A stretch of DNA of 64,000 nt, taken from the NCBI RefSeq assembly GCF_021390675.1, contig NZ_JAJEJV010000004.1:2914001-2978000 (forward strand), written 5' to 3'. The translations under genes were made by a program, and so were the position numbers. The first letter of the stretch is position 1. Every line of letters begins with the position of its first letter. The notes under the pieces are model-generated. The model was not told the DNA's origin. It saw nothing but the letters and a program-made list of their open reading frames with translations, and did not search any database. This DNA comes from Dyella sp. 2HG41-7 (GTDB lineage Bacteria; Pseudomonadota; Gammaproteobacteria; Xanthomonadales; Rhodanobacteraceae). This document shows positions 1 through 64,000 of the stretch, piece by piece.

Positions 1-622
1 GCGCATCGGCGTAATCGCCGCGCACGGGCAGCGCATCGACGCCGAAGTGTTCGAAATACATTTGCGCGCGACGCAAATGCACCGCCGACGACACCAGCAC
101 CACACGCTGCGGCGCATATGCCTTAAGCATCGGCTGCACAAATTGTGCGTTTTGCCAGGTGTTGAAACTGCGTGTTTCCAGTTGCAGATCGGAACGGTCC
201 ACGCCCATGCCGAGCAAGAGTTCGCCGTAGGCCGTCGCTTCCGGAACGCCGTTACGGAACGGATCGCCGCCGCTGACGATCACCTTGCAATCGTTGCCGC
301 TCTGCTTGCATTGGCGATACAGCGTGTAGCCCTCGACCAGCCGATTGCCCGCGAACACCGTGGGGCCGACTTGGTTGGTGCCGATCACGCGCGACGTGCC
401 GACGCCCAGGATCACGATCGCATTGCGAGGCGCCCAGGTCACCGTGGGCCGCGTCGCATACGGTGCTTGCAAATGGACGAGCAACCACGCCGGCAAAGGT
501 CCGCACCCGCTCGCAAGCATCAGCACAAATGCCAAGCCGAACATCAGCCATCCGCTACGGGTTCGACGTTTGCGGACCAGTACGTAACCGAGCACACAAA
601 GCAGTAGCAACAAAATCAGCAT
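1..622 (-). CDS. YdcF/ElyC-like DUF218 membrane protein, C-terminus cut by the window edge
   Basis: Reading the minus strand from an ATG at 622 gives 207 codons that stay open to the left edge, so the C-terminus is missing. The protein opens with a hydrophobic segment (LILLLLLCVLGYVL), a short basic stretch, and a second hydrophobic segment (WLMFGLAFVLMLASG). The DUF218 fold follows: NAIVILGVGTSR, then VIVSGGDPFRNG, ATAYGELL and VLVSSAVHLRRAQMYF. This order of motifs is typical of the YdcF/SanA/ElyC family, inner-membrane proteins linked to envelope or peptidoglycan precursor homeostasis. The gene is divergent from yigZ. The exact substrate is unknown. Confidence 0.8.
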   Translation of the reverse strand, partial: MLILLLLLCVLGYVLVRKRRTRSGWLMFGLAFVLMLASGCGPLPAWLLVHLQAPYATRPTVTWAPRNAIVILGVGTSRVIGTNQVGPTVFAGNRLVEGYTLYRQCKQSGNDCKVIVSGGDPFRNGVPEATAYGELLLGMGVDRSDLQLETRSFNTWQNAQFVQPMLKAYAPQRVVLVSSAVHLRRAQMYFEHFGVDALPVRGDYADA

Positions 623-698
623 GCACGCATGTCCCGATCAAAAACAGGAAGGTTAGCGCAAGTCGCAGTCGGCACCCGATTCGCCTACCCTGCTCGCT

Positions 699-1295
699 AT
701 GACCGCCACGCTTCACACCCTTCTCGCCCCTTGCCGCTATAGCGAGGACATTCGCAAGAGCCGCTTTCTCGCCCAAGCATCGCCCGTCGACACGCCACAA
801 CAAGCCTTGGCCTATGTGCAGAACGCTGGCGACGCCTCCGCCACGCATAATTGCTGGGCCTATCGCATCGGCAAGGATTACCGCTTCAACGACGACGGCG
901 AACCCGGCGGCACCGCGGGCCGCCCGATCCTGCAAGCCATCGAAGGCCAGGGCATGGACCGTGTGGTCGTGGTGGTCACGCGCTGGTACGGCGGGATCAA
1001 ACTCGGCGCCGGCGGTCTGGCGCGCGCCTACGGCGGCACGGCGGCGGAATGCCTGCGTATCGCCGAACGCACGCCGATCGTGGCGATGGGCCGACTGGGC
1101 ATGCATTGCGAGTTTGCCGACCTGGCCCTGATCAAAGCGCGGCTCAAGGAACTGGGCGCGGAGATCGAGCAGGAAAACTTTGAAGCCACCGGCGTCACCA
1201 TGCACTGGCGCCTACCGGCGGACCGACTGGCTGACGCCAAGGCCAGGGTCGTCGACATCAGCCGAGGCCGTAGCGAGGCTTACGTGCTCGACTAG
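699..1295 (+). CDS. yigZ: YigZ/IMPACT family protein
   Basis: This 198-residue protein has the IMPACT-family signature: a HNCWAYRIG stretch near residues 51-59, NDDGEPGGTAGRPIL, and VTRWYGGIKLGAGGLARAY. A small C-terminal ferredoxin-like domain (DUF1949 type) follows. The length matches bacterial YigZ (about 200 residues). The family is related to eukaryotic IMPACT, a regulator of GCN2, but the bacterial role is not settled; some members have been associated with proline peptide handling or translation. It stands alone between a divergent ydcF-like gene and a co-directional ABC exporter that starts 65 bp downstream. Confidence 0.9.
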   Translation: MTATLHTLLAPCRYSEDIRKSRFLAQASPVDTPQQALAYVQNAGDASATHNCWAYRIGKDYRFNDDGEPGGTAGRPILQAIEGQGMDRVVVVVTRWYGGIKLGAGGLARAYGGTAAECLRIAERTPIVAMGRLGMHCEFADLALIKARLKELGAEIEQENFEATGVTMHWRLPADRLADAKARVVDISRGRSEAYVLD

Positions 1296-1360
1296 CGCCA
1301 ACAATTGAATCGCCCCGCGCCAGCCCCATGTGAAACCGATCAGGACTGCGACGAGACCCC

Positions 1361-3133
1361 ATGAGCACCACACCTGCGAACGATCCCAAGCCGCGTCGAC
1401 GCATCGGGTCTTTACGGCTGTTGTGGCCGTTCGTTAAACCGCATCGCATGTTGGCGGTGGGCTGGTTGCTGTTTCTGGCGATTTCTTCGAGCGCCACGCT
1501 GGTCTTACCGATCGCCGTACGGCACATGATCGATCACGGGTTTCGCAACTCCAACGCGACCGCCATCAACGCCAGCTTTCTCGGTTTGTTCGCCGTCGCA
1601 GTAGTGATGGCGTTCGCCACCGCCGCACGGTTTTATTGCATCTCGCTGCTGGGCGAACGGACGTTGGCGGCTCTGCGTTCCAAGCTGTATGCGCATGTGA
1701 TTCGCTTGGACGTCAGCTTTTTCGAACGCAATCGCGTGGGCGAACTGATTTCCCGCCTCGGCACCGACACGGAAGTCGTGCAAGCGTTAGTCGGCTCCGG
1801 TATTTCCGTCGCGCTGCGCAGTGCGGTGATGTTGATTGGCGCGACGGCGGCGATGATCTGGACCAGCCCACGTTTGGCCGGACTCACTGCATTGGTGATT
1901 CCCGCCGTGGTGCTGCCGATACTGATTTTCGGACGTCGCGTGCAGAAGCTATCGCGCGCCAGCCAGGATCGCCTCGCCGACGCCGCGGCCATCGCCAATG
2001 AAACGCTCAACGCCGCGCCGGCCGTCAAAGCGTATGCGCGCGAAGGCATCGAAAGCGATCGCTACGGCGGCGCCATTGCGCGCGCCTTGGCCACGGCGCG
2101 TCGTCGCATCGGTACGCGCACAGGGCTCACGGCGGCGGTGATTGTGCTGTTTTTCGGCGCGATCACGCTGGTGTTGTGGGTGGGCGCGCGCGATGTGCTT
2201 GCAGGCACGTTGGATGCCGGCGTGTTGGCGCAGTTCGTGGTGTACGCCTTTTTGTCGGGCGGTTCGATGATGGGCCTTTCCGATGTGTGGGGCGACGTGC
2301 TGCGTGCGGCGGGCGCGATGGAACGCATCAGCGAATTGTTTACCGAAGAAGCGACCATTGCCGATCCACCGCAGCCGCTCGCCCTGCCCCGACCGATTCG
2401 TGGTGCACTGCGCTTCGAGAATGTGGCGTTCCACTACCCCACTCGTCCCGACGCGCCTGCTCTGCATGATTTCAATCTCGATATTCGACCAGGCGAAACA
2501 GTGGCCTTGGTCGGCCCGTCGGGCGCCGGCAAAAGTACAGTTTTTGCGTTGCTGTTGCGCTTCTACGATCCACAGCGCGGCCGTATTTCGTTCGACGGTG
2601 TCGACCTGCGCGCGATGACGCTTCCCGAGCTGCGCGGCGCGATTGCGCTGGTGCCGCAAGAAACCGTGATCTTCGGGGGCACCGCGGCCGACAATATCCG
2701 CTTCGGTCGGCAAGACGCCAGCGACGACGAAGTACGCGCCGCCGCGCACGCCGCGGAGGCGCACGATTTCATCCAGATGCTGCAAAACGGCTACGACTCG
2801 GAACTGGGCGAACGCGGCGTGCGCCTTTCCGGCGGTCAACGTCAACGCATCGCCATCGCACGCGCCATCCTGCGCAACGCACCGCTGCTGTTGCTGGATG
2901 AAGCCACCTCATCGCTGGATGCACAATCGGAAGCGGCGATCCAGCAGGCCCTAGAACGACTGGAAAAAGGCCGCACCACTCTGGTCATCGCGCACCGCTT
3001 GGCGACCGTGCAACGCGCGGATCGCATCGTGGTGATGGATGGCGGAAGAATCGTGGCGCAAGGCACGCACGAAAGTCTGTTGGCCGAAGGCGGCCTTTAC
3101 GCCGAACTGGCTCGATTGCAGTTCGTCGCCTGA
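1361..3133 (+). CDS. MsbA-type ABC exporter, fused transmembrane and ATPase domains
   Basis: This 590-residue protein has a six-helix exporter transmembrane domain (about residues 20-320) followed by an ABC ATPase domain. The ATPase has Walker A GPSGAGKST near residue 385, the Q-loop VPQETVIF, signature LSGGQ near 490, Walker B LLLLDEATS near 510 and an H-loop (VIAHRLAT). One polypeptide is a half-transporter that must dimerise. Relatives export lipids (MsbA), drugs or peptides; nothing nearby identifies the substrate. A strong hairpin at 3239-3271 ends the transcript. It is not accompanied by lpxK, so it is probably not the main lipid A flippase (inference). Confidence 0.9.
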   Translation: MSTTPANDPKPRRRIGSLRLLWPFVKPHRMLAVGWLLFLAISSSATLVLPIAVRHMIDHGFRNSNATAINASFLGLFAVAVVMAFATAARFYCISLLGERTLAALRSKLYAHVIRLDVSFFERNRVGELISRLGTDTEVVQALVGSGISVALRSAVMLIGATAAMIWTSPRLAGLTALVIPAVVLPILIFGRRVQKLSRASQDRLADAAAIANETLNAAPAVKAYAREGIESDRYGGAIARALATARRRIGTRTGLTAAVIVLFFGAITLVLWVGARDVLAGTLDAGVLAQFVVYAFLSGGSMMGLSDVWGDVLRAAGAMERISELFTEEATIADPPQPLALPRPIRGALRFENVAFHYPTRPDAPALHDFNLDIRPGETVALVGPSGAGKSTVFALLLRFYDPQRGRISFDGVDLRAMTLPELRGAIALVPQETVIFGGTAADNIRFGRQDASDDEVRAAAHAAEAHDFIQMLQNGYDSELGERGVRLSGGQRQRIAIARAILRNAPLLLLDEATSSLDAQSEAAIQQALERLEKGRTTLVIAHRLATVQRADRIVVMDGGRIVAQGTHESLLAEGGLYAELARLQFVA

Positions 3134-3238
3134 GTTTTCATTCGCACGGCGAAAGGCAATGCGCCGACATCGCTTTGTATCGATCCAAAGAAATCATCCG
3201 ATCGAACTCGCAGACCGTATTCCACATACGCCGAAAAG

Positions 3239-3276
3239 AAGAAAGCCTTGCGTCATGCAAGGCTTTCTTTTGGAAC
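3239..3276. terminator. Bidirectional rho-independent terminator
   Basis: A 12-bp stem (AGAAAGCCTTGC paired with GCAAGGCTTTCT) around a 5-base loop, with T-runs on both sides. It lies between the ABC exporter (+) and the cold-shock gene (-), so it can end both. Confidence 0.8.
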
Positions 3277-3300
3277 TGCATGGAAACAACGAGGGCATTA

Positions 3301-3507
3301 TCAGCTCGCGAGTTCGACCCCGGAAGCCTGGGCGCCTTTCGGACCTTGGGTTACTTCAAACTTCACGCGCTGGCCTTCTTGCAGGCTGCGGAAGCCTTTG
3401 GCATTGATCGCCGAGAAGTGGACAAACACGTCCTCCCCACCATCCTCAGGTGCGATAAAGCCGAAACCCTTGGCATCGTTGAACCACTTGACCGTACCGA
3501 AACGCAT
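3301..3507 (-). CDS. Cold-shock domain protein (CspA family)
   Basis: This is a 68-residue single cold-shock domain with both RNA-binding motifs: KGFGFI (RNP1) and DVFVHF (RNP2). The N-terminal GTVKWFND is also typical. The longer open frame begins at 3591, but the family always starts at the MRFGTVKWF methionine. An AGAGG stands 7-8 bases before this ATG, which supports the start at 3507. Such proteins bind single-stranded RNA and melt structure during cold or growth transitions. The gene has its own long leader (3508-3670), as cold-shock mRNAs often do. Confidence 0.93.
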
Positions 3508-3670
3508 TGCGTGAACCTCTGAATCTAAGGACTGGATGCACCAAGTCTCTGCGAGAACCACCTCTACCCCTAGGTCCGCCGCCCCTGGCACAGAGAAAGT
3601 ATCTGCATGTTTTCACATAAAGCGCAATATGCGCCTGCGTCAGGGGTGACCCAGGAGGCGGTTCGACTGC

Positions 3671-4420
3671 TTAGGCTTTGAGCACTTCGGCAAGGATCGG
3701 AGGCACTGCAGCGGTGGCCGCCGCGAGGTGGGCAAAGATCTCTTCGATGCTGATTTCAGCCTCGTCGCCGCAACCGGCGGCAAAGTTGGCCACCAGCGCC
3801 AGGCAGGCGTAATCGATTTCGAGTTCGCGCGCCAAGGTGGCTTCCGGCATGCCGGTCATGCCGACCAGGTCGCAGCCGTCGCGCTTCATGCGCGCGATTT
3901 CCGCACGGGTTTCCAGGCGCGGCCCTTGGGTCGCTCCGTAGCAACCGCCGTCGATAACGTCGATACCCGCCCGCTCGGCCGCATCGATCAACGCGGTGCG
4001 CAGGGATGCGGTATAGGGTTCGCTGAAATCGATGTGCTTGACCTGAGCGCCCTCGACATCGCAGAAGCTGGTGTAGCGCCCGTGCGTGTAGTCGATGATC
4101 TGGTCCGGCACCACGATCACCCGCGGTCCCATGTCGTGGCGAATGCCGCCCACCGCATTGACGCCTACCACCTTGCGCGCGCCCAGATGATGCAAGGCCC
4201 ACAGATTCGCGCGGTAGTTCACGCGATGCGGCGGCAAGGTGTGGCTTTCGCCGTGCCGTGCCAGGAAGGCGATTTTGCGACCGACGAAATCGCCGATGAC
4301 GACATCGCCCGACGCAGGCCCGTAAGGCGTATCGACGCTTTGCCGCGTCGCGTTCTCCAAACCGGGGAATTGATACAACCCGCTACCGCCGATTACGGCG
4401 AGGTCGATGGCGTGACTCAT
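3671..4420 (-). CDS. mtnP: S-methyl-5'-thioinosine / methylthioadenosine phosphorylase
   Basis: This 249-residue member of the PNP/MTAP class of nucleoside phosphorylases begins AVIGGSGLYQFPGL. It carries the phosphate-binding RHGESHTLPPHRVNYRANLWAL region and the GMTGMPEATLARELEIDYA block. It cleaves methylthioadenosine or its deaminated form methylthioinosine to base plus methylthioribose-1-phosphate. Pseudomonads and xanthomonads often carry the inosine-preferring form; I cannot decide substrate by eye. The frame extends upstream to 4474, but conserved sequence starts at the MSHAIDLAVIGG methionine. A purine salvage enzyme (hpt) follows upstream on the same strand, consistent with release of hypoxanthine or adenine. 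Confidence 0.88.
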   Translation of the reverse strand: MSHAIDLAVIGGSGLYQFPGLENATRQSVDTPYGPASGDVVIGDFVGRKIAFLARHGESHTLPPHRVNYRANLWALHHLGARKVVGVNAVGGIRHDMGPRVIVVPDQIIDYTHGRYTSFCDVEGAQVKHIDFSEPYTASLRTALIDAAERAGIDVIDGGCYGATQGPRLETRAEIARMKRDGCDLVGMTGMPEATLARELEIDYACLALVANFAAGCGDEAEISIEEIFAHLAAATAAVPPILAEVLKA

Positions 4421-4570
4421 GATGCGTGGTCCCAAAGCGTGAATTTGAAAACGGTAAAAGAAGCACCGCAACAATCAAAAGATAGCGTTACCAATGCGCC
4501 GGCACTCATACACAGTAAAGCGATTTTCTGACAGATCATCGCTCGCCCAGCGTCGACCTTTGCAAGACGA

Positions 4571-5134
4571 TCAACGCAAAGCATAGATCGCGGGAAGATT
4601 GCGCCCTTGCTCGTAGTAATCCATGCCGTAGCCGAAGACATAGCGATCCGGCACTTCTACGCCGTTGAAATCGCAGTGAATACCTTCGACACAACGATCG
4701 TGCAGCTTGCGGCAAAGGGTCGCCACCAGCACGCGTTTTGCGCCGCGACGCAAGCAATCGTCGCGCACGGCTTTGAGGGTGTACCCCTCGTCGAGGATGT
4801 CATCCACCAGCAACACCGTGCGCCCCTGCAGCGAGACCATCGGCTCGCGCAACCAATGCAATTCGTTGCCGGTGGTCGCACCGCGGTAACGGGTGGCGTG
4901 GATGTAGTCGAACTCCAGATCGGTGCGGATGGCTAGCGCCAGCTGCCCGGCGAACATCAGCGCGCCATTCATGACCGTGAGAAACACCGCGCGCTCGCCA
5001 TCCAGCGCAGCGTCGACGGCGCGCCCGATATCGGCGATGGCGGCTTCCAGTTCGCCCTGCTTGAACAGCACGTCGGCGTGGGTGAGCGCTTCGGCCAGGG
5101 ACGGCGCGGCCTTTGAGGAGGGGGAAGAACTCAT
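4571..5134 (-). CDS. hpt: Hypoxanthine-guanine phosphoribosyltransferase
   Basis: This is a 187-residue type I phosphoribosyltransferase. The PRPP-binding loop is VLLVDDILDEGYTL, with the two acidic residues of the DD pair. Upstream is the VFLTVMNGALMFAG loop, and downstream is PDRYVFGYGMDYYEQGRNLPAIYAL, typical of HPRTs. It salvages hypoxanthine and guanine to IMP and GMP. The start lies 10 bp beyond the nagZ stop, so the two are likely co-transcribed. With the phosphorylase next to it, this suggests a small purine-salvage set. Confidence 0.92.
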   Translation of the reverse strand: MSSSPSSKAAPSLAEALTHADVLFKQGELEAAIADIGRAVDAALDGERAVFLTVMNGALMFAGQLALAIRTDLEFDYIHATRYRGATTGNELHWLREPMVSLQGRTVLLVDDILDEGYTLKAVRDDCLRRGAKRVLVATLCRKLHDRCVEGIHCDFNGVEVPDRYVFGYGMDYYEQGRNLPAIYALR

Positions 5135-5143
5135 CGGAATGCC

Positions 5144-6145
5144 TCAATGATCGAGTGCGGTGACACGCGCGACAAAACGGTCGCGCTGCGGATTGTCGAG
5201 CAAACCATCCCAGGTAGCGCCGATCGCGCCGCGCAACGCGGCAAGACGCTGCAAGGTGGCGTCCGACGGCGACGGCACGGCGGCAATCGCTTCTTCGACC
5301 ACATCGGGAAAACATGCCAGTACCAGATCGCAACCTGCCTGCAGGTGCGCACGCACGCGCTCGGCGACGCCGCCTGCAACGCCGGCCGCAGCCATGCTGA
5401 TGTCGTCGCTGATCACCGCGCCCTGAAAACCAAGCTGCTTGCGCAGCACGTCGTGGATCCAGCGATGCGAATAGCCTGCGGGCTGATCGTCCACGGCCGG
5501 ATACACCACGTGCGCCATCATTACGGCTTCGGCGTGGGCGGAAAATCCTTCCAGAAACGGGCGCATGTCGTTCCGGCGGATGTCGTCGAGCGAGCGCGGG
5601 TCGATCGCCTGCGCCTTGTGCGTATCGACCGCCACCGATCCGTGACCAGGGAAATGCTTGAGCACCGCCGCCATGCCGCCGAGGTGAATGCCACGCACGT
5701 AGGCATGGATCAATTCGCCGGTGATTTCCGGATCGGCGTGAAACGCGCGCGTGCCGATCGCCGCATTGCCGCGCGCCAAATCGGCGACCGGTGCAAAGCT
5801 GAAATCGATACCACTCGCGCGTAGCTCGCTGGCCATTACCCAAGCGTGTTCTTCAGCCAACCGGATCGCTTCGCCAGGATCGCGATCGTAGATTTCGCCG
5901 ATTTTCGACAGCGCGGGCAAACGCGTGAAGTCGTTGCGGAAACGTTGTACAGGGCCACCCTCTTGATCGACCGCGAGCAAAAACTCCTCGCCCGCGACGA
6001 CGCGAATGGATTCGACCAAGGCCAGCAACTGTTCGCGGTCCTTGTAATTGCGCGAAAACAAAATCACGCCCGCGACGCCCGGCGCCGCGAGCCATGCTTG
6101 CTCGTGCGGCAGCAATTCGTTGCCGGCGATACCCACCAACAACAT
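5144..6145 (-). CDS. nagZ: Beta-N-acetylhexosaminidase NagZ
   Basis: This 333-residue glycoside hydrolase family 3 enzyme has the KHFPGHGSVAVDTH motif containing the general acid histidine, and the nucleophile aspartate in GAVISDDISM. The N-terminal LLVGIAGNELLPHEQAWL is typical of NagZ. It removes N-acetylglucosamine from anhydromuropeptides in the cytoplasm during peptidoglycan recycling, a step that in many Gram-negatives also shapes AmpC beta-lactamase induction. There is no signal peptide, as expected. Its ATG overlaps the stop of the CYTH gene by one base (TGATG), a sign of translational coupling. Confidence 0.95.
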   Translation of the reverse strand: MLLVGIAGNELLPHEQAWLAAPGVAGVILFSRNYKDREQLLALVESIRVVAGEEFLLAVDQEGGPVQRFRNDFTRLPALSKIGEIYDRDPGEAIRLAEEHAWVMASELRASGIDFSFAPVADLARGNAAIGTRAFHADPEITGELIHAYVRGIHLGGMAAVLKHFPGHGSVAVDTHKAQAIDPRSLDDIRRNDMRPFLEGFSAHAEAVMMAHVVYPAVDDQPAGYSHRWIHDVLRKQLGFQGAVISDDISMAAAGVAGGVAERVRAHLQAGCDLVLACFPDVVEEAIAAVPSPSDATLQRLAALRGAIGATWDGLLDNPQRDRFVARVTALDH

Positions 6146-6684
6146 CAGGCGCTCTCCCCTTGCGTTGTTCCGGCGTCAATCGCGTTGCGCTCGTCGGCGC
6201 TCCATGCGGAATAAGGATGCTCGATTAAGTTGACGTTGTAATAACGCGCCAGACTGCTGACTTCGCGCCCCAGCCACGTCGGGCGCGGAAACGAAGCATT
6301 CGGATCGGGCAATTCGATCTCCGCGACCCACAAGCCTGCGTTGCTGCCGAGGAATTCATCGATCTCGAACAGCCAGCCGTCGATCTCGACGTGATGGCGA
6401 ATCTTTTCGAGCACGCCGTCGCACAAACCGTCGAGCATCGATTGCGCATCGACAAGCGGCATCGGCAATTCATATTCGGTACGCGAAACGCCTAGCTCCA
6501 CCGACTTGATATTGAGCCACGCGTTATCGCCGCTGATCCGCACACGCACCGACGCGCGCGCCATGCCTTCGCGCAATGCACGCACATCCACCAGATAACC
6601 TTGGGCGATGTGTTTGCTGGATGCGACTTCAGCGCGCCATGCATCGTTGGCGAGCAGAAATTTGCGTTCGATTTCGATGCCCAT
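6145..6684 (-). CDS. CYTH domain protein (probable inorganic triphosphatase)
   Basis: This 179-residue single CYTH domain starts MGIEIERKFLL, the ExExK metal/triphosphate-binding signature. Alternating charged strands follow: ASVRVRISGDNAWLNIK, GVSRTEYELPMP, WLFEIDEF and WVAEIELP. Short bacterial CYTH proteins hydrolyse tripolyphosphate in vitro; the physiological substrate is uncertain. It lies between nagZ (1-base overlap) and rlmD (9-bp gap), all on the minus strand, so it is in an operon with them. Confidence 0.9.
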   Translation of the reverse strand: MGIEIERKFLLANDAWRAEVASSKHIAQGYLVDVRALREGMARASVRVRISGDNAWLNIKSVELGVSRTEYELPMPLVDAQSMLDGLCDGVLEKIRHHVEIDGWLFEIDEFLGSNAGLWVAEIELPDPNASFPRPTWLGREVSSLARYYNVNLIEHPYSAWSADERNAIDAGTTQGESA

Positions 6685-6693
6685 CGGGGAATA

Positions 6694-8007
6694 TTACCTG
6701 CGTTCGAATAGCGCAATCGATTCGACATGCGCGGTATGCGGAAACATGTCCATCACGCCCGCCGATTTCAAACGAAAGCCGTGCTGATTGACCAAGATGC
6801 CGGCATCGCGCGCCAACGACGCGGGATGACAGGAAACATAAACGATGCGGCTCGTTTCCTTATGCGGCAGATAGTCCAACACCTTGTCCGCGCCGGCGCG
6901 CGGCGGGTCGAGCAACAGTTTGTCCCAGGGTTTGCGCGCCCAGTCCGTGCCGCGCTGATCTTCGAAGAGATTCGCCACTTGGAACTGCGCGTTGGTAATT
7001 CCATTGCGCGCCGCATTTTCAGCCGCGCGCATCACTAGACCGTGCTCGCCTTCCACGCCGGTCACTTCGGCCACGCGCCGCGACAGCGGCAGCGTGAAAT
7101 TTCCCAAACCGCAAAACAGATCCAACACGCGATCTTGCGGCTGCGGATCGAGCAGTTCCAACGTGCGCATCATCATGCGGCGATTCATGCCGGCATTGAC
7201 CTGCACGAAATCGAGCGGCTGGAATTCGAGTTCCACATCCTGCACACCTTCGCCGGCCGGAACGCGGAAAGCGAGACGCGGATGTTCGGGCCACAGCGGA
7301 TGCACGGTGCTGATGCCGCCCGGTTGCAGATAGATGGCGAAACCATGCTCTTGGCCAAAAGCCACGAGCTTTGCCCGGTCGCCGTCGCTGAGCGGCTTGA
7401 GGTGGCGAAACACCAATGCGATGGTGTCGTCACCTGCTGCAAATTCGATCTGTGCAATCTCCGCGGCGGCGTCCATGCTGCCTACCAATTCGCCTAGCAG
7501 CCCGATCTTCGGACCGAGCGCGGGATGCACGACATCGCAATGCAAAATGTCGGCGACGAAGCGCGGATTGCTTTCTTCGCGAAAGCCCACCAGCACGCGC
7601 CCCTTTTTGGCGACGGCGCGCACCGAGAGACGTCCCTTGCGGCGATAGCCCCACGCCTCATCGGTGAGCGGCGGCAACCAGGTTTCCGGCTCCACTTTGC
7701 CTATGCGCGCGAAGTTGTCGACCAGCACGCGTTGTTTGGCTTCGATCTGCGCAGTTGCATCCAGATGCTGCAACGAACAGCCGCCGCACTGGCCAAAGTG
7801 ACTGCAGCGCGGCTCGACCCGGTGCGGCGAACGCGTGAGAACTTCCACGGTTTCCGCTTCGTCGAAATTGCGGTGGCGTTTGCGGATGCGCATGCGCACT
7901 TGTTCGCCAAGCAATGCGCCGCTCACAAACACCGTTTTGCCGTCGATGCGCGCGACACCCCGGCCGTCGTGACTGAGATCGGTAATGGCGGCTTCGAATT
8001 CGTTCAT
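6694..8007 (-). CDS. rlmD: 23S rRNA (uracil-1939-C5)-methyltransferase RlmD
   Basis: This 437-residue protein has an N-terminal TRAM domain (ITDLSHDGRGVARIDGKTVF). Iron-sulfur cysteines sit in RCSHFGQCGGCSLQ, with a fourth in ILHCDVVHP. The C-terminal SAM domain has VLDLFCGLGNFTLPL, LLLDPPRAGA and the catalytic cysteine in VYVSCHPASLARD. It methylates U1939 of 23S rRNA. The frame is open up to 8229, but TRAM homology begins at the MNEFEAAITD methionine, preceded by AAGAGTG, so I place the start at 8007. The usual VSCNP is VSCHP here, a mild variation. Confidence 0.93.
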   Translation of the reverse strand: MNEFEAAITDLSHDGRGVARIDGKTVFVSGALLGEQVRMRIRKRHRNFDEAETVEVLTRSPHRVEPRCSHFGQCGGCSLQHLDATAQIEAKQRVLVDNFARIGKVEPETWLPPLTDEAWGYRRKGRLSVRAVAKKGRVLVGFREESNPRFVADILHCDVVHPALGPKIGLLGELVGSMDAAAEIAQIEFAAGDDTIALVFRHLKPLSDGDRAKLVAFGQEHGFAIYLQPGGISTVHPLWPEHPRLAFRVPAGEGVQDVELEFQPLDFVQVNAGMNRRMMMRTLELLDPQPQDRVLDLFCGLGNFTLPLSRRVAEVTGVEGEHGLVMRAAENAARNGITNAQFQVANLFEDQRGTDWARKPWDKLLLDPPRAGADKVLDYLPHKETSRIVYVSCHPASLARDAGILVNQHGFRLKSAGVMDMFPHTAHVESIALFERR

Positions 8008-8140
8008 CGGCACTCTTGAGAAAATAGGACACCCGGATCGCGCGCGACCCGGGCAATAACGCGAAAGGAGGACTCGGGCCTGTCGGCCCCGGCGATCGGC
8101 CCATGATACCAGCCACCCTGCCCGTTCCGGCTTACGGCCG

Positions 8141-10156
8141 TCAGCGGTCCGCCACGGTGCTCTGGGAGGCGGCTTTGAGCCGGTGAACCAGCACGGGCCA
8201 ATCGACCCGGGTCTGCGCGCCGACCACATGCAAGTACGGCAGACCGCTGCCTTCCACGATGGAGTAGCCGCTGACGTCGCCGTCCAGCCCAGCTAACGTG
8301 CAGACGCCGTTTTGCAAATCTGCGCGTATGCCCATGCGCTTATAGTTCATCGTCTTGAACAACTTCATCACGGCGCCTTGCAAACCGTTGGCCGCCGTTC
8401 CGCCGGTGACGATGGACAAGTTGTTGGCGGCGCGCAAGCTGATGCGTCCACCGTTCTGCGCCAGCAACGATGCTTTGAATCCGACGGGGTTGCCGCCCAC
8501 CAACTGGAGATTGTCGATCGTTCCATCCAATCGGCCGGACATGGGACCGAAGTTGAAGGTATCGGCCAATGGCGCGAGATCGATTTGTTCAAGCGTTACG
8601 TTCCCGCTGAAAGCTGGGCTGCTGCTCAACGGTTGTTGCACGGCGATGTGATCGATCAACGCTGTGCCGTCGAAAGCTTTTAGCGTGAGCGCACCGCCCA
8701 ATGCAAAACCATCGCCCGTCCAGTGCATGGAAGTTATGGCGCCGTTCAACGTCCCGGCGAACGACGTCCAACCCATCACCTGATTGAGCGCGACAGTGTC
8801 GATGCCTTGCACATCTGCCGCAAGGTCGAGACGTTCCGCCTTTGGCGCGGCAGGGCGCCACTCAAGCTTGGTGATGCGCGTGCGCCCTTTCAGCGTCGGC
8901 AGCTCCAGCGGCGATTGCAGATTGAGCGCGCCGTCGCGGCTGCGCCAACGCGATTGCTCGGCGCCGAATGCGAATTGACGCAAAACCAGTTGGTTCCACG
9001 CCAACGTCGTAGAAGTTTTTTCGCCCTGCACCGACCAATCGAGATCGCCACGCAATCCGTTGGCTTGCAGTTGACCTGAGCTGTCGGCGATATCGAGCTT
9101 TTCAGTATGAAACGCAAAGTCGCGCAAGGCGTCGGCGGCATAATCGACATGCCCGCTGAGCTGTCCTGCAATTTGCAAATGCGGGCCGGCGAGATTGTCC
9201 AACCACGGTTGGCCATAGCGCTCGTAAGCGGCAGGGAAATGCGCGTCGAAGCGATCCAGATGCAATTTCTGCACGGTCCCTTTGGCATCGATCGTCATGC
9301 CGCCTTCGAGCTGAAGGGCATCGGCGTCGTCCATGCGCAAATGGCTGACGGTAAGCACGCTGTGTTCGGTGCTGGCCCCGACATCCATCACCACGTCATG
9401 CGTGGGGAGTCTTGCCACGATGGGGCCCAACTGGAGCTCGCCGCCGCGCACGCTTCCGTTGAGCTCGAGCTTCGCCGGTCGCGCGGTGGCGTCCAGCGAG
9501 AAACGCGCATGTCCACCCAATCCTTGGCCGGAAACATCGCCGGCGGGCGTCGCGTATTTGAGATCGGCGAAGGTAGCATCGCCGGACGATTGGAAGCCTT
9601 CGTCTCGCACATCCAAGGCAAGGTCCGCGTCGACTTTGCCGCCCGTAACGCGGCCAGGCGTCACCGTTGCGAGCAAGCCCTGCAGCCAGCTTGCGGGGAG
9701 GTTGCGCACGTTGATCTGCGCATGCGTCGGCTGATCCAGCGGAAATGCTGCACCGATGTGCGTGGCGTCCTGGTCGGCATTGACTTCCAGCGTATTGGCC
9801 GACGGATCGACGGCGACGGTGACCGTGGCATTACCGAGCGCCGCGCCAGGGACTCCGTTGAGTTGGACGGTGCCGTCGAACATCCAGCGCAATTGAAGAT
9901 CGCGGTGCAAATTGCCAGCCAGCGTGATGCCGACTTTGCGCCAGCCCAGCCCTGGCACGTCGGCTTTGCCGGCACGCAAGGTCACTTGCACCGTGTCCGG
10001 CACCGGGCCCGGCGTCAATTGCGCGCGCACATCCTGCAGGCTCACGCCCGGCATATCGATCCGCTTGGCCACGACCACGGTGTCGGCCCACGCGGGGGCC
10101 ACCCACAGCAGGGTCAGGAACACACAGGCAGCAAAGGGGCGGCTAAATGAAAACAT
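8141..10156 (-). CDS. Large exported AsmA/YdbH-like protein
   Basis: This 671-residue protein starts with a clear signal peptide (FAACVFLTLLWVAPAWA, cleavage before DTVV). The rest is repetitive, beta-rich sequence full of short statements such as LELNGSVRGG, LQIAGQLSGHVDY and ALTLKAFDGTAL, as in AsmA, TamB and YdbH proteins. The C-terminal part (GPMSGRLDGTIDNLQL through GLQGAVMKLFKTMNYKRMGI) most resembles the conserved end of YdbH. Those families bridge inner and outer membranes and help move phospholipids. The start at 10156 puts the signal peptide at the N-terminus; the frame extends to 10198 with a GTG. The gene is divergent from the receiver-Hpt gene with 48 bp between them. Family assignment is inference. 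Confidence 0.6.
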   Translation of the reverse strand: MFSFSRPFAACVFLTLLWVAPAWADTVVVAKRIDMPGVSLQDVRAQLTPGPVPDTVQVTLRAGKADVPGLGWRKVGITLAGNLHRDLQLRWMFDGTVQLNGVPGAALGNATVTVAVDPSANTLEVNADQDATHIGAAFPLDQPTHAQINVRNLPASWLQGLLATVTPGRVTGGKVDADLALDVRDEGFQSSGDATFADLKYATPAGDVSGQGLGGHARFSLDATARPAKLELNGSVRGGELQLGPIVARLPTHDVVMDVGASTEHSVLTVSHLRMDDADALQLEGGMTIDAKGTVQKLHLDRFDAHFPAAYERYGQPWLDNLAGPHLQIAGQLSGHVDYAADALRDFAFHTEKLDIADSSGQLQANGLRGDLDWSVQGEKTSTTLAWNQLVLRQFAFGAEQSRWRSRDGALNLQSPLELPTLKGRTRITKLEWRPAAPKAERLDLAADVQGIDTVALNQVMGWTSFAGTLNGAITSMHWTGDGFALGGALTLKAFDGTALIDHIAVQQPLSSSPAFSGNVTLEQIDLAPLADTFNFGPMSGRLDGTIDNLQLVGGNPVGFKASLLAQNGGRISLRAANNLSIVTGGTAANGLQGAVMKLFKTMNYKRMGIRADLQNGVCTLAGLDGDVSGYSIVEGSGLPYLHVVGAQTRVDWPVLVHRLKAASQSTVADR

Positions 10157-10204
10157 CGGGCGACCATTCTGCCAAACTAAGCTGAACGATGTGGACACAG
10201 AACC

Positions 10205-10936
10205 ATGCCGTATCCGTCAACAGCCCCCGCCACCACAGACGCGCCCTATGTATTGGTCGCCGACGACGATGCGCCGACCCGCTGGTTTCTCGGCGATGCG
10301 TTTCGCCAGTTCGGCGCGCGCGTCGCGCTTGCCTCCGATGGCGGCGAGGCGCAAACGCTGGCGCGCGACGAGATGTTCGACCTGCTGGTGCTGGATTGCC
10401 GGATGCCCAATACGGGCGCGGTGGATATCTTGAACAACCTTCGCCACGATTCAGATTCGCAATCCGTCTGCAGCCCCGCTGTCGCCACCAGCGCCGAGTT
10501 GGATACCAACGAGCAACAGGCATTGCTGGCACGAGGGTTCCACGCGGTATTGCTCAAACCGTGCACGCTTCAGGATCTGCAGACCATTCTGACCCTTGCC
10601 AATACCAGCCAACGCTGCCTTCCCCTTCTCGACGATGGCATGGCGTTGACCACCAGCGGCACGCCTGCGGTGGTTCAAGCGCTTCGTGGTTTGCTGCGGC
10701 AGGAACTGGTTACGGTGTCTGCAGAATTGGATGACTTGAGCGCCGATTCGGAGGCATTGGAAGCGCGTCTGCACAAACTTCGCTCATCGTGCGGTTTCTG
10801 CGGGGCCGCTTCGTTGTCGGAGCACATCGTTTCGTTGCAGCGGCACCTGAAGCTGGCGCATCGTGGCGTGATGTTGCCATTGACGGATTTTCGCCGGTCG
10901 TTGCTGCAAACCATCGACGCTTTGGAACCGCGATAG
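10205..10936 (+). CDS. Two-component receiver protein with a C-terminal Hpt-like domain
   Basis: This 243-residue protein has a receiver domain at residues 15-130: acidic triad D20-D22, phosphoacceptor D64 in LVLDCRMPN, and conserved lysine K118 in VLLKPC. A linker leads to a helical C-terminal domain with LHKLRSSCGFCGAASLSEH. Here H190 sits where histidine phosphotransfer (Hpt) domains have H-x-L-K-G-S-S-x-x-x-G-A. There is no DNA-binding domain, so it is probably a phosphorelay intermediate. No histidine kinase is adjacent; hybrid kinases elsewhere are the likely partners. The lysine of HxLKG is R192 here, within family variation. Confidence 0.8.
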   Translation: MPYPSTAPATTDAPYVLVADDDAPTRWFLGDAFRQFGARVALASDGGEAQTLARDEMFDLLVLDCRMPNTGAVDILNNLRHDSDSQSVCSPAVATSAELDTNEQQALLARGFHAVLLKPCTLQDLQTILTLANTSQRCLPLLDDGMALTTSGTPAVVQALRGLLRQELVTVSAELDDLSADSEALEARLHKLRSSCGFCGAASLSEHIVSLQRHLKLAHRGVMLPLTDFRRSLLQTIDALEPR

Positions 10937-10955
10937 CATCCGCCGCGTTTTTTGA

Positions 10956-11666
10956 TTAACGACGCGCGAGCGCCCCGCGTAATACGCGCCATGCGCGCAA
11001 CTCGATGCCGCCAAGATGAAAGCGGATCAATTCGCGCATCATGCCGCGCAAGGCATGCAAAGCTTGCGCATCCGGCTGGCGATCTTCGAGCAAGGCCGAC
11101 AGATCGCCGCCGCGCACGGCAAAAGGTTCATTCGCGCGGCACCGCACCGGTCCATGTTCGGGCCGGTAGACGTAGAGCACATCGCTCATCAAAGGCTGGC
11201 CGCTATCCGCGTCGATATCCAGTTGCAAGGCGTAACCCAACGCAGCGAGCAGATCGCGTTCGAATCGTCGCAAATGCCAAGCCAGCGCTTGGCTGCCAGC
11301 AAGGCGTTCTAGCGTCTGCGCGTAGGCGAGATAAAGCGTTGGATGCGGGTCCTGGCGTTCGGTCAGCCGTACCACCAGTTCGTTGACGTACAGGCCGGCC
11401 AGTCCGGCATCGCCCGTCAAGCGCAAGGGCAATGCCGTCGAATCGACACCACGCAATGTCGCCAGCTCGCCACGCATTTGCAGATTTACCGCCAGCGCCT
11501 GGAAAGGTTCCAATTGCGATCGCTGCGTGCGCCCGCGTTCACTGCGCACGCCGCGCGCAACGATCCCGAGACGCCCGTAATCGCGCGTCAGGCATTCGAT
11601 CAACAGCGACGTTTCCCGATAGGGACGCGTGTGCAAGACATACGCAGGCTGTTGCTCGATGAGCAT
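10956..11666 (-). CDS. recO: DNA repair protein RecO
   Basis: This 236-residue protein has an N-terminal OB fold (AYVLHTRPYRETSLLIECLTR, GRLGIVARGVRS) and a helical C-terminal domain. RecO works with RecR to load RecA onto SSB-coated single-stranded DNA. I see no zinc-finger cysteines, as in many gammaproteobacterial RecO proteins. It is the last gene of the rnc-era-recO series; the era stop is 24 bp upstream of its start. In related genomes pdxJ often follows recO; here a convergent receiver-Hpt gene does. Confidence 0.92.
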   Translation of the reverse strand: MLIEQQPAYVLHTRPYRETSLLIECLTRDYGRLGIVARGVRSERGRTQRSQLEPFQALAVNLQMRGELATLRGVDSTALPLRLTGDAGLAGLYVNELVVRLTERQDPHPTLYLAYAQTLERLAGSQALAWHLRRFERDLLAALGYALQLDIDADSGQPLMSDVLYVYRPEHGPVRCRANEPFAVRGGDLSALLEDRQPDAQALHALRGMMRELIRFHLGGIELRAWRVLRGALARR

Positions 11667-11689
11667 GTCGGTTGTCCGGCAACGCGCAA

Positions 11690-12625
11690 CTAATCGGTGT
11701 AGCCGAATTGTTTGAGCAGTGCTTCGTCGTCAGCCCAGCCTTCGCGCACTTTCACCCAAAGCCGCAGGAATACCTTGCGATCGAACATGCGCTCCATATG
11801 ACGACGCGCGGCGCTGCCGATGACTTTTAGCTGCGCGCCGCCCTGACCGATCACGATAGCCTTCTGTCCATCGCGTTCTACCCAGATTACCGCGTGAATT
11901 TCCGCGACACCGTCAGGACGGTCTTTGAACTGTTCGATCTCGACCGTGGTGGCGTAAGGAAGCTCTTGATCGAGCCGCAACATCAGCTGCTCACGCACCA
12001 TTTCTGCAGCGAGAAAGCGTTCGCTGCGATCGGTGATTTCGTCTTCGCCGAAGATCGGGGCGCGCACTGGCAAGCGCTTAAGAATGTCTTGCGAAAGCGA
12101 ATCCAGTCCCTTTCGCTTCAAGGCACTGACGTAATGCACGGCATCGAAGCTGTGTTTGTCGCAAAGGTCGGCCACAAAAGGTAATAACGTGGATTTGTCC
12201 TTGCTGAGGTCGACCTTGTTGATGACCAGCAAGCGCGGAATATTTTGTTCCGCTAGCGCTTCGTAAAGCGCTTCGTCCTCGTCCGTCCAACGTCCCGCTT
12301 CGATTACCTGCGCAGCCAGCTCCACTTCGCCAATCACCGAACGCACGGCGCGATTGAGGCTGCGATTCATCGCGCGCTTGGCGCCACGATGAAGGCCAGG
12401 CGTATCGACATACAGAATCTGCCCCGCTTCGCTGCTGGCAATGCCCAGAATGCGGTGGCGGGTGGTTTGCGGCCTTGGGCTGACGATCGACAGACGAAAG
12501 CCGATCAGCGCATTGAGCAGCGTCGATTTGCCGACATTCGGTCGACCGGCAAGCGCCACGAATCCGCAACGGTAATCCGGATGCGGCAGTTCGTTTTCGA
12601 CGATGTCGTCGTTTTCGTCGTTCAT
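11690..12625 (-). CDS. era: GTPase Era
   Basis: This is 311 residues with an Era-type G domain: G1 [10 protein letters not shown]3 DTPGLH and G4 NKVD. The C-terminal KH domain contains [22 protein letters not shown]. Era binds the 3' end of 16S rRNA and helps 30S maturation, linking growth and division. The frame reaches 12781. I chose the MNDENDD methionine at 12625 because homology starts just after it; an alternative ATG at 12661 would add 12 residues. Neither has a strong Shine-Dalgarno sequence. It lies between rnc and recO as in most gammaproteobacteria. Confidence 0.93.
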
Positions 12626-12761
12626 GATACGCAGATACTCTTCGTAGACGGGTATAAGCATGGCGCTGCGCGCTCGCGAACGCCACTGGACATGGCGATA
12701 TGACACGCCACGCGGGAAAATCAGGGTTGAATAAAGGCGGTTTACAGCGCAGATGGGTGGA

Positions 12762-13421
12762 TCAAGACCCTTCCTGAACACCTGCGAGGCGGGTCAGCAC
12801 TACCTCGGCGGCATCCTGTTCGGCGAGCCGCCGGCTGCTGCCACGTCCGGGCGCCACCACCGCGACCGGTTCGGTTACCACGCAGTTCACTTCAAAGACC
12901 CGCGCGTGCTCCTCACCTTCAGTCGCTACTAGTTCGTATTGAGGCAAAGGCCAGCCTTGCCCCTGTAGCCACTCCTGGAGCCGGGTCTTGGCATCCTTGG
13001 AGGAACGAGGCAACGCGGCGACGCGATCGACAAAGAGCGCGCGCACCGTTTCCCGGCACGCCTCGAATCCGCCGTCCAGATAAACCGCCGCGACCAGCGC
13101 TTCGAAGGCGTCGGCGAGGATCGAGTCGCGCCGGAAACCGCCGCTTTTAAGCTCGCCGGAACCAAGCTTGAGTTGATCTCCCAATTCCAGCTCGCGCGCT
13201 AACGACGCAAGCGCTTGGCCGTTCACGAGCTGAGCGCGCAGGCGAGACATTTCGCCTTCGGCCGCCTTGGGATGGGTTTCGTACAACATCTCGGCGACGA
13301 TCGCGCCAAGCAGCGCGTCGCCGAGAAACTCCATGCGCTCATTATTGGGCCTGCCCGCGCTGCGATGGGTCAGCGCAAGCGCGGCAAGCGCAGGGTCTCG
13401 AAAAGGATAATCCAGTGCCAC
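12762..13421 (-). CDS. rnc: Ribonuclease III
   Basis: This 219-residue protein has the catalytic signature [12 protein letters not shown] and a second acidic patch, [15 protein letters not shown]. The C-terminal double-stranded RNA binding domain runs from [20 protein letters not shown] to the end. It processes rRNA precursors and cleaves duplex RNA. Its start codon reads GTG (13421), only 2 bases past the stop of the DUF4845 gene, so translation is probably coupled; no clear Shine-Dalgarno is seen. Era follows after 136 bp. Confidence 0.94.
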
Positions 13422-13423
13422 GA

Positions 13424-13810
13424 TTATTGCGGTGGAGCGACGTTACCTGACACCGGCACGCTCTTGTCGAAATGAACCAGGAAATCGATGTTGTAGATAA
13501 ACGGAATTTGTTTGTCGTAGCTCACGTGCAGCTGATTGCCGCTGGCGCCCTGTTCGAACGTAATGTCGCTGGGATGAATCGTCGCGTCATCGACGTATTG
13601 AAAGTCGAGCTTGCGCACGAGATCGCGACGAACCTGATCCAGCGTCTTGCCTTCAACGCCCTCGGTGGAAACCTGATTCATGGCTTTTACTACGCCTGCG
13701 AACTCCGTATATGCGGGTACCAACTTCATCGCCATGTAGGCGAAAAAGACAGCCACGATCAAGACCACCAGGAACCCGATGAGCGTGATGCCCGTTTGCT
13801 TCGATTTCAT
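13424..13810 (-). CDS. DUF4845 membrane-anchored protein
   Basis: This 128-residue protein has one N-terminal membrane segment (ITLIGFLVVLIVAVFFAYMAM) and an exported C-terminal domain. It matches the DUF4845 family by sequence style and by its place between lepB and rnc, where the family is usually found. GAGGGGACT precedes the ATG. The N-terminus KQTGITLIGFLVVL resembles a type IV prepilin cleavage region, but has Gly where pilins have Glu5. Function is unknown. Its position beside signal peptidase I invites a link to processing or export (inference). Confidence 0.85.
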   Translation of the reverse strand: MKSKQTGITLIGFLVVLIVAVFFAYMAMKLVPAYTEFAGVVKAMNQVSTEGVEGKTLDQVRRDLVRKLDFQYVDDATIHPSDITFEQGASGNQLHVSYDKQIPFIYNIDFLVHFDKSVPVSGNVAPPQ

Positions 13811-13940
13811 AGTCCCCTCGCTATGCCGCTGACGCGGCCACCCTGTTTTTTGCCAGACACCGAATACGCGTACTTTGCCCGGTCCACGCAGGTATCGCCA
13901 GCGACACGTTCACGATTCCGCCGCGAACCGGACAAGCCAT

Positions 13941-14840
13941 TCAATGGATGACCTTGCCAATGCGGTGGAAATCTACCATCCCGGTGCCCCAACCCTTCCA
14001 GCTGAGCCAGATCATGAAGGCCTTGCCGACCAGGTTTTCCTCCGGCATACAACCCCACCAGCGGCTGTCTTCGCTGTTCTCGCGATCGTCGCCCATCACC
14101 AGATAGCAGTTCGGAGGAACTACCGACGGCACGTGCGCGTTGGGAATGGCTGGCGTCGGGCCGCGCGACGGCATGCGTGCGATCAGGTGATTGACGGGAC
14201 CGAGTTGCTCACGCCAGATGGTGGCGTTGTAGTACAGAAGTTCGTTGTCTTCAGGGCGGGCCGGATTGCCTTGGAAGGAACCGATCTGCGTATCGACCAC
14301 CGGCTTACCGTTGATCACGATCTGGCTGTCGTGCACTTCAATCGTGTCGCCTGGCAGACCGACGACGCGTTTGATCCAGTTCTGGCTCGCGACGGGCGCG
14401 CGCGGATCGGAGCAGGTCACGTCGCCGCTGCGCACGGTGTTGCCATTGTCGTCCTGGCAGATGTAACCGGGGAATCGGAAAACGACTACATCGCCGCGCT
14501 TGGGCTCGCCCAGGCTAATGACTTTGTTGTTGAACGCCGGCAGACGCAGGCCGTAAGCGAACTTGTTGACGAGAATGAAATCGCCCACGTCCAACGTCGG
14601 CATCATCGAGCCCGAAGGAATGCGAAACGGCTCGGCCACGAAGGAACGCAGAATCAACACGACAAAGATCACCGGAAACAGCGAGCGCGCCCAATCCACT
14701 GGCGCCGGATCGCGGTATTCCTCGCGGGCCGCTTTGAAACGCGCTTGCCGCTTCTTATAGAAAAACAGGCGATCCAAGCCCCACACCACACCGAACAACA
14801 CGGTGAGGGCGAGCAAAATGGCCGAAAAATCAAAATCCAT
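13941..14840 (-). CDS. lepB: Signal peptidase I LepB
   Basis: This 299-residue protein has two N-terminal membrane segments (residues about 5-22 and 53-68) and then the catalytic core. The serine nucleophile is S78 in PSGSMMPTL and the general-base lysine is K157 in WIKRVVGLPGD. The GDNRENSEDSRWWG box is also present. It removes signal peptides from exported proteins at the periplasmic face of the inner membrane. The start at 14840 begins MDFDFSAILL; a longer frame to 14912 would overlap lepA and adds no homology. It follows lepA by 22 bp. A second signal peptidase I gene is at 34781. Confidence 0.95.
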   Translation of the reverse strand: MDFDFSAILLALTVLFGVVWGLDRLFFYKKRQARFKAAREEYRDPAPVDWARSLFPVIFVVLILRSFVAEPFRIPSGSMMPTLDVGDFILVNKFAYGLRLPAFNNKVISLGEPKRGDVVVFRFPGYICQDDNGNTVRSGDVTCSDPRAPVASQNWIKRVVGLPGDTIEVHDSQIVINGKPVVDTQIGSFQGNPARPEDNELLYYNATIWREQLGPVNHLIARMPSRGPTPAIPNAHVPSVVPPNCYLVMGDDRENSEDSRWWGCMPEENLVGKAFMIWLSWKGWGTGMVDFHRIGKVIH

Positions 14841-14862
14841 GCGATGACTCCATAGCCCGCTG

Positions 14863-16653
14863 CTATTTGTCGACTTTAAGCACGGCGAGGAAGGCTTCCT
14901 GAGGAATCTCAACCCGACCGACCTGCTTCATTCGCTTCTTGCCTTCTTTTTGTTTCTCTAGAAGCTTCTTTTTGCGGCTGACGTCACCACCGTAACACTT
15001 CGCCAGCACGTTTTTGCGCAAGGCCTTTACGGTCGAACGTGCGATGACCTGCGCCCCGATGGCGGCCTGGATGGCCACATCGAACTGCTGACGCGGAATC
15101 AGATCTTTCATGCGCTCGACCAATTCGCGCCCGCGGCGGTCGGCGTGACTGCGGTGGACGATCAGGCTGAGCGCGTCCACGCGTTCGCCGTTGATAAGAA
15201 TATCGACGCGCACGAACGGGCCGGCATCGAACCGTTCCATGTGATAGTCCATCGACGCGTAACCGCGCGATACCGACTTCAACTTATCGAAGAAATCTAA
15301 CACCACTTCGGCAAGCGGCAGCTCGTAGCTGATCTGCACCTGCGTGGCGAGATATTGGATCGAGCGCTGCACGCCGCGCTTTTCTTCGCACAAGGTGATG
15401 ATGTTGCCGATGTAATCCGGCGGCGTAAGGATGTTCGCGACGATGATGGGCTCACGAATCTCTTCGATCTGCGGCAACGCCGGGAGACGCGCGGGATTGT
15501 CCAGCTGCATCAACGAACCGTCGGTCTTGAGCACTTCATAGACCACCGTTGGCGCGGTGGTGATGAGGTTCAGATCGTATTCGCGCTCTAAGCGTTCCTG
15601 CACGATTTCCATGTGCAACATGCCGAGGAAGCCGCAGCGAAAACCGAAGCCCATCGCTTCTGAACTTTCCGGTTCGAAGAACAACGCGGCGTCGTTGAGT
15701 CGCAACTTGTCCAACGCTTCGCGCAGCGCCGGGTAGTCGTCGGCGGACACCGGAAACAAACCGGCGAAAACGCGCGGTTGCATCGTTTGGAAACCGGGCA
15801 GCGGATGCGGCGCGGGCTTGCCAGCCGACGTCAACGTATCGCCGACCGGCGCGCCGTGCACGTCTTTGATGGACGCGGTAATCCAACCCACCTCACCCGC
15901 GGCGAGCTTTTCCAGTTTCTTGCGCTTGGGCGTAAAGACGCCGACTTCGCTCACTTCGTGCGTGCGGCCCGTCGACATCACCAGCAGCTTCTCGCCGGGT
16001 TTGATTTCGCCCTGCATGACACGCACCAGCGACACCACACCGAGGTAATTGTCGAACCAGGAATCGATGATCAACGCTTGCAAGCGATCGGTATCGCGCG
16101 GCTTCGGTGGCGGAATGCGCGCGACGATGGCTTCCAGCACCTCGACCACGTTCTGACCCGTCTTGGCGCTGACCGATACGGCATCTTCGGCATGGATGCC
16201 GATGACGGCCTCGATCTCGCCTTTCACCTTTTCCGGATCGGCGGTCGGCAGGTCGATCTTGTTGAGCACGGGCACCACTTCCAGCCCCTGCTCCACCGCC
16301 GTGTAACAGTTGGCGACGGACTGCGCCTCCACACCCTGGGCCGCGTCCACGACCAGCAACGCGCCCTCGCACGCCGCGAGCGAACGGCTCACTTCATACG
16401 AGAAATCAACGTGCCCGGGCGTATCGATAAAATTGAGCTGATAGGTTTTGCCGTCGCGCGCCTTGTAAGGCAGCGACACCGACTGCGCCTTGATGGTGAT
16501 GCCCCGCTCGCGTTCGATCGGGTTGCTATCGAGCACCTGGGCTTCCATCTCGCGCTCGGCGAGACCGCCGCAAATCTGAATGATGCGGTCGGCAAGCGTT
16601 GATTTGCCGTGATCGATGTGGGCGATGATGGAGAAATTGCGGATCAGTTCCAT
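14863..16653 (-). CDS. lepA: Elongation factor 4 (LepA)
   Basis: This 596-residue translational GTPase has G1 [14 protein letters not shown]2 RERGITI, G3 DTPGHVDF and G4 NKIDLP. The LepA-specific C-terminal domain includes [28 protein letters not shown]. It acts on stalled or initiating ribosomes. The start at [16 protein letters not shown] is the standard one; the open frame begins 51 bases earlier. It is directly upstream of lepB, the classic lepA-lepB pair, and downstream of mucD. Confidence 0.96.
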
Positions 16654-16829
16654 GGGCACGCTATCAGCTTCACCGCCTCGCGCGATGCACAGGCAGCCTA
16701 TCACCGGGATGGCGATATTAGCCGCGCATTATCGCATGGTTTGAGAGGATGAACCGCAATGCGGGGGCCCCGCGTTGTGTGCCCGCTCCAGCGGGAGGCC
16801 TGCCGGGCAAGCAGGCCTCCAGGCGTCCG

Positions 16830-18308
16830 TTACTCGTCCTTGCCGTTCGGTACCGTCAGACCGATAAAGTTGGTGGTGTCGCCGCGACGCACCAGCAACA
16901 GCACGGTATCGCCGGGCTTCACATTCGCCGTCGCGGCGCGGAAGGCTTCGACCGTGCCGACTTTCTTCTGATTGACCATCAGGATGACATCGCCCTGCTG
17001 CAGACCTGCTTGCGCCGCAACGGGGCCTGTCACATCGGAAATCCCGACCCCCTCGCCTGCCTTAAGGCCGAGCTGACTGCGCGTGGCCGAATCCAGGTTT
17101 TCGACGCTCAGGCCTAGAGCGCTCGATCCGCCACTCGGCGCGACCTTGCCAAGCGCAGACTGTTCATTCTGGTTGCGCGGCATCGCGCCGATCGTCGCGT
17201 TGATGGTTTTTTCGCTGCCGTCGCGCAAGATCTTGATCGGCACCGAGGTACCCGGCTTGGTCAGGGAAACCAACGGCGGCAGATCCGTACCCTGCACGAT
17301 ATCGTGGCCGTTGAACGCAAGGATGACGTCGCCCGATTGCAAGCCGGCTTTCTGCGCGGCGCTATCGGGCGTCACGTTGACGACGATGGCGCCTTTCGCG
17401 CTATCGAGTTTCAGCGCTTTCACGACATCTTCGTCGACCGGCTTGATCTCGACGCCCAGCATGCCGCGCGTGACAAAGCCCTTAGCTTTGAGCTGATCGA
17501 CTGCGTTCATCGCCAGATCGATTGGGATCGAAAACGCTACGCCCTGATAACCGCCAGTGTCGGAATAGATCTGCGAGTTGATACCTACCACCTGGCCTTG
17601 CAGATTGAACAGCGGGCCGCCGGAATTTCCACGGTTGATCGGCACGTCGGTCTGGATAAACGACGTGCTGGGTTGATCGCCCCCGCCCAAGCTACGCCCC
17701 ACGGCGCTGACGATGCCTTGGGTCACGGTGTAATCGAAGCCGAACGGCGAACCGATCGCCAACACCCATTGGCCCGGCTTCAGCGTGCGCGAATCGCCAA
17801 TGCTTACCGTCGGCAAGCTGCCGGTCGCATCGACTTTCAACAAAGCGATGTCATAAGTCGCATCGGTGCCCACCACTTTGGCGGTCAATGTTCGGCGATC
17901 TTGCAAACGCACGGTCACAACGTCCGCGTGATCGACGACGTGATTATTGGTAAGGATGTAGCCGTCACCGGAAATGATGAAACCCGAACCCAACGACGTG
18001 TGCGCCTGTTCTTCCGGCGAGGGCATCATCGGCATGCCGAAGAAGCGCCGAAAGATTTCCGCCTGCCCCGGATCCATGCCCTGCATCGGCTGACCACCCG
18101 CGCTGTTTTTCGGGCGGCGACCGGAATACTTCGCCTCCACGTGCACGACGGCAGGCGCATTCTTTTGGACGATGCCCGTGAAATCAGGCAGTGCGGCAGC
18201 CGGGGCGACTTGCGCCATCGTGATGCCTGGCATGGTGATGCCCATGACCAACGCACAACCCATCAAGCCATGACACAAGCGGCTGCTGACGAAACGGGGA
18301 AAACTCAT
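16830..18308 (-). CDS. mucD: Periplasmic Do/DegQ-family serine protease MucD
   Basis: This 492-residue protein has a signal peptide (residues about 1-32), a trypsin-like domain and two PDZ domains. The catalytic triad is visible as H123 (NNHVVDH), D153 (YDIALLKVD) and S229 (RGNSGGPL). It degrades misfolded envelope proteins and in pseudomonads damps the sigma-E (AlgU) response. AGGAGG stands 6 bases before the ATG at 18308, which decides the start over one 24 bases upstream. It follows rpoE and rseA, but the gene usually between them, rseB/mucB, is absent. Confidence 0.93.
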   Translation of the reverse strand: MSFPRFVSSRLCHGLMGCALVMGITMPGITMAQVAPAAALPDFTGIVQKNAPAVVHVEAKYSGRRPKNSAGGQPMQGMDPGQAEIFRRFFGMPMMPSPEEQAHTSLGSGFIISGDGYILTNNHVVDHADVVTVRLQDRRTLTAKVVGTDATYDIALLKVDATGSLPTVSIGDSRTLKPGQWVLAIGSPFGFDYTVTQGIVSAVGRSLGGGDQPSTSFIQTDVPINRGNSGGPLFNLQGQVVGINSQIYSDTGGYQGVAFSIPIDLAMNAVDQLKAKGFVTRGMLGVEIKPVDEDVVKALKLDSAKGAIVVNVTPDSAAQKAGLQSGDVILAFNGHDIVQGTDLPPLVSLTKPGTSVPIKILRDGSEKTINATIGAMPRNQNEQSALGKVAPSGGSSALGLSVENLDSATRSQLGLKAGEGVGISDVTGPVAAQAGLQQGDVILMVNQKKVGTVEAFRAATANVKPGDTVLLLVRRGDTTNFIGLTVPNGKDE

Positions 18309-18455
18309 GACGCCTCCTCGGGTTCTGGACACCCCACTTCCGCTCCATGGCTCGTAGGGTGGAACGGGAGAAAGGGCAACATTGGAGAGCGGGTGCTTCG
18401 GTCACCCGTACGGAAGCCTGAGGGTTAGACCCCAGACTTCCGTTAAACCATTGGC

Positions 18456-19127
18456 TTACTGATGCGCTGCTTGCGCCGGCGCGGAGCGGGCCTGCGGCGT
18501 ATCGATCAGCAGCAGATAGCTACCATCCTGATTGTTCACCGCTTTGTAGCCATGGATGGAATACGTCTGGCTGGCATAGCGTTGAAACAGCGGATTGTCG
18601 GACGAGTCGCCCAACGTCACGGAGGCGCGCTGGCTCAGCCCGGAAGCCGAATAAGGACTCAACGACGGCGGCACGGCGCCCAATACGTCGTTGCTGGCGC
18701 GTGCGGCAGCGGCCGGGGAAATCGAAGCCACCGACCGCGCGCCGGAAGATATCGCTGCGTTGCCATTGGCCGCCAATCGCGCTGGACGTTCCGAATCGGG
18801 TGAGGTCGGTTGCGAAACCATCAACGCCGCCACCGCGACGCTGGCGGCGATGGCGCCACCGAGCGACAGCCGCAGCCAGTCGCGCTTGGGTGCAACATTG
18901 GAAGAGATTTGTTCGCCTTCGATCGCCACCATCACGCGTGAAGCGAACCCGACGCTGGCCACAGTGGGCAGCTGGCGGCGCAAGCCGTCGCCGGCGACGT
19001 GATAGTGCGTCCATGCTTGCAGCAGCGACGTGTCGTGGTCGAGCCTGCGCAATAAAAAGCGCAACTCTTCCCTGGACAATTCGCCGTCCATGGCCGCGGA
19101 AAGATTTTCCATGTTGGCTTCACTCAT
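18456..19127 (-). CDS. rseA: Anti-sigma-E factor RseA
   Basis: This is 223 residues with the N-terminal RseA anti-sigma domain (ENLSAAMDGELSREELRFLLRRL), one membrane segment (LSLGGAIAASVAVAALMV) and a periplasmic tail. It holds RpoE at the membrane until DegS- and RseP-like proteolysis releases it. Its ATG overlaps the rpoE TGA by four bases (ATGA), so the pair is translationally coupled and made in fixed ratio. The periplasmic tail ends with APAQAAHQ, not the YQF-type end seen in some outer-membrane signals, as expected for RseA. Confidence 0.88.
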   Translation of the reverse strand: MSEANMENLSAAMDGELSREELRFLLRRLDHDTSLLQAWTHYHVAGDGLRRQLPTVASVGFASRVMVAIEGEQISSNVAPKRDWLRLSLGGAIAASVAVAALMVSQPTSPDSERPARLAANGNAAISSGARSVASISPAAAARASNDVLGAVPPSLSPYSASGLSQRASVTLGDSSDNPLFQRYASQTYSIHGYKAVNNQDGSYLLLIDTPQARSAPAQAAHQ

Positions 19128-19720
19128 GACATTCGGTCCTCGCGGTCTGAAAGCAGTGGCCGCAACTTCTCATCGATCGCCTCGCGTGCCCGGAAGATGC
19201 GCGAACGCACCGTACCGATCGGGCAGCCCATGGCATCGGCAATCTCTTCGTAGCTGAGGCCTTCCACTTCACGCAATGTGATGGCTGTCCGCAGCTCCTC
19301 GGGCAAAGCTTGGACAGTGGCAAACACCGTTTGTTCAATTTCCTGTCGCATTAATTCGCGTTCAGGAGTGGCCCCTTCGTGCATGCGATCGGCGCCGGGC
19401 ACGAAAACGGCGTCCTCGATGGCGATATCGTCGGTCGGCGGTCGACGCCCCATCGCCACGAGGTGATTCTTGGCCGTGTTCACGGCAATTTTGTACATCC
19501 AAGTATAGAAAGCGCTTTCGCCACGAAACGAGCCAATGGCTCGCCACGCTCGGACGAAAGCTTCCTGAGCCACATCTTCACATTCGGCTGCGTTGTGCAC
19601 GTAGCGGGAAATCAGGGCGATGACCTTGTTCTGATATTTGCGCACCAGCAGGTCGAAAGCGCGTTTGTCCCCGTTTTGTACTCGCTCAACCAGCGCACTA
19701 TCGAGTTCGTTTTCGCCCAT
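19124..19720 (-). CDS. rpoE: RNA polymerase sigma-E factor (RpoE/AlgU)
   Basis: This 198-residue ECF sigma factor has region 2 (NAAECEDVAQEAFVRAWRAI, FYTWMYKIAVNTAKNH) and region 4 (LPEELRTAITLREVEGLSYEEIADAM, GTVRSRIFRAREAI). The frame reaches 19795, but AAGGAGA lies 8 bases before the ATG at 19720 and homology starts there. It directs the envelope-stress regulon. A candidate sigma-E promoter lies at 19761-19787, implying autoregulation. It is the first gene of the rpoE-rseA-mucD series. Confidence 0.95.
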   Translation of the reverse strand: MGENELDSALVERVQNGDKRAFDLLVRKYQNKVIALISRYVHNAAECEDVAQEAFVRAWRAIGSFRGESAFYTWMYKIAVNTAKNHLVAMGRRPPTDDIAIEDAVFVPGADRMHEGATPERELMRQEIEQTVFATVQALPEELRTAITLREVEGLSYEEIADAMGCPIGTVRSRIFRAREAIDEKLRPLLSDREDRMS

Positions 19721-19760
19721 CCGGGCCGTCTCCTTCGTCTCGAGGGATGGGTTGAGCTGC

Positions 19761-19787
19761 TCTGACCCGTAATGCGCCAGCAAGTTC
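19761..19787 (-). promoter_or_regulatory. Candidate sigma-E autoregulatory promoter for rpoE
   Basis: On the minus strand GAACTT and TCAGA are separated by 16 bases, close to the ECF sigma-E consensus GGAACTT-N16-TCnGA. It sits about 45 bases upstream of the rpoE start, where an autoregulated promoter is expected. Confidence 0.5.
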
Positions 19788-19839
19788 AGCAGCAAGTGCC
19801 GAGCCCCTGCATTCTAAGATAGGGGCTACCCGATGAGGC

Positions 19840-22428
19840 TCAAGCCGGCAGTTTGTCCTGAATCTCGGACAACAGCCGTTCGCGCTCGCTCAATAGCCGC
19901 TCGAAACTACCCTGAGGCAAGGGTCGGCAGAACAGATATCCCTGCAATTCGTCGCATTGGTTGGCGCGCAGGAACTGCAGATGCTGTTCAATTTCCACCC
20001 CTTCGGCCACCACGCCGCGCTTGAGGCGATGGGCCATTTCGATGGTGGCGCGCACGATGGCTTCGTCGTCGGGATCAACGCCGATATTGCGTACAAAGCT
20101 TTGATCGATCTTGATGCGATCGGCCGGCAACTTGCGCAGGTAATCCAGCGACGCCGCACCGGTACCGAAATCGTCGATGGCGATATGGCACCCGAGGCGA
20201 TGCAGTTTCTGCATGTTATCCATCAGATTGGGCGCGGCCTTGATGCTGATGCTTTCGGTGACTTCCAGCTCCAGCAGGCCGGGATCGAGGCCGGTCTCCT
20301 CGAGCACTTTCGCCACGACATCGGAGATATCCGGCTGCATCAACTGCACGGCCGAAAGATTCACGCCCAAACGCAAACGCATGCCGAACCGGTCGTCCCA
20401 CGCCTTGGCTTGCTTGCACGCCGTGCGTAGCACCCACTCACCGATGGAAACGATCAGACCCGTTTCCTCCGCCAGCGGAATAAAGAAGCCAGGACCGATA
20501 TTGCCCAGTTCTGGATGCTCCCACCGCAACAGCGCTTCCATGCCGACGATGTCTTCCGACTCGGCGTTGATCTGCGGCTGATAGAACACGCGAAGCTCGC
20601 CGTTGCCTTCCGCGTGGCGCAATCGAGCCTTCAACGCAGCGTTCTGCTGTTCCTGCGCGGGGCTTACGTCGTAAACACGGTAGTTGTTGCGCCCCAGACT
20701 CTTGGCCGCATACATCGCTTCATCGGCATGCTTGAGCAGCGTTTCGGCGTCGGGCGCATCTTCCGGGAAGAAGCTGATACCGATGGACGCGGTCACTTGC
20801 AGCTCTGGACCATCGTCCAGATGCAACGGCGCTTCCATCAATTGCACGATTTTTTCCGCAACGCGCAGCACGTCGTCGGTTTTTACGATGTGACGCAAGA
20901 CGATCGTGAACTCGTCGCCCGCATAGCGCGCGACCGTGTCGGATGCACGAACGCTGCTGCGCAACCGTTGCGTGACTGCCACCAGCACCTGGTCGCCGAC
21001 GGCATGACCCAAGGTGTCGTTGATGAATTTGAAGCGATCCAGATCCACGAACAGCACGGCAAAGGTTTCGCCGGTGCGGTTCGCTTCGCGGATGATGGTA
21101 TCGAGTCGATCATTGAATAGCAGCCGGTTCGGCAAACCCGTGAGCGCGTCCAACAGGCCTTCGGCGCGCCCTTGTTCTCGCGTGCGCCGCAGTTCGAGCA
21201 TGTGCGCAAAATACGCGGCCACGCCGTGCATGACGGGCTCGACGATATCCGGCTCGCTAAAGGGATGACGGCTGCCCGCCAGCAACGCGCCGATCACGTT
21301 GCGCCGCTCGTCCAGCAAAGGCAAGCCGACGAATCCACGCAGCCCCAAGGTTCCGATCAGCGGATCCACATCGGCCAAACGGCGCGCATCGCTGGGATGC
21401 ATCAACGTGCGTCCGCTGAGCACCAAGCGCAGCGAACTCTGCAATTGCGGCCCGGGCAACGCCTGCTCATCGCCACGCCAACGCTGCACGACTTGCACCG
21501 GAACGCTGCTTTCTTCCGGACGCGCCGACCATACCGCGACGTAATCCAGATCCATGTTATCCAACAGAAGCTGGACCGTTTCCGGCACGCTGGCGTCGTC
21601 GTGACTGCTGGTAAACACGCGCGCCAATACCGACAACGCCGCTGTCGGACGCACGCTGGCGCTGGCGTTTCTAAATTGCACCGCCACCATGTCGCGCGCG
21701 TTATGAAGCACGCGGCGCATGCTCGCCTCGCCGAGGTCGTAACCGCGAATGGATTTACGCTTGCATGCCAGCCAGCGCCGATCGGCGTCGCTGCACGCCT
21801 TGTCCAAACCGCCAGATTCGAAGATCAACACGTCTTGCCATGGCAACCCAAGCAGCACGCTGTTGGCCAATCCGCAGTGCCGCATATAGGACGGATTGGC
21901 TTCGACAATGCATTCGGCTAGCGGATCGATAATCAGCCAATCGCTATCGACATCTTCGAATACAAAGCGATAGTCGTTACCGGACTGCGCAAACACGAGT
22001 GGCGCAGCGGGTTTTCCTGCTTGCTCGACAACGGTCGCTTGCCGTCCGCTATGCAGTTGCTGCCATCGAGGAATCAGTTCGGTACCGATCTGCGACGCGT
22101 AAAGCCAACCCGCAATCGCCGAGGGCAGCTGCGTGGGTTTGATCGACGCGTCGTCGTGCAGCACCGCAATGATGGGCGCACTGACGCACGGCGGCAGCAG
22201 TCGAAGTTGTTCGCAAAGCGTTGCGCTGGTGCGTCCGTCGCCTTCGAATACCACGACGATCAACGCAAGCGGATCGCGCCCTTCCAGCAAAATAGCCGCG
22301 TGCGTCGTGTCGCGCGCGGAATGGATCATCGGGTGACCTTCCGCATCCAGCACGTCGAACAGCTCGCGACGAAGCTCGCGCTGCGCGGCGACCAACAAGA
22401 TGCCCGCTTTCAGAGTAACTGTCGTCAC
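19840..22428 (-). CDS. GGDEF-EAL protein with degenerate receiver, PAS-like and GAF regions
   Basis: This is 862 residues. Residues 5-125 look like a response-regulator fold, but the phosphoacceptor position reads VVFEGDG, so it is probably not phosphorylated. Residues about 150-260 are PAS-like and 265-410 GAF-like. The GGDEF domain (425-590) has DALTGLPNR and an AGDEF active-site variant at 503-507. The EAL domain has EALLRW at 631, EVTES and DDFGTG, the metal-binding set for c-di-GMP hydrolysis. It may make, break or sense c-di-GMP. The start codon is GTG and overlaps the stop of the upstream unknown gene by four bases, so the two are translated together. Confidence 0.88.
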   Translation of the reverse strand: MTTVTLKAGILLVAAQRELRRELFDVLDAEGHPMIHSARDTTHAAILLEGRDPLALIVVVFEGDGRTSATLCEQLRLLPPCVSAPIIAVLHDDASIKPTQLPSAIAGWLYASQIGTELIPRWQQLHSGRQATVVEQAGKPAAPLVFAQSGNDYRFVFEDVDSDWLIIDPLAECIVEANPSYMRHCGLANSVLLGLPWQDVLIFESGGLDKACSDADRRWLACKRKSIRGYDLGEASMRRVLHNARDMVAVQFRNASASVRPTAALSVLARVFTSSHDDASVPETVQLLLDNMDLDYVAVWSARPEESSVPVQVVQRWRGDEQALPGPQLQSSLRLVLSGRTLMHPSDARRLADVDPLIGTLGLRGFVGLPLLDERRNVIGALLAGSRHPFSEPDIVEPVMHGVAAYFAHMLELRRTREQGRAEGLLDALTGLPNRLLFNDRLDTIIREANRTGETFAVLFVDLDRFKFINDTLGHAVGDQVLVAVTQRLRSSVRASDTVARYAGDEFTIVLRHIVKTDDVLRVAEKIVQLMEAPLHLDDGPELQVTASIGISFFPEDAPDAETLLKHADEAMYAAKSLGRNNYRVYDVSPAQEQQNAALKARLRHAEGNGELRVFYQPQINAESEDIVGMEALLRWEHPELGNIGPGFFIPLAEETGLIVSIGEWVLRTACKQAKAWDDRFGMRLRLGVNLSAVQLMQPDISDVVAKVLEETGLDPGLLELEVTESISIKAAPNLMDNMQKLHRLGCHIAIDDFGTGAASLDYLRKLPADRIKIDQSFVRNIGVDPDDEAIVRATIEMAHRLKRGVVAEGVEIEQHLQFLRANQCDELQGYLFCRPLPQGSFERLLSERERLLSEIQDKLPA

Positions 22429-22943
22429 AGCAGCCAGCGTCCATCACGCAATCGTGGACGCTGTATCAGATGCGCCGTGCTGCCGAGGCGCACAGCGACA
22501 TCGTCGACGCTGGAGACCAATGCCGGCAATGCATCAAGCAGCACGACCCGACGAACGTGCCCGGCCGGCGCGCGCGCAAGCTGACGCAGTAGCGTATTTT
22601 CCGCCGGCACTAACGGCAACGGAAACGGTGAGAGCAGATAGATGCCGAAGTGAATGCTCTGCTGGATATATCGCAATACATTGCCGATACGTTGCGACCC
22701 GGGAATGACCGCATGCGCCTCGCGCAAATTTTCCATTCCAATTTCCGAGCGCCAGACATACACCGACTGACCGTTATTGCGTGCGATGGCGCGAAACTGA
22801 TCGATCAACGCGTTGCTGTCCACATGATCGAGCACGACCAACCCACCGGGCGCAGTCAGGATGCGCTCGTAGATGTCGCTACCGGCAAGCGGTGCAGGGG
22901 CCATCAGGGAAGTCATAACGCCCAAAAAAAGAAGTCGCGGCAT
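22425..22943 (-). CDS. Unknown protein translationally coupled to the GGDEF-EAL gene
   Basis: From the ATG at 22943 this encodes 172 residues; starts at 22916, 22904 or a TTG at 22976 are also possible, and none has a clear Shine-Dalgarno. I do not recognise a family with confidence. Visible features are a hydrophobic N-terminus, then GGLVVLDHVDSNALIDQF, SVYVWRSEIGMENL, IHFGIYLLSPFPLPL and RRVVLLDALPAL. These alternate strands and helices as in a Rossmann-like or P-loop fold, but no Walker A is present. Its stop overlaps the GTG of the c-di-GMP gene (GTGA), so it probably acts with that protein. Confidence 0.7.
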   Translation of the reverse strand: MPRLLFLGVMTSLMAPAPLAGSDIYERILTAPGGLVVLDHVDSNALIDQFRAIARNNGQSVYVWRSEIGMENLREAHAVIPGSQRIGNVLRYIQQSIHFGIYLLSPFPLPLVPAENTLLRQLARAPAGHVRRVVLLDALPALVSSVDDVAVRLGSTAHLIQRPRLRDGRWLL

Positions 22944-23089
22944 CCCGTACGTTACGCGGTCGCACGCCAAGCGCAATACCCCGTTTGCCGAGGCGTGATC
23001 TGGGCGGCATACCCGGCGCTCCGCCGATGTCTCGCATTCATCGCGGCGGGACGGTATGGTGAGGGCCCCTCGGCCATACCCTCATCCCC

Positions 23090-25165
23090 ATGTTCGAAGG
23101 ACTGCGTTTCAATCACTGGAAGACGAGCCTGGACGACAGCGGCATCGTCACCCTGACCCTGGACCGCGCCCAAAGCAGCGTCAACGCCATTTCCCGGGAA
23201 GTACTGGATGAGCTGGGGCAGATCGTGGAGCGACTGGCCATCGAAAAGCCGGCCGGGGTGATCATCCACTCGGCTAAGGCGAACGGTTTTGCGGTCGGCG
23301 CCGATATCAAAGAATTCGTGGAATACGCCAAGCACGGCACGGTGTTGGAAAACATCGAGAACGGCCAGCGCGTGTATGAATCGCTGGCGCGTCTGCCCTG
23401 CCCGACTGTGGCGGTTGTGCATGGCGCATGCATGGGTGGCGGTACCGAGTTGATCCTGGCCTGCCGCCAACGCATCGCGGCCGATGACGACAAGACCCGG
23501 ATCGGGCTGCCCGAGGTAATGCTAGGCATCCACCCGGGCTGGGGCGGGTCCGCTCGCCTGCCGCGCCTTATCGGCGCGACGGAAGCCCTGCCCGTCATGT
23601 TGACCGGCAAGGCCTTGTCTGCGCGACGGGCCAAGGCCCTGGGCGTCGTCGATCGCTTGGCCTGTCCGGAGGAGCTGATGGCCGAGGCGCGTGCCCTTCT
23701 TCGCAACCCCCACACCCCGCCGTTCGCCCAACGGGCAAACGCCTGGCTCACCAACACGTGGCTGGCGCGGCAGATACTCGCCCCGATGGTGGTCAAGCAA
23801 ACGGCGGCAAAGGTCCGCAAAGATCATTACCCTGCGCCCTTCGCGTTGATTGATGTGTGGAAACGCGGCGGCGGCAACATCCAGCAACGTTTGAAGCTGG
23901 AAGCGCGCTCGGTGGCGAAACTCGCGCAAACGCCCACCGCTCAAAACCTCATCCGCATTTTCTTTTTGCAGGAACGCCTCAAAGGGCAAGGTGGCGGTAT
24001 CGATGCAGGCATTCGTCATATCCACGTGGTCGGCGCCGGGGTGATGGGAGGCGACATCGCAGCGTGGGCGGCATTCAAAGGTTTCGACGTTACGCTGCAA
24101 GATCGCGAGATGCAGTACATCCAACCCGCGTTGGATCGCGCGCAAGCGCTGTACGAAAAGAAATTGAAAACACCGGAAAAGGTTGAAGAAACGCGTCGCC
24201 GTCTGCGCGCGGATGTGGAAGGCGCCGGCATCGCGCAAGCCGATCTCGCCATCGAAGCAATTTTCGAAAACCCGGACGCGAAAGAAGCGCTGTACGCGAC
24301 GATCGAACCGCAGCTCGGCGCAAGCGGCATCCTCGCTACCAATACCTCGTCCATTCCGCTGGACGAACTGCGCAAGCGACTGACGGCGCCGCAGCGTTTT
24401 CTCGGCTTGCACTTCTTCAATCCCGTCGCGCAAATGCCGCTGGTGGAAGTGGTGCGTCATGATCGACTTGATCCCGCCATCGAAAAACGCGCAATGGCGT
24501 TCTGCAAGGCGATCGGCAAGCTGCCGGTGGCGGTCAAGGGCACGCCGGGTTTCCTTGTGAATCGCATCCTGATGCCCTACTTGCTGGAAGCCCTGCGCCT
24601 TTACAGCGAAGGCGTGCCGGGCCCGATCCTCGACAAAACCGCCAAAGCCTTCGGCATGCCGATGGGACCGATCGAGCTGGCCGACACCGTCGGCCTCGAC
24701 GTGTGCGCGTCGGTCGGCAAAGAGCTTGCGCCGTTCCTGGGACTGGAGCTTCCGCCGGGCCTGGAAGACAAACTCCAAGCCGGCAAGCGCGGCAAGAAGG
24801 ATGGCCAAGGCTTGTACACCTGGCAGGACGGCAAACCGCAAAAACCCGAAGTCGATGCCGACTACACGCCGCCACCGGATCTGCAAGATCGCATGATTCT
24901 CGCCATGGTGAACGAGGCCGTCGCATGCCTGGGCGACAACATCGTGGACGATGCCGACCTGCTCGACGCCGGCGTTATTTTCGGCACCGGTTTTGCGCCA
25001 TTCCGCGGCGGCCCGATCCAATTCGTACGCAGCGAAGGCGCGGGGAAAATCCAACAAAAACTCGAAGCGCTGTCGAAGCGCTACGGCGAACGTTTCACGC
25101 CGAAAAACGGATGGGATCACCCGGCGCTGAAACAAAGCGGCTTTGAATTCCCCTCAGCAAGCTAG
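23090..25165 (+). CDS. Bifunctional enoyl-CoA hydratase / 3-hydroxyacyl-CoA dehydrogenase (FadJ/FadB-like)
   Basis: This is 691 residues. The N-terminal crotonase domain (1-190) has the oxyanion loop HGACMGGGTELILA and IGLPEVMLGIHPGWGG, so both glutamates used for hydration are present. The dehydrogenase domain starts with the NAD-binding VVGAGVMGGDIAAW near residue 310, has NTSSIPLDEL and FFNPVAQMPLVEVV, and continues with two C-terminal helical domains. It carries out the middle steps of fatty acid beta-oxidation. No thiolase (fadA/fadI) is next to it, so its partner is elsewhere. A strong terminator follows at 25179. Confidence 0.9.
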   Translation: MFEGLRFNHWKTSLDDSGIVTLTLDRAQSSVNAISREVLDELGQIVERLAIEKPAGVIIHSAKANGFAVGADIKEFVEYAKHGTVLENIENGQRVYESLARLPCPTVAVVHGACMGGGTELILACRQRIAADDDKTRIGLPEVMLGIHPGWGGSARLPRLIGATEALPVMLTGKALSARRAKALGVVDRLACPEELMAEARALLRNPHTPPFAQRANAWLTNTWLARQILAPMVVKQTAAKVRKDHYPAPFALIDVWKRGGGNIQQRLKLEARSVAKLAQTPTAQNLIRIFFLQERLKGQGGGIDAGIRHIHVVGAGVMGGDIAAWAAFKGFDVTLQDREMQYIQPALDRAQALYEKKLKTPEKVEETRRRLRADVEGAGIAQADLAIEAIFENPDAKEALYATIEPQLGASGILATNTSSIPLDELRKRLTAPQRFLGLHFFNPVAQMPLVEVVRHDRLDPAIEKRAMAFCKAIGKLPVAVKGTPGFLVNRILMPYLLEALRLYSEGVPGPILDKTAKAFGMPMGPIELADTVGLDVCASVGKELAPFLGLELPPGLEDKLQAGKRGKKDGQGLYTWQDGKPQKPEVDADYTPPPDLQDRMILAMVNEAVACLGDNIVDDADLLDAGVIFGTGFAPFRGGPIQFVRSEGAGKIQQKLEALSKRYGERFTPKNGWDHPALKQSGFEFPSAS

Positions 25166-25178
25166 ACGCTTCTTCGGG

Positions 25179-25208
25179 AAAAAAGCCGGGCAAAACCCGG
25201 CTTTTTTT
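25179..25208. terminator. Bidirectional rho-independent terminator
   Basis: Stem AAAAAAGCCGGG / CCCGGCTTTTTT around a short A-rich loop, placed between the convergent fadJ-like (+) and yaiL (-) genes. Confidence 0.85.
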
Positions 25209-25765
25209 CACCACATCAGATCAGTAGGCACGCCGTCTTCATCCACGCCGGCCGCCGCGGGGTCGACCAAGAGCGCGACCAAATGCGCATCGACATCGCG
25301 CACTTGTTCGGCCACTGCTTGGGTGACCAACACATAGCGCCCGCCATTCTGGATGACACCGAGCTTGCCGGCGTTGAGATCGGCAAGCTGCAAAGCATCC
25401 ACATACACGCGACGAATCTTGCCGCCGTATTCGAAATGACGCACTTGATCGGCATCGGCCTTGTTGAGTGCAGCGCCGTCAAGCAGCTTGTGCACTTTCG
25501 CCTTGCGTTCGCGCTTCACACGCGCCAATTCGGCCGCTTCCTGTTCGGCGCGCTTGCGTTCGGCCGCCTCGGTCTGCGCACGCACGGCATAGGCTTTGGC
25601 CAGATCGATCTCTGCATCGCTGCGGGGAGGCCTTGGCTTGTGCGGCGGCTTGCCCTTGGCGAACGATGTGTTCGGTTTTGGCGCGGGTGCTGACTTACGT
25701 TGTTCCTCTTTGAGCTGCTTGACGATGCCGCTCTTGAGGAGTTGATCTCGCAATGAATCGACCAT
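25208..25765 (-). CDS. DUF2058 protein (YaiL family)
   Basis: This 185-residue protein has a long charged, probably coiled-coil first half (EIDLAKAYAVRAQTEAAERK and following) and the conserved second half HFEYGGKIRRVYVDALQLADLNAGKLGV. It matches the YaiL/DUF2058 family, described as nucleoprotein or polyA-associated but without a settled function. The C-terminus PTDLMW abuts the terminator: the stop codon overlaps its last base. It precedes no obvious partner; slyX lies 31 bp upstream. Confidence 0.85.
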   Translation of the reverse strand: MVDSLRDQLLKSGIVKQLKEEQRKSAPAPKPNTSFAKGKPPHKPRPPRSDAEIDLAKAYAVRAQTEAAERKRAEQEAAELARVKRERKAKVHKLLDGAALNKADADQVRHFEYGGKIRRVYVDALQLADLNAGKLGVIQNGGRYVLVTQAVAEQVRDVDAHLVALLVDPAAAGVDEDGVPTDLMW

Positions 25766-25796
25766 GATCGAAATCCGGTTCTACCTGTTACGTTTT

Positions 25797-26009
25797 TCAA
25801 TAGTGCGGCGGCGGCGGTTCGCTATGCGGGTCGTGCGCCTGCCCCGCCCGCACCGTTTCCAGTTCGTTGCGAAGTTCGCGCACCATCCGTTCCAGCGCGA
25901 CAAGACGTAGCGACTGATCCGCATCAGCCGCCACCAATGCCTGGACGGCATCATCGATAAAAGCGAGCCGAACTTCCAGCTCCGTGAGACGTTGCTCGGT
26001 GTTGCTCAT
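25797..26009 (-). CDS. slyX: SlyX protein
   Basis: This 70-residue protein is almost entirely a coiled coil (EQRLTELEVRLAFIDDAVQAL through MVRELRNELETVRAG) with the typical proline/histidine tail EPPPPHY. The family is small, widespread in Proteobacteria and of unknown function. Two bases separate its start from the ugd stop, so it is probably in the ugd transcript. Confidence 0.88.
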   Translation of the reverse strand: MSNTEQRLTELEVRLAFIDDAVQALVAADADQSLRLVALERMVRELRNELETVRAGQAHDPHSEPPPPHY

Positions 26010-26011
26010 GG

Positions 26012-27355
26012 TTAACCTGGCTGCGCCACGCTGCGCCCGCGACCGATGCCGTAATAAGCCAAACCGGCTTCTTCGACAACTGCAGGCTCATACATGTTCC
26101 GCCCGTCGAAGATGGCCGGCTCTTTGAGCGTCGCGCGAATCCGCACGAAATCCGGACTGCGGAACGCCTTCCATTCGGTCACGATCGCCAACACGTCCGC
26201 ACCGTCGAGGGTTTGATAGGCGCTGTCGCACAACACCAGATCCTCGCGCTCGCCATACAGACGACGCGTTTCGTCGCGCGCTTCCGGGTCGTAAGCACGA
26301 ACCTTGGCGCCGGCTTCCCACAACGACTCCATCAGTCGACGACTCGACGCTTCGCGCATGTCGTCCGTGTTGGGTTTGAAAGCCAATCCCCAAAGCGCGA
26401 TGGTGCGCCCACGCACATTCCCGTTGAAATGACGCGAGATGAAATCGAAAAGCTTCACTTTCTGATCGTGATTGACCGATTCGACCGCTTCAAGCAAGCG
26501 CGCGCTGTAGCCCACCCCGCGCGCCGTACGCTCCAACGCTTGCACATCTTTCGGAAAACACGAACCGCCATAACCGGCGCCGGGATAAATAAAGTGATAC
26601 CCGATACGCGGATCCGAACCGATACCTTGGCGTACCTGCTCGATGTCGGCACCCACACGCTCGGCAATATTGGCGATCTCGTTCATAAAGCTGATCTTGG
26701 TCGCCAACATCGCATTGGCCGCATATTTGGTGAGCTCGGCCGAGCGCACATCCATGACGACAGCGCGATCGTGATTGCGATTAAAGGGCGCGTAAAGTTT
26801 GCGCAGCATGCTGATGGCGCGCGCGCTCGAGCTGCCGATCACGATGCGATCGGGGCGCAAGCAATCTTCCACCGCATCGCCTTCTTTCAAAAACTCCGGA
26901 TTGGACGCCACATCGAACTCGACATCGGCGCCACGCGCGGAGAGTTCCGCCGCGACCGCTTCACGTACGCGATCCGCCGTACCGACAGGCACCGTGGATT
27001 TATTGACGATCACCGCATAACGATCCAAATGCCGACCGACGGATTTGGCGACGCTCAATACATATTGCAGATCGGCGCTGCCGTCTTCATCCGGCGGTGT
27101 TCCCACCGCGATAAAAATGATTTGCGCATGCGCCGTCGCGGTAGCCGCATCGGTGGTGAACTCGAGTTGTCCGTTAGCGTGGTTGCGTCGAACGATAGGT
27201 TCGAGGCCGGGCTCAAAAATAGGTATTTCGCCGCGACGAAGACGCGCGACTTTGTTTTCATCGATATCTACACAAACGACATGGTTACCCATCTCGGCCA
27301 GGCAGGCTCCGGTAACGAGGCCCACGTAGCCGGTACCAAATATGGTGACTTTCAT
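26012..27355 (-). CDS. ugd: UDP-glucose 6-dehydrogenase
   Basis: This 447-residue protein has the NAD-binding [17 protein letters not shown] at the N-terminus, the NKSTVPVGT loop, and the catalytic cysteine in [16 protein letters not shown]. The C-terminal [18 protein letters not shown] block is also present. It oxidises UDP-glucose twice to UDP-glucuronate, a precursor for exopolysaccharide or lipid A sugar modification. No polysaccharide gene cluster is adjacent, so which glycan uses it cannot be read here. Start at 27355. Confidence 0.95.
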
Positions 27356-27451
27356 CGTGTCGAATCAGCCTTCTTCGGGGGGAGCGCGATTTTAACAGCC
27401 TCAAAAGAAACGCTTATGTCAACGTCGGCCGCTTAAAGGGGCCAAAAAACA

Positions 27452-27480
27452 AACGGGGCGCGATTCGTTCGCGCCCCGTT
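27452..27480 (-). terminator. Rho-independent terminator after the FKBP gene
   Basis: A 12-bp GC-rich stem (AACGGGGCGCGA / TCGCGCCCCGTT); on the minus strand it is followed by TTTGTTTTTT, right after the FKBP-type isomerase stop. Confidence 0.8.
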
Positions 27481-27506
27481 CAAGTTCGAGCTTTATGCGG
27501 CAGCTA

Positions 27507-28292
27507 TTACTGACCGCCACCGGCGGGTTCGCCACCCTGCGGTGCTTGCTGCGCACTGGCCGGCGTCGGACCGGTGCTCACCAAGGTCACGTCGAAGATC
27601 AACGTGGCATTCGGCGGGAACGGACGGTTCGGCTCCGAACCATAAGCCAGGTTCGGCGGGATGAAGAACTTGTAGTGACCGCCAACCTGCATCAACTGCA
27701 GACCTTCGCGGAAACCGGGGATCACGCGAGCGAGCGGAATCGCGGTCGGTCCCGGCGGATTGTTCTTCGACGAGCTGTCGAACACTTCGCCATTCACGAA
27801 CGTGCCCGTGTAGTTCACCTTCACGGTGTCGTTCGGACCTGGACGTGCGCCGGTACCCTGCGAGAGCACCTGGTACTGCAGGCCCGAAGCGGTGGTCTTC
27901 ACGCCGGCAGCGGACTTGTTCTTGGCGAGATAAGCATCGCCTTCGGTCTTGTTCTTGGCCGAAGCGGCGTCGAATTCCGTCTTAGCCTTGGCGCGCAGCT
28001 GCGCTTCGAAAGCCTGAGCGGTGGAATTGAATTCCTGCTCGGACATCGGCGGCTTTTTGCCGGAGAGCGCGTCTTGGACGGCCTTCGCGACAGTCGCCGG
28101 ATCCACGGCTTCACGCATGATCGGGGGAACGGAACCGGCCAGTTCATAGCCGACCACGGTGCTGGCCTTGATCTTGTCAACCGTACCGGTCGCGCCGGTG
28201 CTGCTGGACGTCTGGGCCTGCGCGCCAGCGGTCATGCCCAGCGCAACAGCCAGGGCGGCCGCCGTCAGCGTGGGTCGCAGAAATTGCTTCAT
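27507..28292 (-). CDS. Periplasmic FKBP-type peptidyl-prolyl isomerase (FkpA/Mip-like)
   Basis: This is 261 residues: a signal peptide (LTAAALAVALGMTAGAQAQ), an N-terminal helical dimerisation domain with a long helix (residues about 75-135) and a C-terminal FKBP domain. The FKBP part contains VKVNYTGTFVNGEVFDSS, VIPGFREGLQLMQVGG and IPPNLAYG. It speeds proline isomerisation and acts as a periplasmic chaperone. The tail is Gly/Pro/Gln rich. It stands alone with its own terminator; Kef-type antiporter lies 169 bp upstream. Confidence 0.92.
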   Translation of the reverse strand: MKQFLRPTLTAAALAVALGMTAGAQAQTSSSTGATGTVDKIKASTVVGYELAGSVPPIMREAVDPATVAKAVQDALSGKKPPMSEQEFNSTAQAFEAQLRAKAKTEFDAASAKNKTEGDAYLAKNKSAAGVKTTASGLQYQVLSQGTGARPGPNDTVKVNYTGTFVNGEVFDSSSKNNPPGPTAIPLARVIPGFREGLQLMQVGGHYKFFIPPNLAYGSEPNRPFPPNATLIFDVTLVSTGPTPASAQQAPQGGEPAGGGQ

Positions 28293-28461
28293 TTGGAACT
28301 CCCTAGATTATGGAATAAGCCGGCGTACCGGCCGGACCTCCCCCCAAATGGAGGCTGGCCCCGCATTGTGCGGTGTCCAGTCCGGTCTTGGCAACGACGA
28401 TTCGAACTAGACCGTTCATGCTGGGAAAAGTTCATGCGAATAAGCGTGCGTGAGGCCTCAT

Positions 28462-30228
28462 TCAGCTGGGTTCGTTAGGGGAAGATGAAGGCTTTTCCAG
28501 CGTTTCTCGCAATGCTGCCTGCAATCTCGCATGGACTTTGACTAACCCACGCCAGAGCACGATTGCGAGAATTACGCACACCGCAATGAGCGAAAGCGCT
28601 ACACCACGCGGCGGCAAAATCGTCGATCCAAGTACGCCGACGAGAAGTGCCAGCGCCAATAGCGTCGCCAGCGGAATCAATTTCGCAAGAACCTGCCGAA
28701 TGGCGCGCGTGTAGGAGCCGGCCAGGCGCTCGCTGATTCCCAATTCCGCAAGCAGCATGCCCAAGGCTTCCGCTTTGCGATACACCGCAATCAACAACGG
28801 CAGCGATACAAACAGCGCGCACGCCCAGATCAGCGAATGACGCATGTCGCGGCTTAGTCCCCATTGTTCGAACCAGGCGGCGTTATGCGCGTTGACGTAA
28901 GCGCCAATCACGAACAACGTCACGACGAGCGCGATGTTCACCGCGATATGCCAGAGCAAACGGCGAAACATGCGCGCCACCATCGCGTTCTCGTCGACGG
29001 GACGCAGATTCTCCAACCAGCCGCTGTAGCTGGTGATCAACAAACGCAAAGGACGGGGAATAATGCGCCGCCCCCCATTGGCGATGAGATCGGCGCCGCG
29101 CAGCAAATAAGGCGACACCACCATGCAGATCAGCGCCGTAGCCACCGCCGTCGGATAAATAAAATCGTCGACCGCACGCAACGTAAGGCCGAGCGCCGCG
29201 ATGACGAACGAGAACTCGCCGATCTGCGCCATGCAGAGTCCCGCGCGCAACGACGTACGCAAGTCGTGACCGATAAAGAACATGCCGACGCTGCAGACAA
29301 TGCTTTTGCCAAGCATCACCGTCACCGCGATTAGCACGGCAGGAAGCGCGTAATGCACCAACTGAGATGGATCGATCTTGAGGCCGATCGCCACGAAAAA
29401 CAGCGCCGCAAACATGTCGCGCAACGGCTCCACCAAATGCACGATGCGCGGCGCGCTACGCGCTTCGGCGACCACGGCGCCAGCGAGAAACGCGCCCAAC
29501 GCAACGCTGAAACCCAACCATGCGGCCAACAAGCTGGTGCCGAAGCAGATGCCAAGAACACTGACCAAAAGGGTTTCATCGCGATCAAATCGTGCGACGT
29601 AATCCACCAACCGCGGCAGCAACAACAGGCCAACGATCATCCCGGCCACGACAAACAAACCCAAATGCCCGACCACCGTAAAAGCCGCTTCGGTTTCCAC
29701 CGTTCCGCTGATGGCGATGGCAGTGAGCAATGTCAGCAGCACGATGGCCAGCATATCTTCGGCGACCAACATGCCGATCACCAAACGCGCGAACGGCCAC
29801 TGACTGAAGCCGTTTTCCATCAACGCGCGCGTCGCCACCATGGTGGACGACAACGCCATGATCGCGCCGAGAAACAACGCGCTTCGTCCGCCCCACCCGA
29901 ACAGCAGGCCTAGCTGATAGCCCACCCACAACATGAATCCCACTTCGATCACGGTGACCAGCAACAACGTGCCGCCCACTTGGCGCAACTTGCGCACACT
30001 GAACTCAAGTCCGAGCGTGAACATCAACAAAACCACGCCCAAATTGGAGATATCGGAAATCGCGCGCGGATCGTTGACCAACACGCCTGGCGTATGCGGA
30101 CCGATCACCATGCCGGCCAAAATGTATCCGGGAAGCACAGGCAGGCGCAGCCGTTGAAATAGGATTGTCGTGGCGCCAGCCACGAGCATCACTAGCGCAA
30201 GGTCGCGAATAAAACCGATGTCGTGCAT
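28462..30228 (-). CDS. Kef-type monovalent cation:proton antiporter (CPA2)
   Basis: This 588-residue protein has about 12 membrane segments in residues 1-390 with the CPA2 signatures ILAGMVIGPHTPG, NLGVVLLMFTLGLEFS, and VALGAFLAGAVVAE. Unlike KefB/KefC there is no TrkA-N nucleotide-binding domain. Instead residues about 420-580 hold further hydrophobic segments (LLWHIAVNIALVVTLFVIGA, LATLLALALLVGVLG). It is likely a K+/H+ or Na+/H+ exchanger in the inner membrane. The unusual C-terminal part may regulate it. Start at 30228. Confidence 0.85.
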   Translation of the reverse strand: MHDIGFIRDLALVMLVAGATTILFQRLRLPVLPGYILAGMVIGPHTPGVLVNDPRAISDISNLGVVLLMFTLGLEFSVRKLRQVGGTLLLVTVIEVGFMLWVGYQLGLLFGWGGRSALFLGAIMALSSTMVATRALMENGFSQWPFARLVIGMLVAEDMLAIVLLTLLTAIAISGTVETEAAFTVVGHLGLFVVAGMIVGLLLLPRLVDYVARFDRDETLLVSVLGICFGTSLLAAWLGFSVALGAFLAGAVVAEARSAPRIVHLVEPLRDMFAALFFVAIGLKIDPSQLVHYALPAVLIAVTVMLGKSIVCSVGMFFIGHDLRTSLRAGLCMAQIGEFSFVIAALGLTLRAVDDFIYPTAVATALICMVVSPYLLRGADLIANGGRRIIPRPLRLLITSYSGWLENLRPVDENAMVARMFRRLLWHIAVNIALVVTLFVIGAYVNAHNAAWFEQWGLSRDMRHSLIWACALFVSLPLLIAVYRKAEALGMLLAELGISERLAGSYTRAIRQVLAKLIPLATLLALALLVGVLGSTILPPRGVALSLIAVCVILAIVLWRGLVKVHARLQAALRETLEKPSSSPNEPS

Positions 30229-30331
30229 GCCGCTCTCATCACGATGTTTCGCTCACAGCTTAAACCGAAGCAACGCGCTTGCCGCCCGTCTGAATGGGTT
30301 CATGCAACGTGATTTTTCTTGTAAAAAAAGC

Positions 30332-30360
30332 TTGACGGAAATCCGAACCCACCCTATTCT
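30332..30360 (+). promoter_or_regulatory. tRNA operon promoter
   Basis: TTGACG and TATTCT with a 17-bp spacer, 18 bases before tRNA-Ala. The -10 box is followed at once by TTCTTGCTTC, a motif shared with the other tRNA promoters at 50884 and 51157. Confidence 0.7.
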
Positions 30361-30377
30361 TTCTTGCTTCCAGCGGC

Positions 30378-30453
<76 letters not shown>

Positions 30454-30461
30454 ACACATAC

Positions 30462-30537
30462 GTCCCCATCGTCTAGAGGCCTAGGACATCACCCTTTCAC
30501 GGTGGCGACCGGGGTTCGAATCCCCGTGGGGACGCCA
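30462..30537 (+). tRNA. tRNA-Glu (TTC)
   Basis: 76 bases with encoded CCA. Acceptor GTCCCCA / TGGGGAC; anticodon loop CTTTCAC between TCACC and GGTGG. Eight bases after tRNA-Ala, same transcript. Confidence 0.97.
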
Positions 30538-30610
30538 CTTCAAACCGGAAACGGCACGAAGTGGAAATGGACTTAGTGTGTTGGAAAGTTGGAAAGAAGC
30601 AGTACAACGC

Positions 30611-30687
30611 GGAGCGGTAGTTCAGTCGGTTAGAATGCTGGCCTGTCACGCCGGAGGTCGCGGGTTCGAGTCCCGTCCGCTCCGCCA
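30611..30687 (+). tRNA. tRNA-Asp (GTC), copy 1
   Basis: 77 bases with encoded CCA; anticodon GTC in CCTGTCACG. It is identical base for base to the minus-strand copy at 42955-43031. Confidence 0.97.
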
Positions 30688-30698
30688 CTGTCTTGAAG

Positions 30699-30722
30699 AA
30701 GCTCGCGCAAGCGGGCTTTTTT
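30699..30722 (+). terminator. Terminator of the tRNA-Ala/Glu/Asp operon
   Basis: AAGCTCGC, loop GCAA, GCGGGCTT (one G-T pair) followed by a run of T. It begins 12 bases after tRNA-Asp. Confidence 0.75.
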
Positions 30723-30749
30723 GTTGCCTGCGATTCGGCGCGTTTCGCG

Positions 30750-31214
30750 CTATTTGGTCACGCGTTCCAGCGTGCCGGCCGAATGCCCCTGCTCCACCAG
30801 ATATTCGAGCCAGCGGGTGAGAAAGCTGTTCATCTGCAGCCGATGTTGGAACACGGTGTGTGCCGGCGGAAACGGTCCTAACACTTGCCACAAGTGGCGG
30901 CCGGGATGGCAATGCAAGGCTTCCGCCACATGCGCATCGCTATACATGCGCAACTGCGCGGATGGCGCGCGACGACCGGTCTGCGTATCGACGAACCCGT
31001 ACGTGAGCTCAAGCTCAAGCGTGTAGGGATGACGTTCTTGCAGCACCAGGTGCACGGGAAGTCCGTCGTCGATATCCGACACGTAGTCGCCCACCTCCAG
31101 CTTCTGCGGCTCGAACAAACGCGTTAGCCGATGATAATTTTCGGCATAGAGCCCCATCAGGAACTCAAAACGTCCTGGCAGCAAAGCGGTACGGCGGTCG
31201 AGTACGGCACTCAT
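30750..31214 (-). CDS. DUF1249 protein (YqiB family)
   Basis: This 154-residue protein carries RFEFLMGLYAENYHRLTRLF, HPYTLELELTYGF, LRMYSDAHVAEALHC and NSFLTRWLEYLVEQGH, the conserved stretches of DUF1249/YqiB. The function is unknown; in enterobacteria yqiB sits near nudF and cpdA. The frame extends to 31283, but homology begins at MSAVLDRRTALLPGRFEFL, so I start at 31214. The ppsR stop is 19 bp upstream. It converges on the tRNA operon terminator. Confidence 0.85.
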   Translation of the reverse strand: MSAVLDRRTALLPGRFEFLMGLYAENYHRLTRLFEPQKLEVGDYVSDIDDGLPVHLVLQERHPYTLELELTYGFVDTQTGRRAPSAQLRMYSDAHVAEALHCHPGRHLWQVLGPFPPAHTVFQHRLQMNSFLTRWLEYLVEQGHSAGTLERVTK

Positions 31215-31233
31215 AAGGTGGGAACAGTCTCCA

Positions 31234-32049
31234 TCAAAACATGGTTTTGTCGATGCCAAATTGATCGAGGATTTTGCTCGCAATCTCCTCGATCGACACG
31301 TGCGTTGTGTTGAGGTACTGGATGCCGGCTTGGCGCATCAGCCTTTCCGCCTGCTCCAGCTCCCAGCGGCATTGCTTCAACTCCGCGTATCGGCTGCCTG
31401 GGCGGCGTTCCTGGCGAATCTGCGCCAAGCGCGTGGGTTCGATCGTGAGGCCGAACAGGCGATGTTTGTGATTGCGCAAGCGGGAGGGCAGTTCCAGCTT
31501 GTCCAGGTCGTCGTCGGTCAGAGGGTAATTGGCGGCGCTGATGCCGTAATGCAAGGCCATGTACAGACAGGTCGGCGTTTTGCCGGAGCGGGATACGCCG
31601 ACCAGAATCAGATCCGCCTGCGCGTAATCCACCGAAATACCGTCGTCATGGCTCAACGCATAGTTGGTCGCGTTGATGCGCGCCTCGTACTTGGCGAAAT
31701 CCACCAGACCGTGGGAGCGATTTACCGCGCCCGAATGTCGCGTGCCCAGTTCGTCCTCCAACGGGCCGATAAACGGCGCGAACACATCCAGCATCAGCGC
31801 GCCGCTGGACGCCACGATCTCACACAACGCCGGATCGGCCATGGTGTTAACCACGATCGGCCGCTGACCGCTCTGCGCATACCGGGTCTTGATGCGCAAC
31901 GCGGCATTCTCCGCCTTATGCGGATCGTCGATAAACGGCAGGCGATGCCTTTCGAACTGCACCCCCTCAAATTGCGCAAGGATGCTGTTGCCAATGGTTT
32001 CGGCCGTAATACCAGTGGAATCGGAGATGAAAAAAACCGAGCGTTGCAT
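31234..32049 (-). CDS. ppsR: PEP synthase regulatory protein (kinase/pyrophosphorylase) PpsR
   Basis: This 271-residue protein starts RSVFFISDSTGITAETIGNSIL. It contains the P-loop GVSRSGKTPTCLYMALHYG and the HDDGISVDYAQADLILVGV block. The family both inactivates PEP synthase by ADP-dependent phosphorylation and reactivates it by phosphate-dependent dephosphorylation. The start at 32049 is the first methionine before the conserved region; the longer frame (to 32127) lacks homology. It is divergent from ppsA, its expected target, across 232 bp. Confidence 0.95.
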   Translation of the reverse strand: MQRSVFFISDSTGITAETIGNSILAQFEGVQFERHRLPFIDDPHKAENAALRIKTRYAQSGQRPIVVNTMADPALCEIVASSGALMLDVFAPFIGPLEDELGTRHSGAVNRSHGLVDFAKYEARINATNYALSHDDGISVDYAQADLILVGVSRSGKTPTCLYMALHYGISAANYPLTDDDLDKLELPSRLRNHKHRLFGLTIEPTRLAQIRQERRPGSRYAELKQCRWELEQAERLMRQAGIQYLNTTHVSIEEIASKILDQFGIDKTMF

Positions 32050-32281
32050 GCGTTTTCCATGGGATATGGTGATCCTTGCCTTGCACCATAACCCAAGCAA
32101 GAACCCCTGTCTTTGATTGACTTTCACCTGACTGGTATGCAGCTGGCGTGCCGAAGAACGGCAATGGTCTTCTTGTGCCGCGCACCATCGACAGCGGACA
32201 ATACCAATCTTATGCGACCGCTATGACTGCGCGCCCGCTCCCCGCTTTTCTATTCTTTTATAAGCTCTTGAGGAGACGCCC

Positions 32282-34654
32282 TTGAACGACCTGGTGCTTT
32301 GGCTCGACCAACTGCGCATGACCGACCTTGCCAAGGTCGGCGGCAAAAATGCGTCGCTCGGCGAGATGATCGGCAACCTGGCCCAGCTCGGGGTGTCCGT
32401 ACCCGGCGGATTTGCGACCACCGCCGACGCCTTCCAGGAGTACCTGGAAAAAAGCGGCTTGGCCAAGCGGATCGCCGATCGCCTATCCACGCTGGACGTC
32501 GACGACGTCGATGCACTGGTCGCCGGCGGCAAGGAAATTCGCGGCTGGATTGTCGACACCGCCCTGCCCGCCGAACTCGAAAACGCGATTCGCGACGCAT
32601 ACGCCAAATTGTGCAAAGACGCGGGCGCCGACAATATCGCAGTGGCTGTGCGCTCGTCCGCCACCGCGGAAGATTTGCCGGACGCATCCTTCGCCGGCCA
32701 GCAGGAAACCTTCCTCAACGTCGTCGGTATCGACGATGTGTTGCATAAGGTGAAAGAAGTTTTTGCGTCGCTTTATAACGACCGCGCGATTGCGTATCGC
32801 GTGCACCACGGCTTCAAGCACGAAGACGTATTCCTTTCGGCCGGCGTGCAGTTGATGGTGCGCTCGGATATCGGCGCATCCGGCGTGCTGTTTACGCTCG
32901 ACACCGAATCGGGTTTCCGCGACGTGGTGTTCGTCACCGGCAGCTACGGCCTGGGCGAAATGGTGGTGCAAGGCGCGGTGAATCCCGATGAGTTCTACGT
33001 CTTCAAACCCACACTGAAAGACGGCAAGCCCGCCGTACTGCGCCGCAGCCTTGGCGCCAAGCAACAGCGCATGGTGTATTCCACCAAACCCGGCGAGCGC
33101 GTTCGCGTCGAAGAAACGCCGGCCTCCGACCGCAACCGCTTCTGCATCACCGACGAAGACGTGCAGGAATTGGCGAAGCAGTCTCTGGTGATCGAGCAAC
33201 ACTACAAGCGCCCCATGGATATCGAATGGGCGAAGGACGGCAACACCGGCAAGCTGTACATCGTGCAAGCGCGTCCCGAAACCGTGAAATCCCGCGCGCA
33301 CGCCACGCAGCTGGAACGCTTTCATCTGGCCGAAAAAGGCAAAGTACTGGCGGAAGGTCGCGCCATCGGCCAGAAGATCGGCTCCGGCAAAGCGCGCGTG
33401 ATTCGTTCCCTTGCCGATATGAATAAAGTGCAGCCCGGCGACGTGCTGATTGCCGACATGACCGATCCCGATTGGGAGCCGGTGATGAAGCGCGCGTCGG
33501 CGATTGTGACCAATCGCGGCGGACGCACGTGTCACGCCGCGATCATTGCGCGCGAGCTGGGCGTGCCCGCCGTGGTTGGCACCGGCAACGCGCTCGATAC
33601 CATTCCGGACGATCATGAAGTGACGGTTTCTTGCGCCGAAGGCGATACCGGCACGATCTACGAAGGCCTGTTGAAATTCGACCGCGTCACCGCCGATCTC
33701 GGCGCGATGCCCGAAGCGCCGCTCAAGATCATGATGAACGTCGCCAACCCCGAGCGCGCGTTCGACTTCGGCATGCTGCCGAACGCCGGCATCGGTCTTG
33801 CGCGTTTGGAAATGATCATCGCCAGCCACATCGGCGTACATCCGAAAGCGCTGCTCGAATACAACAAGCAGGACGCCGAAACCAAGGCAAAAATCGACGC
33901 GCGCATTGCCGGATACAAAGACCCGGTGAGCTTCTATGTCGATCGCCTCGCCGAAGGTATCGCCACGATTGCTGCGTCGGTGTACCCCAAGCCGGTGATC
34001 GTGCGTCTGTCGGATTTCAAATCCAACGAATACGCCAACCTGCTCGGCGGCCAACGCTACGAGCCGCACGAAGAGAATCCGATGATCGGCTATCGCGGCG
34101 CCAGCCGTTATGTCGACGCCGGATTCGCCGAATCGTTCAGCCTGGAATGCAAGGCCGTAAAGCGCGTGCGCGAAGTGATGGGACTCACCAACGTTTGGGT
34201 GATGATTCCGTTCGTGCGCACGCTTGGCGAAGGTCGCAAAGTGGTCGAGGTGCTCGACAAAAACGGGCTCAAGCAAGGCGAGCACGATCTGAAGATCATC
34301 ATGATGTGCGAACTGCCGTCCAACGCGCTGCTCGCCGATGAGTTCCTCGATATCTTCGACGGCTTCTCGATCGGCTCGAACGATCTCACCCAACTCACGC
34401 TTGGTTTGGATCGCGATTCAAGTGTCGTCGCTCACCTCTTCGACGAGCGCGATGCGGCGGTGAAAAAACTGCTCTCGATGGCGATCAAGACGGCGCGCGC
34501 GCGCGGCAAATACGTCGGCATTTGCGGCCAGGGTCCTTCCGATCATCCGGATCTGGCCGAATGGTTGATGGATCAGGGCATCGAATCGGTGTCGCTGAAT
34601 CCCGATACCGTGGTCGACACCTGGCTGCGACTGGCGAAGAAAAAGGCCGGCTAA
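32282..34654 (+). CDS. ppsA: Phosphoenolpyruvate synthase
   Basis: This 790-residue protein has an N-terminal ATP-grasp domain ([34 protein letters not shown]). The phosphohistidine domain has catalytic H418 in [15 protein letters not shown]. The C-terminal PEP-binding TIM barrel has [11 protein letters not shown] and [11 protein letters not shown]. It makes PEP from pyruvate and ATP for gluconeogenesis. The start codon reads TTG, but AGGAGA lies 6 bases before it and the protein is full length, so I accept it. A good terminator follows at 34669. Regulation by PpsR is expected. Confidence 0.96.
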
Positions 34655-34668
34655 GCGGCGCAAGATCG

Positions 34669-34703
34669 AACGGGGCGATGGCGACATCGCCCCGTTTCTT
34701 TTT
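34669..34703 (+). terminator. Terminator after ppsA
   Basis: A 12-bp stem AACGGGGCGATG / CATCGCCCCGTT with loop GCGA, followed by TCTTTTT. Confidence 0.8.
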
Positions 34704-34780
34704 GGGCGCCGAGAAACTACGCCACGTTTGCGATGTCCTTTTTATCAAGGAACGCCGTCCTCGCCGCCAAGGGGTTTGTC

Positions 34781-35491
34781 ATGCGCAAGCTGTGGTCTTT
34801 CCTCGCCAGCAACAAAGGATTTATCGCCTTCATGCTGGGCATGCTGATGTTTCGCAGCGCCTTCGCGGATTGGAGCGTGGTGCCCACGGGCTCGATGCAA
34901 CCGACCATACAAATCGGGGATCGCATCTTCGTCGACAAAGCCGCCTACGACATCCGCGTGCCATTCACGCACCTGTCGTTGATCCATCTCGCCGACCCCA
35001 AGCGCGGCGACATCGTCGTGCTCGATTCGCACGCCGCGAAGGAACGACTGGTGAAACGCGTTATCGGCGTCCCCGGCGACCAGATCGCACTGCGCGGCAA
35101 CGTGCTCTATGTGAACGGCACGGCCGCCCGCTACGCCCCTGCCGCCGTGGCAGGCATTCACGACGATCTGCGAGACCCCGCGCGTTACGAAGTCGAGCGA
35201 TGGGGCGCCATGCAGCACCTGATCCGTCTTTCGCTCTACTTTCCCAGTGAGATGCGCGATTTTGGCCCCGTCACCGTCCCCGCCGGCCAATACCTCTTGA
35301 TGGGAGACAACCGCGACAACAGCGAGGACTCGCGCTACTTCGGCTTTTTCCCGCGCAACGAAATCGTCGGCCGCTCCCGCTACGTAGCCTTGTCGTTCGA
35401 TCCCGATCACCACTTCCTGCCCCGAACGCATCGCCTCACAGCTGCGCTAGACCAAGCTCCTGCCCCGCCAAGCAAATCCGGCGCGGAATAA
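34781..35491 (+). CDS. lepB: Second signal peptidase I
   Basis: This 236-residue S26A signal peptidase has one N-terminal membrane segment (residues about 12-28), shorter than the LepB at 13941. The catalytic serine S38 is in PTGSMQPT and lysine K92 in LVKRVIGVPGD. The GDNRDNSEDSRYFGF box is intact, so it should be active. AAGGGG stands 7-10 bases before the ATG at 34781, favouring it over the ATG 48 bases upstream. It lies after ppsA's terminator and before tRNA-Ser. The role of a second enzyme is unknown; it may process a subset of exported proteins. Confidence 0.9.
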   Translation: MRKLWSFLASNKGFIAFMLGMLMFRSAFADWSVVPTGSMQPTIQIGDRIFVDKAAYDIRVPFTHLSLIHLADPKRGDIVVLDSHAAKERLVKRVIGVPGDQIALRGNVLYVNGTAARYAPAAVAGIHDDLRDPARYEVERWGAMQHLIRLSLYFPSEMRDFGPVTVPAGQYLLMGDNRDNSEDSRYFGFFPRNEIVGRSRYVALSFDPDHHFLPRTHRLTAALDQAPAPPSKSGAE

Positions 35492-35504
35492 CCCCTCCAG
35501 CCAG

Positions 35505-35533
35505 TTGTCACAACCCAGCCCACCACGTATCAT
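35505..35533 (+). promoter_or_regulatory. Promoter for tRNA-Ser
   Basis: TTGTCA and TATCAT with a 17-bp spacer, ending 33 bases before the tRNA. Confidence 0.55.
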
Positions 35534-35566
35534 GTTCGGCTCGCGCTGACCAACGCGCACCTTTTC

Positions 35567-35706
<140 letters not shown>

Positions 35707-35730
35707 CCCGATGAGAACCCATACGGTTCG

Positions 35731-35907
35731 ACACAAATTTGCCTGGAGCAAATTTGGACAACCGAAGGTTGGCCCCGTAGCGCATAGCGCGAAGGGGCGA
35801 GGCCCATGGATGGACCGAGCACAATTTGTCAGGAACAAATTTGGACAGCCGAAGGCTGGCCCCGGAGCGCATAGCGCGGAGGGGTGAGGCCCAGGGAAGG
35901 GCCGAAC
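35731..35907. repeat. Two tandem copies of a structured ~88-bp repeat
   Basis: Copy A is 35731-35820 and copy B 35821-35907. Shared core: AAATTTGGACA, CCGAAGG, TGGCCCCG, AGCGCATAGCGCG, AGGGG, GAGGCCCA. Each copy can form CAACC-GAA-GGTTG (A) or CAGCC-GAA-GGCTG (B), a compensated base-pair change, then CCCC...GCGC-ATA-GCGC...GGGG, then GGCC...GGCC. No protein reading is credible. The rest of the gap to the PP2C gene (35908-36056) shows nothing further. Confidence 0.75.
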
Positions 35908-36056
35908 AATCCCACCCAACGCACGAGAAGTATGGCCTCGCGATAAAAAGTACGAAGTAGCTCAACCATGGCGCATACACAATTCATGATGCCCCAAATC
36001 TTTTGCGCCACACCCCCACATCCGTCATGCTGCGCCCATCCACCCGGCGGACACCC

Positions 36057-36758
36057 ATGATCGAATTTGGACACGGAACCCATGTCGGATTGCGCCGCAC
36101 GCGCAACGAAGACACCTACTACGCCGACGCATCGCTCGGCTTGTTTTTAGTTGCCGACGGCATGGGCGGACACCAGCATGGCGAAGTAGCTTCGGCGTTG
36201 GCGCGCGACACCATCGTTGGAGCCATCCGCAACGGAAAGTCGCTCGCGGAAGCCGTGCACGTCGCGGCTGCGCGCTTGTTGGAACATGCGCAACGCTATG
36301 ACGATGCGCTGCCGATGGGCACTACCGTCGCGGCGATCCGTTTTTCCGAACAAGGCTACGAGGTAGCGTGGGTGGGCGACAGCCGCATCTATCAATGGAA
36401 AAACGGTTTGCACCAGATCAGCCACGATCATTCGTTGGTGCAGCAACTCGTTGAAGCCGGCGCGATCGACGAAGCGCAAGCCAAACGCCATCCACAGCGC
36501 AATATTCTCACCCAGGCGCTAGGCATCACCGCGCTCGACCAATTGCATATCAGCATGGCAAAAGGCCAGCTTGAAGTCGGCATAAGTTTCTTGTTGTGCA
36601 GCGATGGACTCACCGAAGAAGTGGACGATGCCGGCATTGCGCGGATCATCGGTCGCACCGATTTGGCCGCGCAGGAGTGCCTGGATCATTTACTGCTGGC
36701 CGCGCTTGAGGGCGGCGGCAGCGACAATATCACCGCGATCTTGGCGCGCATCCACTAG
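36057..36758 (+). CDS. PP2C-type serine/threonine phosphatase
   Basis: This 233-residue protein has the metal-binding motifs RRTRNEDTYYAD, LFLVADGMGGHQHGE, VAWVGDSRIY, LLCSDGLTE and GGGSDNITA. It should dephosphorylate phospho-Ser/Thr proteins in the cytoplasm. No Ser/Thr kinase or FHA protein is adjacent in the window, which is less common since such pairs often cluster. The frame opens at 36003; the MIEFGHGTHVG methionine at 36057 is where homology starts. Shine-Dalgarno is weak. It converges on dnaQ, 12 bp apart. Confidence 0.9.
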   Translation: MIEFGHGTHVGLRRTRNEDTYYADASLGLFLVADGMGGHQHGEVASALARDTIVGAIRNGKSLAEAVHVAAARLLEHAQRYDDALPMGTTVAAIRFSEQGYEVAWVGDSRIYQWKNGLHQISHDHSLVQQLVEAGAIDEAQAKRHPQRNILTQALGITALDQLHISMAKGQLEVGISFLLCSDGLTEEVDDAGIARIIGRTDLAAQECLDHLLLAALEGGGSDNITAILARIH

Positions 36759-36770
36759 CGAATTCGCGAC

Positions 36771-37487
36771 TCAGGATTCCGACTCCTGCTTTCGCCACAC
36801 GGATTGACCGCCGGCGCTTTTGTCCAGCGCATCGAGGCGTTGCAAGTGCGCGCCGGTTTCTTGCTCATTCGCGCGCAGCACGCGAGGACGACGCGCCAAT
36901 ACCACCGGCGCGATCACGGCGCGCACGCCGCTATCGGCTTTGCCTTCGAAGCCCAAATCCAGCACGACTTGACCGGACGTCATCGCCAGATAGACGTCCG
37001 CGAGCAACTGCGCGTCGATCAGGCCGCCGTGTAGATCGCGCGCTGAGTTGTCGACACCGAGACGCTTGCACAGCGCATCCAAGCTATTGCGCTGGCCTGG
37101 GTAGCGCTCGCGCGCCATCGCCAGCGTGTCCAATACGGAATTGCGATCGCGAAGCCGCCCGAACTGCTCACCGGCGCGCGCAAGTTCCGCGTCGATAAAT
37201 CCGACGTCGAACGCCGCGTTGTGAATGATCAGTTCGGCGCCATCGATGAACGCGAGAAATTCATCCACGATCTCGTGAAAGCGTGGCTTGTCGAGCAGGA
37301 ATTCATCCGCGATACCGGTGACTTCGCGCGCGCCTTCGTCGATCGCGCGATCGGGATTAAGGTACGTTTGATAGTGACGTCCGGTCAGCCGGCGCTCCAC
37401 CATCTCGACACACGCGATTTCGATCAGGCGATGCCCCTGACGAACCTCCAGACCCGTGGTTTCCGTATCGAGAACGATTTGTCTCAT
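36771..37487 (-). CDS. dnaQ: DNA polymerase III epsilon subunit
   Basis: This 238-residue DEDDh exonuclease has [11 protein letters not shown] (D7, E9), HNAAFDVGF, and [15 protein letters not shown] with the catalytic histidine and last aspartate. It is the proofreading 3'-5' exonuclease of the replicative polymerase, with a short C-terminal tail for binding the alpha subunit. Its ATG overlaps the rnhA stop by four bases. The rnhA-dnaQ pair is the same as in E. coli, though there the genes are divergent; here they are co-directional. Confidence 0.95.
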
Positions 37488-37927
37488 GGCGTCATCCGAA
37501 ATTGCTCTGCTTGCTCGCGCGCAGCCTGATCCACGCGTTCGTTTTCATCGTGACCGCTGTGGCCGCGCACCCATTTCCATGTCACCTGATGACGCGCGGC
37601 GGCTGCGGCCAAGCGTTCCCAAAGATCCTGATTCTTCACCGGCTTTTTGTCGGCCGTGCGCCAGCCATTTTTGATCCAGCGCGGCACCCATTCTTCGATG
37701 CCTTGCATGACATAGCGAGAATCCGTGGTCACCACGACTTGGCAAGGCCGCTTGAGTGCTTCCAGTGCGCTGATGGCAGCGAGCAGCTCCATGCGGTTGT
37801 TGGTGGTTTGCGCTTCGCCGCCGCTCAATAACCGTTCGGTGCCCTTCGCTCTCAGCAAAGCAGCCCATCCTCCCGGGCCAGGATTGCCGAGGCACGCGCC
37901 GTCGGTAAACGCTTCCACATCCGCCAC
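37484..37927 (-). CDS. rnhA: Ribonuclease HI
   Basis: This is 147 residues with catalytic acids in [35 protein letters not shown] and the late [11 protein letters not shown]. It degrades RNA in RNA-DNA hybrids. There is no suitable ATG: I place the start at a GTG (37927) 8 bases after GGAG, which matches the family's N-terminus and the usual length of about 150. An open frame to 38005 would run into the methyltransferase gene. It overlaps dnaQ by four bases. Confidence 0.93.
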
Positions 37928-37970
37928 TCGTTCCGCTCCGTTTTCCTGATGGTGTTGTTGTCGACGATCT

Positions 37971-38717
37971 TCAGCTGACCGAGCTGCGCCGCGCGCCCGG
38001 CGCAAGGCCAGCGCCCACGCGCGCGGTCATCGGTTTAGGCCGCAGACGCGTCGGGACGCTTGCAGGGCCCTTCTTGCGCGCGACCAGCACGTAGCCGCCG
38101 CCCAGCCAGCCCGGTGAGCCGTCCAGCGCGGCCGAGGACAAGGGCAGCAACTTGCCGACCCGCTGCACCCGCTCTATCTGCACTTCGGTGCGACGAAGGC
38201 GCGCGGCGACCTCAATGGGCGATCTGGCGTGCGTCGCACTGCCCCGCGTGCGCCACAGCCACCATGGCGTCCACCCGCTCAACGGACTGACGCCCGTAAG
38301 CACGAGCACGCCGCCGGGAGCGAGCACGCGCACGATATCGGCCAGCAATCGCGGCGCCAGCTCCAGCGCGTGCCGCAGCAGGATCAGGTCGAACGTTTCG
38401 TCCAGGAACGGCAGCGGCTCATCGGCGCTGGCAGAAAGGTCACCAGCCAGTCGTCCTTCGGCGAGCCGCAGCGTCACCCACTGGCCCAAATAGGGGGGAT
38501 TCGGTGGCTCGTCGTGCGCGGCGGCCGACAACAGCAAGGCGCGGGAGCCTGAACAACGGCGCACATCGGGCATATACGCGACCGTTTCATCGGCCAGCAG
38601 ATGACGCATGGGCGCACTGGCATAGATATCGTGGGCGCGCTGTCGCATCAACCAAGGCCTGTTAAAAACGTACAGCCAGAGTTTAGCGGTTGGCCCGACA
38701 AAGACGAACCATTGCAT
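37971..38717 (-). CDS. SAM-dependent methyltransferase (YafS-like)
   Basis: This 248-residue class I methyltransferase resembles E. coli YafS in sequence and in position between gloB and rnhA. It has [38 protein letters not shown] and a long basic tail. The glycine-rich SAM motif I is weak, so activity is not certain. The N-terminal start could also be the [11 protein letters not shown] methionine at 38648. Function unknown. It is divergent from gloB across 129 bp. Confidence 0.75.
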
Positions 38718-38846
38718 AACAGCGTTCGCACAATATTTCGTTTAACGCAGAACTAACGATCATGGCTGCCGTGAGCCTTATAGTCGGCGGCCACGCGCAA
38801 GCAGGACGCCTGCGTCAGTCGATACGAAAACAGAGCGGAGTTCGCC

Positions 38847-39611
38847 TTGCACGTCGTACCGTTACCGGCGCTTGCCGACAATTACATCTGGCTTCTGCAC
38901 GATGACCACGGTCAGGCCATCGTCGTCGATCCCGGCGAATCCGCGCCGGTCGACGCAGCGATGCGCGCACGCGGCTTGAAGCTGTGCGCGATCCTGCTCA
39001 CGCATCACCACAACGATCACATCGGCGGTGCGGGCGAGTTGGCTGAAACGCACGGCGTACCGGTGTACGCACCCGACGACGCGCGAATCGCCGTCGCGAC
39101 GCATCGCGTCCATGATGGCGACACCGTTACCTTGCAACACCCCGCTGCACGATTTCGTGTAATGGCTGTACCTGGGCATACGCTGAGCCACATCGTGTAT
39201 GCAGGCGAAAGCGTATTGCTTTGTGGCGACACGCTTTTCAGCCTCGGCTGCGGGCGCTTGTTCGAAGGCACGCCCGCACAGATGCTGTCCTCGCTGCAGC
39301 GACTCGCATCGCTGCCGGGCGACACGTTGGTGTGTTGCGGTCACGAATACACGGCGGCGAACGGGCGCTTCGCGCTAACCGTGGAGCCCGATAACGTCGA
39401 GCTGAAGCGGCGTTTGGACGACGTAGCGAAACTCCGCGCAGCACAACAACCCAGCGTGCCAGCGACCCTGGCGAGCGAACTTGCCTGCAATCCTTTCTTG
39501 CGCGTAGACAGCGACAGCGTAATTCGCTGGTGTGGCGAGCACGGCGCTCAAAACGATCCGGTCGCGCGCTTTGCAGCCTTGCGCGCCGCCAAGGATGACT
39601 TTCGCGCATGA
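38847..39611 (+). CDS. gloB: Hydroxyacylglutathione hydrolase (glyoxalase II)
   Basis: This 254-residue metallo-beta-lactamase-fold enzyme has the metal motif LLTHHHNDHIGG, the AVPGHTLSHIVY histidine, LLCGDTLFSLGCGR and CCGHEYTAANGRFA. It hydrolyses S-lactoylglutathione to lactate and glutathione, completing methylglyoxal detoxification. The start codon is TTG (38847) with GCGGAG six bases before it. Its stop overlaps the mltD start by four bases. Confidence 0.95.
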   Translation: MHVVPLPALADNYIWLLHDDHGQAIVVDPGESAPVDAAMRARGLKLCAILLTHHHNDHIGGAGELAETHGVPVYAPDDARIAVATHRVHDGDTVTLQHPAARFRVMAVPGHTLSHIVYAGESVLLCGDTLFSLGCGRLFEGTPAQMLSSLQRLASLPGDTLVCCGHEYTAANGRFALTVEPDNVELKRRLDDVAKLRAAQQPSVPATLASELACNPFLRVDSDSVIRWCGEHGAQNDPVARFAALRAAKDDFRA

Positions 39612-40867
39612 AACATAGGCGTCGACTTCTTCCTATTGCGCTTGCATCGCTGCTGACCGCATGCGCAACGCCACCGATCAACAATCCGTCGAAGCCGCCC
39701 AAAGTCGCTGCGCCATCTGGCGGGTTGGAAGTTGCTCCCGCAGCTACGCCATCCGTTGTGCCTGTGCAAACGACTTCGCCGAGCGAAGCGTCGGCGCCGG
39801 TTTGGGACAAGCTGCGCGGTAGCTTTGCCATGTCCGACTGCGATGCGGATCCGCAGATCATGACGTGGGCGCGTCGCTACACGCAAAACCCCCAGCGCTT
39901 CGAAGCTCAGATGAAAGAAGCGCTGCCGCAATTGGTGTACGTGCAACAATCCGCCGAAAAATTCGGCGTCGCGGGCGAATTCGTGTTATTGCCGTGGGTG
40001 GAAAGCCAATATCGGCCCGTACCCGGGCATCGCAATTCACCGGCGGGCATGTGGCAGCTTGTGCAAAGCACGGCGCACGTGATGGGCTTGCATGTCGATC
40101 ATCGCTACGACGGCCGTCTGGACACATCCGCCTCGACGGACGGTGTCATGCGCATGCTGCGCGATTATCACAACGAGTTGCATGATTGGCGCTTGGTCGA
40201 CTACGCCTACAATCGCGGCGAGTTCGGCATCCAGCGACTCGTGCAGCAACATGGCATGCCGCCGGATGAGCCGGCTATTCCAAAGCTGCCGGTTCCCCGC
40301 ATCACGCGTGAACACCTCACCAAGTTACTGGCCATTTCGTGCGTGGTGCGCGAACCGTCGCGCTTCCATGTCGAGCTACCGAGCCTTCCCAGCGATCAGC
40401 ATTTGGAAACCGTGGAAGTCAGCCACGGCATGACGCTATCGACCGCCGCCGGTCACGCCGGCATGCAGACGGACACGCTCAAGCGTTTGAACCCGGCGCT
40501 GCAAGGCGATTTCCTCACGACCGATACGAGCACGCATCTACTGCTACCGCATCGCAATGCGGAGCTTTTTCGCAGCGCCATGCAAACATCGGACGATCAG
40601 AGCATGACGGCGAGCGAGTCGTCGGATGCGCCGTTGCCGAGCGTGTATGCGGACGATTCGGCCGATCCGCAAAACGACAACACGGCGCAGGCGAAACCGT
40701 CCCAGCATGCGCGTACGCACGTTGTTCGCTCCGGCGAGAGTCTTTGGCAGATCGCGCATCACTATTCCGTGAGTGTCAGCACGCTGGAACGTTTGAACAA
40801 TCTACGCGGCAAATCGTTGAAGCCGGGTCAAGTATTGAAGATCGATCCACCGGGCAAGTCGCGCTAA
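39608..40867 (+). CDS. mltD: Membrane-bound lytic transglycosylase MltD (LysM domains)
   Basis: This is 419 residues with a lipoprotein signal peptide and lipobox LLTAC (lipidated C19). The SLT domain contains FVLLPWVESQYRPVPGHRNSPAGMWQLV, where the glutamate of VESQY is the catalytic acid, and VDYAYNRGEFGI. One LysM-like region near residue 270-315 is degenerate; the second (THVVRSGESLWQIAHHYSVSVSTLERLNN) is typical. It cleaves peptidoglycan to anhydromuropeptides. Overlap with gloB (ATGA) mirrors the E. coli mltD/gloB neighbourhood. A terminator follows at 40899. Confidence 0.93.
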   Translation: MKHRRRLLPIALASLLTACATPPINNPSKPPKVAAPSGGLEVAPAATPSVVPVQTTSPSEASAPVWDKLRGSFAMSDCDADPQIMTWARRYTQNPQRFEAQMKEALPQLVYVQQSAEKFGVAGEFVLLPWVESQYRPVPGHRNSPAGMWQLVQSTAHVMGLHVDHRYDGRLDTSASTDGVMRMLRDYHNELHDWRLVDYAYNRGEFGIQRLVQQHGMPPDEPAIPKLPVPRITREHLTKLLAISCVVREPSRFHVELPSLPSDQHLETVEVSHGMTLSTAAGHAGMQTDTLKRLNPALQGDFLTTDTSTHLLLPHRNAELFRSAMQTSDDQSMTASESSDAPLPSVYADDSADPQNDNTAQAKPSQHARTHVVRSGESLWQIAHHYSVSVSTLERLNNLRGKSLKPGQVLKIDPPGKSR

Positions 40868-40898
40868 CGTTCGCATTGTCCGCGCAGGTCATCACCCA

Positions 40899-40931
40899 TA
40901 AAAAAAGCGGCTCTTAGAGCCGCTTTTTTTG
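40899..40931. terminator. Bidirectional rho-independent terminator
   Basis: Stem AAAAAAAGCGGCTC / GAGCCGCTTTTTTT with loop TTA, between the convergent mltD (+) and ppiD (-). Confidence 0.88.
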
Positions 40932-40949
40932 AGTCAAAGATCGCCGCGA

Positions 40950-42872
40950 TTACATACGATCCTTGGCGATTTCAACCTTGGTTCCGGCCTTCAGCATGTC
41001 GATGAAACCCTGGGTTTCCACGCCGCCGTAGGCTTGCATCATCTGGCGATAGAGCTGCTGACGATCATCCGCCGTCATCTTGGAAAGATCGCCGCCCTGG
41101 ACCTTGTCGACCGCCAGCACGGCGTAGGTGCCATGGTCCAACTCCACGTCGGCAAACTGCGACTTTCCATCCGCAGCCGGATGCGGCGTCTTGAACGCTT
41201 GCATCAACACGGGTTGCGGCACGTTCTGCTGAACGCGCTGTACCTGATTCACCGTCTGCAAATCGGCGTGTTCCGCTTTGGCGACCTCAACGAGGTCTTC
41301 GCCCTTGCTCAAACGCTGCACCAGCACATCGGCCTTCTGATGCGCCGCTTCGGCGATACGCTCGTCGAGCAGCTTCTGCACGATCGCGTCATGCACTTCC
41401 GCAATCGGCTTAGGTGACGCCGGCACGTGCTTGTCCACGCGCGCGATGATCGAATCGGTCTTGCCCAGATTGATCAAGGCGGAATTGTTGCCTGCCGTCA
41501 GCACGTCATTGGAGAACGCGGCGGCGATGACTTTGGGGTTGGCAAGGATGGGATTTGCAGCAGCGTCTTGCGCGCCTGCACGGCTAAATAGCGGCGTTTC
41601 TTTAACCTGCAGCTTCAATGCTTGCGCAGCCGGATCAAGCGAGCCCGGATTCTGCGACGTGAGATCGGTCATCTTGCCAGCCGCTTCGTTGTACACACGG
41701 TCGCTGTCGGAAGACGTCGCTTCCTTTAGAAGCTGATCGCGCACTTCGGCGAACGACTTGGTCTGGCCGCTGCGCACGTCGCGCAGGAAGATGATGTGAT
41801 AGCCCTCATCGGACAACACCGGCTTGGAGATCTGCCCTTTCTGCATGGAGAACATGGCCGAATCGAACGCCGCGTTCGTCACGCCCTTCTGCAGCCAGCC
41901 CAGATCGCCGCCTTGCAGCTTCGAACCCAAGTCGTCCGAATCCTGCTGCGCCAGCTTGGCGAAGTTGGCCGCGTTTGCTTCGGAGGCGATCTTGTCTGCC
42001 TTGTCCAGCGCTGCTTTCTGCTGCGCCGGCGTGGCGTTCTTGGGCACATTCACCAGGATGTGCGAAACCTCGCGCTCTTCCGGCATGCCGAAGCGCGAGA
42101 GCTCGGACTGGTAGCGCTTCTGCAGATCTTCATCGGTCGGCTGCGCTTCCGGTTTCAGGTCCGCGCCGTTCACTTCGATGTATTTCAGCGACACCTGCTC
42201 CGCATTCATGAAATCGGACTGGTGCGCTTTGTAGTAATCCTGCACCTGTGCATCCGTAACCTGACTGTCCGAGGGGGTCGGGCGCGGCAGCACGAAATAG
42301 CGGATATCACGACGCTGAAGCTTGACGTCCAAATAGCGATCAATCTCGACGGGCGTCACGATGGTGCTGCCGCTGATAGCGTCGGGCAGCAATTGGCTTT
42401 CCAGCGACGTGCCCACACTTTGCTGGTACATGTCCGGCGTCATGCCGGAGGATGCCAACTGCGCACGGTACATGTCCGCGTTGAATTTGCCGTCGACCTG
42501 GAACATGGGATTTGAGGCGATGGCGTCGCGCAATGCCTGATTCGAAACGCGCATGCCGAGGTCTTCGTTAGCTTGCAGCAACAGTTGCTGACCGATCAGC
42601 TCGTCGAGGATCTGCTGCTTGAATTCTGGTTTTTCGAACACGCTCGGATCGAATTGATCGCCCAGCTGCGCACGCTGCTGCTGACGAATGCGATTGATGG
42701 TGTCCTGAAATTTCTGTTGATCGACTTCGCGCTTGCCGACCTTCGCGACGAAGGTTTCGATGTGCGAGCTGAAGTAGCCTTCAATGCCGAAGAAAGACAT
42801 CGCAAAAACGGCTACGCCCAGCACCACAATGGCTGGCCATCCATGCATTTTGTCGCGTAGTGACTGCAACAT
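40950..42872 (-). CDS. ppiD: Periplasmic chaperone/isomerase PpiD (SurA N-terminal type)
   Basis: This is 640 residues: an N-terminal membrane anchor (WPAIVVLGVAVFAMSFFGI), a SurA-like chaperone region (residues about 35-190), a PpiC parvulin domain (about 260-355, EREVSHILVNV to LPVLSDEGYHIIFLRDV) and a second long helical region. It folds newly exported proteins at the SecYEG exit. The position after hupB and tRNAs is the usual gammaproteobacterial arrangement of lon-hupB-ppiD. Confidence 0.93.
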   Translation of the reverse strand: MLQSLRDKMHGWPAIVVLGVAVFAMSFFGIEGYFSSHIETFVAKVGKREVDQQKFQDTINRIRQQQRAQLGDQFDPSVFEKPEFKQQILDELIGQQLLLQANEDLGMRVSNQALRDAIASNPMFQVDGKFNADMYRAQLASSGMTPDMYQQSVGTSLESQLLPDAISGSTIVTPVEIDRYLDVKLQRRDIRYFVLPRPTPSDSQVTDAQVQDYYKAHQSDFMNAEQVSLKYIEVNGADLKPEAQPTDEDLQKRYQSELSRFGMPEEREVSHILVNVPKNATPAQQKAALDKADKIASEANAANFAKLAQQDSDDLGSKLQGGDLGWLQKGVTNAAFDSAMFSMQKGQISKPVLSDEGYHIIFLRDVRSGQTKSFAEVRDQLLKEATSSDSDRVYNEAAGKMTDLTSQNPGSLDPAAQALKLQVKETPLFSRAGAQDAAANPILANPKVIAAAFSNDVLTAGNNSALINLGKTDSIIARVDKHVPASPKPIAEVHDAIVQKLLDERIAEAAHQKADVLVQRLSKGEDLVEVAKAEHADLQTVNQVQRVQQNVPQPVLMQAFKTPHPAADGKSQFADVELDHGTYAVLAVDKVQGGDLSKMTADDRQQLYRQMMQAYGGVETQGFIDMLKAGTKVEIAKDRM

Positions 42873-42922
42873 TGGCTTTTCTCGCGATGTCGTTGGCGCG
42901 TTACCGCGCGTTACCTAAACAA

Positions 42923-42947
42923 CAAGGGCGCCACGCGGGCGCCCTTG
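42923..42947 (-). terminator. Terminator of the hupB/tRNA-Val/tRNA-Asp transcript
   Basis: A 10-bp stem CAAGGGCGCC / GGCGCCCTTG with a five-base loop, 8 bases past the tRNA-Asp 3' end. The following tract (TTGTTTAGG) is only moderately T-rich. Confidence 0.5.
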
Positions 42948-42954
42948 CAAACCG

Positions 42955-43031
42955 TGGCGGAGCGGACGGGACTCGAACCCGCGACCTCCGGCGTGACAGG
43001 CCAGCATTCTAACCGACTGAACTACCGCTCC
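42955..43031 (-). tRNA. tRNA-Asp (GTC), copy 2
   Basis: 77 bases with encoded CCA, identical to the plus-strand copy at 30611-30687 but opposite in orientation. Confidence 0.97.
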
Positions 43032-43037
43032 ACATTC

Positions 43038-43112
43038 TGGTGGGTGCTGTAGGGATCGAACCTACGACCCTCGCCTTGTAAGGGCGACGCTCTACCGCTG
43101 AGCTAAGCACCC
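43038..43112 (-). tRNA. tRNA-Val (TAC)
   Basis: 75 bases with encoded CCA. Acceptor GGGTGCT / AGCACCC; anticodon loop CTTACAA. Between hupB and tRNA-Asp, probably one transcript. Confidence 0.96.
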
Positions 43113-43129
43113 AGACCCTAGCGGGCCGC

Positions 43130-43402
43130 TTAGTTTAGGGCGTCCTTGAGCGTCTTACCAGCCTTGAAGGCCGGGACCTTGGAGGCCGCGATCTTGATCT
43201 CTTCGTTCGTACGGGGATTGCGGCCGGTACGGGCGGCGCGGCTGCGCACGGTGAAGGTACCAAAGCCGACGACCGACACGTCGTCGCCGTTTTTCAGCGC
43301 TTTTTGCACGGTTTCGAAGAACGCCTCAAGCGCACGGCCTGCATCTGCCTTGGTGAGTTCGGCTTGTTCGGCGACGGCATTGATCAGATCGGTTTTATTC
43401 AT
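43130..43402 (-). CDS. hupB: DNA-binding protein HU-beta
   Basis: This 90-residue HU/IHF-family protein begins [22 protein letters not shown]. It has the [20 protein letters not shown] arm region that inserts in the minor groove, and ends [12 protein letters not shown]. It is a nucleoid architectural protein. AAGGGAG precedes the ATG. The lon-hupB-tRNA-ppiD order is conserved in gammaproteobacteria. Confidence 0.96.
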
Positions 43403-43731
43403 TGAGTTACTCCCTTAAACAGATATTCGGCCCGCGGATAGGTTGGGGACGGGACAACGCGAGAAAGGATCATGGATGGATGAGAGGCGTCGGCACGCGA
43501 TCCCGCATCGCTGTGCATCGGCTGAGGCCTCAGGATGACGGTGAGCCTTTATACCAGCGCCCCCCGGGGTCCGCAATACAAGTGATACCAACGCATTGCG
43601 GAAGTTCAACCGCGCATTTTGCATACCGTTAGATACGTCCTGTAACAACGATTTGGTTATGCGTGGCCTACATGAAATAGGCGACACGTCAAACGTGTCG
43701 CCTATCGCAAACCACCGATGTAACGATGCAG
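43403..43731. other. lon-hupB intergenic region
   Basis: A 329-bp gap between the lon stop and the hupB start. It holds the lon terminator-like hairpin (43677-43705) and must contain the hupB promoter; I found no convincing -35/-10 pair. No credible gene is seen on either strand. Confidence 0.6.
43677..43705 (-). terminator. Hairpin after lon
   Basis: A 13-bp perfect stem ATAGGCGACACGT / ACGTGTCGCCTAT with a three-base loop, followed on the minus strand by TTTCAT. It lies 27 bases past the lon stop; the T-tract is short. Confidence 0.6.
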
Positions 43732-46245
43732 TTAGTGCGTGCGTGTCGGTGTTTCGGCACTGTCGTCGTGCGGACCGCCCTCGCTCGCACTACCCGATGC
43801 CGCGGCGCCCTCGCCTGCTTCCTTTGCCGGCAGCGGTTGCAGCGGACGTTCCAATGCGATGTCGAGCACTTCGTCGATCCAACGCACCGGATGGATGTCG
43901 AGCGAACCGGTGATGTTTTCCGGAATGTCCGCAAGATCCTTGCGGTTCTCATCCGGAATGATCACGGTGGTGATACCGCCGCGATGCGCCGCGAGCAGTT
44001 TCTCTTTCAATCCGCCGATCGGAAGCACGCGGCCACGCAGCGTAATTTCGCCGGTCATCGCCACTTCGGAACGCACCGGCACCTTCGTCAAGGCCGACAC
44101 CAACGCCGTGCACATCGCAATACCCGCGCTCGGGCCGTCCTTCGGCGTAGCGCCTTCCGGTACGTGGATATGCAAGTCGTATTTCTCGTGGAAATCCGGA
44201 TCGATACCGAGTTGGCTGGCACGCGCACGCACCACCGACAACGCAGCTTGGATCGATTCCTTCATCACGTCGCCGAGTTGTCCGGTATGCACCTGACGTC
44301 CCTTACCGGGAACGATCGAGGCTTCGATGCTGAGCAAATCGCCACCGACCTGCGTCCACGCAAGACCCGTCACCAGGCCGACTTCGTTCTGCAGTTCTTT
44401 GCGACCGAAATCGAAGCGGCGCACGCCAAGGAATTTCTCGAGATTCTCGGACGTGACACGCACCATATCCGGTGCCGCCGGCTTCGACTTTTTCTTCGTC
44501 TCTGCTTTGGCGGCTTGCGCGTTCTTCTTGCTCTCGCCCAGCGTCAACTGCTTGACCACTTTGCGGCAGATCTTGGAAATCTCGCGCTCCAGATTACGCA
44601 CGCCCGATTCGCGCGTGTAGTAACGCACGATGTCGCGTACAGCTTCTTCATCGACCGACACTTCTTCGGACTTCAAACCGTTTGCCTTGATTTGCTTCGG
44701 CAGCAGGTACTTTTGCGCAATCGCGAGCTTCTCATCCTCGGTGTAACCGGGGATGCGAATAACTTCCATACGATCCAGCAACGGACCCGGAATATTCAGC
44801 GAGTTCGCCGTCGCGATCCACATCACTTCGGAAAGATCGAGATCGACTTCCAGATAGTGATCGTTGAACGTGTGGTTCTGTTCCGGATCGAGCACTTCCA
44901 ACAACGCGGACGACGGATCGCCGCGGAAGTCCATCGACATTTTGTCGATTTCGTCCAGCACGAACAGCGGATTCTTCGATCCGACCTTATTCATGTTCTG
45001 CACGATGCGACCCGGCATCGAACCGATGTAGGTACGACGATGACCGCGAATTTCCGCTTCGTCGCGCACGCCGCCTAGGCTCATGCGAACGAATTTGCGG
45101 TTGGTCGCCTTGGCGATCGATTGACCGAGCGACGTCTTGCCCACACCAGGCGGACCCACTAGGCACAGGATGGGGCCTTTCATGGTGCTCACGCGCTGCT
45201 GCACGGCCAAGTATTCGAGGATGCGCTCTTTGACTTTCTCCAGACCGAAGTGATCGGCATCGAGCACTTCTTGGGCGAGCGCGAGATCCTTGCGGACCTT
45301 GCTGCGCTTTTTCCACGGCACGCCGATCAGCCAGTCGAGATAGTTGCGCACGACCGTCGCTTCCGCGGACATCGGCGACATCTGACGGAGCTTGCCGAAT
45401 TCCTGGCGCGCCTTGGCGAGCACCGGCTTGGGCATGCCCGAATCTTCGATTTTCTTCTGCAGCTCTTCGAGCTCGTTCGGGTTGTCTTCGCCCTCGCCCA
45501 GTTCCTTCTGGATCGCCTTCATCTGCTCGTTGAGGTAGTACTCGCGCTGGCTCTTTTCCATCTGCGACTTCACGCGGCCGCGGATGCGCTTTTCCACCTG
45601 CTGCAAATCGATCTCGCCATCAACGAGCCCGATGAGCAATTCGAGACGCTGCGCGACGTCGGCGGTTTCGAGCACTTTCTGTTTATCGGCCATGCGCACG
45701 GAAAGGTGCGCAGCGATGGAGTCCGCAAGACGCGACGGATCGTCGATGCCCGACAACGTCGCCAACACCTCCGGCGGCAGCTTGCGGCTCTGCTTCACCA
45801 ATTGTTCGAACAACGAAACGAGCGTGCGCGACACCACATCGAGCTCGCGCTCTTTGACGTTGTACACGGGCTCGATGACGCGCGAGCGCGCCGTGAGCAT
45901 GCCTGCGTCATCGTTGTATTCCTCGATCGAGACGCGCGATTGACCTTCGACGAGCACTTTCACCGTGCCGTCCGGCAACTTCAACAATTGCAGCACACCG
46001 GCAAGCGTGCCGATTTCATGAAGGTCTTTGATTTCCGGATCGTCGATATCCGGACTCTTTTGCGCGACCAGTAGAATTTGCCGTTCGCCTTCCATCGCAC
46101 GCTCGAGCGCGCGCATGGATTTGTCGCGCCCGACGAACAACGGAATCACCATGTGCGGGTACACGACTACATCACGCAGCGGAAGCACCGGTAGTGCGTC
46201 CAGCGTGGCACCAGAAGCGATAGGAGTTGCGGCACTTTTTGCCAT
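43732..46245 (-). CDS. lon: ATP-dependent protease Lon
   Basis: This 837-residue protein has the N-terminal substrate-binding domain ([21 protein letters not shown]), AAA+ Walker [12 protein letters not shown], Walker [11 protein letters not shown], and the Ser-Lys protease with [11 protein letters not shown] and [14 protein letters not shown]. It degrades damaged and short-lived regulatory proteins in the cytoplasm. The conserved start is [11 protein letters not shown] at 46245, though the frame continues to 46332. An acidic-basic insert (residues about 570-600, [20 protein letters not shown]) sits before the protease domain. It lies downstream of clpX. Confidence 0.97.
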
Positions 46246-46456
46246 CGCAGGGAGTCTCTCGCGGAAAAGAATGAAAACCCTCGAACCGTCGTCCTGACTG
46301 TTCTTCGGAGTCAGCGTGCCTGGTACACACACCCAGGCGCGCGGCGCTTCCTAGTACCGCTACCGCTGACGACCCCGACACTGCGCCGTGGCCATTAAGT
46401 CGTCAAGTGGAGGCGATGTGAGCCGCACACAAGTACCGGCCCGGGAACACAAAATA

Positions 46457-46489
46457 ATACGGCCCCGGTGGAGTCCACCGAGGCCGTAT
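46457..46489 (-). terminator. Terminator after clpX
   Basis: Stem ATACGGCCTCGGTGG / CCACCGGGGCCGTAT (one mismatch) followed on the minus strand by TATTTT. It separates clpX from lon, which should have its own promoter in 46246-46456. Confidence 0.7.
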
Positions 46490-46506
46490 GAACAGCGTCA
46501 AAACAA

Positions 46507-47808
<1,302 letters not shown>

Positions 47809-47856
47809 TCGTTTGATCCTGCTGGAAAAACCCGGTTACGGGTCGAGAATAGCACA

Positions 47857-47888
47857 GGGTCCCGAGTCCGCACCCGGACGCGGGACCC
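47857..47888 (-). terminator. Hairpin between clpP and clpX
   Basis: GGGTCCCG + GTCCG pairs with CGGAC + CGGGACCC with one mismatch and a four-base loop. It lacks a strong T-run, so it may be an attenuator or a processing/stability hairpin that lets clpP exceed clpX. Confidence 0.5.
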
Positions 47889-47915
47889 CATTTATGCGTA
47901 AGAAATCGGCTGAAA

Positions 47916-48545
47916 TCAGGCCGACTTAACCGTTTCTACCGCGCGGCGGTCGAGAACGGCATCGATCAGGCCGTATTCTTTGGCCTGATCCGCGCTCATG
48001 AAGCGGTCGCGCTCCATATCGCGCTCGATCTTATCCAGGGGCTGGCCGGTGTGCTGAACGTAAATGTCGTTCAGGCGGCGGCGCAGGTACAGGATTTCCT
48101 GGGCCTGGATTTCGATATCGGTGGCCTGCCCGCGAGCGCCACCCGAAGGCTGGTGGATCATGACGCGCGAATTGGGTAGCGAGTAACGCTTGCCTTTCGC
48201 GCCAGCCATCAGCAGCAGCGACGCGGCGCTGCAAGCCTGACCCACGCACATGGTGCTGATGTCGGGCTTCACGAATTGCATGGTGTCGTAGATGGCCAAA
48301 CCGGCCGTCACGGCGCCGCCGGGACTGTTGATGTAGAGATGGATGTCCTTGTCGGGATTTTCCGACTCGAGAAACAGCATCTGCGCAACCAGCAGATTGG
48401 CGACCTGATCGTTCACTTCACCGACCAGAAAGATCACGCGCTCTTTGAGCAGGCGTGAATAGATGTCATACGAACGCTCGCCGCGAGCGGTCTGCTCGAC
48501 AACGATCGGCACCAGGTTGAGGTTCTGGATCGGGTCCATGGCCAT
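47916..48545 (-). CDS. clpP: ATP-dependent Clp protease proteolytic subunit ClpP
   Basis: This 209-residue protein has the catalytic serine S106 in [11 protein letters not shown], the histidine H131 in VMIHQPSGG and the aspartate of ERDMERDRF. It forms the tetradecameric barrel used by ClpX and ClpA. GGAGAG lies about 10 bases before the first ATG (48545), which favours it over the ATG two codons later. It lies between tig and clpX. Confidence 0.97.
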
Positions 48546-48688
48546 GCGTGCAACTCTCCGGGTGTGGGGACTGAAAATCGATTCGTATGAGCAGGGTCAG
48601 ACTAGCAGGTTGAGAAAACGCCTCGCTAGCGCAAGCCGACCATGGCCTGCCGCGAACTCTTCACAATGCGTGCGAATTCGCTAAACCC

Positions 48689-48747
48689 AAGTTCGAACGA
48701 ATGTCGAACTTAGCGCATCGAGGAAATGTGTAAACACATTCCCTCGA
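48689..48747. other. Two consecutive hairpins between tig and clpP
   Basis: AAGTTCGA / TCGAACTT (48689-48711), flanked by GCTAA and TTAGC, and then TCGAGGAAATGTGT / ACACATTCCCTCGA (48718-48747, one mismatch, two-base loop). They lie in the 234-bp gap; neither has a T-run. A role in mRNA stability or partial termination is possible. Confidence 0.5.
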
Positions 48748-48779
48748 TATCCATGCTGACGGTGCCTGATCGAATCGTC

Positions 48780-50072
48780 TCAGGCGCCGACCGGGCGCAT
48801 GACTTCGTCGAAGCTCAGGTTTTGGACGGTGGTGTTGGCGTTGTCGGCCACCCATTCGGCCACCTGATCTTCCATAACGCGGTTCTGCAACCCGGACATG
48901 AGTTGGGGATCGCCATTGTAGAGTTCAATGACCTTTTCCGGCTCTTCGTAGGTCGAGGCGATCGCCGCGAGCTGCTCGGCCAAAAGCGTGCGATCCAGCT
49001 TCAGCTCCTGCTTGCGGGCGATTTCGCCCATCAGCAGGCCGGCGATGACGCGCAAACGCGCTGCAGGCATGGCCGCATCGACCAACTGCGGCGGCGGCTG
49101 CTGACCGCGCGGCACGCTGCCGGCGGCGAGATTGCGGGCCTCGGACTGCACCATCAGATTGGGCACGTCCAGTTCGCTGTGCTTCTGAGCGAGCTTTTCA
49201 GCCACTTGAGACTTCAGACGGCCCATCAGCGCAGCCTTCAGTTCGCGCTCCAGGTTGGAACGCACTTCTTTGCGGAAGTGTTCCAGATCGCCGTCTTCGA
49301 TGCCGAAGAGTTTGATGAACTCGGCGTCCACTTCCGGCAGCTTCGGCTCTTGCACCTTCACAATCTTGAAGTTGACCTTGGCGGTCTTGCCGGAAAGCTG
49401 CTCATTGCGGAAATCGGCCGGGAATTCGATATCGGATTCGAAGGACTCGTCACCCTTGCGACCGGTCAACGCGCTATCCAGCGCCTTGAACAACGTGCCG
49501 GAGCCGATCACGCTGCCGGCGCGTTCCTGACCTTCGGTCGGAAAGCGGTAATCGCCGGCGGTGGCGTCGTATTCGAACATCACGAAATCGCCTTCGGCCG
49601 ACGCGCGCTCGACTTCGTCGAAGCTGCGGCGCTGTTGACGCAGCGTGCCGATCATCTTCTCCACGTCGGCGTCGGTGACTTCGGCGGCAGGGCGGCTGAT
49701 TTCAAGCGCAGCAACGTCGATTTCCGGGAATTCCGGCATCACTTCAAAGGTGGCCGTGTAGGCGATTTCACCATTTTCCGGTTGGCCGGTGGTGTCGATC
49801 GCCGGGTTGGCGACGGGACGCAGATTTTCCTTTTCGAACGCTTCGCGCAGCGTGCTGCCGATCAGGTCCGAAAGCACTTCACCGCGCACCTGCGCACCAA
49901 AACGCTGCTGGATCACGTTGGCAGGCACCTTGCCCGGGCGGAAGCCCTTGAGGCGAACGGTGCGGCTCATTTCCGCAATGCGCGCATTGACCTGTGTCTC
50001 GAAGCGCTCTGCCGGAAATTTAACCGTGAGCTTGCGCTCGAGCTTGCCGACGTTTTCAACCGAAAACTGCAT
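48780..50072 (-). CDS. tig: Trigger factor
   Basis: This 430-residue protein has the ribosome-binding GFRPGKVP loop near residue 45, a central FKBP-like isomerase domain (residues about 150-235) and a C-terminal chaperone domain. It is a cytosolic chaperone that meets nascent chains at the ribosome exit. AGGAGA precedes the ATG. tig-clpP-clpX-lon order is conserved. Confidence 0.95.
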   Translation of the reverse strand: MQFSVENVGKLERKLTVKFPAERFETQVNARIAEMSRTVRLKGFRPGKVPANVIQQRFGAQVRGEVLSDLIGSTLREAFEKENLRPVANPAIDTTGQPENGEIAYTATFEVMPEFPEIDVAALEISRPAAEVTDADVEKMIGTLRQQRRSFDEVERASAEGDFVMFEYDATAGDYRFPTEGQERAGSVIGSGTLFKALDSALTGRKGDESFESDIEFPADFRNEQLSGKTAKVNFKIVKVQEPKLPEVDAEFIKLFGIEDGDLEHFRKEVRSNLERELKAALMGRLKSQVAEKLAQKHSELDVPNLMVQSEARNLAAGSVPRGQQPPPQLVDAAMPAARLRVIAGLLMGEIARKQELKLDRTLLAEQLAAIASTYEEPEKVIELYNGDPQLMSGLQNRVMEDQVAEWVADNANTTVQNLSFDEVMRPVGA

Positions 50073-50155
50073 GACGTCTCCTGGAATTACCTGTAATGGC
50101 CCATACCGGCGCCGCGGCGGCCCTTGCCGCCCGCAAAATCAAGCTTAAGGTCCGA

Positions 50156-50240
50156 TGGTGCGAAAGAAGGGACTCGAACCCTTACGGGGTTACCCGCTGG
50201 AACCTAAATCCAGTGCGTCTACCAATTCCGCCACTTTCGC
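50156..50240 (-). tRNA. tRNA-Leu (TAG)
   Basis: 85 bases with long variable arm and encoded CCA. Acceptor GCGAAAG / CTTTCGC; anticodon loop TTTAGGT between CTGGA and TCCAG. Separated from the other tRNAs by a terminator at 50444. Confidence 0.96.
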
Positions 50241-50443
50241 ATTGTTCGCCCCAAGGCAAACTGCAGATTTTCCACGATTTTTCGGGGTTTATTCCGAAAT
50301 CGTCGAAAGGCTGCCGAACCACGACCCTAAGTCGATGATTACCTTATGCCAAGCCAGCCATTCTACGGTTCGGCAATACGCCAGCACAAGCGCTCCATGC
50401 CTTGTCCGGCATAGGCCGAACGCCCTTTCGGAACCCAAAGAAA

Positions 50444-50473
50444 AAGGCACCTAGACGGGGGTCTAGGTGCCTT
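50444..50473 (-). terminator. Terminator of the minus-strand tRNA cluster
   Basis: A 13-bp stem AAGGCACCTAGAC / GTCTAGGTGCCTT with loop CCCC, followed on the minus strand by TTTCTTT; it lies 9 bases past tRNA-Lys. Confidence 0.8.
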
Positions 50474-50481
50474 CGTTTAGC

Positions 50482-50557
<76 letters not shown>

Positions 50558-50572
50558 AGAACTGCTTGAAAA

Positions 50573-50650
50573 TGGGGTGGACGATGGGACTCGAACCCAC
50601 GACAACCGGAATCACAATCCGGTACTCTAACCAACTGAGCTACGCCCACC
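50573..50650 (-). tRNA. tRNA-His (GTG)
   Basis: 78 bases including the extra 5' G that pairs with the discriminator C, and encoded CCA; anticodon loop TTGTGAT. Confidence 0.95.
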
Positions 50651-50664
50651 GTAAACCACGAATC

Positions 50665-50741
50665 TGGCGCGCCCGACAGGAATCGAACCTGCAACCGTCG
50701 GCTTAGAAGGCCGATGCTCTATCCGGTTGAGCTACAGGCGC
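50665..50741 (-). tRNA. tRNA-Arg (TCT)
   Basis: 77 bases with encoded CCA; anticodon loop CTTCTAA between TCGGC and GCCGA. Confidence 0.96.
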
Positions 50742-50765
50742 TTTGACTAAAAGCAGAACACCTGC

Positions 50766-50842
50766 TGGTCGGGGCAGAGGGATTCGAACCCACGACATCC
50801 AGCTCCCAAAGCTGGCGCTCTACCAGGCTGAGCTATACCCCG
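50766..50842 (-). tRNA. tRNA-Pro (TGG)
   Basis: 77 bases with encoded CCA; acceptor CGGGGTA, anticodon loop TTTGGGA between CCAGC and GCTGG. Confidence 0.96.
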
Positions 50843-50883
50843 TTTTTCGAAACCCGGTGAGCTTTCGCTACCGAAGTCAAGAA

Positions 50884-50912
50884 ATGCTACGGGTGACACT
50901 CTGGCCCGTCAA
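50884..50912 (-). promoter_or_regulatory. Promoter of the tRNA-Pro/Arg/His/Lys operon
   Basis: TTGACG and TAGCAT with a 17-bp spacer, followed at once by TTCTTGACTTCGG, close to the motif after the tRNA-Ala and tRNA-Arg (ACG) promoters. Confidence 0.65.
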
Positions 50913-51013
50913 TCCGTATCGAACACGCCGGACTTCAACCTTGTCCGGTTTTGCAAGCGATATTCCGCCAGCAAAGCAGACACGACTTAAATCAACATCG
51001 TGTCCAATGTAAA

Positions 51014-51090
51014 TGGCGCGCCCGGAGAGATTCGAACTCCCGACCACCAAGTTCGTAGCCTGGTACTCTATCCAACTGAGCTACGGGCGC
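51014..51090 (-). tRNA. tRNA-Arg (ACG)
   Basis: 77 bases with encoded CCA; acceptor GCGCCCG, anticodon loop CTACGAA. It has its own promoter at 51157. Confidence 0.96.
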
Positions 51091-51156
51091 GTGGTTAAAC
51101 CTAGTTTCGCCGTGGCGGCCGCCACTGAAGTGGAAGGCGCCGAAGCAAGAAGCGGA

Positions 51157-51185
51157 ATTATTCAGGTACTTGGGGTGATCGTCAA
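51157..51185 (-). promoter_or_regulatory. Promoter of tRNA-Arg (ACG)
   Basis: TTGACG and AATAAT with a 17-bp spacer; five bases later TTCTTGCTTC, exactly the ten bases that follow the tRNA-Ala -10 box. Confidence 0.65.
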
Positions 51186-51262
51186 TACTCTTTGTGAAGT
51201 TTTTTTGAAGGGTTAGTTCATCATCGAGTTGGTTTGAGCGTCTGTTTCGCGCACATCGGCGC

Positions 51263-52066
51263 TCATGTCATGTTGATCGTGAAGTCGTCTGCATCCATCC
51301 ATGCGGGAAAACGCTCGCGATGTTGCAGCAGCGGCGCGGGATCGATCGACACCGTCACGATTTGCTCTTGCGATCCGAGTTCGACGAGCGGCTCGCCGAC
51401 CGGATCGATCACCGCGCTATCGCCCGCGTACGGCAAATCGTTGCCGTCCACGCCAACGCGATTCACGCCGATCACGTAAGCAAGATTTTCGATCGCACGC
51501 GCACGCAACAGCGTGCGCCAAGGTTGCCTGCGCGGCGCAGGCCAATTGGCGACAAAAAACGCCAGGTCGTAATCCATGCCACCCGTTGCCGACTCCAAAC
51601 GACGATTGCGCAACCACACGGGAAAGCGCAGGTCGTAGCAAACTTGCGGCAGGATGCGCCAGCCTTTCAACTCAACGATCAAGCGTTCCGAACCGCCGCC
51701 ATATCGCGTGTGCTCGCCCGCCATGCGAAACAGATGGCGCTTGTCGTATTGCGCATACGTGCCGTCGGGTCGCGCCCAGATCAATCGGTTGTAGACCTTC
51801 TCACCTTCGCGGATTGCAACGCTGCCAGTAACGACGGCATCAACTTCGGAAGCCAGCGCGCGCATCCAGGCGATGCCCTCGCCGTCCATACCTTCGGCGC
51901 TGGCGCGCGTGTCATTGCTGAAGCCGGAAAGAAATGTTTCCGGCAACACGATCAGATCGGTCTGCTTGGCGACGCTTCGCGCCAATGCGCCGTAATACTC
52001 GCGATTGGCCGGTGCGTCATGCCATCGCGTTGCGCCTTGCACCAGCGACACCGTCAGAGTTTGCAT
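51263..52066 (-). CDS. yafV: Omega-amidase (nitrilase superfamily, YafV-like)
   Basis: This 267-residue nitrilase-fold protein has the Glu-Lys-Cys triad in LIVLPETFLSGF, YDKRHLFRMAGE and VCYDLRFPVWLRN. It likely hydrolyses 2-oxoglutaramate or 2-oxosuccinamate to 2-oxoacids plus ammonia. Its start at 52066 overlaps the ybdL stop by 13 bases; the frame reaches 52114. Pairing with a methionine/glutamine transaminase is characteristic: the amidase pulls the transamination forward by removing its keto-amide product. Confidence 0.88.
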   Translation of the reverse strand: MQTLTVSLVQGATRWHDAPANREYYGALARSVAKQTDLIVLPETFLSGFSNDTRASAEGMDGEGIAWMRALASEVDAVVTGSVAIREGEKVYNRLIWARPDGTYAQYDKRHLFRMAGEHTRYGGGSERLIVELKGWRILPQVCYDLRFPVWLRNRRLESATGGMDYDLAFFVANWPAPRRQPWRTLLRARAIENLAYVIGVNRVGVDGNDLPYAGDSAVIDPVGEPLVELGSQEQIVTVSIDPAPLLQHRERFPAWMDADDFTINMT

Positions 52067-53199
52067 AGGCGCTCCGCTGCCGCTTCCATCGTCGCATCGC
52101 TCTTGGCGAAACACAGACGCGCGAGACGCGTACCGGGGGCCTTATCGTAGAACGGTGTCAACGGAATCGCCGCGACACCGCCCTCTTTCACCAGCCACTC
52201 GCAGAATGCGAGATCGTCTTCGTCGCGAATCGTCGAATAATCGACCAGCTGGAAGTAACCGCCGGGCACATCCAGCAATTTCAAGCGCGAGGGCGCGAGC
52301 AATTTGCGGAAGCGATCGCGTTTGGTTTGATAGAACGCCGGAAGTTCCAGGTAATGCTCCGGCGTACTCGCGAGAAATTCCGCAAACGCAACCTGTGCCG
52401 GATGAAACGTGCAGAACGTGAGGTACTGATGCACCTTGCGGAACTCCGCGGAGAGCTTCGGCGGCGCCACGGCGTAACCGACTTTCCAACCGGTGCAGTG
52501 ATAGGTTTTGCCGAAACTCGACACCACGATGCTACGCGCAGCGAGCTCCGGATGACGCAGCACGCTCTGATGCTCGGCGCCATCGTAAACGATGTGTTCG
52601 TACACTTCGTCGGACAGCACCACGATCGGCGTATCGCGCACGATTTGCGCAAGCTCGTCCAGATCTGCCGACGACAGCACCGCGCCCGACGGATTGTGCG
52701 GACTATTGATAAGGATCATGCGCGTGCGCGGCGTAATCGCATCGCGCACACGCTGCCAATCGATGGAAAAGCTCGGCACGGTAAGCGGAATATGGATCGC
52801 ACGCGCGCCTTGCAGATCGATCGCCGGCTCGTAGGAATCGTAGGCGGGATCGAACACGATAACTTCGTCGCCCGCGCGCACCACGGCCGCGATCGCGGCA
52901 AACAATGCCTCCGTTGCACCGGACGTCACCGTAACGTCGGTATCTGCGCTGACTTTGTGCTTGTAAAGTCGCTCAGTCTTTTGCGCGATCTGCTCGCGCA
53001 ACGCCGCCGTACCGATACCGGGCGCGTATTGATTGAGCCCGTTTGCCATCGCGCGAGTCACGGCGTCGCGAAGCGCTTGCGGCGGCTCGAAGTCCGGAAA
53101 GCCCTGACCGAGATTGACAGCCTTGTGCTGTACGGCCAAATGACTCATCACGCTGAAAATCGTGGTGCCTACTTTGGGAAGCTTGGTTTCGATGGTCAT
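52054..53199 (-). CDS. Methionine aminotransferase (YbdL-like)
   Basis: This 381-residue class I/II aminotransferase has YAPGIGTAALREQI, INSPHNPSGAVL, LSDEVYEHIVYDG and the PLP lysine in SSFGKTYHCTGWKVGY. The sequence is closest in style to YbdL/kynurenine-oxoglutarate transaminases, which transaminate methionine and ketomethylthiobutyrate. It overlaps yafV by 13 bases, giving a two-gene unit. It could finish methionine salvage started by the mtnP-type phosphorylase at 3671, but the intermediate mtn genes are not in this window. Confidence 0.87.
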   Translation of the reverse strand: MTIETKLPKVGTTIFSVMSHLAVQHKAVNLGQGFPDFEPPQALRDAVTRAMANGLNQYAPGIGTAALREQIAQKTERLYKHKVSADTDVTVTSGATEALFAAIAAVVRAGDEVIVFDPAYDSYEPAIDLQGARAIHIPLTVPSFSIDWQRVRDAITPRTRMILINSPHNPSGAVLSSADLDELAQIVRDTPIVVLSDEVYEHIVYDGAEHQSVLRHPELAARSIVVSSFGKTYHCTGWKVGYAVAPPKLSAEFRKVHQYLTFCTFHPAQVAFAEFLASTPEHYLELPAFYQTKRDRFRKLLAPSRLKLLDVPGGYFQLVDYSTIRDEDDLAFCEWLVKEGGVAAIPLTPFYDKAPGTRLARLCFAKSDATMEAAAERLCKL

Positions 53200-53240
53200 G
53201 GCCGGCCGTATGGATGTCCAAATGCAAAGACTAACATGGC

Positions 53241-54230
53241 TTAAGGCGCCGGCTGTCCGGGCGCCTCAATTCCTTCGAGCGGACGCTTCATGCATTGCTC
53301 GTGATTCACGCGCGTGGCTTCGGGCAAGCGCTCGGCGAGAAAATCCACCAACGCACGGACGCCTGGCAACATGCCGCGACGACTGGGATAAACAAAATGC
53401 ATCATGCCTTCTGGCGCGCTCCATTCCGGCAGCACTACTTCCAGTTCGCCACTGTCGATGGCCGGCGCGCAAACAAACTCAGGCAGCAATGTGACACCAA
53501 TGCCTCGTCGAGCCGCTTGCAAAAGCATGGCGAAATCGCCGGTGATGAGTTGCGCCTGCACTTCCACGCTGACACGCTCGCCTTTGGCGTCGATCAGCTC
53601 CCAAATTTGCGCGCCTTCATGCTCCTGCATGGACAAGGCCGGCAGCCGCGCCAAATCCTCTGGATGCTTTGGGCGACCGTAGGTGTCGAGCAGCGACGGG
53701 CTCGCCACGGGCAATACGCGCGATTGACCGAAGCTGCGCACGATCATGTTGGCGTCGGTATCGAGTTTGGCCCGCACGCGAATCGCAAGATCGAAACCTT
53801 CGCTGATCAGATCCACGCGGCGGTTATTCGAAAGCACGCGCACCTGAAGCTTGGGATACATCGCCATGAACTCCGGCAGGATGTACGCCAACACGGTTTG
53901 CACAATCGAAACCGGACAACTCACGCGCACGATCCCGCGCGGCTCGGCGCGCAGTTCATCGACCGCTTCCTGCGCAGCCCTCGCCTCCTCAAGAACAGCC
54001 CGGCAGTGGCCGTAGAAGCGCTCGCCGACTTCCGTCACGACAAAACGCCGCGTCGTGCGTTGCAGGAGGCGAACGCCCAATCGGTCTTCCAGTTGAGCAA
54101 TCCGCTTGCTCAATCGGGACTTGGGTACGCCCAGCGCCCGCCCCGCCGACGAGAAGCCGCCGTGTTCAACCACGGACGCGAAGAAGTACAGGTCGTTCAG
54201 GTCCTGCATGGCGCCAGGCAACGTGCTCAT
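53241..54230 (-). CDS. LysR-family transcriptional regulator
   Basis: This 329-residue protein has an N-terminal winged helix-turn-helix (DLYFFASVVEHGGFSSAGRALGVPKSRLSKRIAQLE) and a C-terminal effector domain. AAGGGAA precedes the ATG at 54230; a second ATG seven codons on is also possible. It is divergent from azoR across 114 bp with matching inverted repeats, so it probably controls azoR and itself. The effector is unknown. Confidence 0.9.
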   Translation of the reverse strand: MSTLPGAMQDLNDLYFFASVVEHGGFSSAGRALGVPKSRLSKRIAQLEDRLGVRLLQRTTRRFVVTEVGERFYGHCRAVLEEARAAQEAVDELRAEPRGIVRVSCPVSIVQTVLAYILPEFMAMYPKLQVRVLSNNRRVDLISEGFDLAIRVRAKLDTDANMIVRSFGQSRVLPVASPSLLDTYGRPKHPEDLARLPALSMQEHEGAQIWELIDAKGERVSVEVQAQLITGDFAMLLQAARRGIGVTLLPEFVCAPAIDSGELEVVLPEWSAPEGMMHFVYPSRRGMLPGVRALVDFLAERLPEATRVNHEQCMKRPLEGIEAPGQPAP

Positions 54231-54245
54231 CGTCGTTTCCCTTTT

Positions 54246-54278
54246 GGAACGATAAGTTCCGATCAGCCTATCTTATCG
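54246..54278. promoter_or_regulatory. Candidate LysR operator between lysR and azoR
   Basis: GGAAC-GATAA-GTTCC (54246-54260) is a perfect inverted repeat. Interlaced with it, CGATAAG (54250-54256) pairs with CTTATCG (54272-54278). Confidence 0.5.
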
Positions 54279-54344
54279 CGGCTTTGTTCGGAATATATCT
54301 TTAATCCCAACGTCGGCTCGCCCGACTTGGACCGAGATATCACC

Positions 54345-54926
54345 ATGAAACTTTTGCATCTTGACGCAAGCTCGCTGGGTCAGCACTCCGTATCGCGCGA
54401 ATTGACCGCCGCGATCGTCGCTCAGCTCGCCCAGGAACACACCGCACTGGACGTTACCTACCGCGACCTGACTGCGAACCCGCTTCCGCACTGGGCTCCG
54501 GTCGTCGATGCCGAAAGCGACGCCGCGAAGCTGGGCGAGGCCGTGATGGACGAATTTCAGGCGGCCGACATCGTTGTGATCGGCGCCCCGATGTACAACT
54601 TCTCGATTCCCAGCCAGCTCAAGGCCTGGATCGATCGCATCGCGGTGGCCGGCAAAACCTTCAGCTACACCGAGAATGGCCCGAAAGGCCTCGTTGAAGG
54701 CAAGCGCGTGATCATCGCCTCCAGCCGCGGCGGCATCTATTCCGCCGGTCCGGCTGCCGGCCTGGATTTCCAAGAAACCTATCTGCGCACCGTGCTGGGC
54801 TTTCTCGGCGTCACGAACATCGAGTTCATCCGCGCCGAAGGCGTCAACATGGGCGCCGAGCACAAGGTGAAGGCGATCGCCACCGCGCGCGACGTCATCA
54901 CGACGCTGGCTGCCAAAGCCGCCTAA
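54345..54926 (+). CDS. azoR: FMN-dependent NADH-azoreductase / quinone reductase
   Basis: This 193-residue flavodoxin-fold protein has LHLDASSLGQHSVSREL at the FMN-phosphate loop, VVIGAPMYNFSIPSQLKAWIDR, and IIASSRGGIYSAGP. It reduces quinones and azo compounds by two electrons, protecting against thiol and electrophile stress. The start at 54345 is inside a longer open frame; homology and the divergent promoter region fix it. A good terminator follows at 54957. Confidence 0.93.
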   Translation: MKLLHLDASSLGQHSVSRELTAAIVAQLAQEHTALDVTYRDLTANPLPHWAPVVDAESDAAKLGEAVMDEFQAADIVVIGAPMYNFSIPSQLKAWIDRIAVAGKTFSYTENGPKGLVEGKRVIIASSRGGIYSAGPAAGLDFQETYLRTVLGFLGVTNIEFIRAEGVNMGAEHKVKAIATARDVITTLAAKAA

Positions 54927-54956
54927 TCAGAGCGGCATCCCCCTTCCCCTCTTAAA

Positions 54957-54988
54957 AGAGCGTCCCTTGCGGACGCTCTCTTTTTTTC
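54957..54988 (+). terminator. Terminator after azoR
   Basis: Stem AGAGCGTCC / GGACGCTCT with loop CTTGC, then CTTTTTTT. It also faces the convergent zipA stop. Confidence 0.82.
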
Positions 54989-54993
54989 AGCGA

Positions 54994-56001
54994 TCAACGA
55001 CCGAAGCGAATCTCGCCGCCATCGTGCTCGCGGTCCCACCCGCGCAGCTCATCGCGGATATGCGCGATACGCTGACGGCCGAGCGCATTGCGCTCTTCGT
55101 CCAGCACCTGACCATCGAGCAATTCGGCCATGCGTTGCGCTGTCGGCAACATCGCATCCCACGCATCAAGTGCAGACACCACGCCCGGCAGCGCCATGAA
55201 GAAGCTCAATCCCGGCGTGCGCAGCGCATCGAGTCGGGTCAAATCGAAACTGCCTGGCTTGAGCATATTGGCGACGCTGAAGATCGGTCCCGCTTCGCGG
55301 CGACCATCCACCAAGCGGTGATAGATGCCCATATCGCCGTATTCCAAGCCCGCTTTCTCGGCGGCGACGATCAAATCCGCACCGTTGAAGTGATGCCCTT
55401 CGCGAGCGATCACGAACAGGCTCACGATGCGCTCGACCGGCATTTGCGCGGGACGCTTGCCCAAATCGGAACGCGGCGGAATGCGAGGCGCAGGAGCCGC
55501 TGCTGGAGCTGGTGCATGGACGGGTTCGACCGCCGCAGTTGGCGTTGGAGAAACGAACGATGTCGATTCAAACGACGCCGCTTTCGGAGTCGCCGATTGC
55601 GAAGGCGCACGCAGCGCTTCGACGATGGATGCCGCATGCCCAGTCGGCTTCGGCATATGCATGGGTTCATGCCGTTGATCGGCCAACGTAGCGCCAAGTT
55701 TCTCCAGTTCCGCACGCAAACCGACATCAAGCTCGCCCTGCTGCGGCGGCGTGGGCTCGTTGAAGAACGAGTCCATGCGATCGCGCGTGCCTTCGGCGAA
55801 TGCTTCGTTGTCGGCAAGGGATTCACTCAAGGTGGGCTCGCGACGTTCCGCACCCGGCTCTGGAGCGAGGCGGCGCTTGCCCTGCTCTTTCTTCGGCTCG
55901 CCGAACAACCACACCAGCGCCAACACGAGCACGCCCACGACCGCCAGCGGAATGCCCACCCAGGGATTCCATGCAAAAGCCAATTCGGATCCAAGCATCA
56001 T
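54994..56001 (-). CDS. zipA: Cell division protein ZipA
   Basis: This 335-residue protein has an N-terminal membrane anchor (PWVGIPLAVVGVLVLALVWLF), a charged then Pro/Ala-rich linker (residues about 40-185) and the C-terminal FtsZ-binding domain (VERIVSLFVIAREGHHFNGAD through MAELLDGQVLDEERN). It tethers FtsZ to the membrane. Two ATGs in tandem open the gene. It follows smc by 11 bp. In many gammaproteobacteria ligA follows zipA; here a convergent azoR does. Confidence 0.92.
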   Translation of the reverse strand: MMLGSELAFAWNPWVGIPLAVVGVLVLALVWLFGEPKKEQGKRRLAPEPGAERREPTLSESLADNEAFAEGTRDRMDSFFNEPTPPQQGELDVGLRAELEKLGATLADQRHEPMHMPKPTGHAASIVEALRAPSQSATPKAASFESTSFVSPTPTAAVEPVHAPAPAAAPAPRIPPRSDLGKRPAQMPVERIVSLFVIAREGHHFNGADLIVAAEKAGLEYGDMGIYHRLVDGRREAGPIFSVANMLKPGSFDLTRLDALRTPGLSFFMALPGVVSALDAWDAMLPTAQRMAELLDGQVLDEERNALGRQRIAHIRDELRGWDREHDGGEIRFGR

Positions 56002-56012
56002 GATCTAAGTCC

Positions 56013-59000
56013 TCACGCAGCTCCGGCCAACTTAGCCGCTTCAGCCAGATCGACCTGCACCAGACGGGAAACACCCGGCTCGCGCATGGTAACGCCGCAA
56101 AGCTGGCTGGCCGCTTCCATGGTGGCCTTGTTATGGCTGACAAAGATGAACTGCACCTTTTCGCTCATCTCGCGCACCATGTTGGAGAAGCGGCCCACGT
56201 TCGCTTCGTCGAGCGGCGCGTCCACCTCGTCCAGCAAGCAGAACGGTGCAGGATTCAACGCGAAAATCGCAAACACGAGCGACACGGCGGTCAACGCCTT
56301 TTCGCCACCGGACAACAACGTAATGTTCGATACGCGCTTGCCCGGCGGGCGCGCCATGATCGACACGCCGGTGCTGAGCAGATCGTCGCCGGTCAGCTCC
56401 AAATACGCGTGACCGCCGCCGAACAGGCGCGGGAACAACTCCTGCACGCCGGCATTGACGCGATCGAAGGTTTCCTTAAAGCGCTGACGCGTTTCGCGGT
56501 CGATCTTCTTGATCGCGTTTTCCAGCGTTTCCATCGCGCTGGTCAAATCAGTGAGCTGATTGTCGAGATACGTCTTGCGCTCGCTTTGTTCGGCGTGCTC
56601 CTGAATCGCCGCAAGGTTGACCGGCTCCAGACGCGCGATCTTCTGCGCGAGATCGGCGAGCTGTTGACGCCATTGCGACGCGTCCACCTCTTCGGCCAAT
56701 TCGGAGAGCAGCGTTTCCAGATCCAGACCAGAGGCGGCAATCGCTTCGGCGAGCTGGTCCGCGCGCATCTGCAATGCCTGCGCCGCAAGTTTCTGCTCGG
56801 ACATTTTCTCGCGCAGGCCCGCGAGCTCCTGCTCCAGATTGTGCCGTTGCTGTTCCAGCTTGCGGAATTCGATATCGCAATCTTCCAGCGCGCGACGTGC
56901 GTCGACGAGCTGACGATCCACCAACAAGCGTTGATCCAGATAGGTCTGACGCTCCGCTTCCAATTCGGCGATAGGATCGGAACCAGCCGCCAGCTGCTCG
57001 GTAATTTCGCTGCGGCGTGCTTCGATCAAACGAATCTGGCTATCCATGCGCGCGAGCGCCTGCTCCAGCGACGTCAACGAAGAACGCTTCGACTCCAAAC
57101 TCAACGCCAAGGCGTGTGCCTGATCGGCGGCTTCGCGCGCGTTCATGCGCGCTTCTTCGCGCGCTTCGAGCAATGCGCGGCGTTCGTTCTCGAGTTCGCG
57201 GCGCTGATCTTCCAGATCGCCCATGTTGTTGACCGATTCGTCCAGACGCGCACGCGCATCGCGCGTTTGCGCCTGCAATTCGTCGATCTGTTCGATCAGG
57301 GCCGACAATTCGCCCGAGACTTTTTCGGCGCGCGCACGCGCGGTTTCGACCTTGCCGCGATGACTTTGCAGCTGCCCCGCCAGTTCGGATTGGCGGCGAT
57401 GCGCGTTGTACAACTCGCGCTGCGCATCGTCGCGCGCGCGTTCGGCTTCGAATTTGTTGGTGCGCAGATCGTCGAGTCGCGCACCGGCTTCTTCGATGCG
57501 CGCTTCGAGCGATTCGACTTGTTCGTTCAATGTGCGAATCTCGCGCTCGCGCGCCAGCACGCCCAATTGATTGCCTTGCGCACGACGCACGCTAGCCCAG
57601 CCTGGCCCGAGCCATTCACCGGTGCGCGTGATGACCGATTGATAAGGCGCCAGCGCCGACAAACCCGACACGCGACGATGCGCGTCGTCGATATCTTCAG
57701 CGGTGAGCACGTGGCCCAGCATGGCGATGGCGGACGCCGGGCCGCGCACATGCGCCGCCAACGTACCCGCCGTGGCGGCGCCGCCTTCCGCGCCGTCAAG
57801 CAACGCCACATCGGCATTGGTCAGCGCCGAAAATTCCTTAGCCAAATCGTGCGCGCCATCCACCAGCACGCTGTCGATAAAACCGGAGAGCACCGTTTCG
57901 ACCGCCGTTTCCCAGCCGGCTTCAACTTGCAGCACTTCGCCCAGGCGACGGTTTTTGTCGAGCCCGAATTGCGACAACCATCCGCTCGCGGCGCTCTCAT
58001 CCTGACCTAGCGCAGCGTGCTGCAACGCTTCGAGCGATGCGAGGCGACCGCGCGCCGTCTGCAATTGCTGACGCGCATCGTTGAGCGTACTTTGAACCTG
58101 ACGCTCTTCGTCGAGCACTTTCTCGTACGACATCTTGTGCTGATCGAGCATGCCACCGAGCGATTCCACGCGCTCGCGCTGCGTGTCGTGTTCGGTGTGC
58201 AACTGATCGGCGGCAGCATCGAGCGCTGCGACATCGGTGGCTTTCTGCTCGGTATCCAACGCTTCTTTGCGTTTGGACAAATCCATCGACTGACGATCGA
58301 GATACGCCAGCTTGGTGCGCTCCACTTCCGCCGCGCGACTCGCCTCGCCGGCGGTGCGCGTGTACGTATCCCAACGCTGCTGCCAGTCAGCGAGCTTGGT
58401 TTCGGTTACGCGCTGCGAATCGGCGGTTTCGTCCTGCATCTGTTGCAGGGATTCCAGTTTCGGCTCGCCTTCCGACAACGCCATGCGCAGCGTTTCCACT
58501 TGCTCGCGGTCGGTGGCGATATGTGTGGCCAGTTCGCTGTGTTCGCGCTCGGTATCGAGTTGCGCGCGCTGCAAGCGTTCGGCAGTTTCTTTGTTATAGC
58601 GAACCTGTTGCTCGACGCGCGCGATTTCGGCGCCGACTTTGTAGACCTCGGCCTGCACCGAATTCAGATGCTCGCTTGCTTCGGTGTGACGTTCGCGTCC
58701 GCTTTCGATCTGCGCTTCAATCTGGCGCTGATCGGCTAGTCGCTTTTCGATTTCAATTTCGGCTGCGGAAAGACCCTGGCCTTGACCGTCGTGCTGACTC
58801 TTGAGCCCGCGATATTCCAGCGCGCGAAGCTCGGCTTCTTTGCGGGTTTGCTCTTCCTTGTAGCCTTTCCAGCGCTCGGCGGCGCGCGCCTGGCGATTCA
58901 GGTGCTCGAGCTGCTTGTCCACTTCATCGCGCACGTCGCGCACGCGATCGAGGTTTTCACGCGTGGCCTTGATGCGGCTTTCGGTTTCCTTGCGGCGCTC

Positions 59001-59522
59001 TTTGTATTTGGAGATGCCGGCGGCCTCTTCCAGATGCATGCGAAGCTCTTCGGGGTGCGCTTCGATGATCTGGCTGATCATGCCCTGCTCGATGATCGAG
59101 TAGCTGCGCGCACCCAAGCCCGTGCCGAGGAACAAATCCGTGATATCGCGACGACGGCAACGCGCGCCGTTGAGGAAATACGAAGACTGACCGTCGCGCG
59201 TCACCTGACGCTTCACCGAAATTTCGGCGTATTGGCCGTATTCGCCCTGGATGGCGCCGTCTGCATTGTCAAAGATCAGCTCGACCGTGGCCTGTCCGAC
59301 CGGCTTGCGAGAGCTGGAGCCTGAAAAGATCACGTCGGTCAGCGAATCGCCACGCAAACGGCTGGCGGCGCTTTCGCCCATCACCCAGCGGATGGCGTCG
59401 ATGATGTTGGACTTGCCGCAACCGTTAGGCCCCACCACACCGGTCATATTGGTGGGCAAATGCAGAGTGGTCGGGTCGACGAAGGACTTGAATCCGGCGA
59501 GTTTGATCGTGGTTAGGCGCAT
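56013..59522 (-). CDS. smc: Chromosome segregation protein SMC
   Basis: This 1169-residue protein has Walker A GPNGCGKSN (31-39), a long coiled coil, a hinge near residues 520-640, the returning coil, and the C-terminal head with LSGGEKALTAVSLVFAIF and Walker B CLLDEVDAPLDEANV. It organises and condenses chromosomes with ScpA and ScpB, which are not in the window. It is followed by zipA. Confidence 0.96.
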   Translation of the reverse strand: MRLTTIKLAGFKSFVDPTTLHLPTNMTGVVGPNGCGKSNIIDAIRWVMGESAASRLRGDSLTDVIFSGSSSRKPVGQATVELIFDNADGAIQGEYGQYAEISVKRQVTRDGQSSYFLNGARCRRRDITDLFLGTGLGARSYSIIEQGMISQIIEAHPEELRMHLEEAAGISKYKERRKETESRIKATRENLDRVRDVRDEVDKQLEHLNRQARAAERWKGYKEEQTRKEAELRALEYRGLKSQHDGQGQGLSAAEIEIEKRLADQRQIEAQIESGRERHTEASEHLNSVQAEVYKVGAEIARVEQQVRYNKETAERLQRAQLDTEREHSELATHIATDREQVETLRMALSEGEPKLESLQQMQDETADSQRVTETKLADWQQRWDTYTRTAGEASRAAEVERTKLAYLDRQSMDLSKRKEALDTEQKATDVAALDAAADQLHTEHDTQRERVESLGGMLDQHKMSYEKVLDEERQVQSTLNDARQQLQTARGRLASLEALQHAALGQDESAASGWLSQFGLDKNRRLGEVLQVEAGWETAVETVLSGFIDSVLVDGAHDLAKEFSALTNADVALLDGAEGGAATAGTLAAHVRGPASAIAMLGHVLTAEDIDDAHRRVSGLSALAPYQSVITRTGEWLGPGWASVRRAQGNQLGVLAREREIRTLNEQVESLEARIEEAGARLDDLRTNKFEAERARDDAQRELYNAHRRQSELAGQLQSHRGKVETARARAEKVSGELSALIEQIDELQAQTRDARARLDESVNNMGDLEDQRRELENERRALLEAREEARMNAREAADQAHALALSLESKRSSLTSLEQALARMDSQIRLIEARRSEITEQLAAGSDPIAELEAERQTYLDQRLLVDRQLVDARRALEDCDIEFRKLEQQRHNLEQELAGLREKMSEQKLAAQALQMRADQLAEAIAASGLDLETLLSELAEEVDASQWRQQLADLAQKIARLEPVNLAAIQEHAEQSERKTYLDNQLTDLTSAMETLENAIKKIDRETRQRFKETFDRVNAGVQELFPRLFGGGHAYLELTGDDLLSTGVSIMARPPGKRVSNITLLSGGEKALTAVSLVFAIFALNPAPFCLLDEVDAPLDEANVGRFSNMVREMSEKVQFIFVSHNKATMEAASQLCGVTMREPGVSRLVQVDLAEAAKLAGAA

Positions 59523-59656
59523 GCAGATTCAGATGCTCAAAAGGTGATAGCCCGCGATCGCGGGCGACAGGTCACTGTGCCAAACGTAGGACAGCGCCGC
59601 AATGCATGGAGAACGATCAGTGTTCAGAGGAATGCGGCGCAAACGATTGATTCGGC

Positions 59657-59917
59657 TCAATCGGGCGCTTTCGCATCGATCGAAAGCGCATGAATACCCT
59701 GATCCATCAGGTCGCCGAGCGCGGCGTACACCAATCGGTGCCGCTTGATCGGCAGCTGGCCTGCGAATGCGGCGCTTACGATGCGCACGTAGAAATGCCC
59801 CTTCCCTTCGTTGGCGTGGCCGACGTGCTTGTAGCCCTCGTCCACCACATCCAGTTCGACGGGTTGAAGTGCCGCCGTCAGACGTTGGCGGATTTCCTCG
59901 GCGACCGCTGCCGTCAT
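59657..59917 (-). CDS. BolA family protein
   Basis: This 86-residue protein has the BolA fold with [21 protein letters not shown] and the [13 protein letters not shown] block. The conserved C-terminal histidine is a cluster ligand in BolA-glutaredoxin complexes. It regulates morphology or iron-sulfur trafficking. The start at 59917 overlaps the yciI stop by four bases; an ORF to 59998 would overlap yciI without homology. Confidence 0.9.
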
Positions 59918-60216
59918 GCCGGCAGCACCTTGCGGAAGGGCTTCACGCTTACGTGGGCATAGACGCCGGCATCGATATAAGGATCGGCCTTGGCCCATTG
60001 CTCGGCGGCGCTCAGTGAATCGAATTCGGCCACGATCAGGCTGCCGCTAAAGCCCGCCGGGCCCGGTTGCTCCGCGTCAATGGCGGGAAATGGGCCGGCA
60101 AGAAGCAGACGACCTTCCTGTTGCAGGGCCTCCAGCCGCGCTAAATGCGCGCCACGCGCTGCGAGCCGGCGTTCAAGCGAATCGGGGTGATCCGTGCCCG
60201 TAATGGCATACCACAT
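59914..60216 (-). CDS. YciI-like protein
   Basis: This 100-residue ferredoxin-like protein has the [23 protein letters not shown] start, with the family's His/Asp pair, and [23 protein letters not shown] near the end. The family's function is unclear; some members act as small dehalogenase-like or stress enzymes. It overlaps bolA by four bases, so the two are co-translated. In many relatives ispZ/yciB is upstream, but not here. Confidence 0.85.
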
Positions 60217-60471
60217 GGATGTTTCTCCTTCGGTCGATCCGCGATTTTATCCGACCGTGACGCGGAACACCGCCCTTCGTCTTCCGCCCATGTGATACCT
60301 GTCAGAAGCGATCCCTGACAACGGTCGCTGCCCCGCAGGGCGGCTTGCGCGCACCCTTTCCCTGCCTCGCAAAAGGACCGATCTGATCGTTCCAGATCGA
60401 CCCAAGCCCAGGCGCCAAGCCATTTTCAGCCCGTCACAACGCACTAGGCCATCAGTCATAGCACGCGGTCG

Positions 60472-60499
60472 TTGACAGTTTCGAAGATGGTGTTATAGT
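60472..60499 (+). promoter_or_regulatory. Strong sigma-70 promoter of the GntR/ABC operon
   Basis: TTGACA (full consensus), 16-bp spacer and TATAGT. It is overlapped by the inverted repeat at 60489-60512. Confidence 0.8.
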
Positions 60500-60512
60500 T
60501 CACTACAACACC
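60489..60512 (+). promoter_or_regulatory. YtrA-type GntR operator (GGTG-N16-CACC)
   Basis: GGTGTT-A-TAGT-TC-ACTA-C-AACACC is an almost perfect palindrome covering the -10 box, so binding should block RNA polymerase. The regulator encoded two genes on (60867) is the likely ligand. Confidence 0.7.
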
Positions 60513-60541
60513 GGTCCACGAGATCACTAAGGAGAGCCGTC

Positions 60542-60862
60542 ATGAAAGCACCGAACCCCATCGCCATCACCGCCGCGGTTCTGTTCACCACGGTAAGCCT
60601 GATTGCTTTGAGCCCGAACACCCCCAAAGCACCCGCCACCGAAATCAACGGCATGAAGGTCATCGACCTGGCGCCGGTCGTGGTTCGCCCCACTGCCGAC
60701 GATCAACGCGCCGCCGCCATGCTGACCGAAGCCAGCCTGACAATCGCCAACTCGCCGATCGCCAGCAAAGCCGAAAGCGGCGCAAGCCTGCTCGGCGCGC
60801 AATTGAGCATGCCCTACTATTCGTTTGGTTCTACCAAGTTCGCCGGCATCAGCAAGGAATAA
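60542..60862 (+). CDS. Small probably exported protein of unknown function
   Basis: This 106-residue protein has an N-terminal hydrophobic segment (IAITAAVLFTTVSLIAL) and then a soluble tail with MKVIDLAPVVVRPTADDQRA and LLGAQLSMPYYSFGSTKF. AGGAGA lies before the ATG. It is the first gene of the GntR operon, directly behind the promoter and operator. The next gene's Shine-Dalgarno overlaps its stop region. I recognise no family. It is either inner-membrane anchored or secreted. Confidence 0.7.
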   Translation: MKAPNPIAITAAVLFTTVSLIALSPNTPKAPATEINGMKVIDLAPVVVRPTADDQRAAAMLTEASLTIANSPIASKAESGASLLGAQLSMPYYSFGSTKFAGISKE

Positions 60863-60866
60863 ATCC

Positions 60867-61244
60867 ATGTCCATTACCTGGAACGACAGCGTCCCGATCT
60901 ATCGCCAGTTACGCGAACGCGTGGTGGCGATGATCCTGGACGGCGCCTTGAACGAGGGCGACCCGCTGCCGTCAGTACGCCAGGTTGCAGCGGATTTTCA
61001 GATCAATCCGCTGACGGTTTCGAAGGCGTACCAGGAACTGGTCGACGATCAACTTGTAGAAAAAAGGAGGGGGCTGGGCATGTTCGTTACCGACGGAGCA
61101 CGCGACGCGTTGCTCAAATCCGAACGCGAGCGCTTTTTGCGCGAAGAATGGCCAGCCCTTTATGCGCGCCTGCAGCGCTTGGGGCTAGACCTTAAAGCCC
61201 TGATGCGCGAAGCGCCCAAGGACGACACGGAGAATCAACCATGA
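60867..61244 (+). CDS. YtrA-type GntR transcriptional regulator
   Basis: This 125-residue protein has an N-terminal winged helix (PIYRQLRERVVAMILDGALNEGDPLPSVRQVAADFQINPLTVSKAYQEL) and a very short helical C-terminus (about 50 residues), as in the YtrA subfamily, which lacks a large effector domain. It likely represses its own operon through the GGTG-N16-CACC site. The start at 60867 is preceded by AAGGA; a longer frame begins at 60825 in the upstream gene. Its stop overlaps the ABC gene start by four bases. Confidence 0.9.
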   Translation: MSITWNDSVPIYRQLRERVVAMILDGALNEGDPLPSVRQVAADFQINPLTVSKAYQELVDDQLVEKRRGLGMFVTDGARDALLKSERERFLREEWPALYARLQRLGLDLKALMREAPKDDTENQP

Positions 61245-62098
61245 ACGCGGTCGTTACCGCCAATGGCCTGAGCAAGCGTTACAAAGATACGCTCGCACTG
61301 GATAACGTGAATTTTCAGATTCCTTCCGGGCGTATTGTGGGCTTGATCGGTCCGAACGGCGCCGGAAAAACCACGGCGCTCAAGGCCATTCTGGGCCTCA
61401 CCAACTTCCAGGGCCAATTGAACGTTTTGGGCCTGGACCCGCGCACACAGCGCGACAAGTTGATGGAACAAGTGTGCTTTATCGCCGACGTCGCCGTGCT
61501 GCCGCGCTGGATTCGCGTGAGCGAAGCGATCGATTTCGTCGCAAACGTGCATCCGCGCTTCAACCGCGCCAAATGCGAGGCCTTCTTGGCGCGCACCAAG
61601 CTCACGCCCAATCAACGCGTGCGGCAAATGTCCAAAGGCATGATCGTGCAGCTGCATCTCGCACTCGTCATGGCCATCGACGCCAAGCTGCTGATCCTGG
61701 ACGAACCCACGCTCGGCCTGGACATTCTCTACCGCAAGCAGTTCTACCAGAACCTGCTGGAAGATTATTTCGACGAGAACAAGACGATCATCGTCACCAC
61801 GCATCAAGTGGAAGAGATCGAACACATTCTCACCGACCTGATGTTTATCCGCGACGGCAAAATCGTGCTCAACACCGATATGGATGCGATGAGCGAACGT
61901 TTCGCCGAAGTCATGGTGAACGCCGATATGGCCGCCACCGCACGCCAGCTCAAACCGCTGGACGAGCGCCAAGTGTTCGGCAAGAGCATTTTCCTGTTCG
62001 ACGGCGTCGATCGCACGCAACTGCAGGCACTCGGCGAAATTCGCCGTCCCTCGGTCAGCGATCTGTTCGTCGCCACCATGAAGGGGACCTACGCATGA
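61241..62098 (+). CDS. ABC transporter ATP-binding protein
   Basis: This 285-residue ABC ATPase has Walker A GPNGAGKTT (37-45), Walker B LLILDEPTLG (150-159) and the H-loop TTHQVEEIEH. The signature usually read LSGGQ is MSKGM (130-134), common in some GntR-linked ABC ATPases. Its start overlaps gntR and its stop overlaps the permease gene, so the three are translated together. Substrate unknown; such systems in other bacteria respond to cell-envelope antibiotics. Confidence 0.9.
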   Translation: MNAVVTANGLSKRYKDTLALDNVNFQIPSGRIVGLIGPNGAGKTTALKAILGLTNFQGQLNVLGLDPRTQRDKLMEQVCFIADVAVLPRWIRVSEAIDFVANVHPRFNRAKCEAFLARTKLTPNQRVRQMSKGMIVQLHLALVMAIDAKLLILDEPTLGLDILYRKQFYQNLLEDYFDENKTIIVTTHQVEEIEHILTDLMFIRDGKIVLNTDMDAMSERFAEVMVNADMAATARQLKPLDERQVFGKSIFLFDGVDRTQLQALGEIRRPSVSDLFVATMKGTYA

Positions 62099-63060
62099 AA
62101 ACCCTATATTGGCTCGTCAAACGCGAATTCTGGGAACATCGCGGCGGCTTTATCTGGGCGCCGGTGATCACTGGCATCGTGTTTCTGGTGTTGAATCTGA
62201 TGGGCATCGTGAGCGGCGAAGTATTCGGCTCACGCCACGGCCTGCACATCGGCCCGTTGGATGGTCAAGATATCGCTGCGAAGCTTCAATCGCTGGATGC
62301 GCATCAAATGCAGGAAGTGGGCTCCGCTCTGGACCTTGCGATGCTTTCGTCCAGCGGACTAATTAGCGTGGTCTTCGCCTTCGTCGTCTTTTTCTACTGC
62401 CTTGGCTCGCTCTACGACGACCGTCGCGACCGCAGCTTCCTGTTCTGGAAATCGCTGCCGATTTCCGACACCAATACCGTGCTGTCCAAAGTCATTGCGG
62501 GTGCGCTGATCGCGCCGATCGCGGTGGTGGTTTGCGGTGTTTTGACGGGTATTGCGATGCTGCTGCTGTTCGCTATCACACTGTCGTTCCATGGTGTCAG
62601 CGTGTGGTCGCTGCTGGTGCTGGCGCATCCGTTCCAGATGGTCGGTTTCTTGATCGGTAGCATTCCGCTCTACCTGCTGTGGGCGTTGCCGACCGTGGGC
62701 TGGCTGATGCTCTGCTCGTCCTGGGCTCGCACCAAACCGTTCTTGTGGGCCGTGGTGATTCCGGTTGCGCTGGGCGTCATCATCAGCTGGTTCAACCTGC
62801 TTGGCTCGGAAGATTTCAAGAGTAATTGGTACTGGCGCGATATCGTGGCCCGCGTATTGTTCAGCGTATTTCCCGGTGGCTGGTTGCACGACAGCGCCGC
62901 GCATCAACTGAGCAAAGATCCGGAAAGCATCGGCCAAGTCTTCAGCCTGTCGAACTCCTACGCCGTGCTGGCCTCGCCGAATATCTGGATTGGCGCCGCA
63001 GCCGGTATCGCGATGCTCGGCGGCGCAGTATGGTTCCGCCGCTGGCGCGACGACAGCTGA
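62095..63060 (+). CDS. ABC transporter permease
   Basis: This 321-residue inner-membrane protein has six predicted segments: APVITGIVFLVLNLMGIV, LISVVFAFVVFFYCLG, VIAGALIAPIAVVVCGVLTG, PLYLLWALPTVGWLML, FLWAVVIPVALGVIISW and NIWIGAAAGIAMLGGAVWF. The DDRRDRSFLFWKSLPISD cytosolic loop resembles ABC-2-type exporters. It overlaps the ATPase gene by four bases. It ends with a basic tail RRWRDDS. Confidence 0.87.
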   Translation: MKTLYWLVKREFWEHRGGFIWAPVITGIVFLVLNLMGIVSGEVFGSRHGLHIGPLDGQDIAAKLQSLDAHQMQEVGSALDLAMLSSSGLISVVFAFVVFFYCLGSLYDDRRDRSFLFWKSLPISDTNTVLSKVIAGALIAPIAVVVCGVLTGIAMLLLFAITLSFHGVSVWSLLVLAHPFQMVGFLIGSIPLYLLWALPTVGWLMLCSSWARTKPFLWAVVIPVALGVIISWFNLLGSEDFKSNWYWRDIVARVLFSVFPGGWLHDSAAHQLSKDPESIGQVFSLSNSYAVLASPNIWIGAAAGIAMLGGAVWFRRWRDDS

Positions 63061-63109
63061 GAACGCCGATCCAATCATTCACGACGCGATCAATTCAAGG
63101 GGAACCATC

Positions 63110-63631
63110 ATGAAATACGCAAGGACGGTAACGCTGTTTGCACTTTGCGCCGCACTCAGCGCCTGCGATGTTCCTGACACTTCCATGATGAACGGCGCTG
63201 TCACGCTCAAGGACAACGTGCTGACCTTGCATGCCAAAGACGCTCCCGACGCGCTGATAAGTTCGGACGGAGCGTTGCAGATCGACGGCAAGGACGTACC
63301 AGTTACGCCCGCGCAACGCGGCCTTCTGATGCTCTATTTCCAGAACGTTATGGACGTGCATCAGACCGGCGCGGAGATGGGTAAAATCGGCGCAAACATC
63401 GGCGCCAATGCGTTGAAGGACACCATCGACGGCAAGTCGAAAACCGAAAAGGACAACGACGCAAAAGCCGGTGGCGGCCAATTGAAAACGCTTGGGCTGA
63501 AGATTTGCCAGGACCAAGTCAACATCAAAAACGTGCAGGACCAGATCGCCGCATCGTTGCCTGCCTTCAAGCCGTACAGCCATATCGCGGATGACCACGA
63601 CGGCGATAAGTGCACGAAGGACGACGATTAA
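63110..63631 (+). CDS. Lipoprotein, DUF2884/YggN-like
   Basis: This 173-residue protein has a lipobox (ALSAC, C19). A conserved-looking core, ISSDGALQIDGKDVPVTPAQRGLLMLYF, resembles YggN/DUF2884 proteins, and the tail is acidic (DDHDGDKCTKDDD). AAGGGGAA lies 5 bases before the ATG at 63110. Likely in the same transcript as the ABC genes, 49 bp downstream. The role is unknown. Confidence 0.7.
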   Translation: MKYARTVTLFALCAALSACDVPDTSMMNGAVTLKDNVLTLHAKDAPDALISSDGALQIDGKDVPVTPAQRGLLMLYFQNVMDVHQTGAEMGKIGANIGANALKDTIDGKSKTEKDNDAKAGGGQLKTLGLKICQDQVNIKNVQDQIAASLPAFKPYSHIADDHDGDKCTKDDD

Positions 63632-63756
63632 GTCGATTTGCGGAGCAAGCGCCTAGGCGCTGCGGGTGTCGTATCGCAAGTTTGCCGTCGCCAAGGAATT
63701 CCACCGCCGGCACGAAGCACCCGACATCTTGTCGAACCGAATTGGGGAACACATCC

Positions 63757-64000
63757 ATGAAAACCAACGTAGTCGCATTCGCCATACTTGCCGCGCTGCT
63801 GTTGCCGCCGCTGACCGCCTGCAGTCAATCGTCCGATGACGACGCTCATAGCGCCACGGCGCAGGCGATGAAGGAGGTGCAACAGCAGACGTCTTCGTCG
63901 GCCATCGCCGCGGAAGTTCGCAAGGGCATCGACAAGGCCAAGCAAGAGCTGCTTACGCAAGACATCGACGTGAGCAGCGTGCATATCAACAACTCCGGCA
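63757..64000 (+). CDS. Lipoprotein, cut by the right edge
   Basis: From ATG 63757, 81 codons are seen and stay open to the edge. There is a signal peptide with lipobox LTAC (C22), then a helical charged stretch (TAQAMKEVQQQTSSSAIAAEV, KGIDKAKQELLTQDIDV). GGGGA precedes the ATG. It lies 125 bp after the previous lipoprotein and is probably part of the same operon. Family not recognised; the C-terminus is outside the window. Confidence 0.65.
   Translation, partial: MKTNVVAFAILAALLLPPLTACSQSSDDDAHSATAQAMKEVQQQTSSSAIAAEVRKGIDKAKQELLTQDIDVSSVHINNSG

Follow-up and report, generated by a model that had tools for sequence, protein, structure and literature searches.

Introduction

The closest described counterpart of the arrangement reported here is RtT RNA (RF00391) of the Escherichia coli tyrTV locus, an annotated sRNA in which a tRNA gene is followed by an inverted tRNA 3' arm, a core seated in a T-loop and a direct tRNA 3' end. 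In E. coli K-12 the plan of tyrTV reads GGGGAAGGATGAGAAG.. (the inverted arm), GGTTCG, a hairpin core and AATCCTTCCCCCACCACCA. The core begins with AC, ends with GAGT and is seated at GGTTCG^AATCC (the caret marks the insertion point), with one copy in the third repeat having GGTTCGG instead of GGTTCGA. In 4692 of 5426 E. coli genomes the RtT core was present, at 1-10 places each (median 3).

Other described systems share single features with this arrangement. Rickettsia palindromic elements (RPE) are presented as short palindromic repeats located between genes and also in frame inside protein genes (PMC2229807, PMC10969869), with a length of 105-146 bp (PMC2229807). REP/BIME elements are described in PMC3733652 as based on a unit of 20-40 bp with a GTAG or CGTC tag, while integrating islands are, according to PMC9897764, accompanied by an intact and a partial tRNA copy. 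A description of the element analyzed here was absent from the open-access literature as searched by title and start of abstract, and also from the available passages of PMC9897764, PMC10969869, PMC2229807, PMC3733652 and PMC12306157; it may be published elsewhere.

Results

Organization of the locus behind tRNA-Ser(CGA)

The analyzed window (the whole stretch of 64,000 nt) is part of contig 4 of the 4.26 Mb genome of Dyella sp. 2HG41-7, and window coordinates correspond to contig coordinates minus 2914000. An intact tRNA-Ser(CGA) gene was identified at positions 35567-35656 of the forward strand, both by ARAGORN and by the Rfam tRNA model (60.8 bits), and is followed by a terminator at 35660-35690. 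A perfect inverted repeat with 30-nt arms and a 5-nt loop (35642-35706), found by repeat search and folded, runs through the tRNA 3' end, its trailer and the stem of the terminator, and then through the mirror image of these. In the minimum-energy fold of tRNA plus terminator, the tRNA 3' end paired with this palindrome and the tRNA itself was left unfolded.

Outward from the intact tRNA, the unit runs in the order terminator, inverted arm, GGTTCG, element and AATCCCACCC. Its left arm, at 35692-35724 on the reverse strand, copies the acceptor strand and T-arm of the tRNA-Ser in inverted orientation (TGGCGGAGAGGGTGG..GATGAGAACCCATAC or, in the outward reading, TGGCGGAGAGGGTGG..GATGAGAACCC), a layout repeated at other tRNAs. 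The direct 5' half of the T-arm, GGTTCG, lies at 35725-35730 on the forward strand and forms the left flank of the insertion site according to the sequence and the TTCG^AA rule. Two forward-strand copies of the element follow, copy A at 35733-35819 (103.6 bits with the covariance model R1, built on the element without its right arm) and copy B at 35821-35906 (99.9 bits). The right arm AATCCCACCC (35908-35917, forward strand) is a copy of the tRNA-Ser 3' end in which the direct 3' half of the T-arm is followed by the beginning of the acceptor strand, assigned from the sequence and from the class test on relatives described below; acceptor sequence beyond AATCCCACCC is eroded. Since GGTTCG lies to the left of the element and AATCCCACCC to its right, the element occupies the T-loop of what is a second, incomplete tRNA 3' end. 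A preliminary description of this DNA had recognized the tandem repeat at 35731-35907, which both the repeat search and the covariance model recovered as two copies with 86% identity, but had missed the upstream tRNA-Ser gene, the partial tRNA copy and the parallel with RtT.

No known Rfam family was detected over copies A and B, the 12 above-cut-off Rfam matches of the window being all tRNAs. Rfam miRNA matches in the region fell on the perfect terminator palindrome, below the cut-off, and were rejected. Overlapping reading frames of 97-129 aa were present in the repeat region of the window. A third partial match (GATCGAATTTGGACA) was observed at 36056-36073, probably by chance, where the next gene begins; by eye, this gene resembles a PP2C phosphatase.

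Structure of the element and its conservation

Copies A and B are arranged in tandem with a spacing of 87 nt (35736-35821 and 35823-35908 in the repeat search). Copies A and B both fold into a series of four hairpins, the third of which carries an inner GCGC hairpin. The compensatory change proposed previously, from CAACC/GGTTG in copy A to CAGCC/GGCTG in copy B, was present, as were the GCGC stem and the CCCC/GGGG outer stem in both copies; in addition to these, each copy contains a left hairpin (AAATTTG..CAAATTT) and a right hairpin (GGCC..GGCC). With respect to dinucleotide shuffles, the folds of copies A and B had z values of -3.6 and -3.4 on the forward strand and of -4.5 and -3.7 on the reverse strand, respectively.

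In an alignment of 33 copies, standard pairs occupied 97.8% of 913 cells, and paired cells fell to 20-48% in slid controls. Double changes were found in 15 of 28 pairs, compared with a shuffle mean of 4.9 and with none of 500 shuffles reaching as high a value, which bears out the selection on structure that had been suggested from the two window copies. At alignment columns 30-44 a GC pair was present in 32 copies and an AU pair in one, the A-U of copy A being unique there. G.T mispairs exceeded A.C mispairs (210 vs. 42, or 63 vs. 38 without one closing G.T pair), counts to be read with the RNA model behind the alignment in mind, as it favours G.U. Covariation and mispairs thus supported a structural constraint on the element. 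Its length is typically about 70-90 nt, arranged as a string of hairpins, and was 67-94 nt in all but 3 of 238 copies.

Distribution of related copies

A search for further copies, as had been proposed, resulted in 5 copies at 3 loci of the Dyella sp. 2HG41-7 genome and in many copies in relatives, so that the first half of the refuting condition given in the preliminary description, a lack of further genomic copies, does not hold. At a cut-off of E ≤ 0.001, R1 matched 114 of 147 genomes of the family (23 of 26 genera), 146 of 369 genomes of the class (116 of 272 genera) and 70 of 398 genomes drawn from the phylum (41 of 213 genera); the E-values of R1 are rough, and weak matches in GC-rich genomes may be due to chance. 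Four copy-rich genomes yielded 22, 39, 19 and 21 R1 matches. A DNA pattern scan of named genomes recovered at least 120 stretches, and among the matches listed were Dyella, Rhodanobacter, Dokdonella, Rheinheimera, Alishewanella, Microbulbifer, Solimonas, Halopseudomonas and Methylococcales.

Copy A had no match in plasmids at E ≤ 0.01, and in phage it matched two unannotated records. Plasmid matches to a query containing the tRNA (68 records) were rejected, as the 20 listed corresponded to the tRNA with at most 22 nt beside it. In a viral contig (L211:183-686), an open reading frame with the element-coded peptide MTNSSGTNLDS near its start was observed.

Linkage to tRNA and other structural RNA genes

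The same layout was found in this genome behind tRNA-Ser(GCT), with two tandem units whose copies lie 181 nt apart, and behind tRNA-Gln(CTG), where it was recognized by eye. When the 46 tRNA genes in this genome were surveyed for partial copies, only the two serine loci and one tRNA-Gly followed by an identical tRNA-Gly were flagged; the test was coarse and missed the Gln locus, so further partial tRNA copies are possible in this genome.

In the first set of loci (this genome and relatives), 29 of 32 contained a tRNA-Ser, tRNA-Gln or tmRNA gene. Among the pattern matches listed (134, including one viral stretch, with 8 contig-edge matches set aside), 78 were located less than 700 nt downstream of a same-strand tRNA (Ser, Gln or Arg) and none downstream of an opposite-strand tRNA. 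A set of 238 unique copies was obtained from the best 150 of 156 and the best 150 of 158 matches, after 62 rows had been dropped as duplicates or for short flanks; loci L191-L211 were absent from the second search. In this set, a tRNA or tmRNA gene was present within 450 nt on the same strand for 146 copies and on the opposite strand for 7, and 85 copies had none. The same-strand share was 43/50 among the best family matches, 17/26 in the copy-rich genomes, 65/117 in the pattern scan (among the matches listed) and 21 of 45 in the class sample (opposite strand 5, none 19), and, given that model and pattern were derived from tRNA-linked copies, the first samples are biased and the tRNA linkage in them is inflated. 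Overall, the tRNA-linked copies spanned four serine isoacceptors, Gln, two Arg and tmRNA.

The distance from tRNA end to element was 70-79 nt in 60 of 83 first units. When the arms of these units were compared with tRNA classes, a test in which the local tRNA was kept in its own class and in which misses occur, the right arm agreed with the local class in 6/6 cases for Arg and 1/2 for tmRNA, in 9/13 alone plus 2 tied for Gln, and in 32/62 alone plus 25 tied for Ser. For the left inverted arm the values were 4/6 alone plus 1 tied (Arg), 1/2 (tmRNA), 6/13 alone plus 5 tied (Gln) and 40/62 alone plus 14 tied (Ser). A comparison based on mismatches was less clear than the class test, with the local tRNA best or tied in 42 of 83 right arms and 40 of 83 left arms. 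At the tRNA-Arg locus L238, direct partial copies were present without an inverted arm, which weakens the view of the inverted arm as a fixed product of insertion. A reading of the inverted arm as a retroviral-like primer-binding site was also dropped, because a TGG start is missing in several units (Ser-gga in L008; the E. coli units).

Full tRNA-Ser copies interrupted in the T-loop adjoin intact ones at L012, L120, L130, L152 and L158. Relatives of the element were also located behind tmRNA and, by reading, at apparent 5S rRNA 3' ends (L132, L097 and L157), with Rfam, run on L132 alone of these three loci, confirming the 5S gene there. In Rhodanobacter fulvus (L155:1690-2360), two anticodon-loop units precede an intact tRNA-Ser(TGA) and one T-loop unit lies behind it. 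A second, different hairpin-rich module (..GTTCGCTCCGGCATCCTGCCTCCGCAGTCG and variants) was observed directly to the left of the element, in the same T-loop position, at L064, L086, L096, L107, L121, L137 and L151.

Junctions and orientation of the insertions

The ends of the element were AC..pyrimidine in 223 of 238 copies (15 otherwise), and 187 of these 223 were located at G^A, with the remaining 36 elsewhere. Removal of the element restored the T-loop TTCG^AATCC, with no duplicated base, in 87 copies under a strict pattern, and the serine-tRNA anticodon loop CTTG^AAAA in 4 copies. A loose D-loop pattern was found in 11 copies, including clear D-loops at L242, L220 and L228 and at least one case, L104, that is not a D-loop. 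Target site duplications were absent, the joined flanks giving TTCGAATCC or in-frame ATG starts with no repeated bases; a MITE with target duplication was accordingly rejected as a candidate.

Nested copies were found at L241 and L235, with the element inserted within the loop of another copy at AACG^A. The L241 locus (1056-1600) contains several copies, one of them nested in another just past a start codon and one further copy inside the following reading frame. At L256 (314-1574), five copies in both orientations lie around or within a stretch that has two matches to group II intron D1-D4.

All T-loop insertions were in sense orientation (87 under the strict pattern and 113 under the loose one, which admits copies whose left flank is another module; 0 antisense). 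Among 102 copies with exact TTCG^AA flanks, 100 continued with TC, as in a sense T-loop, and none with CC. Because TTCGAA is its own reverse complement, a G^A rule acting on DNA only would permit both orientations. In all these orientation counts the copies are not independent, as they are common to related species.

Copies at the starts of protein genes in relatives

In 8 of 238 copies the element followed an ATG; those that opened a long frame measured 72, 75 or 78 nt, each divisible by three. These comprised GlyS in L138 (75-nt element after the start codon, 716 aa), NarH in L123 (72 nt, 544 aa), HsdS in L225 (78 nt, 470 aa), a NarH-like gene recognized by eye in L146 (72 nt, frame cut by the locus end) and a 78 aa frame with a 75-nt element and no Pfam match in L112. 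In L108, L179 and L256 the element followed an ATG with no long frame (16, 31 and 53 aa, respectively). Homology of relatives began at residue 28 of HsdS, immediately behind the element-coded part, in 4 of 8 listed matches, and at residue 26-27 of NarH, also in 4 of 8; the remaining listed matches of both extended 3 to 18 residues further towards the N-terminus. Long open frames were also scanned for across the copies, but the 157 frames recovered on both strands were uninformative, since GC-rich DNA is open by chance.

Comparison with known systems

The window unit shares with RtT the position behind a tRNA, the inverted tRNA 3' arm with GATGAGAA, a hairpin core that starts with AC, ends with T and is seated at GGTTCG^AATCC, and the direct tRNA 3' end; a variable copy number is a further common feature. 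Tandem periods were also close, with 178 nt in RtT and copies 181 nt apart in L002. RtT is located behind tRNA-Tyr, whereas the element lies behind tRNA-Ser, tRNA-Gln, tRNA-Arg or tmRNA, the window copies being behind tRNA-Ser(CGA). The RtT model gave no match to positions 35500-36000 of the window even at E ≤ 10, while in a positive control it recovered four copies in an E. coli stretch (132.9-137.5 bits); conversely, R1 had one match in E. coli, of 10.4 bits, covering one hairpin. The window unit has the plan of RtT, yet, as judged from these model searches, is not a member of RtT by sequence.

The sRNA family sX4 (RF02223) matched positions 35552-35711 with 60 bits, below its cut-off of 70. 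Its model spans the tRNA-Ser and the inverted T-arm copy, and the match ends before the element. The 3' arm of the sX4 model falls on the inverted tRNA arm, so this family may represent the same layout with no element inserted.

The likeness to RPE is one of habit, and rests on short palindromic repeats between genes and on in-frame copies in protein genes, the latter seen in relatives and not for the window copies. The two differ in length (67-94 nt here, with the 3 exceptions mentioned, vs. the 105-146 bp given for RPE) and in the strong tie of the element to tRNA loops. As with integrating islands, an intact and a partial tRNA copy accompany the insert, but here the insert is about 90 nt and lies inside the loop of the partial copy. 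With at most about 30 codons, the element is too short for an integrase gene, which is thus excluded by size.

Discussion

The family is established as dispersed, with covarying stems, a site preference and nested copies, and with in-frame copies in protein genes of relatives. From this distribution and from the junctions we infer mobility: the two tandem copies in the window probably belong to a short palindromic element that is mobile but non-autonomous. Such an element would enter mostly between G and A, leave its target unduplicated, and either strongly prefer, or survive best in, the loops of structural RNA gene copies, chiefly the T-loop TTCG^AATCC. An enzyme supplied in trans would transpose it, most likely into single-stranded or folded targets. 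The partial tRNA duplication may be linked to insertion, with the partial copies arising either by unequal exchange between sister copies after insertion into an essential tRNA or by copying through RNA. Any function would be secondary, for instance as a tRNA 3'-trailer RNA by analogy with RtT, and the habit of the element may best be read as similar to that of RPE.

A functional non-coding RNA unit of tRNA operons, comparable to the RtT trailer and disseminated between tRNA loci through duplication and gene conversion, is a possible explanation, though a clearly less probable one. Under it, the closing stem of tRNA-like arms and the hairpin core would be selected as RNA, in line with the architecture shared with RtT, the sense-only T-loop copies, the tRNA-element distance of 70-79 nt in most first units, the excess of G.T over A.C mispairs (with the bias of the model noted above) and the sub-threshold sX4 match over tRNA-Ser and inverted arm. 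It leaves the in-frame copies in protein genes and the nested copies unexplained, however, and the right arm is eroded in the window. As a mobile element may have acquired an RNA role, the likelihoods of these two explanations overlap. The resemblance to REP/BIME elements suggested in the preliminary description, which would imply mobilization by a RAYT transposase, was not supported: the element is short, palindromic and repeated, lies between genes and keeps its structure, but it is larger than a REP unit, has no GTAG/CGTC tag at its ends and starts with AC, mostly at G^A. Moreover, the Y1 (RAYT) transposase domain PF01797 had no match in this genome (5 of 14 control genomes had matches), so that we regard this origin as very improbable. 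A chance local tandem duplication would account for two tandem copies in one place, but hardly for the many copies elsewhere or for the covariation; relatives in many bacteria, in tRNA fragments as well as protein genes, indicate a real family, and chance can practically be dismissed.

Returning to the mobile element, the sense-only orientation of T-loop insertions suggests that an RNA step, strand-specific single-stranded DNA or the selective loss of antisense copies was involved, and as such hints at an RNA step or at selection at the level of the transcript. A stronger version, in which the element moves through RNA, entering loops of sense transcripts at G^A, with the chimera copied back into DNA and with RtT as kin, appears improbable at present. 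Its targets would be the T-, D- and anticodon loops of tRNAs, tmRNA, 5S rRNA and mRNA just after the AUG. The chimeric RNA would be reverse-copied to DNA beside the parent gene, a process that would leave partial, partly inverted tRNA copies carrying the element, and E. coli RtT would then be an old member of the same kind.

These results tie an old oddity, the tyrT repeats and RtT of E. coli, to a much wider pattern in many Gammaproteobacteria, in which hairpin elements occupy a single, exact base step within the T-loops of partial tRNA copies. The element also codes for peptide leaders in housekeeping enzymes, and the pattern offers a testable origin for tRNA-adjacent sRNAs and tRNA fragments. 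With T-loop insertions in sense orientation only, an RNA step comes into question; if the route through RNA were true, the element would represent a minimal bacterial retro-parasite of structured RNAs.
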